This document shows positions 1 through 20,323 of a DNA stretch of 20,323 nucleotides, in pieces. Position 1 is the stretch's first letter; each line of letters starts with the position of its first letter. The notes under the pieces are model-generated. The model was not told the origin of the DNA and searched no databases. It was given only the letters and a program-made list of their open reading frames with translations. Source of the stretch: a virus; IMG/VR virus record IMGVR_UViG_3300005536_000020, positions 1 to 20,323 of that record, one strand, 5' to 3'. The position numbers were made by a program, and so were the translations under genes.

Positions 1-691
1 CGATCAAGTCGGCGTTGTTCGCGTTGTTGCGGAAGCGCATCTCTGATGCGTTCGCCAATCGGATCGCCCCTGTCGTCGCCGGGTTCGTGCCGACGACGAG
101 CGCCGTGCCGAGATACGCGAGACTCCAGCGAGCGGCCGGTGTACCTAATTGCCCGAAGTTATCCCCGGCACCATTGATAACTTGCGACGCCGTGGAATCG
201 CCGAGCAGGACTTGACTGCCGAGGTGACCGATGACGAGCACGTTGCCGCTATTCGCCTGATCGCGACTGTAGATGTACTGCGCATGAGGGATGCGGACCA
301 CGCCCGTGGTCGCTGGACTGCTGCCGACCGATACGGTACTGCTGGCCGTCAGACTCGTCACACTTGGCGTCGCACTCCACGCCGGGGCCGTCGTCACCCC
401 GCCCGACACCAGCACACTCCCCACCGCCACATCCGCCAACTTACTGAGCGTCGTCGCCCCACTCGCATAGAGCAGATCGCCGACGGCGTAGGACGCGATC
501 CCGGTCCCGCCGTGCGCCGGATCGATCGAGGCCACCAAGCTCCAGCCGTCCCCCGCGCCCGTATCCCGCTTGAAGAGATCGCCGTCCGATCCGCCCGCGA
601 CGACGAGCGAGTCGTTCCACTCGTTCTTGTCGACGTCGTACCCGCCCGCGACGAGCGCCGTCTGATGCCGATGCTTGATCGTGCCGGCCAT
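1..691 (-). CDS. Tail fibre protein, N-terminal part (runs off left edge)
   Basis: The frame is open from an ATG at 691 to the window edge, about 230 codons without a stop, so the gene is partial at its C-terminus. It starts two bases after the stop of the preceding gene. The protein begins MAGTIKHRHQTALVAGGYD and carries a glycine-rich segment (DPAHGGTGI) followed by YAVGDLLYASGATTLSKLAD, a pattern familiar from phage tail fibres. Two degenerate repeats follow, built on SPATTGVVRIPHAQYIYSR and NPATTGAIRLANASEMRFR, which suggests a repetitive fibre shaft. Codon use and strand match the morphogenesis operon. Its place after the tail hub fits a host-recognition fibre. The receptor and the C-terminal tip cannot be judged from this fragment. 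Confidence 0.8.
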   Translation of the reverse strand, partial: MAGTIKHRHQTALVAGGYDVDKNEWNDSLVVAGGSDGDLFKRDTGAGDGWSLVASIDPAHGGTGIASYAVGDLLYASGATTLSKLADVAVGSVLVSGGVTTAPAWSATPSVTSLTASSTVSVGSSPATTGVVRIPHAQYIYSRDQANSGNVLVIGHLGSQVLLGDSTASQVINGAGDNFGQLGTPAARWSLAYLGTALVVGTNPATTGAIRLANASEMRFRNNANNADLI

Positions 692-692
692 C

Positions 693-1124
693 TCAGAAGC
701 CCTTCGTCACGGTGATCACGTCCCACTTGTTGTCGGTCGCGTTGTAGACGGCCTCGATGTAGTCGGTCTTCCCGGAGGCTGTCGCGGTCAGACCCGTGAT
801 CGTTGAACCGAAACGGAACCCGCCGGTGCCGGTATTCAAGGCGAGCGTACGCGCGCCGCCTGACGCGAAGTGCTGAATCACGATCCGCTGGCCGCTGGAT
901 GGATTCGTCGGAATCCCGATCGTGCGATCGCCCGCGGCCGCCAACCGATAAACCGTCCCGAGTGCCGCATCGAGCGCGGGCGTCGCGCCGTCGGTCAGCG
1001 TGATCGTGGTCTGGAGCGCGGCGTCGATGTCGTCGTACTCCTGCGTCATCCACGCGCCGTTCCAGACCGTCCCGGTCGCGCCGGTGCCATCATCGTTGAC
1101 GACCGTGCGGCGGGTGATCTTCAC
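693..1124 (-). CDS. Small tail-tip or fibre-associated protein (143 aa), function unproven
   Basis: I chose the GTG at 1124 because it overlaps the stop of the tail hub gene by four bases (GTGA). A longer upstream extension would lie wholly inside the hub gene. The protein starts VKITRRTVVNDDGTG and is rich in Thr, Gly and Ala, with short alternating hydrophobic runs such as TDYIEAVYNATDNKWDVI near the end. This indicates an all-beta virion protein. The segment around LAAAGDRTIGIPTNPSSGQ and the terminal KWDVITVTKGF recall small proteins that precede tail fibres in environmental siphoviruses. Position between hub and fibre suggests a tail-tip or fibre-attachment component. No catalytic motif is seen. 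Confidence 0.75.
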   Translation of the reverse strand: MKITRRTVVNDDGTGATGTVWNGAWMTQEYDDIDAALQTTITLTDGATPALDAALGTVYRLAAAGDRTIGIPTNPSSGQRIVIQHFASGGARTLALNTGTGGFRFGSTITGLTATASGKTDYIEAVYNATDNKWDVITVTKGF

Positions 1125-3442
1125 GCCTTCGCCTCGGCGGTTGACGCCCGCGCCTGGCGGAGCAAGTCTTCGAGCGTGAAGCGATCCGAGGACGCCTGCG
1201 CGTGCCGCGTCGGCCAGCGCGCCGGATGGAAGTTGCCAATCGCGACCGACCGCAGCTTGAAACTCCCCACGCACGCCGGCACGGGCAGATTTGCGCCGAT
1301 CGTGCGGCTCGCGTGGGTGTTGGTGTCTTTCGTGACGTAGCTGAGCGCGACGTTGAGGCTCTTGCGCTGATCGATCGTGGCCTGTCCGCGGGCCCGCGCT
1401 TCAGTCTCCGAAATCCGGCCATCCTGAATGACAGCGCCTTCAATGATGCCGTCATCGGTGCCGCCGATCAGCGCGGCGATCACGGCTTGGGCCGCGACAT
1501 CGTCGACGACGACGCGCAGATTCACCGGGTCGCCTTGCGTGATCGGATAGAGGATCGATCCCGGGCCGCTCGCGGGAATGCCCGTCAGGGTCTGATAGGT
1601 CGAGACGTTGGTCGTGATAATCCGCACGTCGCCGCTGTTGTTCGCGACGGCCGCAAAGAGATGCAGACTCGCCGCCCAGGCGACCGACGTCCACGTCCCG
1701 GCATTCGGCGTGGTGTACCCGGTCCAGGTGATGCCGTCGGCCGACGCCATCGCGCGGTGCGTCGAATCACTGGTGCCGTTGACCGAGACGGCGACGAAGA
1801 GGCCGACCTCGGGCGCCCAGGTGACACCAAACCACGTGTTGTTGGACGGCGGCGTCCGCAGCGTCCAGGTGATGCCGTCCGGCGATGTCGACGGCTGCGT
1901 GTTGACCGTGACGAAGAGATGCAGCGCCGGCGACCAGGCAATCGCCCACCCGGGCGATCCGGCCCGCTGCGTCCACGTCACCCCGTCCGGCGAGGTCATG
2001 ATCGAGTTGGGCGAGCCATCGATCGCGACCGCGCAGAACAGGCCCAACGCCGGCGCCCACGTCACCTTTTGCCATTGCAGCGCCGCGGCGGCCGTCTGTG
2101 CGGTCCACGTGAGGCCGTCGACCGACGTCATGACGCGGTGCGTCCCGTCCTGGGCCACCGCGACGAACAGCCCGAGGGTCGACGACCAACACACGCCCTT
2201 CCAGTTGTTGGCTTCCGCCACGGTCCGCGCCGTCCACGTGATCCCGTCCGGCGAGGTCATGACGACGGACGCGCCGACGGCGACGAACAACTGCCGATCG
2301 GGCGACCAGGTGACATCCGTCCACACGGCATTGGTGGCCGGCGTGCGCTGCGTCCAGGTGACGCCATCCGATGACGTCATGACGTCAGCCGCGGTGGCGC
2401 TGCCGCCGACCGCCACGAAGCGATTGAGCGTCGCCGACCAGGTGATGCTGCTCCAGGAGATCGTGGACGGCGCGGTCCGCACCGCCCAGGACGCGACCGG
2501 CACATCGACGTAGCCGAATCCGAGTCCGGTATACGTGATCCGTTGCGGCCCGGTGACCACGGTCCCGCCGGCCGCGTTGTACCAGCCGATCGCGGTGACC
2601 GGGAGTGTCGGCGACCCCGCAGGCACGTCAAAAAAGGCGGTCGATCCGCCGCCTTCCACGGGCTGGCGCGTGATGACCTGACTGAGATCGCGCGTCACCG
2701 CGAAGTCGCTCATCTCTGTTGCCAGCGCGGAGGCCGCCGTCAGGGTCGTCGGGTCCGTCTCGGCGCCTGCCGTAATGCCGAACTTCACATCTTTCTGGTA
2801 GGTCGCCTTCACCGTCGCGCCGATCCGGTCGGCGAGTCGTTTCAACGCGGCGATATGCGTTTCGTTGGTGACGGAGAACTCATCGACGATCGGCAGGCCC
2901 ACTTCGACGCGTTTCGACGTAAAGCCGCGACCTGCGTGCGCGATGATCGCTTGGGCGATGGCCGTGGCCGACTCGTTCCTCCAGCGCTGCGTGATCGTCT
3001 CGCGGGTCAACAGCCAGGTGTAGTCGATGACATTCACCTGGTCATGTTGATTCGCGGGCGTGCCAACATAGCCGGACGTGTCGGTGAGGACGGTGCCGGC
3101 AAAGAGCCGATCGAGATTGTTCTTCGATCCGAGCGTGATGACGACGTCCTGGCCATCGGTCGGCACGAACCCGCGCACCTGAAACCCGCAGGTATTCGGC
3201 GTCTCGCCGTCGGTCTCCTGGATCTCGAGCGTGTCGTCGTCGATCTGCTGTCCGGCCACGGCGCGCGCGGTCGCGTAGTGCACGCCGTTAATCGCGACGA
3301 ACACCTTTGGCGACGTCGCGTTGGCGCGGCTCGCGTCGGCGCGCATCACCCCGGCTTGGGCGTACATGAGCGCTTTGGCGCCGCGCGTGTTAAAGATCGC
3401 TGGATTGAAGATCGCCGGGTTGAAGATGCCCGAGATGCTCAT
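1121..3442 (-). CDS. Tail hub/tip protein with inserted seven-repeat beta-propeller
   Basis: This 773-residue protein follows the tape measure gene (two-base gap), where the distal tail or hub protein of siphoviruses lies. It opens with a short tandem repeat (IFNPA twice, then IFN, residues 6-18). Residues 45-315 look like hub or baseplate domains (for example GQDVVITLGSKNNLDRLFAG). Residues about 318-615 hold seven repeats of the type W-x-V-x-W-(S/A)-x-x-L-x-L-F-V-A-V followed by MTS-x-DG-(I/V)-TWT. These are Asp-box-like turns typical of sialidase-like beta-propellers. The C-terminal 150 residues resume a hub-like sequence (LTGIPASGPGSILYPITQGD). I infer that the propeller is an insertion in a hub-type protein and may bind glycans or other surface ligands. 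No sialidase arginine triad is evident. Confidence 0.82.
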   Translation of the reverse strand: MSISGIFNPAIFNPAIFNTRGAKALMYAQAGVMRADASRANATSPKVFVAINGVHYATARAVAGQQIDDDTLEIQETDGETPNTCGFQVRGFVPTDGQDVVITLGSKNNLDRLFAGTVLTDTSGYVGTPANQHDQVNVIDYTWLLTRETITQRWRNESATAIAQAIIAHAGRGFTSKRVEVGLPIVDEFSVTNETHIAALKRLADRIGATVKATYQKDVKFGITAGAETDPTTLTAASALATEMSDFAVTRDLSQVITRQPVEGGGSTAFFDVPAGSPTLPVTAIGWYNAAGGTVVTGPQRITYTGLGFGYVDVPVASWAVRTAPSTISWSSITWSATLNRFVAVGGSATAADVMTSSDGVTWTQRTPATNAVWTDVTWSPDRQLFVAVGASVVMTSPDGITWTARTVAEANNWKGVCWSSTLGLFVAVAQDGTHRVMTSVDGLTWTAQTAAAALQWQKVTWAPALGLFCAVAIDGSPNSIMTSPDGVTWTQRAGSPGWAIAWSPALHLFVTVNTQPSTSPDGITWTLRTPPSNNTWFGVTWAPEVGLFVAVSVNGTSDSTHRAMASADGITWTGYTTPNAGTWTSVAWAASLHLFAAVANNSGDVRIITTNVSTYQTLTGIPASGPGSILYPITQGDPVNLRVVVDDVAAQAVIAALIGGTDDGIIEGAVIQDGRISETEARARGQATIDQRKSLNVALSYVTKDTNTHASRTIGANLPVPACVGSFKLRSVAIGNFHPARWPTRHAQASSDRFTLEDLLRQARASTAEAKA
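1598..2491 (-). repeat. Seven-unit internal repeat encoding the beta-propeller blades
   Basis: The repeat is visible in both protein and DNA. On the plus strand a motif of the form gtcca(c/g)gtgatgccgtcc starts at 1722, 1863, 1971, 2103, 2232 and 2352. The spacings are 141, 108, 132, 129 and 120 bases, all multiples of three. Each encodes the DG-(I/V)-TWT turn of one blade. The seventh unit (around 1600-1700) keeps the W-x-x-V-x-W and LHLFAAV parts but has lost the DG turn. A conserved W-x-x-(V/I)-x-W strand opens each blade. Confidence 0.85.
3389..3427 (-). repeat. 15-bp tandem repeat encoding IFNPA-IFNPA-IFN
   Basis: Two full 15-base units plus nine bases of a third encode Ile-Phe-Asn-Pro-Ala at residues 6-18 of the tail hub protein. 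The units differ mainly at third codon positions, so the peptide repeat appears to be maintained. A role in docking the hub to a neighbouring virion protein is possible but unproven. Confidence 0.75.
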
Positions 3443-3444
3443 GA

Positions 3445-5364
3445 TCAGAATCGCGTCCCGATGTCGCGGAGTCGCTTCATCACGGCCGCGTCCACGGCCT
3501 TCGCGATCGCCGTCGGCGTCCCCAACGGCTGCGTGACGTTGACGATCAACTGCATCGTCGGCGCGCCGGCGCCGCCGCTGCTCGGATAAATGTCCGCACC
3601 CGGCGGCACGTACATCGTCTCGGGGCCGTGTTCGCCCACCCGCGCCCAGCCGCCGGGCGCATTGAACACGCCGGCGGCATAGCCAGGCACGCGCTCACTC
3701 GGATCCGGGCGCGTTTCGGGTGCGCCCTTCGGACTGAACAGGGCCGGTGCGAAGCCCCACTGACGCGCGAGCTTGATCGCTTGCGCATTCTCGAGCGACC
3801 AGCCCTCGTGCAGCAGCGCCATGATTTCCGGATCACGCGCCGCGTGCGAGATATCCAGCGTGCTGCCCATCGCCCGATTCAGCGCCTTCTTCTCCTCGGC
3901 GGCTTTGCGCTCCGCCGCGGCGGCCGCTTCGGCCTGCTGTTTGACTTTGGTGAGTTGTTCGGCCTCGCGATCGAGCGCGGCCGCGGCCTCTTTCGCGGCG
4001 CGCGCGTGCTCCGCGGCCGTCGCGGCGGCTTTCTGCTGCGACGCGCTCTCGTCCTTGAGCGCCGCCTCGATGGCCCGCACTTGCGTCGCGGTGAGATCGT
4101 AGGCCGTCGCGAGGGCGCCTTGCGCGACGCCCGCCTGCAGATAGAACTTGATCGATTCGACGATCGTCCCATCGATCCCGTCGAGCGTGCCCTGCCACCC
4201 CTGCCCCGCCGAGTCGATCTCGCGCATCGCGTCGCGGAACGGTTTCATCGCCTTTTCGTTGGCGTCCCACTGCTCCTTCGCGTGCGCCAGGGCGAGCGCA
4301 TTCCTCGTCAACGCGTGCTCGATCGCGTCGAGATCCTCGGGCAGCTCGGGCGGCGCGATCGCTTGCACCTTCGGTTTGTTGCGTTCGGCATCCTCGGCGA
4401 GTTTCTGAAACTCCGAGCGCAGTTCGCGCGTTTTACTCAGGCTGAGGGTCAACACATCCGCGAGCGCTTCACCGAAGGTCGCTTTCGTGGCGCGCCAGAA
4501 GGCGCCCATCGTGTCGCCGAGCGAATCGAGCGCCTCCGTCGTTTCGCGGCTCATGCCGACGGCGCTGTCCTTCACGTCGTCGAACCCGCGCTTAATCACC
4601 GGCGCGAGCTCCGCCCAGTTCTTCCCGAACAATTCCGAGCCGACGCGCGCGAATTCGAGCGGATCCTGGATCTGGCGCATCGCGTCCGAAATCGCGATGA
4701 ACTGCTGCGCGGGATCGAGCTTCAGGAAGTCGGCGACGTTGATCCCGAGCTCGTGGAGCGCGGCGTTCGCGCCCCCTTTGCCCGTGCCGAGCCGCATCTG
4801 GAGCTTATTGACGGCATCGGCCATCGTGTCGATCGTCACGCCGGCCTCGTCGCCGGCGACGCGCATCTGCTGCAGCGCTTCGACCGAGATCCCGGTCTTG
4901 TCGTGGAGTTTCATGAGCGCGTCCGCGTCAACCAGGAGCTCGCGGCCGAGACTCGCCAGCGCGCCGACACCGACGCCGATCCCCAGCACCCCCATGAACG
5001 ACGTCGCGGTGCCGAGCAAGCCGGACCACGAGCTCTCGGTCTTCCGCGTCGCCTCGGCGAGTGCCTGCATGCCGGCGGGCGCTTCCCGGCCGAGCGCGCG
5101 ATACTTCGCGAGCGCCTCTTCGAGGATCCGGTTGACCTTCGCCTGTTCCGCCGCGGTGAGTTGCGACGCCCCGCCGATGGCATGCACGGCGGCGGTGACG
5201 TTGTTGGCCTGTGCGACGATCTTCTCGCCGTTGAAGGCGGTGACCATCCGCTGCATGCCTTGCGCGGTGACTTCGATCTGCTGGCGGCCCTCCGCGAGAT
5301 TCCGCCGCAGTTCCTCGATGGTCGCGGCGACGCGGACGATCATCACCGGGTTGGAGCCGGCCAC
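3445..5364 (-). CDS. Tail tape measure protein (639 aa)
   Basis: This is the longest gene after the hub and lies between the chaperone/neck genes and the hub, the standard place for the tape measure protein that sets tail length and guides DNA ejection. The N-terminal 110 residues are helical. A glycine-rich hydrophobic segment (about 117-140, around FMGVLGIGVGVGALASLG) could span a membrane. The middle is helical with many Asp-Ala-Met stretches, and about residues 435-500 form an Ala/Glu/Lys-rich coiled coil. The C-terminal motif WARVGEHGPETMYVPPGADI is a common tape measure ending. The GTG at 5364 shares one base with the TAG of the gp10-like gene (TAGTG). An ATG at 5343 is an alternative start. 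At 639 residues it would specify a fairly short tail by the usual length rule. Confidence 0.92.
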   Translation of the reverse strand: MAGSNPVMIVRVAATIEELRRNLAEGRQQIEVTAQGMQRMVTAFNGEKIVAQANNVTAAVHAIGGASQLTAAEQAKVNRILEEALAKYRALGREAPAGMQALAEATRKTESSWSGLLGTATSFMGVLGIGVGVGALASLGRELLVDADALMKLHDKTGISVEALQQMRVAGDEAGVTIDTMADAVNKLQMRLGTGKGGANAALHELGINVADFLKLDPAQQFIAISDAMRQIQDPLEFARVGSELFGKNWAELAPVIKRGFDDVKDSAVGMSRETTEALDSLGDTMGAFWRATKATFGEALADVLTLSLSKTRELRSEFQKLAEDAERNKPKVQAIAPPELPEDLDAIEHALTRNALALAHAKEQWDANEKAMKPFRDAMREIDSAGQGWQGTLDGIDGTIVESIKFYLQAGVAQGALATAYDLTATQVRAIEAALKDESASQQKAAATAAEHARAAKEAAAALDREAEQLTKVKQQAEAAAAAERKAAEEKKALNRAMGSTLDISHAARDPEIMALLHEGWSLENAQAIKLARQWGFAPALFSPKGAPETRPDPSERVPGYAAGVFNAPGGWARVGEHGPETMYVPPGADIYPSSGGAGAPTMQLIVNVTQPLGTPTAIAKAVDAAVMKRLRDIGTRF

Positions 5365-5747
5365 TACGCGCCCAGGCCTTTCTCGTCGATCGCCGCCTGC
5401 ACGGCGTCGCGGGCGCGGTCGTTATGCGCGCTCTCTTCGAGCCGGGCGCTGGCGAAGAGAAACGGCTGCGCGCCCATGAACTTCGTCCCGAACTCCAGAT
5501 AGCGGCCGATCGCCGTCCGCGGATCGCCGACATAGATCACGTAGCCGTCGCCGCTGCGGGTCTCCTCGACCGTGATCGCCTCGCCGGTCTGGCCGGTGCG
5601 GCGCCGCACGCGTGCGCGGGCTTCGGTCGCAATGTGGTCGGCGGTGATCTTCGCCGCCGCTTTCAGCTTGGCGTGCATCACGTCGGCGACCGTGTCGAAA
5701 GCCGCGACGACGTCCCTCGTGTCGACGTCGATGATCAAGCTATCCAT
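5364..5747 (-). CDS. HK97 gp10-like neck / tail completion protein
   Basis: The 127-residue protein starts MDSLIIDVDTRDVVAAFDTV and contains ARVRRRTGQTGEAITVEETR, a Y(V)IYVGDPRTAIGRYLEFGT segment and AQPFLFASARLEES. These are the hallmarks of the HK97 gp10 family, which joins the connector to the tail. The RTGxT and YLEFGT elements are the most diagnostic. It overlaps the end of the preceding chaperone frame by eight bases and ends one base into the tape measure start. In HK97-like phages gp10 usually lies between the head-tail adaptor and the tail terminator. Here it sits after the tail tube and chaperone genes, so either the order is rearranged or the protein has a different role. Confidence 0.82.
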   Translation of the reverse strand: MDSLIIDVDTRDVVAAFDTVADVMHAKLKAAAKITADHIATEARARVRRRTGQTGEAITVEETRSGDGYVIYVGDPRTAIGRYLEFGTKFMGAQPFLFASARLEESAHNDRARDAVQAAIDEKGLGA

Positions 5748-6033
5748 CGCCCTGGGTTCCGATCTCCTCGACCGCGAGCTCGTGCTCGATGTCTTTCGCT
5801 AACACGCGCAGCGGCGAGGCTTCCTCCCCGGGCGCATTCGCGGCGTTCGCCGCATGCGCCCGCCCGTAATACCGCGCGGCGACGACCTCCTCAAGCAGGC
5901 CGTACGGCAGCCGCTCCCGTTCCGCCATGACTTCGGTCGGGAATCGCCCCGGAAATTCCTCGCACAACCAACTCAGGTAGTGCGCGAAGGGCGAGACCGG
6001 CCGCAGTGGCTGCTGCCCGGCGCCGTCAAGCAA
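5740..6033 (-). CDS. Downstream tail assembly chaperone frame (gpT-like), start uncertain
   Basis: This frame overlaps the end of the upstream chaperone gene in a different register and has no good start of its own. Protein-like sequence begins at about 6057 (ESYKLLHRLLDGAGQQPLRP) and continues VSPFAHYLSWLCEEFPGRFP, ending near DIEHELAVEEIGTQGDG. The only start-like codon near the junction is a TTG at 6033, used here for the coordinates, and it has no clear Shine-Dalgarno site. Between tail tube and tape measure, two overlapping frames are typical of the gpG/gpGT chaperones, where the second frame is made by ribosomal frameshifting. It may therefore be expressed only as a fusion. It is +1 relative to the upstream frame. 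Confidence 0.65.
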   Translation of the reverse strand: MLDGAGQQPLRPVSPFAHYLSWLCEEFPGRFPTEVMAERERLPYGLLEEVVAARYYGRAHAANAANAPGEEASPLRVLAKDIEHELAVEEIGTQGDG

Positions 6034-6057
6034 CCGGTGCAGCAGCTTGTAGCTCTC
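6025..6057 (-). other. Candidate +1 frameshift window between the two chaperone frames
   Basis: The upstream frame ends GTT GCT TGA, followed by C, with the TGA at 6028-6026. Skipping one base at the stop gives GCT-(T)-GAC-GGC and enters the downstream frame directly. A TGA in the A site followed by C resembles the context used in the prfB (release factor 2) +1 frameshift. There is no strong Shine-Dalgarno stimulator just upstream, and no classic minus-one heptamer such as GGGAAAA is seen. A shift further upstream, or reinitiation at TTG 6033, is equally possible. Confidence 0.35.
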
Positions 6058-6508
6058 GCGCGGCGGCGGCCGCGTCCTCCTCGGTCGCGGCAAACAACGC
6101 GGGTTTCGTGAGGCGGAGCACTTCGCGCGCGATGAAGTCGACCGCCTCGTCGTCGAGATCGTCGATGGCGTCAACCTCGGGATCGCCAAGCGTTTTCTGG
6201 TCCGCCCTGATCGGCTGCGGATAGCTCCACGCGACGAGCCCCGCGCGGACGAGCGCATAGCGGTCGTAGCCGGTCAGCGGGTCGCGGATGACCTTCAGCA
6301 CGTCCGGATCGGTTGCGCCTTTTTCGAGCATCCGGCGAAACGTCGCCGCCCACGACCGGGCACTGCCGCTCGCGAGCGTGTCGCGATGCGCTTCCTGCGC
6401 GCGCTCAGTCTCCCGGCCGGTCAGCTTCCGCACCTGCACCCAGTGCGGCGGGTCGAACGGCAGCGGAATCGGATCCGACGTCGTGTGGGACGCGAAGGGA
6501 CTCGCCAT
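6026..6508 (-). CDS. Upstream tail assembly chaperone (gpG-like, 160 aa)
   Basis: The 160-residue protein starts MASPFASHTTSDPIPLPFDP and contains the motif HWVQVRKLTGRETERAQEAH, followed by an acidic C-terminal half ending in an Ala/Glu-rich tail (AATEEDAAAAARELQ). Size, position just after the tail tube genes and the overlapping second frame all fit a tail assembly chaperone, which coats the tape measure protein during tail assembly and is absent from the virion. The family is poorly conserved in sequence, so the call rests mainly on gene order. The start at 6508 is four bases after the stop of the preceding gene. Confidence 0.75.
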   Translation of the reverse strand: MASPFASHTTSDPIPLPFDPPHWVQVRKLTGRETERAQEAHRDTLASGSARSWAATFRRMLEKGATDPDVLKVIRDPLTGYDRYALVRAGLVAWSYPQPIRADQKTLGDPEVDAIDDLDDEAVDFIAREVLRLTKPALFAATEEDAAAAARELQAAAPVA

Positions 6509-6512
6509 CGCG

Positions 6513-6938
6513 TTACGACCAGGCGCCCGAGTTCTGACAGAGCTTCGCCTTGAAGCGCGTGAGCTTCCCGGACTGCCCCGTCACCTCGTAGTCCATGAGA
6601 TAGCCTTCGGATGTCCAGGTCTTGCTGTTGCCGAAGACGATCGCGAGCGTGCGCGTCGCGGCCTGCGGCGACGTCTCCGGCGCGAGAAAGACCGTATGCG
6701 GCCCCGTGGTCGCGGTGTCGTCCCAGAAGCCCTCGAGGTCAATGTCCGGGATCTCCATCATCCCGGTCGGCAACTTCGCCATGACGGTCGCGCCAAACGG
6801 CGTCGACGGCTCGAACTGCGACGTGAGCTTGACCCCGCCCATCGTCAGGATGAACGCCGTGATCACCCGCGGCGTGCCGCCCGGCCCATCGTCGTAGGTG
6901 ACGGTGATTTCACTCGAACCATGTTTGCCGGCGGCCAT
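6513..6938 (-). CDS. Tail-tube-like protein 2 (141 aa)
   Basis: The start ATG at 6938 has a clear Shine-Dalgarno site (AAGGAGA, about six bases upstream), one of the few strong sites in this operon and consistent with high expression of a structural protein. The product begins MAAGKHGSSEITVTYDDGPG and is mainly beta strand by eye. Near its C-terminus it reads YLMDYEVTGQSGKLTRFKAK, which matches YASDYEVLSQTEKLTKANVK in the neighbouring larger tail protein. The two are therefore probably distant paralogues. It may be the main tube subunit, a shortened tube variant or a tail-tube terminator. Sequence alone does not decide. Confidence 0.7.
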   Translation of the reverse strand: MAAGKHGSSEITVTYDDGPGGTPRVITAFILTMGGVKLTSQFEPSTPFGATVMAKLPTGMMEIPDIDLEGFWDDTATTGPHTVFLAPETSPQAATRTLAIVFGNSKTWTSEGYLMDYEVTGQSGKLTRFKAKLCQNSGAWS

Positions 6939-6966
6939 GTGCTGTCTCCTTCACTGAAGATCGCGA

Positions 6967-7944
6967 TCAACTCCGACTGAAGCCGGCGAACGCGGTGATC
7001 GATCCACTCCCCGTGACGTCGCCGTTGAAGGACAGATACCGATCGACGGTGCCGGCGACGGTCACGCGCTGCGCGGCCGGCGCCGCGGTGACGTTCGCGA
7101 ACGTGATCAGATCCGCGTAGGTCACATCGTCGGGCGACGATCGAATCTTGCCGATGAATCCGGTGAAGCCACTGAGCGCACTCACCGCGAGATAGCCGAC
7201 GCCCCCGTTCGCCGAATTCGATCGCACGAACGATCCGCCGGTGCCACCGGTGGTCACGTTGACCGGCACCGAGAACGTCGTCGGGGAGATCACCGTCACG
7301 GTGCGTTCGCCGTTGATCGTCGGCGCGCTCGTCGCCACGCCCGCAATCAGAATCTTGTCGCCGGTCGTCAGCCCGTGCGGGACCGGCGTCGTCACCACGG
7401 TCGGATTCGCGATCGAATTCGAGGTGATCGGAATGACGCGCTGCGAGGAATCGAGCGTGTAGTCGACCGGGAAGCCGTCGGTCTTCGTGTTCCAGTCGAC
7501 GGTCTTGGCCACGTGGTCTTGGACGATCACGCCGCGATCGAGACTCCCGGTGGCGTCGTACTTGACGTTGGCCTTGGTCAGTTTCTCGGTCTGGCTGAGG
7601 ACCTCGTAATCCGAGGCGTAGAGCCCTGATACGCCGAGAAAGGGTTTGCCGATCGTGTTGCCGGCAAACGCCGCGACCAGGAGCCGACTGATCGCCGTCG
7701 CGCCGGCCGGCGAGAGCAGCGCGTGCGCCCCGTTCGCGGCATCGTCGAAAAAGGCGCCGGCTTGCGTGACCTCGAGCTGGACGACGCCGACGGGCGTTTT
7801 CGCGAATGTGGTGTCCCCGAGGCCGTCGGACTTCTCCATGATCGCGCTGATCTTGTGCGTGAAGGTCTGCACCTTCGCGGCGAGCAGGTTGTAGCCGTCC
7901 ACCAGCAACACCCCGAAGGACGCCGATCCGACTTTGCCCGCCAT
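6967..7944 (-). CDS. Major tail-tube-like protein with inserted beta-domain (325 aa)
   Basis: The protein starts MAGKVGSASFGVLLVDGYNLLAAK and carries a beta-rich core with TQAGAFFDDAANGAHALLSP and SDYEVLSQTEKLTKANVKYDA, consistent with a siphovirus tail tube or tail sheath-less tube subunit. Residues about 171-239 form a separate module (TPVPHGLTTGDKILIAGV, NGERTVTVISPTTFSVPV), also found in the head-tail adaptor gene. The C-terminal part (GYLAVSALSGFTGFIGKIRS to AGTVDRYLSFNGDVTGSGSI) looks like a further beta-sandwich, possibly displayed on the tube surface. The start codon abuts the TAG of the upstream gene with no gap. Position before the chaperones supports the assignment. Confidence 0.78.
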   Translation of the reverse strand: MAGKVGSASFGVLLVDGYNLLAAKVQTFTHKISAIMEKSDGLGDTTFAKTPVGVVQLEVTQAGAFFDDAANGAHALLSPAGATAISRLLVAAFAGNTIGKPFLGVSGLYASDYEVLSQTEKLTKANVKYDATGSLDRGVIVQDHVAKTVDWNTKTDGFPVDYTLDSSQRVIPITSNSIANPTVVTTPVPHGLTTGDKILIAGVATSAPTINGERTVTVISPTTFSVPVNVTTGGTGGSFVRSNSANGGVGYLAVSALSGFTGFIGKIRSSPDDVTYADLITFANVTAAPAAQRVTVAGTVDRYLSFNGDVTGSGSITAFAGFSRS

Positions 7945-8166
7945 CTACGTGCGCGCCTTTCGGCGAGTCGGGGCGGACGCCGTCGCCGTCGTCGAGGCGC
8001 GCCGCTCGACCGCCCACTCGATATGCCCACTCGCGAGGAGCGGCGCCAGGCTCTCGGCCGGGACGCGCTCGCAGGTCTCGCCCACCTCGGCGAGCGTCAC
8101 ATCGTCGTGATCCGACAAGCGGCGCAAGGCGCGGTAGTCTTTGCCCTGCAGCGCGGGCTCGCTCAT
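7945..8166 (-). CDS. Small hypothetical phage protein (73 aa)
   Basis: The start overlaps the stop of the zinc-ribbon gene (ATGA) and the stop abuts the tail tube start, so the frame is tightly fitted into the operon. The product reads MSEPALQGKDYRALRRLSDH, then LAEVGETCERVPAESLAPLL and ASGHIEWAVERR, with a basic, Thr/Ala-rich tail. The pattern VGE-x-x-x-(V/L)P followed by LL-ASG resembles a small fold recurring in phage head-tail regions, and a similar one may occur in the 74-residue protein at 10174-10398. No function can be assigned. Confidence 0.65.
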   Translation of the reverse strand: MSEPALQGKDYRALRRLSDHDDVTLAEVGETCERVPAESLAPLLASGHIEWAVERRASTTATASAPTRRKART

Positions 8167-8372
8167 ACCGTCAGCTCCTCGAAGTCATAGCCGCAGTACA
8201 CGCAGACGTCATGCACATCCCCCCCAAAGCCGGCGGAGCGCGTGCGGGTCGTCGGATCGCCTTTCGGCGCCTCGCGGTGGCAGCGCGGGCAGCGCGGGAT
8301 CTCCGCGCGCGTCGGGCGGCCCTGCGCGTCGACGAGTGGTTTGCGCCGATCGGTCAGGTCGTCATCCATCAT
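8163..8372 (-). CDS. Small zinc-ribbon protein (69 aa)
   Basis: The protein has two CxxC pairs, CPRC (residues 28-31) and CVYC (residues 57-60), the arrangement of a zinc ribbon. An acidic end (CGYDFEELTV) follows. It overlaps the tail terminator gene by ATGA at its start and the next gene by ATGA at its end. It is placed between tail terminator and tail tube genes, where a metal-binding protein is unusual. It could be a small regulatory or assembly factor. Binding partner and function are unknown. Confidence 0.72.
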   Translation of the reverse strand: MMDDDLTDRRKPLVDAQGRPTRAEIPRCPRCHREAPKGDPTTRTRSAGFGGDVHDVCVYCGYDFEELTV

Positions 8373-8824
8373 GCGGCGATCTCCTCGACGATCAGATCGA
8401 CATTCGTCACGAGCTCGTGCACCTTCAAGCCGTTGAGTTCTTCATCCGGCAGCGGGATGGTTTCGATCTCCGGGAGCGGTTGCCCGCTGCACACGGTGTA
8501 CCCGTCGACCACGAGCGGCGTGGTGTCATCGAAGAGCAGCGCGATCGCGCGCGCCATCACGATCTGCGCGTCACGCATCGTCCCGTACTCGCTTTGAAAG
8601 ACATGCAGCCGTAGCGTGAGGCCGGGCATTGATCCCTTGCCGGGTTTCGTGCCGAGCCCGCCGTAATTCGCTTGCTGCAAGATCTCGAACCACAGAAACG
8701 GATAGCTCGGATCCTGCGGGACGTCGCTCTGCACGCCGCCCGGCACCAGGCTGGTCAGCGTCGCATCCTGGAAGAGCGCGTACACCGCGTCGCCGACGGC
8801 CGTGAGCGGCAGGAGGTACGCCAT
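8369..8824 (-). CDS. Tail terminator-like protein (DUF3168 type)
   Basis: The 151-residue protein starts MAYLLPLTAVGDAVYALFQD and includes YPFLWFEILQQANYG, then LRLHVFQSEYGTMRDAQIVM and a C-terminal segment VHELVTNVDLIVEE. The pattern of an N-terminal helix, a P-(F/Y)-L-W-(F/V)-x-(I/V) strand, an (R/H)-V-(F/W)-S-x strand and a terminal beta strand is that of the DUF3168/tail terminator family, which caps the tail tube and joins it to the head. It starts right after the TAG of the head-tail adaptor gene, the expected order. Confidence 0.8.
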   Translation of the reverse strand: MAYLLPLTAVGDAVYALFQDATLTSLVPGGVQSDVPQDPSYPFLWFEILQQANYGGLGTKPGKGSMPGLTLRLHVFQSEYGTMRDAQIVMARAIALLFDDTTPLVVDGYTVCSGQPLPEIETIPLPDEELNGLKVHELVTNVDLIVEEIAA

Positions 8825-9397
8825 CTACGTGATCTCCCCGCACTCGAGGAACATGTACTCGCGCCCATCCCCGTCCGGAACGATGCCGTGAATCTCGAGC
8901 GTGTGCGTGGGGGCGCCCGGCGGCCACTGCGGCGTCCACAGCGCGCGCATCTCGGTCGTCAGATCGGCGCGCACGAACACCCGAAACCGGTAATCGAGTT
9001 GGCCCTGCAGGGCCTGGACTTGGAGTTTTTCGAACGCGCGGACCGCGCGGTGCTCGGCCCAGATCGTATCGAGGGTTTGCCAGCCGATCTTGCGGCCGCC
9101 CTGGGCGTCGCTGACGTAGACGACCGTGATCGTCCCGGTCGCCGGCGTCGCCAGCGCGCCGTTCACCGGATACGTGAAGCTCGAGGCCCCGGTGACGGCG
9201 ATCTTGACCTTCCCGTTGTAGCCGGCCGGCGTTGCGCCCGCGACGGTCACGTAGTCGTTCGACGCATAGTTATGCGGCGTCGCGGTTTGCGCCGTGGCGG
9301 TCGTCGACGTGCGCGTGAGACTCGCGACGCTAATCGGATCCGGGACGTTCTCCTGAATCACGAGCCGTTCGACGAGATCACCGATGGTGGCCTCCAT
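8825..9397 (-). CDS. Head-tail adaptor (head closure) protein with inserted beta-domain
   Basis: The N-terminus (MEATIGDLVERLVIQENVPD) and residues 97-190 (SDAQGGRKIGWQTLDTIWAE, then YRFRVFVRADLTTEMRALW and LEIHGIVPDGDGREYMFLEC) together match the layout of the Phage_H_T_join / SPP1 gp16-like head closure family. The usual family length is about 110 residues. The extra length comes from a module at residues about 24-95 (TATPHNYASNDYVTVAGA, YNGKVKIAVTGASSFTYPV), placed in the loop between the first strand and the D-x-x-G-G turn. The same module occurs in the tail tube protein. The gene lies between the connector and the tail terminator. Confidence 0.78.
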   Translation of the reverse strand: MEATIGDLVERLVIQENVPDPISVASLTRTSTTATAQTATPHNYASNDYVTVAGATPAGYNGKVKIAVTGASSFTYPVNGALATPATGTITVVYVSDAQGGRKIGWQTLDTIWAEHRAVRAFEKLQVQALQGQLDYRFRVFVRADLTTEMRALWTPQWPPGAPTHTLEIHGIVPDGDGREYMFLECGEIT

Positions 9398-9406
9398 AGT
9401 CAGCGG

Positions 9407-9547
9407 TCAGAACGGATACTGCGCCGCGAGGAACGCGGCGAGGCCGGCCGCGACGAGGCGCAGCCGCCACGGTTCATAGGGCGCCGCCCACGGCACGGCG
9501 GCGATAACGAATAAGACCAGCGCAAAGGTGAGACAGATCAACTTCAT
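9407..9547 (-). CDS. Small membrane protein (46 aa)
   Basis: An ATG at 9547 is preceded by a good Shine-Dalgarno site (GAGGAG, ten bases upstream). The product reads MKLICLTFALVLFVIAAVPW, followed by a short polar part (APYEPWRLR) and a second hydrophobic stretch (LVAAGLAAFLAAQYPF). It therefore has one or two membrane segments, or a signal-anchor. It fills the gap between connector and head-tail adaptor genes. Its role is unknown. Small membrane peptides of this kind are common in phages, and a holin-like role cannot be excluded, though no endolysin is nearby. Confidence 0.7.
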   Translation of the reverse strand: MKLICLTFALVLFVIAAVPWAAPYEPWRLRLVAAGLAAFLAAQYPF

Positions 9548-9565
9548 CGCCCAGCATCTCCTCGC

Positions 9566-10177
9566 TCAGGAGCACAGCGGCGGTCTCCAGTACGTGCGGT
9601 ACGGCGCCCACACCGCGGCCACGTCCTCGGGCACATTCCCGCTATGGTCGCCGCGGTTCGCGTACCAGTGCGCGATCAAGAGCTGTATCCCGAGCTTGAT
9701 CGCCTGCGGAATGGCCGCGACCGTGGTCCAGCCCACGACATAGGTCACCTCGACGGCGCCGGCGCGGGTGGCTTGCAGCACCGGCCAGATCTGGTACGGC
9801 GCCAGGACGATCCGTCCCGGTTCGCTGCTCGTGTCGACTACGTACGCGCTCGTCGCGAGGGTCTGGAGGACGCCGGCGTCGTCGTAGTACTTCACGACGG
9901 GCGCGGTGGACGGATTCGCCGCCGCATCGTTCTGCAGCGGCGCGGCGTTCGGCAGCCAGATGGCATCGCTCCAGCGGTCCTGCACGAGTTTCCAGGTCTG
10001 CGTATACAAGCCGCGCGACAGATACGCTTCGGCGCGATTGCGCGCGGCGACGATGAGGGCGGTGATGTAGGTGTCCTCCGTCGTCAATGTCTGACGGACC
10101 TGCGCCTTCGCCTCCCCCAATGTCACGGGTTCTTTGGCGGGATCCGGTTCGACGGTCCGCGTCCACGCCACGTTCAC
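9566..10177 (-). CDS. Head-tail connector protein (gp6-like, 203 aa)
   Basis: The GTG at 10177 overlaps the stop of the preceding gene (GTGA). The sequence EPVTLGEAKAQVRQT near the N-terminus, then YITALIVAARNRAEAYLSRG and later VVGWTTVAAIPQAIKLGIQL are diagnostic of the HK97 gp6 / phiE125 gp8-type connector. Here helix 1 begins at the LxEAKxxLR motif and the C-terminal helices follow a P-x-x-(I/L)-(K/R) motif (PQAIKLGIQLLIAHWY). This protein forms the ring below the portal. It lies in the expected place after the capsid genes. Confidence 0.87.
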   Translation of the reverse strand: MNVAWTRTVEPDPAKEPVTLGEAKAQVRQTLTTEDTYITALIVAARNRAEAYLSRGLYTQTWKLVQDRWSDAIWLPNAAPLQNDAAANPSTAPVVKYYDDAGVLQTLATSAYVVDTSSEPGRIVLAPYQIWPVLQATRAGAVEVTYVVGWTTVAAIPQAIKLGIQLLIAHWYANRGDHSGNVPEDVAAVWAPYRTYWRPPLCS

Positions 10178-10398
10178 GACACGCCCCGCGGCCGCGCTTT
10201 GCGTTCCGGCGGCGCTGTCGGTTTCGTTTCCGGCGGCCGCAGCCCGCGCGCCTCCTCCGGATCCACCGGCATCGCCGCGCCCGTGCCGATCAGATCCGCG
10301 CCGATGCCGTCGGGTAGGTCATAGACCTGCCCGACGTCCAACGGCTGCGTCCGTCCACGGTCCTGCCACTCCCGTGACAGGACCATCCGTACGCGCAT
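10174..10398 (-). CDS. Small hypothetical head-region protein (74 aa)
   Basis: The start at 10398 is three bases after the stop of the decoration-like gene and the stop overlaps the connector start. The product reads MRVRMVLSREWQDRGRTQPL, then VGQVYDLPDGIGADLIGTGA, with a proline- and arginine-rich tail. The VG-x-x-Y-(D/E)-(L/V)-P motif followed by a short helix ending in GTGAA is shared in outline with the 73-residue protein at 7945-8166. Similar small proteins sit next to capsid genes in other siphoviruses. No function is assigned. Confidence 0.7.
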   Translation of the reverse strand: MRVRMVLSREWQDRGRTQPLDVGQVYDLPDGIGADLIGTGAAMPVDPEEARGLRPPETKPTAPPERKARPRGVS

Positions 10399-10401
10399 CG
10401 A

Positions 10402-10836
10402 TCACGCCGTCCGCGCCGCCCGGCCCTTCAGCACCGTCACGGCGATCGGCGTGCCGGTGCCGTGCGTGCCCGAGAAGTCGGCGAGGACTTTCAGGTACCG
10501 ATACCCGCCGATGTAGTCGACGACGCTGATGTCGGCCGCCGCGTGCGCCGCGATGAGCGACTTGACGATCCCGCCCGTCCCGACCGACGTGTCCGCGAGC
10601 GATCCGAGGATGACGTCGCCGGCCGCCACGGCCACATACGTCGAGTCATCGTTCGACTGCGTGATTTTGAACTCGACCTTGTTCGTGCCGTCGAAGGTGA
10701 TGCCGCCGATGCCGACCTGGATCAGGAACTTCGCGCCGTCGAAGCCCTGCAGATCGATCGCGGCCGGCGTGTTGTCGGCCGCGAGCGTGGCATTCAACAC
10801 GGCGACGGGCACCACGTAGTTGATTTGACGCATCAT
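10402..10836 (-). CDS. Putative head decoration / capsid-associated protein (144 aa)
   Basis: A strong Shine-Dalgarno site (GAGGAG) lies nine bases before the first ATG at 10836; a second ATG follows directly. The protein starts MMRQINYVVPVAVLNATLAA, then AIDLQGFDGAKFLIQVG, and later EFKITQSNDDSTYVAVAAGD and VDYIGGYRYLKVLADFS. This is an all-beta pattern (strand - SxD - strand - G-x-(K/R)-Y-(L/I)-(K/R)) seen in small proteins located right after the major capsid gene in many environmental phages. A surface decoration role is inferred from position and fold, not shown. Confidence 0.7.
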   Translation of the reverse strand: MMRQINYVVPVAVLNATLAADNTPAAIDLQGFDGAKFLIQVGIGGITFDGTNKVEFKITQSNDDSTYVAVAAGDVILGSLADTSVGTGGIVKSLIAAHAAADISVVDYIGGYRYLKVLADFSGTHGTGTPIAVTVLKGRAARTA

Positions 10837-10864
10837 GGATGTGTGCTCCTCTGTGGCAACCCCG

Positions 10865-12208
10865 TTAGATGAACTTCAGGCACTTGATCGCTTCGAAATC
10901 GACGACGTCGCCGCCGACCCGCGCGGTCGTGTAGAACATCACGTACGGTTTGTTCGTGTAGGGATCGCGCAGGACGCGAATCCCGAGGCGATCAACGATC
11001 TGATAGCCGCGCAGGAAATTCCCGAACCAGACCGAGAGCGTGTTGGCGCCGAGATCGACCACGTCGTCGGCTTCCGTCACCGGATAGCCGAGGAGCGTCG
11101 AGAGCTGCCCCGCCGCGAGCGACGGCAGCCAGATGTAGCTGCCCTGGCCGGCGCCGCCGCTCGAATCTTTCAACTGCCGCGTGGTCCCCAGCGTGCGCCG
11201 GTTCATCACCCAGTTGGCGCCCTGGCGATAGTTCGTGTTGAGTTTGTGGACGAGATCGATCAGCTTGTTCGCGCCGTTCGGATCGGTGCCGTAGCCGCCG
11301 GACGTGCCCGTGGCGACATGCTCGATCACGCCCCAGGCGCGCGTGGCATCCGCCGTCGCGGCGGTCGTGTACGAGGCGAAGCCGCGCGGCTGGCCGACGC
11401 CGGTGCCCACGACGAACGCGGTATTGGTGCCGCGCGCGCCGCGGTCCACCACCTTGTCCGCCAACCAGTTCTCGATGTTGATGTTCGAATCGTCGAGGAG
11501 GGTCTGCGTCGCGCCCGGATTCGCGTACCACTCGTGCGCGGTGATCTTCCACTTGTTGAGTTGTGGCGTGGTGGTCGCTGTGCGCGTGCCGGTTTCCGTG
11601 ACCCACCCGAAGCCCGCTTGATCGGTGTCGCGCAGGCCTTCGAGTTCGCCGGTGGAGATCGTCTGCTGCGCGGCGATCGTGCGAATGGGTGAGGTTTCGA
11701 AGAGCTTCGTCACGATGCGGCCCGTCAGATCGGGCGTGACCGTGTACCCGCCGTCCGGATCGCTCCCGACCGACATGGCCTTGCGTTCGGCGCCGTCCAT
11801 CTCCTCGGTGCCGCGGCGCAGGTACTTGTTGAGCGCGCTCTTGTACGCTTTGTAGTCCTCGACGGTGAGATCGGGCGGCGCCTGGCGCCCGGTCTTCTGC
11901 GCGGCCGCGCGGAGATGCCCGTTGAACTGGCGCGTTTCGGTCTCGAGTGCTTTGGCCTCGTCGCCGCTGCCGCCGGACAGCTGCAGCCGATTGACCTTGG
12001 CTTCGAGCTTCGCGAACGCGTCCGCGATCGCGGTGTGCTTGTCGAGCTCGGCGTTGATCTTCGCGAGCTTCTCCTCGAGCAGGGGATCGGCGACGCCCTT
12101 CTCCGCGAGTTGTTTCAGTCGGAGATCGTTCGCGGTTTTGAATTCTTCGAAGGCGCGATTGCTTTTCTCGATCGCGTCTTTCACCTCGGTGAGTGCCGGT
12201 TCAGCCAT
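10865..12208 (-). CDS. Major capsid protein, HK97 fold
   Basis: At 447 residues this is a typical HK97-type major capsid protein. Residues 1-90 form a charged, coiled-coil scaffold-like domain (VKDAIEKSNRAFEEFKTAND), expected to be removed by the protease encoded upstream. Residues about 150-447 hold the shell domain with TSPIRTIAAQQTIS, ITAHEWYANPGATQTLLDDS, FVVGTGVGQPRGFASY (the characteristic (G/N)G-x-G-x-x-x-P-x-G loop), WVMNRRTLGTTRQLKDS, LLGYPVTEADDV and FGNFLRGYQIVDRLGIRVLRD, ending KCLKFI. The start ATG at 12208 has GGAG seven bases upstream and overlaps the protease gene by eight bases. Confidence 0.96.
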   Translation of the reverse strand: MAEPALTEVKDAIEKSNRAFEEFKTANDLRLKQLAEKGVADPLLEEKLAKINAELDKHTAIADAFAKLEAKVNRLQLSGGSGDEAKALETETRQFNGHLRAAAQKTGRQAPPDLTVEDYKAYKSALNKYLRRGTEEMDGAERKAMSVGSDPDGGYTVTPDLTGRIVTKLFETSPIRTIAAQQTISTGELEGLRDTDQAGFGWVTETGTRTATTTPQLNKWKITAHEWYANPGATQTLLDDSNINIENWLADKVVDRGARGTNTAFVVGTGVGQPRGFASYTTAATADATRAWGVIEHVATGTSGGYGTDPNGANKLIDLVHKLNTNYRQGANWVMNRRTLGTTRQLKDSSGGAGQGSYIWLPSLAAGQLSTLLGYPVTEADDVVDLGANTLSVWFGNFLRGYQIVDRLGIRVLRDPYTNKPYVMFYTTARVGGDVVDFEAIKCLKFI

Positions 12209-12908
12209 GATGTGCTCCTGTGAAGATTGCGGCGCGCTGTGCGAGCAACGCCAGCAGGTCCTCGCAGGCTTCGTCAGATGGCCTGGCCTCCCGCCGCACC
12301 TGTCGATAGCCTTTTGCGATGATCGTTTTGGCCTGGGCCTCGGTGAAGCCGGCCTCCCGCCGGAGCCACCGTTCCAATTCCCGTTCGGTCGGGAGCTCGC
12401 CGTCCGCCTTCACCGCCGTGATGCGTGCCGCATCGTTCGCCGGGAAGGTGACGATCGAGGTCTCCCAGAGGTCAATCTCGGTGAGCGTGCGAATCCCGGT
12501 CTCCTGATCCATCTCGAACTTCCGGGTTCGGAACCCGATCGAGAGGCCGTCGAGCTCGCCTTCCTTCATCGCGACGTACGTGCCTTGCGCGCGGTCGGTC
12601 CCGACGTCGAAGAGCCGCCCCTTCACGTACAGCCCGACGTCGTCTTCGCGCATCGCTTCCCACTTCCCGATCGGCACCATGTCGTCGGCGCCGCCGCCGA
12701 AGAACCCGCCGCCATGCTGGAGCAACATCTTCGGCAGCTTGCCTTTGGCGTGCCACTCCTGCAGCGTGGTCGTGAACGCGCCCTTTTTGATCACGTCGTC
12801 GTACGCATCGATGTTGCCGAAGACGGCGCCGTGTCCTTCAAACGTGCGCGTGTCGTCCGCCCCGAGCGCTTTCAACTCGCACGGGATGATGAGGCGATCG
12901 AGTGTCAT
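12201..12908 (-). CDS. Prohead maturation protease, HK97 family (peptidase S78)
   Basis: The start ATG at 12908 overlaps the portal stop (ATGA); longer extensions upstream lie inside the portal gene. The 235-residue protein has the S78 hallmarks in order: FEGHGAVFGNIDAYDDVIKKGAF near the N-terminus, MLLQHG with the catalytic His at 65, LDGLSIGF with the catalytic Ser at 123, and DLWETSIVTFPAND with the likely acidic residue Glu149. The enzyme cleaves the scaffold domain of the capsid protein and itself during prohead maturation. The C-terminal third is charged and helical, as expected for a prohead-targeting segment. Confidence 0.94.
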   Translation of the reverse strand: MTLDRLIIPCELKALGADDTRTFEGHGAVFGNIDAYDDVIKKGAFTTTLQEWHAKGKLPKMLLQHGGGFFGGGADDMVPIGKWEAMREDDVGLYVKGRLFDVGTDRAQGTYVAMKEGELDGLSIGFRTRKFEMDQETGIRTLTEIDLWETSIVTFPANDAARITAVKADGELPTERELERWLRREAGFTEAQAKTIIAKGYRQVRREARPSDEACEDLLALLAQRAAIFTGAHHG

Positions 12909-14173
12909 GCGCCCCCCGTTGCGCCGGCGGGCTTCGCCGGCGGCTTCCCCGGATCGAAGCCGAGCGGCGCCAGATTCGTGGGCTGCAGATAGACGTCCCC
13001 GTCCTTGGTCGGGTTCATGTCTTCGAGCGCCCGGACATCGTTCGGACTCATCGCGCCCATTTGCACCATCCGCCAATAAAACTCCGACCGCGACGCGGCA
13101 TCGCCGCGCATCGTCCCGTTCAACCGGAATTTGATCCCGAATTTCTCCGGCCGCGTCAGCAGATCGAGCGCGAGCCGTTGTTCCCACGTCACGACGTCGG
13201 GCCCGAGCGTAAAGACGTGGATCCCGATCTGCTGCTGCTCGATGCCGGTGCCCCAACTGGTTTGCTTCGAGGAGAGGCCCATCATGAACGCGGGCAGGCG
13301 GAGGGCCGCGGCGATCTGTTCGCGGAGATCCTGTTGCGTCTGGAGAAACTGGCCATCCTCCGGGGAGAGCGAGAGCCGCTCGATCGACATGCCCTCTTCG
13401 AGCACCGCGACGCGCCGCTTCTCCTTCGACTGCCCGTAGGTCGCTTCCCAGGATTCCTCGAGGTTCTTCCGGGCCTTCTCGCCGAGCGTATTCGGATGTT
13501 TGAGGGCGACGCTCGGTGTCGCGTCACGACTCCAGAGACTGTTGGCGTGTTCCTGCGTGGCGAGCGCGCCGCCGAGGACTTCGCGCAAGTCCTGCAAGAG
13601 CGATCGGCCGACGCGGCCATCGGTGCTGAGGGCCTTCAGGTGCACGACTTCGAGCGCGGGGAGGGGGACGGGTGCGCCGGTTTTTCGGTGCATCTTGTAG
13701 ATCGTGGCGGCGCCGAACTCGTCGGGCTCGGTGGCCTCGAGCCGATCCGGGTGGAGCGGAATCAGTTCCTGGACTTGCAGCCGATCGACGCCGTCGCCGG
13801 GGGAGGTCGCTGTGACGAGGTTCTTCCACATGTACCCGTTGCCCCGCAGGATCCGATGCGCTTCCACCATGCCGACGAGTTCAGCCCGCGTCTGCCAGAG
13901 GTTCGGCTTGCGCAGGAGCCGGGCGATCGGATGCGTGGGCGCGTCGCGGGTCGAACGCCCATCCGGCAACCGTTCGATCACATCGACCGGCAGTGTCGCG
14001 AGCAGCCCGCTCCGGATCGCGACGCCCGTGAGCAGGGCCACCACATTGAACGCGCTCGTCTCGTTGACGACCTGGCCCGACACGCTGGCATGGCCGGCCC
14101 GCAGATAGTCGATCACGGCCTGCGGCCAGGTCGCCGACTTGCGATCGAAGAGCACCGCGAACGGATTTCTCAC
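12905..14173 (-). CDS. Portal protein, HK97 family
   Basis: The 422-residue protein starts at a GTG (14173) that overlaps the stop of the small membrane gene (GTGA). It contains NETSAFNVVALLTGVAIRSG and LATLPVDVIERL near the N-terminus, THPIARLLRKPN, then HRILRGNGYMWK, and GLSSKQTSWGTGIEQQQIG with WEQRLALDLLTRPE later, all standard in HK97-type portals. The SKQTSWGTGIEQQ motif is especially characteristic. It forms the dodecameric vertex that the terminase docks on. A Pro/Ala/Gly-rich C-terminal tail (PGKPPAKPAGATGGA) is probably disordered. Confidence 0.95.
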   Translation of the reverse strand: MRNPFAVLFDRKSATWPQAVIDYLRAGHASVSGQVVNETSAFNVVALLTGVAIRSGLLATLPVDVIERLPDGRSTRDAPTHPIARLLRKPNLWQTRAELVGMVEAHRILRGNGYMWKNLVTATSPGDGVDRLQVQELIPLHPDRLEATEPDEFGAATIYKMHRKTGAPVPLPALEVVHLKALSTDGRVGRSLLQDLREVLGGALATQEHANSLWSRDATPSVALKHPNTLGEKARKNLEESWEATYGQSKEKRRVAVLEEGMSIERLSLSPEDGQFLQTQQDLREQIAAALRLPAFMMGLSSKQTSWGTGIEQQQIGIHVFTLGPDVVTWEQRLALDLLTRPEKFGIKFRLNGTMRGDAASRSEFYWRMVQMGAMSPNDVRALEDMNPTKDGDVYLQPTNLAPLGFDPGKPPAKPAGATGGA

Positions 14174-14322
14174 GGGCCACGATGCTCACGGGCCGACGCC
14201 AACCCCCCGCTGACGAACATCACCACGCCTCCGACGAGCAGCGCCGCGCCGAGGCCCCACGTGAGCCCGATCCCCGCGACGGCGGCGCAGAAGCCGGCGA
14301 CGGTGAGCAGGACATTGCCCAC
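14170..14322 (-). CDS. Small two-helix membrane protein (50 aa)
   Basis: This frame begins with GTG at 14322, two codons after the stop of the preceding gene, and its TGA overlaps the portal start. The product MGNVLLTVAGFCAAVAGIGL continues WGLGAALLVGGVVMFVSGG and ends in a charged tail (LASAREHRGP). Two hydrophobic segments of about 17-18 residues separated by a T-W-G-L turn suggest a membrane hairpin. Small hairpin proteins occur upstream of portal genes in many siphoviruses and are unassigned. There is no clear Shine-Dalgarno site, so translation probably depends on reinitiation. Confidence 0.65.
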   Translation of the reverse strand: MGNVLLTVAGFCAAVAGIGLTWGLGAALLVGGVVMFVSGGLASAREHRGP

Positions 14323-14328
14323 ACCGCG

Positions 14329-14598
14329 CTAGCGCTGCGGGCCCGCCTGCTGTTTCGCCCGCACGAGATCGGCGAGCGTCATACTGCGGCGTTCCGCGCC
14401 CTGCGCCACGACGACATCGGTCGGGTTGTTGATCGCGAGGACGGTCCAGCCGTCGACGACGTCCCCGACCGCAATCGCGTCCAGGCTCGCGGGCTCGACG
14501 GCGGCCGCGGCCGCGGGTTCGGCCGCTCGCGCGGCGGCGGGTCGTGTCTTAGTCGTCCGAGTCGCGGCCGGTGTCTTCTGGGTCGGGCGCTTGGCCAT
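14329..14598 (-). CDS. Small Ala-rich protein with a C-terminal globular part (89 aa)
   Basis: A GAGGAG Shine-Dalgarno-like site lies twelve bases upstream of the ATG at 14598. The N-terminal half is basic and Ala/Pro/Thr-rich (MAKRPTQKTPAATRTTKTRP) and is likely disordered. The C-terminal half (VGDVVDGWTVLAINNPTDVV, then ADLVRAKQQ) looks like a small beta-rich domain, perhaps with nucleic-acid affinity. The gene overlaps the preceding frame by 50 bases. Function is unknown. Its place between terminase and portal suggests a head-assembly accessory. Confidence 0.6.
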   Translation of the reverse strand: MAKRPTQKTPAATRTTKTRPAAARAAEPAAAAAVEPASLDAIAVGDVVDGWTVLAINNPTDVVVAQGAERRSMTLADLVRAKQQAGPQR

Positions 14599-14770
14599 GG
14601 GGCGCGGTGCTCCTCGTCCCCCCAGTGTCCGGCGGGACGTCCGCCGCCCCGATTTTGTCGTTACGAAAATCCACGGCTGAGGCGGGCGTGCCGGGCCGAT
14701 GGCGCAAGGCGCGGCGTGCGCGGGCCATCGCGCGTTGTTCGCGGCGGATCGTGTGGGGATGGCGTCTCAT
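14549..14770 (-). CDS. Small basic hypothetical protein (73 aa)
   Basis: The ATG at 14770 overlaps the TGA of the ribbon-helix-helix gene (ATGA), which is the main support for this frame. The N-terminal 28 residues are Arg/His-rich (MRRHPHTIRREQRAMARARR) and the C-terminal half is acidic and Pro/Gly-rich. No domain is recognised. It overlaps the next gene by 50 bases, longer than the other overlaps here. It could be a true small DNA-binding protein or an unexpressed frame. Confidence 0.42.
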   Translation of the reverse strand: MRRHPHTIRREQRAMARARRALRHRPGTPASAVDFRNDKIGAADVPPDTGGTRSTAPHGQAPDPEDTGRDSDD

Positions 14771-14970
14771 GCATCCTCCGGGTCGTCGTCCTGGTCCTCG
14801 CGCAGAACGCGCGCGAGGCCACGGCGCAGGAGTTCCGATACCGAGATCCCGTTCCGGGACGCGAGGTGACAGGCGCGGTCATAGTCGTTTGACGGGACGC
14901 GCAAGTTGACCGACGTCGTCGTGTCGCCGGCGATCAGGGGTGGCCGCCCGCGGCGGCGATCGGTCGTCAT
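14767..14970 (-). CDS. Ribbon-helix-helix DNA-binding protein (67 aa)
   Basis: The ATG at 14970 overlaps the TerL stop (ATGA). After a basic arm (MTTDRRRGRPPLIAGD) the sequence TTTSVNLRVPSNDYDRACHL forms the beta strand and first helix, and NGISVSELLRRGLARVL the turn and second helix of a CopG/Arc-type ribbon-helix-helix fold. The tail is very acidic (EDQDDDPEDA). It probably binds DNA as a dimer. Inside a late morphogenesis operon it could be an autoregulator, an antitoxin-like relic or a packaging accessory. No toxin partner is recognised next to it. Confidence 0.78.
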   Translation of the reverse strand: MTTDRRRGRPPLIAGDTTTSVNLRVPSNDYDRACHLASRNGISVSELLRRGLARVLREDQDDDPEDA

Positions 14971-16718
14971 ACGCTCGCCAATCCGCGGGACTCGTAGACC
15001 GATTCCTGCTCGTCCTCGAGCGCCGCGAGCTTGCGCGCCATGATCGCGGCGACGATGCCGTCGATCTTCCCGCGCGACTTTTTCTTGACCGGTTTGATGT
15101 TGTCCGGGCCGTCGCGGTGCACGACCACATTGCTCGCTTCCCAGAGCAGGATCGGATCGCCGCCGGCGTCGACCAGGCCGTCGAGCACGTCGGCTTCGAA
15201 TTCTTTCGACGGCGGCGACAGCGACTTCAGGGATTGCGGGATCTCGACGACGTCGAGCCCGTCCTGCTCGAGCTCCTGCTCGATGTTCGAGGAGTTCCAG
15301 GGATCGAACCCGATTTGCGCGATGACCAACCCGAACGCGCGCGCGTCGGCGACGGCCTGGCGAATGACGGCCTGGTCGAGCCGATTGCCCGGATTCGTCG
15401 TCAGGTACGGCCAGTCGGTCCCCGGAATGATGCGCTGGGTCCAGAGCGTGTACGCGACCCGGTCGCGCCGGCCGCGGGCGATCAAGGTGTCGGCCGGCGT
15501 GAAATGCCGGACCAGCAAGCGCCACGTCTTCCGCGTCGCCGTGGGGGGGAACGCGAGCGCCAGCGCCGCGAGGTCGATCTTGCTGGCGAGATCGACCGCC
15601 GCATAGCAGGTCTCGCCGCGCAGGTCGTTCGCCGACCAGGGACTCTGCCCTTTCCGCCAGCCGTCCATCGAGAGCCAGGGCGCGTCGGTATTGACCCAGA
15701 TGTTCAACCGCTTCTGCTGCACGGCGGCCGCGGCCTCGGGCATGTGGCGCGCCTTGGTCACGAGCTCGCGCAGATCCTCGGGCTTCACCGAGACGCCGTA
15801 ATTCGGATTGGCTTTGCGCCAGGTTGTCTCGAGCGTCCAATCGTCCGCCGGCACGCCGCGATCCTTGTCTTCGACATCGGCGTGCGCGATGAAGGCGAAC
15901 GTCGTTTCGTCCGGGGGATCGAGCGCCTGCTCGAGAATCTGGCAGGCGTAGTGGTGTTGCGTGCCGCAGGGCGAGCGCTCGTCATCACCGGCCGTGGTGA
16001 TCTGAAAGTCGAGCGGTTGCTGGCGCGCGCCGGTCGCCGTCTCCATCACATCGATCTGATCGCGGTCTTTGATCTTGTGGAATTCGTCGACGATGATCAG
16101 GTGCGGATTGAGGCCGTCTTCGGGATCTTTGCCGAGCGGCTCGAGCTTCGATTCCGTGTCGACGCGGTGGAGGTTGCGCGCGCGAATCGTGATGCGCGTC
16201 CGCAGGCCGCTCGAGCGCACCAGCTTTTTCGCATCGTTGAACACGAGCATCGCCTGATGCCGCCGCGTCGCCAAGGTATAGCCTTCGGCGCCGGGCTCGT
16301 GGTCGAAGAACGTGACGTAGATCGCGACGATGGCCGCCTCGAGCGTCTTGCCGTTCTTCCGGGGCACTTCGTTGTAGGCGCGCCGGAAGCGCCGCAGGCC
16401 CGTCTCGACGTGCACCCAGGCGAAGATCGATCCCAGGCGGAACTTCTGCCACGGCTCGAGCCGGATGTACTGCCCCGCCCATTCCCCTTTGTAGTGCTTC
16501 AGTTTTTCGGCGAAGCGGAAGAAGCGCTCGGCCTTCGCGAGATCGAAGACGTACGGAAACGCCTTCGTGGCTTCCCGCGATCGATCGCGCAGATGCCGTT
16601 CGCACGCCAGGCGGTGATACTTCCCCGCCGGGACACGCCCGTGCACGACGTCGATCGCGTACGCGTCGATGACGTTCGCCGCCTCGCTGTTAGTGCGTCG
16701 TGCGATCGCTCGGTTCAT
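14967..16718 (-). CDS. Terminase large subunit
   Basis: I take the ATG at 16718; a TTG four codons upstream (16730) is an alternative. The 583-residue protein carries an N-terminal ATPase with EPWQKFRLGSIFAW (adenine-binding Q motif), VPRKNGKT as Walker A (residues 118-125), LIIVDEFH as Walker B with the catalytic Glu (207-214) and a TTAG coupling motif (241-244). The C-terminal RNase H-like nuclease has AAVDLASKIDL (Asp376), IGFDPWN (Asp472) and KIDGIVAAIMA (Asp553). It is a Terminase_1-type motor that cuts and packages phage DNA. It overlaps the small subunit gene by 29 bases. Confidence 0.96.
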   Translation of the reverse strand: MNRAIARRTNSEAANVIDAYAIDVVHGRVPAGKYHRLACERHLRDRSREATKAFPYVFDLAKAERFFRFAEKLKHYKGEWAGQYIRLEPWQKFRLGSIFAWVHVETGLRRFRRAYNEVPRKNGKTLEAAIVAIYVTFFDHEPGAEGYTLATRRHQAMLVFNDAKKLVRSSGLRTRITIRARNLHRVDTESKLEPLGKDPEDGLNPHLIIVDEFHKIKDRDQIDVMETATGARQQPLDFQITTAGDDERSPCGTQHHYACQILEQALDPPDETTFAFIAHADVEDKDRGVPADDWTLETTWRKANPNYGVSVKPEDLRELVTKARHMPEAAAAVQQKRLNIWVNTDAPWLSMDGWRKGQSPWSANDLRGETCYAAVDLASKIDLAALALAFPPTATRKTWRLLVRHFTPADTLIARGRRDRVAYTLWTQRIIPGTDWPYLTTNPGNRLDQAVIRQAVADARAFGLVIAQIGFDPWNSSNIEQELEQDGLDVVEIPQSLKSLSPPSKEFEADVLDGLVDAGGDPILLWEASNVVVHRDGPDNIKPVKKKSRGKIDGIVAAIMARKLAALEDEQESVYESRGLASV

Positions 16719-17205
16719 CGAACTCGGCAAAGGGATCCGTGGACGTGCCGGCGCCGTCCCGCCCGATCTGATGCACGCGCGTCCGCGCCGCCGGCGTCAA
16801 TCCGAATTCCATGAGATAGCCGCGCAGGGTGTGATCGTGCGCGCGCAGCTGCGCGAAGCCGGGATGCACGCGGGGATTGCCGAACTGGTCGCAATAGAAC
16901 GGCTGTTTCAGCTCGGCGAGTTGCCGCTCGAGCCGTTCCGCGCGCGCGTGTAGTTGGCAGTAGCGATAGAGCGCCGCATCGTCCACCGTCGACAACGTCT
17001 TCGAGGCTTCGAGGCGATCGAGCATCCGGAGCCATTCCGCGCGCGCTTCCCCGCGCAGGGATTTCGGCGGCGTCGGCCGACCCTTCGGCGGATCCGCGGT
17101 GCTGCCCGTGCCGCCGGCGTGGCGATCTTTCCGGAATGTGCCGGCGAGCTCGTGCTCGCGTCGCGATCGTTTGTTGCGCCCGCCCGAGCTCGAGGTCCCC
17201 GGCAT
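16690..17205 (-). CDS. Terminase small subunit, P27 family
   Basis: The ATG at 17205 overlaps the preceding stop (TGATG). A GTG one codon earlier is possible. After a basic N-terminus the protein reads PPKSLRGEARAEWLRMLDRL, then LSTVDDAALYRYCQLHARAE and finally YLMEFGLTPAARTRVH. The P-x-x-L-x-x-x-A-x-x-E-W motif, the L-(T/S)-x-x-D-x-x-(A/L)-L-x-x-Y-C motif and the F-G-L-T-P-x-x-R end are the signature of P27-type small terminases, which recognise the packaging site. Its position directly before TerL is as expected. Confidence 0.93.
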   Translation of the reverse strand: MPGTSSSGGRNKRSRREHELAGTFRKDRHAGGTGSTADPPKGRPTPPKSLRGEARAEWLRMLDRLEASKTLSTVDDAALYRYCQLHARAERLERQLAELKQPFYCDQFGNPRVHPGFAQLRAHDHTLRGYLMEFGLTPAARTRVHQIGRDGAGTSTDPFAEFDEPSDRTTH

Positions 17206-17381
17206 CACCGCGACTCCGCCTCGAGATCGGCTTTGGCCATGCGGCGGCGCTTCGCGAGCTCCGCCTGTACGAGCGCGAGGCCTTTGAGCCCCGCCAACGT
17301 GCGGCGCCGCGGCGCGCGCGCGGTGATCGGCGCGATCACGCGGCGCCCTTTGCCGAAGCCGAATCCCAACTGCGTTGCCAA
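17205..17381 (-). CDS. Small basic protein upstream of terminase (58 aa)
   Basis: The frame is open from just after a stop at 17396 to a TGA at 17205-17207 that overlaps the TerS start. The only plausible start is TTG at 17381, since no ATG or GTG gives a longer product. The product MATQLGFGFGKGRRVIAPIT is followed by a very Arg-rich middle (ARAPRRRTLAGLKGLALVQA) and a charged helix (ELAKRRRMAKADLEAE). It could bind nucleic acid near the packaging site. The TTG start lacks a clear Shine-Dalgarno site, so confidence is moderate. Confidence 0.55.
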   Translation of the reverse strand: MATQLGFGFGKGRRVIAPITARAPRRRTLAGLKGLALVQAELAKRRRMAKADLEAESR

Positions 17382-17585
17382 GATGTCACGTCAGATCACG
17401 CGATTTCATTTGCTGACGGCGCGCGCGCGAAGGCGCAGCCCGGTTTCCCGCCGCCCAGGGCTGTAGAGATTTCGATCCCCCCCGGGGTCGACCCGATCGA
17501 ATGCATGCCACACGAAATTGGAAGCGAAGGAGGTCGGAGTCGTGGTGGTGATCGCGTCGTGCATCATCATTCAGCATCGACGACG
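17382..17585. other. Inter-genic stretch between HNH and terminase genes, palindrome-rich (candidate packaging site)
   Basis: No convincing gene is seen in these 204 bases. A weak leftward frame (17386-17649) crosses it but overlaps the HNH gene and has no domain. The stretch 17477-17508 packs a run of seven C and four G (17477-17487, containing CCCCGGGG), a perfect 10-bp palindrome GGGTCGACCC (17485-17494), CGATCG (17494-17499), ATGCAT (17501-17506) and GCATGC (17503-17508). Cohesive-end sites usually lie just upstream of terminase genes, and HNH proteins next to terminases are known from cos-type phages. The site is therefore a candidate cos region by position and symmetry only. Confidence 0.4.
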
Positions 17586-17939
17586 TCATCGACGTCGCAG
17601 TCCTCGGAGCGATTCCGCACGCGTCTTCAGATCGCTGTGTGTGTGACACAGCGCTTGCTCGTTGGTCTCGTCGTCGCGGCCGCCTTCAGCCAGTGGAATG
17701 CGGTGGTCGCGGATGGTCGCGCGCGTGTGCGTCCCTGCCTCGAGGCAGAGCACGCACCAGGGTTGCCGCGCAAAAAGACGTGAGCGGCGACGCTGCAATT
17801 CACGCCCGCGAATGCGAATCACGGGCGGAGATGTGACAGGACTGGTCACGCGCGTCCGCCAAGGCGCGACGTTATGTATTGAACAATTGAACTTGCCGCA
17901 GCGGGGATGCGGGCACGGCCGCGGAGGGGCGTTCGCCAT
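17586..17939 (-). CDS. HNH endonuclease next to the terminase genes
   Basis: I chose the ATG at 17939, which overlaps the preceding stop (TGATG); an upstream extension lies inside that gene. The 117-residue product has an N-terminal Cys cluster (CPHPRCGKFNC, residues 9-19), an Arg-rich middle, then CVLC (62-65), the HNH core DHRIPLAEGG (Asp78-His79), Asn93, and LCHTHSDLKT (Cys98, His101). The spacing fits a zinc-stabilised beta-beta-alpha-metal nuclease. HNH proteins encoded beside terminase are known to take part in cos cleavage with the terminase complex in HK97-like phages. That role is inferred here from position. Confidence 0.88.
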   Translation of the reverse strand: MANAPPRPCPHPRCGKFNCSIHNVAPWRTRVTSPVTSPPVIRIRGRELQRRRSRLFARQPWCVLCLEAGTHTRATIRDHRIPLAEGGRDDETNEQALCHTHSDLKTRAESLRGLRRR

Positions 17940-18262
17940 CAGACGATCTCTCCGTTGGTGATGAAGAAGTGCGCCTCGCATCCGCTCGTCAGCAGAATCG
18001 AGGCCGTGCCCCTCACGAGCGACAGATCATCGAACCCGGTTCCGACGAGATTCCATCGGCCAGGTGTCGGCGAGGTCGTTTGAGGGACCGAGGGTGACCA
18101 GCAGATCACCGAGTGCACGCCGGGACGCTGACGACGGTTCGCCTCGAAGCACTTCGGGCACACGAACATGAGGCCGTCCGCCTCCGTGATCGCGTCGACG
18201 TGGCGGAAGTGGGTATCGTCTTCGCGCTTGAGGAACTGCGGCTCGAGCTCGGTCAGCTTCAC
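17939..18262 (-). CDS. Conserved phage protein with CxxC motif (107 aa)
   Basis: The GTG at 18262 overlaps the stop of the upstream membrane gene (GTGA). The product reads VKLTELEPQFLKREDDTHFR, then ADGLMFVCPKCFEAN with a CxxC pair, GVHSVICWSPSV, and after a Trp-Asn segment TGFDDLSLV and a C-terminal CEAHFFITNGEIV. The layout (CP-x-C, H-S-V-x-x-W, PS/GTAS strand, C-x-x-H-F-(F/W)-I-x-x-G) resembles the phage DUF6527-type proteins, probably a zinc-binding beta fold; this family name is tentative. Function is unknown. Its coupling to the HNH gene suggests shared expression. Confidence 0.75.
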   Translation of the reverse strand: MKLTELEPQFLKREDDTHFRHVDAITEADGLMFVCPKCFEANRRQRPGVHSVICWSPSVPQTTSPTPGRWNLVGTGFDDLSLVRGTASILLTSGCEAHFFITNGEIV

Positions 18263-18408
18263 CGCAGCACCCGGACCAGACCACCGAGGACACAGAGGAC
18301 ACAGAGGACCAGGACCAGCCACGGCCAGCCCGCGCGCGGGGCGGAGGACTCGCGGCAGACTGGCACGCGGTAGTCCCGGAGGCCGAATTCGTTGGTAAAC
18401 GGAATCAC
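18259..18408 (-). CDS. Small single-span membrane protein (49 aa), first gene of the leftward operon
   Basis: The stop overlaps the next gene (GTGA), the main evidence for the frame. GTG at 18408 is the best start; no ATG occurs upstream in frame. The product MIPFTNEFGLRDYRVPVCRE continues with a short Ser/Pro/Arg stretch and a hydrophobic segment (WPWLVLVLCVLCVLGGLVRV) at the C-terminus. The membrane part is encoded by a 9-bp tandem repeat. It could be a tail-anchored membrane peptide. No family is recognised. Confidence 0.55.
   Translation of the reverse strand: MIPFTNEFGLRDYRVPVCRESSAPRAGWPWLVLVLCVLCVLGGLVRVLR
18286..18310. repeat. 9-bp tandem repeat, nearly three copies
   Basis: The unit gaggacaca occurs at 18286-18294 and 18295-18303, followed by a partial third copy (18304-18310). 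It lies in the hydrophobic segment of the small membrane gene and keeps that frame, encoding Val-Leu-Cys steps. Slippage at this site would change the length of the membrane helix by three residues. Confidence 0.7.
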
Positions 18409-18556
18409 GACCAGGTGGCCCTGGTCTTCACACCTAACGCCGATTCCGGGCCGCGCGAGCCCAGCCGTTGCGGCTAGTTGCGCGCCGTCGTGGCTAGTTG
18501 CATGGCGGACGGACAGACTAACCTGTTGTGTTCGTGCACCATAGACACATCAGCAC
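18409..18556. promoter_or_regulatory. Divergent control region between leftward and rightward operons
   Basis: These 148 bases separate the leftward morphogenesis operon from the rightward HTH-Ku operon and hold no clear gene. Promoters for both operons are expected here, but I see no strong sigma-70 pair. The best rightward candidate is TTGCAT (18498-18503) with TAACCT (18519-18524), whose 15-bp spacing is short. A pair of identical 10-bp repeats lies in the middle. The excisionase-type HTH gene just downstream is a plausible regulator of this region. Confidence 0.45.
18472..18501. repeat. Pair of identical 10-bp direct repeats, 20 bp apart (candidate operator)
   Basis: The sequence GGCTAGTTGC is present at 18472-18481 and again at 18492-18501. 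The start-to-start distance is 20 bp, about two helical turns, so both copies face the same side of the DNA. They lie 56-85 bases upstream of the HTH gene. This is the geometry of a paired operator or an Xis-type arm. The binding protein is unknown. Confidence 0.45.
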
Positions 18557-18808
18557 ATGCACGATCCCACCGTAGCGGGCGGGCGGCGGCTGCTTGAGGT
18601 GTCGCACGTCGCGCACCGGCTGAGCGCCAGCCACGAGTATGTGCGGCGCCTCATCCGGGAGGGCAAGCTGCCGGCGATCCGGCTGGGCACCCGGTGGCGG
18701 ATCGATCCGCTCGACCTGCAAGCCTTCCTGGATGCCCAACGGACCAGCGACGACGACCTGCCCCTGAAGCTCCACGCGGTGCCCTGTGAGGCGGCGAAGG
18801 GGGCGTGA
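18557..18808 (+). CDS. Excisionase-type helix-turn-helix protein (83 aa)
   Basis: The product starts MHDPTVAGGRRLLEVSHVAH and continues RLSASHEYVRRLIREGKLPA then RLGTRWRIDPLDLQAFLDAQ. This is the winged HTH of the excisionase/MerR-like HTH_17 family: helix 1 (LLEVSHVAHRL), turn, recognition helix (SHEYVRRLIREG), wing (LPAIRLGTRWRI) and a final helix (DLQAFLDAQ). It is the first gene of the rightward operon and its stop overlaps the next start (TGATG). It may be an excisionase, a repressor or an early-gene activator. No integrase is seen in the window. A truncated second copy of its HTH lies before the Ku gene. Confidence 0.88.
   Translation: MHDPTVAGGRRLLEVSHVAHRLSASHEYVRRLIREGKLPAIRLGTRWRIDPLDLQAFLDAQRTSDDDLPLKLHAVPCEAAKGA
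18583..18672 (+). repeat. HTH duplication, copy 1 (in the full-length HTH gene)
   Basis: This 90-bp stretch encodes RRLLEVSHVAHRLSASHEYV and the following recognition helix. It matches 19231-19320 at about 74 of 90 positions by hand alignment, in the same orientation about 650 bp apart. Most differences fall at third codon positions. Confidence 0.8.
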
Positions 18809-19065
18809 TGGACGCCGACCGGCCCACCGCGCATACGTTGACGGTGGAGTTCAGGCGGTTGCTGTCGGAGGCGGACTGGCGCGTCGTGATGGACGCGGCG
18901 CGGCAGATTCCCTACGCCAAGCAGTTTCGGGTTGACCTGGTGCCCGCGGGGGTCGTGCAGCTCAGTCCGTGGCTGCACCATCACCCGACGTGCGCGCGGA
19001 ATACGGCCGCGGCGGCGTGTGACTGTGGTCTGCAAGCCACGCTCGCCGAGGTGGATCCGCGATGA
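18808..19065 (+). CDS. Small Cys/His-containing protein in the HTH-Ku operon (85 aa)
   Basis: The ATG at 18808 shares one base with the HTH stop (TGATG). The product reads MDADRPTAHTLTVEFRRLLS, then ADWRVVMDAARQIPYAKQF and ends with LSPWLHHHPTCARNTAAAAC followed by DCGLQATLAEVDPR. The H-H-H-P-T-C...A-C-D-C-G cluster near the C-terminus could bind zinc. The CDCG end is reminiscent of small phage proteins of unknown role found in early-gene regions. It is coupled downstream to the next gene by ATGA. No catalytic motif is visible. Confidence 0.72.
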   Translation: MDADRPTAHTLTVEFRRLLSEADWRVVMDAARQIPYAKQFRVDLVPAGVVQLSPWLHHHPTCARNTAAAACDCGLQATLAEVDPR

Positions 19066-19160
19066 GACTCGAACTGCCGCTCTGGCTCGTGCAGCAACTG
19101 CCGGTGTGGTGGAAGGCGCGACGGGTTGCTCGTGAGTTGAAGGGGCTCACACGCCGATGA
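19062..19160 (+). CDS. Very small basic peptide (32 aa) in the coupled operon
   Basis: The frame fits exactly between its neighbours with ATGA overlaps at both ends. It encodes MRLELPLWLVQQLPVWWKAR and a basic end (RVARELKGLTRR). It looks like an amphipathic helix with three Trp. Either it is a small functional peptide or it serves mainly to keep ribosomes moving towards the downstream genes. Support rests on the overlaps rather than on similarity. Confidence 0.5.
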   Translation: MRLELPLWLVQQLPVWWKARRVARELKGLTRR

Positions 19161-19327
19161 ATCGACGAGGTTTTCTCGGCCTGTTCGGCGCCGTCGTCGC
19201 GGCGCCGTTCGTGCCATCCGCGTCCGGCGCTCGCCGCCTCCTGGAGGTATCCCACGTCGCGCATCGGATGAGCGCCAGCGAGGAGTACGTCCGCCGGCTC
19301 ATCCGGGAAGGCAAGCTGCGGATCTGA
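19157..19327 (+). CDS. Chimeric small protein: Tat-like leader joined to a truncated HTH (56 aa)
   Basis: The ATG at 19157 overlaps the preceding stop (ATGA), and the TGA overlaps the Ku start (TGATG). Residues 1-23 (MNRRGFLGLFGAVVAAPFVP, then SAS) look like a twin-arginine signal: RR-x-F-L, a weakly hydrophobic core and a possible PSA cleavage site. Residues 25-56 are almost identical to the HTH protein encoded upstream (RRLLEVSHVAHRMSASEEYV and RRLIREGKL) but stop right after the recognition helix, without the wing. A secreted half-HTH makes little functional sense, so this is probably a recombination product or a leader with a coupling role for Ku. Confidence 0.65.
   Translation: MNRRGFLGLFGAVVAAPFVPSASGARRLLEVSHVAHRMSASEEYVRRLIREGKLRI
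19231..19320 (+). repeat. HTH duplication, copy 2 (truncated, inside the chimeric gene)
   Basis: This is the partner of 18583-18672, in frame and in the same orientation. Amino-acid changes are few (Leu to Met, His to Glu, Pro to Arg at the end). The similarity ends at the codon after the recognition helix, eight bases before the Ku start. Confidence 0.8.
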
Positions 19328-20193
19328 TGGCTCCGCGCGCGACCTGGAAAGGCGTCCTCAAGATCAGCCTGGTCACGATTCCGATCAAAGTCTTCCCTGC
19401 CACCGATACCTCGGAAGGCATCACGTTCAACCAACTCCACGATGTCTGCAAAACGAAAGTGCAGTCGAAGCGCTGGTGTGCGAGTTGCGCGAAAGAGGTG
19501 CCGTCCGCCGAGATCGTGAAAGGCTACGAATTCGCGCACGGGAAGTTCGTGACGTTGTCCGAGGACGAGCTCGCCAAGGTGAAACCCGCGTCAACGAAGA
19601 TCATCGACCTGGTCCAGTTCGCCGAGGCCTCCGCGCTCGATCCGATCTACGTGGCGAAAAGCTATTACCTCGGCCCGGACGGCGATCGCGCCGGCGAGGC
19701 CTTCGCGGTGGTCGCGGCGGCGCTGCGCGGCGTCGTGGGTGTCGGGAAGCTGGCGATCTATGGGCGCGAGTACTTGGTCGCGGTGCGCGCGGCCCCGCAC
19801 ACGGCGCCCGCGTTGCTGCTCCACACCTTGCATCATGCCGCCGAGATTCGTCCGATCGACATGCTCGACGAGGATGCGGGATCGTCGCGGGCGCGCCCAC
19901 CGATCGCGCAGGTGCAGCTGGCGCGCAAGGTGATCGGGACGTTGCTGCGCCCCAAGGATCGCGGCTTGAATCTCGCCGCCTTCACCGACGACTATCGCGC
20001 CGGGCTGCAGCAGGTCATCGACGCGAAGATCGCGGGCGAAGAGATCATCGAACCGAAAGCGGTCGACGCGCCGAACGTCGTGAATCTGAAAGAGGCGCTC
20101 AGTCGGAGTTTGCAGTTAGTGAGCAGCGTCAAGAAGGTGCCGCCGGCGCGGATGGCGGTCGATCGCGGCGAGCGGAAGCGGAAACGCGCCTAG
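19327..20193 (+). CDS. ku: Ku homologue (bacterial/phage NHEJ DNA-end-binding protein)
   Basis: The 288-residue protein is full length for the bacterial Ku family (about 270-300). It begins MAPRATWKGVLKISLVTIPI and continues VFPATDTSEGITFNQLHDVC, the conserved Ku opening of the form W-x-G-x-(I/L)-(S/K)-x-x-L-V-x-(I/V)-P-(V/I)-K-(L/V). Then come RWCASCAKEVPSAEIVKGYE (CxxC at 51-54 with Cys41 nearby), YYLGPDGDRAGEAFAVVAAAL and AIYGREYLVAVRA, which build the ring around DNA. The C-terminal end (VDRGERKRKRA) is a short basic tail as in bacterial Ku. Ku binds double-strand ends and recruits a LigD-type ligase, absent from this window. The ATG overlaps the chimeric gene stop. Confidence 0.96.
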   Translation: MAPRATWKGVLKISLVTIPIKVFPATDTSEGITFNQLHDVCKTKVQSKRWCASCAKEVPSAEIVKGYEFAHGKFVTLSEDELAKVKPASTKIIDLVQFAEASALDPIYVAKSYYLGPDGDRAGEAFAVVAAALRGVVGVGKLAIYGREYLVAVRAAPHTAPALLLHTLHHAAEIRPIDMLDEDAGSSRARPPIAQVQLARKVIGTLLRPKDRGLNLAAFTDDYRAGLQQVIDAKIAGEEIIEPKAVDAPNVVNLKEALSRSLQLVSSVKKVPPARMAVDRGERKRKRA

Positions 20194-20207
20194 AACATGA
20201 GAGGCCT

Positions 20208-20323
20208 ATGAGCTGGAGTTTTGCTGCTGCCGGATCCCCGGAGGACGTCACACGCGCGATCGAGGAATCTGCGAATAACCATTTGACCGATCAGAGCCTG
20301 CAGGAATGGCACGACGCGAAGTC
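20208..20323 (+). CDS. Hypothetical phage protein, N-terminal fragment (runs off right edge)
   Basis: An ATG at 20208 follows a GAGAGG Shine-Dalgarno-like stretch by about four bases, 14 bases after the Ku stop. The 38 visible residues read MSWSFAAAGSPEDVTRAIEE and SANNHLTDQSLQEWHDAK, with no stop before the edge. The opening (SWS(F/V)-x-A-x-G-x-P-x-x-V) resembles a small, uncharacterised protein frequent in environmental phage genomes. No function is assigned. Confidence 0.65.
   Translation, partial: MSWSFAAAGSPEDVTRAIEESANNHLTDQSLQEWHDAK

Follow-up and report, generated by a model that had tools for sequence, protein, structure and literature searches.

A separate Ku lineage beside the predicted cos site of uncultured HK97-like phages

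Descriptions of phage-encoded Ku proteins come mainly from mycobacteriophages; a single Streptomyces phage is listed as well (PMC11936186). The genomes of mycobacteriophages Omega and Corndog carry 4-nt 3' overhangs (PMC3706429, PMC4351075), and their Ku cooperates with the LigD of the host (Pitcher 2006, as cited in PMC4351075 and PMC7719229). The end-binding protein Gam of phage Mu is likewise reported to promote NHEJ with a host ligase (Bhattacharyya 2018, as cited in PMC8136500). For cos packaging, the closest described system is HK97, whose TerS binds 15–29 bp from the cut, at a G and the adjacent A-tract (PMC11331095). The HK97 genome carries GGGGGGGGGATCAAATC, whose G-run ends 42 bases before the right end, and HNH lies inside that end; from the left end, TerS is at 50 bases and TerL at 542 bases.

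The DNA analysed here, hereafter the window, is a 20,323-base IMG/VR contig (IMGVR_UViG_3300005536_000020) that makes up the whole source record; it is a linear fragment in which Ku lies close to one edge. Its minus strand holds an HK97-type morphogenesis module, assigned by profile matches: an HNH endonuclease of the terminase-linked kind (17586–17981), a terminase small subunit of the Terminase_4/P27 family (TerS, 16690–17208), a terminase large subunit with TerL_ATPase and TerL_nuclease matches (TerL, PHROG 9, 14967–16730), portal protein (12905–14155), head maturation protease (12201–12908), major head protein (10865–12208), head-tail adaptor (9566–10177), a weakly matched head closure protein (8825–9397), a tail completion/Neck1 protein (5364–5747) and the tail length tape measure protein (3445–5364). 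An ORF call at 17939–18322, also on the minus strand and at that side of the divergent region, had no family match. Ku is encoded on the plus strand, behind an excisionase-family HTH gene and two small ORFs. A first-pass annotation of the sequence had placed it in a phage-type operon near the HNH/terminase cluster. The proximity was correct, as Ku lies about 1.3–2.6 kb from HNH, TerS and TerL; the head and terminase genes are on the minus strand, however, and Ku is therefore divergent from that cluster and outside its operon.

The first gene of the Ku transcription unit (18557–18808, +) matched the HTH_17/excisionase-family profile, and a similar gene precedes Ku in many relatives. It is followed by an ORF of 86 aa (18805–19065, +) that is partly similar to ORFs at the same place in contigs L100 and L092. 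By sequence comparison, the next ORF (19157–19327, +) is a hybrid remnant consisting of a Tat-like leader (compare L094, 7079–7294) and a truncated second HTH copy. The HTH gene is thus partly duplicated in the window (18557–18808 and, truncated, 19211–19327), the second copy being fused to the Tat-like leader right before Ku. Within TGATG at 19325–19329, the stop codon of this ORF and the Ku start codon share one base. The annotation's coupling of Ku to phage-type small genes is real to the extent of this overlap, but it is local only, because the overlapping ORF is a hybrid remnant.

The complete Ku announced in the first-pass annotation was borne out. The ku ORF (19327–20193, +) starts with ATG and encodes 288 aa; the protein scored 219.9 bits against NCBIfam TIGR02772 (Ku_bact; curated cut-off 150 bits) over model positions 1–259 of 259, and its residues 4–275 were matched by both Pfam PF02735 (E 4e-38) and PHROG 4873, 'Ku-like DNA end binding' (E 1e-36). 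The protein has a core ring domain, then the minimal C-terminal region, and ends in KRKRA, a short basic tail. The AlphaFold model (pLDDT 81, pTM 0.64) had B. subtilis and M. tuberculosis Ku as top Foldseek matches (E 1e-14), and the protein is predicted to adopt the ring/beta-barrel fold of solved bacterial Ku; the rmsd to the solved structures was high, so that arm positions in the model are not reliable. The alignment with M. tuberculosis Ku continued through the minimal C-terminal region, up to residue 269, and L258 and S261 were invariant among 27 aligned Ku. In M. tuberculosis Ku this region suffices for stimulating ligation (PMC9638933). Four pairs of close relatives gave dN/dS values of 0.18–0.30 for ku, which point to purifying selection. 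The window gene is hence confirmed as a real, full-length, bacterial-type Ku.

A Ku tree was built from the window's clade together with Omega, Corndog, plasmid-borne and actinobacterial Ku, the bacteria being drawn from Actinomycetota and the phylum of L004, with Acidobacteriota and other phyla absent. A branch supported at 100/100 set the window's clade apart from the rest of the tree. The Ku of Omega and Corndog fell outside the clade and grouped with Actinobacteria, and the nearest bacterial Ku among those sampled was alphaproteobacterial. The phylogenetic comparison with bacterial and Omega/Corndog Ku called for by the annotation thus upheld its suggestion of a phage-encoded Ku lineage apart from the mycobacteriophages. 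Other Ku types also turned up in the searches. A different Ku in L093, a jumbo-size viral record of 286,005 bases (9968–10777; TIGR02772 241.7 bits), branched with plasmid Ku of Cupriavidus/Burkholderia, and the 5.5 kb 'Bacteriophage sp.' record L005 (MT838252.1), which may be bacterial DNA, held an actinobacterial-type Ku.

Relatives were collected by a TerL search of IMG/VR followed by scans with Ku alignments as queries, and their genes were called with a simple GC-frame caller. Ku was located upstream of TerL on the opposite strand in six TerL relatives (L009, L013, L022, L023, L024 and L033). The same Ku clade was found in 20 further distinct IMG/VR contigs, giving 21 distinct full Ku including that of the window, plus truncated copies. 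Most contigs share one architecture, portal-TerL-TerS-HNH on the minus strand and, divergently, HTH-Ku on the plus strand; in L097, L098, L106 and L107 the terminase was more distant or not recognised. When TerL sequences were linked at 45% identity, those of the Ku-bearing loci fell into three groups, the other two being 28–34% identical to the window TerL. Exact end overlaps closed five Ku-bearing records (127 bases in G011, G046 and G063, 123 in G056 and 90 in G054), which we therefore regard as circular assemblies; circular Ku-bearing genomes measured 35–53 kb and were without host DNA. One of them, G011, comprises 42,369 bases and holds an integrase, a repressor-like HTH gene, head genes, HNH and Ku. 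Ku is a true phage gene here, in a cassette of phage origin. One search of the literature yielded nothing on Ku in soil viruses, 'soil' being our assumed label for the phages of this clade.

Several relatives showed further peculiarities. TerL is split in L103 (6722–8271, −) into two ORFs that overlap by 4 bases, one carrying the ATPase and the beginning of the nuclease domain, the other a nuclease part; two overlapping TerL ORFs also occur in L094, L095, L099, L105, L113 and L108, and in one TerL group of Ku-bearing phages (L094, L099, L103, L105, L113) every member has the split. Ku is followed by a cold-shock-domain gene (PF00313) in L094 (8148–8381), by a similar ORF in L100 (6251–6478) and, directly, in L107 by an ORF that has both a DNA methylase domain and a match to an Mrr-like nuclease (8517–10250). 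Between cos and TerS, L099 (7473–8774) and the left end of G057 have an ORF that appears to resemble a ParB/methylase-type protein.

The predicted cos element of the window (17400–17483, −) was recognised by its motif and its HK97 spacing. Between HNH and TerS, GGGGGGGATCGAAATC occurs at 17483–17468 (−) with no mismatch, where 0.03 occurrences with two or fewer mismatches were expected by chance. An A-tract follows 66 nt after the G-run, as does the T-tract of HK97, and in the other Ku-bearing loci the first tract was found at 51–74. A G-run/ATCAAATC element of this kind also precedes the right end of HK97, whose cos is likewise flanked by HNH and TerS. HK97 spacing would put the left genome end of the window near 17434, with its double-stranded right end at about 17444.

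The window is partial and its own ends are not cos, and contig ends of relatives were used as a stand-in for virion ends. Contig ends of TerL relatives clustered 475–615 bases upstream of TerL (14/50, binomial p 1e-7, with some pairs representing one phage), compared with TerL-to-end distances of 542 bases in HK97 and 531 bases in Marinobacter phage AS1. Two contigs from different samples, L072 and L073, begin at the identical base, and in G028, G044 and the Ku-bearing G057 the right end follows the G-run at 33–35 bases. G057 ends at cos on both sides: HNH occupies one end, and TerL lies close to the opposite one. Compared with L099, whose left-hand motif is the same, the G057 junction is about 9 bases short, an estimate from one contig that assumes conserved spacing; the missing bases would fit a 3' overhang near the 10 of HK97, lost in library making. 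A search for copies with the ends of G057 or G028 joined, from which the overhang could be measured, found none. Since related contigs end at an HK97-like cos element, the ends look like cos rather than headful ends. Headful packaging, which the annotation had named as the finding that would remove any need for end joining, was rejected as the likely mode on the clustered contig ends and the HK97-like cos. We regard the window as part of a cos-packaging HK97-like siphophage that is probably temperate.

The distance from the Ku start to the predicted cos was 0.6–2.5 kb in 13/13 loci checked, which places Ku near the right end of the linear genome. In lambda, the right genome end enters the cell first. 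If the same holds here, Ku would be among the first genes in the cell, and we infer right-end-first entry and hence early ku expression.

Profile searches of the Ku-bearing records for ATP-dependent ligase, NAD-dependent ligase and LigD polymerase domains returned none, while controls were detected. The window record contained no ATP-dependent ligase, and the annotation's observation that LigD is missing from the window held there and in every Ku-bearing relative searched. Any sealing should therefore use a host ligase.

That some 20 related uncultured viruses keep Ku, mostly in the same arrangement, suggests a use on their own DNA ends at infection. We give about an even chance to a role in which the phage Ku binds, bridges and protects the ends after injection and brings in host LigD to circularise the genome; the joining step, the LigD and the host we infer. 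In the linear virion genome, the left end would carry the terminase genes; towards the right end, Ku and the HTH regulator would read inwards, followed by HNH and then cos. After injection, a Ku homodimer would thread onto the linear DNA ends, shield them and hold them together, and would then recruit the host NHEJ ligase LigD to form the genome circle needed for replication or integration. The full-length protein with its minimal C-terminal region, the low dN/dS, the lack of detected ligase or LigD polymerase domains in the Ku-bearing records, the divergent placement kept with three TerL lineages, the position near cos at all loci checked, and the precedent of Omega and Corndog Ku with host LigD are all consistent with such a role. 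Against it, relatives without Ku that have the same cos element manage without the protein, and the overhang deduced for a Ku-bearing phage should anneal on its own. Ku was patchy among the TerL relatives with enough upstream sequence (5/26), and together with the overhang of about 9 nt this argues that Ku helps without being strictly required, which keeps two other explanations in play.

The first, which we hold to be somewhat unlikely, is that Ku only coats the incoming ends against host exonucleases of the RecBCD/AddAB type, the overhangs annealing and an ordinary host ligase sealing them without LigD. Mu and lambda Gam block host exonucleases by other means. An overhang of the deduced length is enough for annealing, Ku beside cos is probably among the first genes to enter, and no phage ligase was found; a pure shield would not, however, need the ligation-linked minimal C-terminal region, which is kept. 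Less probable still, and in our judgement doubtful, is that prophage-expressed Ku helps the lysogen to repair double-strand breaks and has no use on phage ends. A tyrosine integrase was present in 9/17 Ku-bearing records (one of the nine, G050, with a different Ku), the partner gene is HTH/excisionase-like and the presence of Ku is patchy, all as expected of such cargo. Its constant position and orientation beside cos across three TerL lineages are nevertheless hard to explain for free cargo, and no tyrosine integrase was seen in 8/17 records, some of which are fragments. The tight linkage of Ku to HNH, TerS and cos would also suit a part in packaging, for example in holding or protecting fresh cuts made at cos by terminase and HNH, but the gene is read from the other strand together with a regulator-like gene, outside the late operon, most TerL relatives are without it and no Ku with a packaging function is known to us, and we consider such a part highly improbable. 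Although the window is a linear fragment and Ku sits close to one edge of it, the chance that Ku is host chromosome beside a prophage, with a bacterial ligD nearby as in the refuting case that the annotation named, is close to negligible, a host-flank origin being ruled out by the five circular Ku-bearing relatives and by the single phage-only Ku branch.

Returning to Ku as an aid to end joining, we tentatively suggest, as a possibility short of an even chance, that the gene belongs to a mobile cassette tied to cos, which shifts between TerL lineages, stays at the end likely to enter first and serves ordinary long cohesive ends. If so, phage NHEJ would serve genome ends in general rather than remedy atypically short ones. 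A separate Ku lineage with a fixed place next to the packaging site of uncultured high-GC phages opens to testing the question of why an end-joining protein is encoded by some cos phages, and the clade provides a set of Ku for comparing end binding, bridging and ligase recruitment.

Compared with bacterial Ku (TIGR02772; M. tuberculosis, B. subtilis), the window Ku shares the full-length match, predicted fold and minimal C-terminal region, but is phage-borne, without a ligD partner, with a short basic tail and on its own branch. Mu Gam is at best a remote Ku homologue, whereas the window protein matches Ku profiles directly. HK97 and Marinobacter phage AS1 share with the window the TerL family, HNH, and TerS and HNH flanking cos, and HK97 also the spacing of G-run and A/T-tract; neither was among the known-phage matches to Ku, all but one of which were mycobacteriophages. 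Omega (cluster J) and Corndog (cluster O), like the window's clade, encode a bacterial-type Ku, no ATP-dependent ligase was found in three phages of their type searched, and their linear genomes with 3' cohesive ends resemble the ends deduced here. Mycobacteriophage Ku, however, is about 23–36% identical to the window Ku and sits on a different branch with Actinobacteria; in Ariel and Dylan it is surrounded by other genes, at distances of about 10 and 16 kb from the record's right end, and not beside cos; and the mycobacteriophages with Ku have genomes of 70–115 kb, against 35–53 kb here. The parallel with atypically short cohesive ends drawn in the first-pass annotation was not supported, as the 4 nt of Omega and Corndog compare with about 9 nt deduced here from one Ku-bearing contig.
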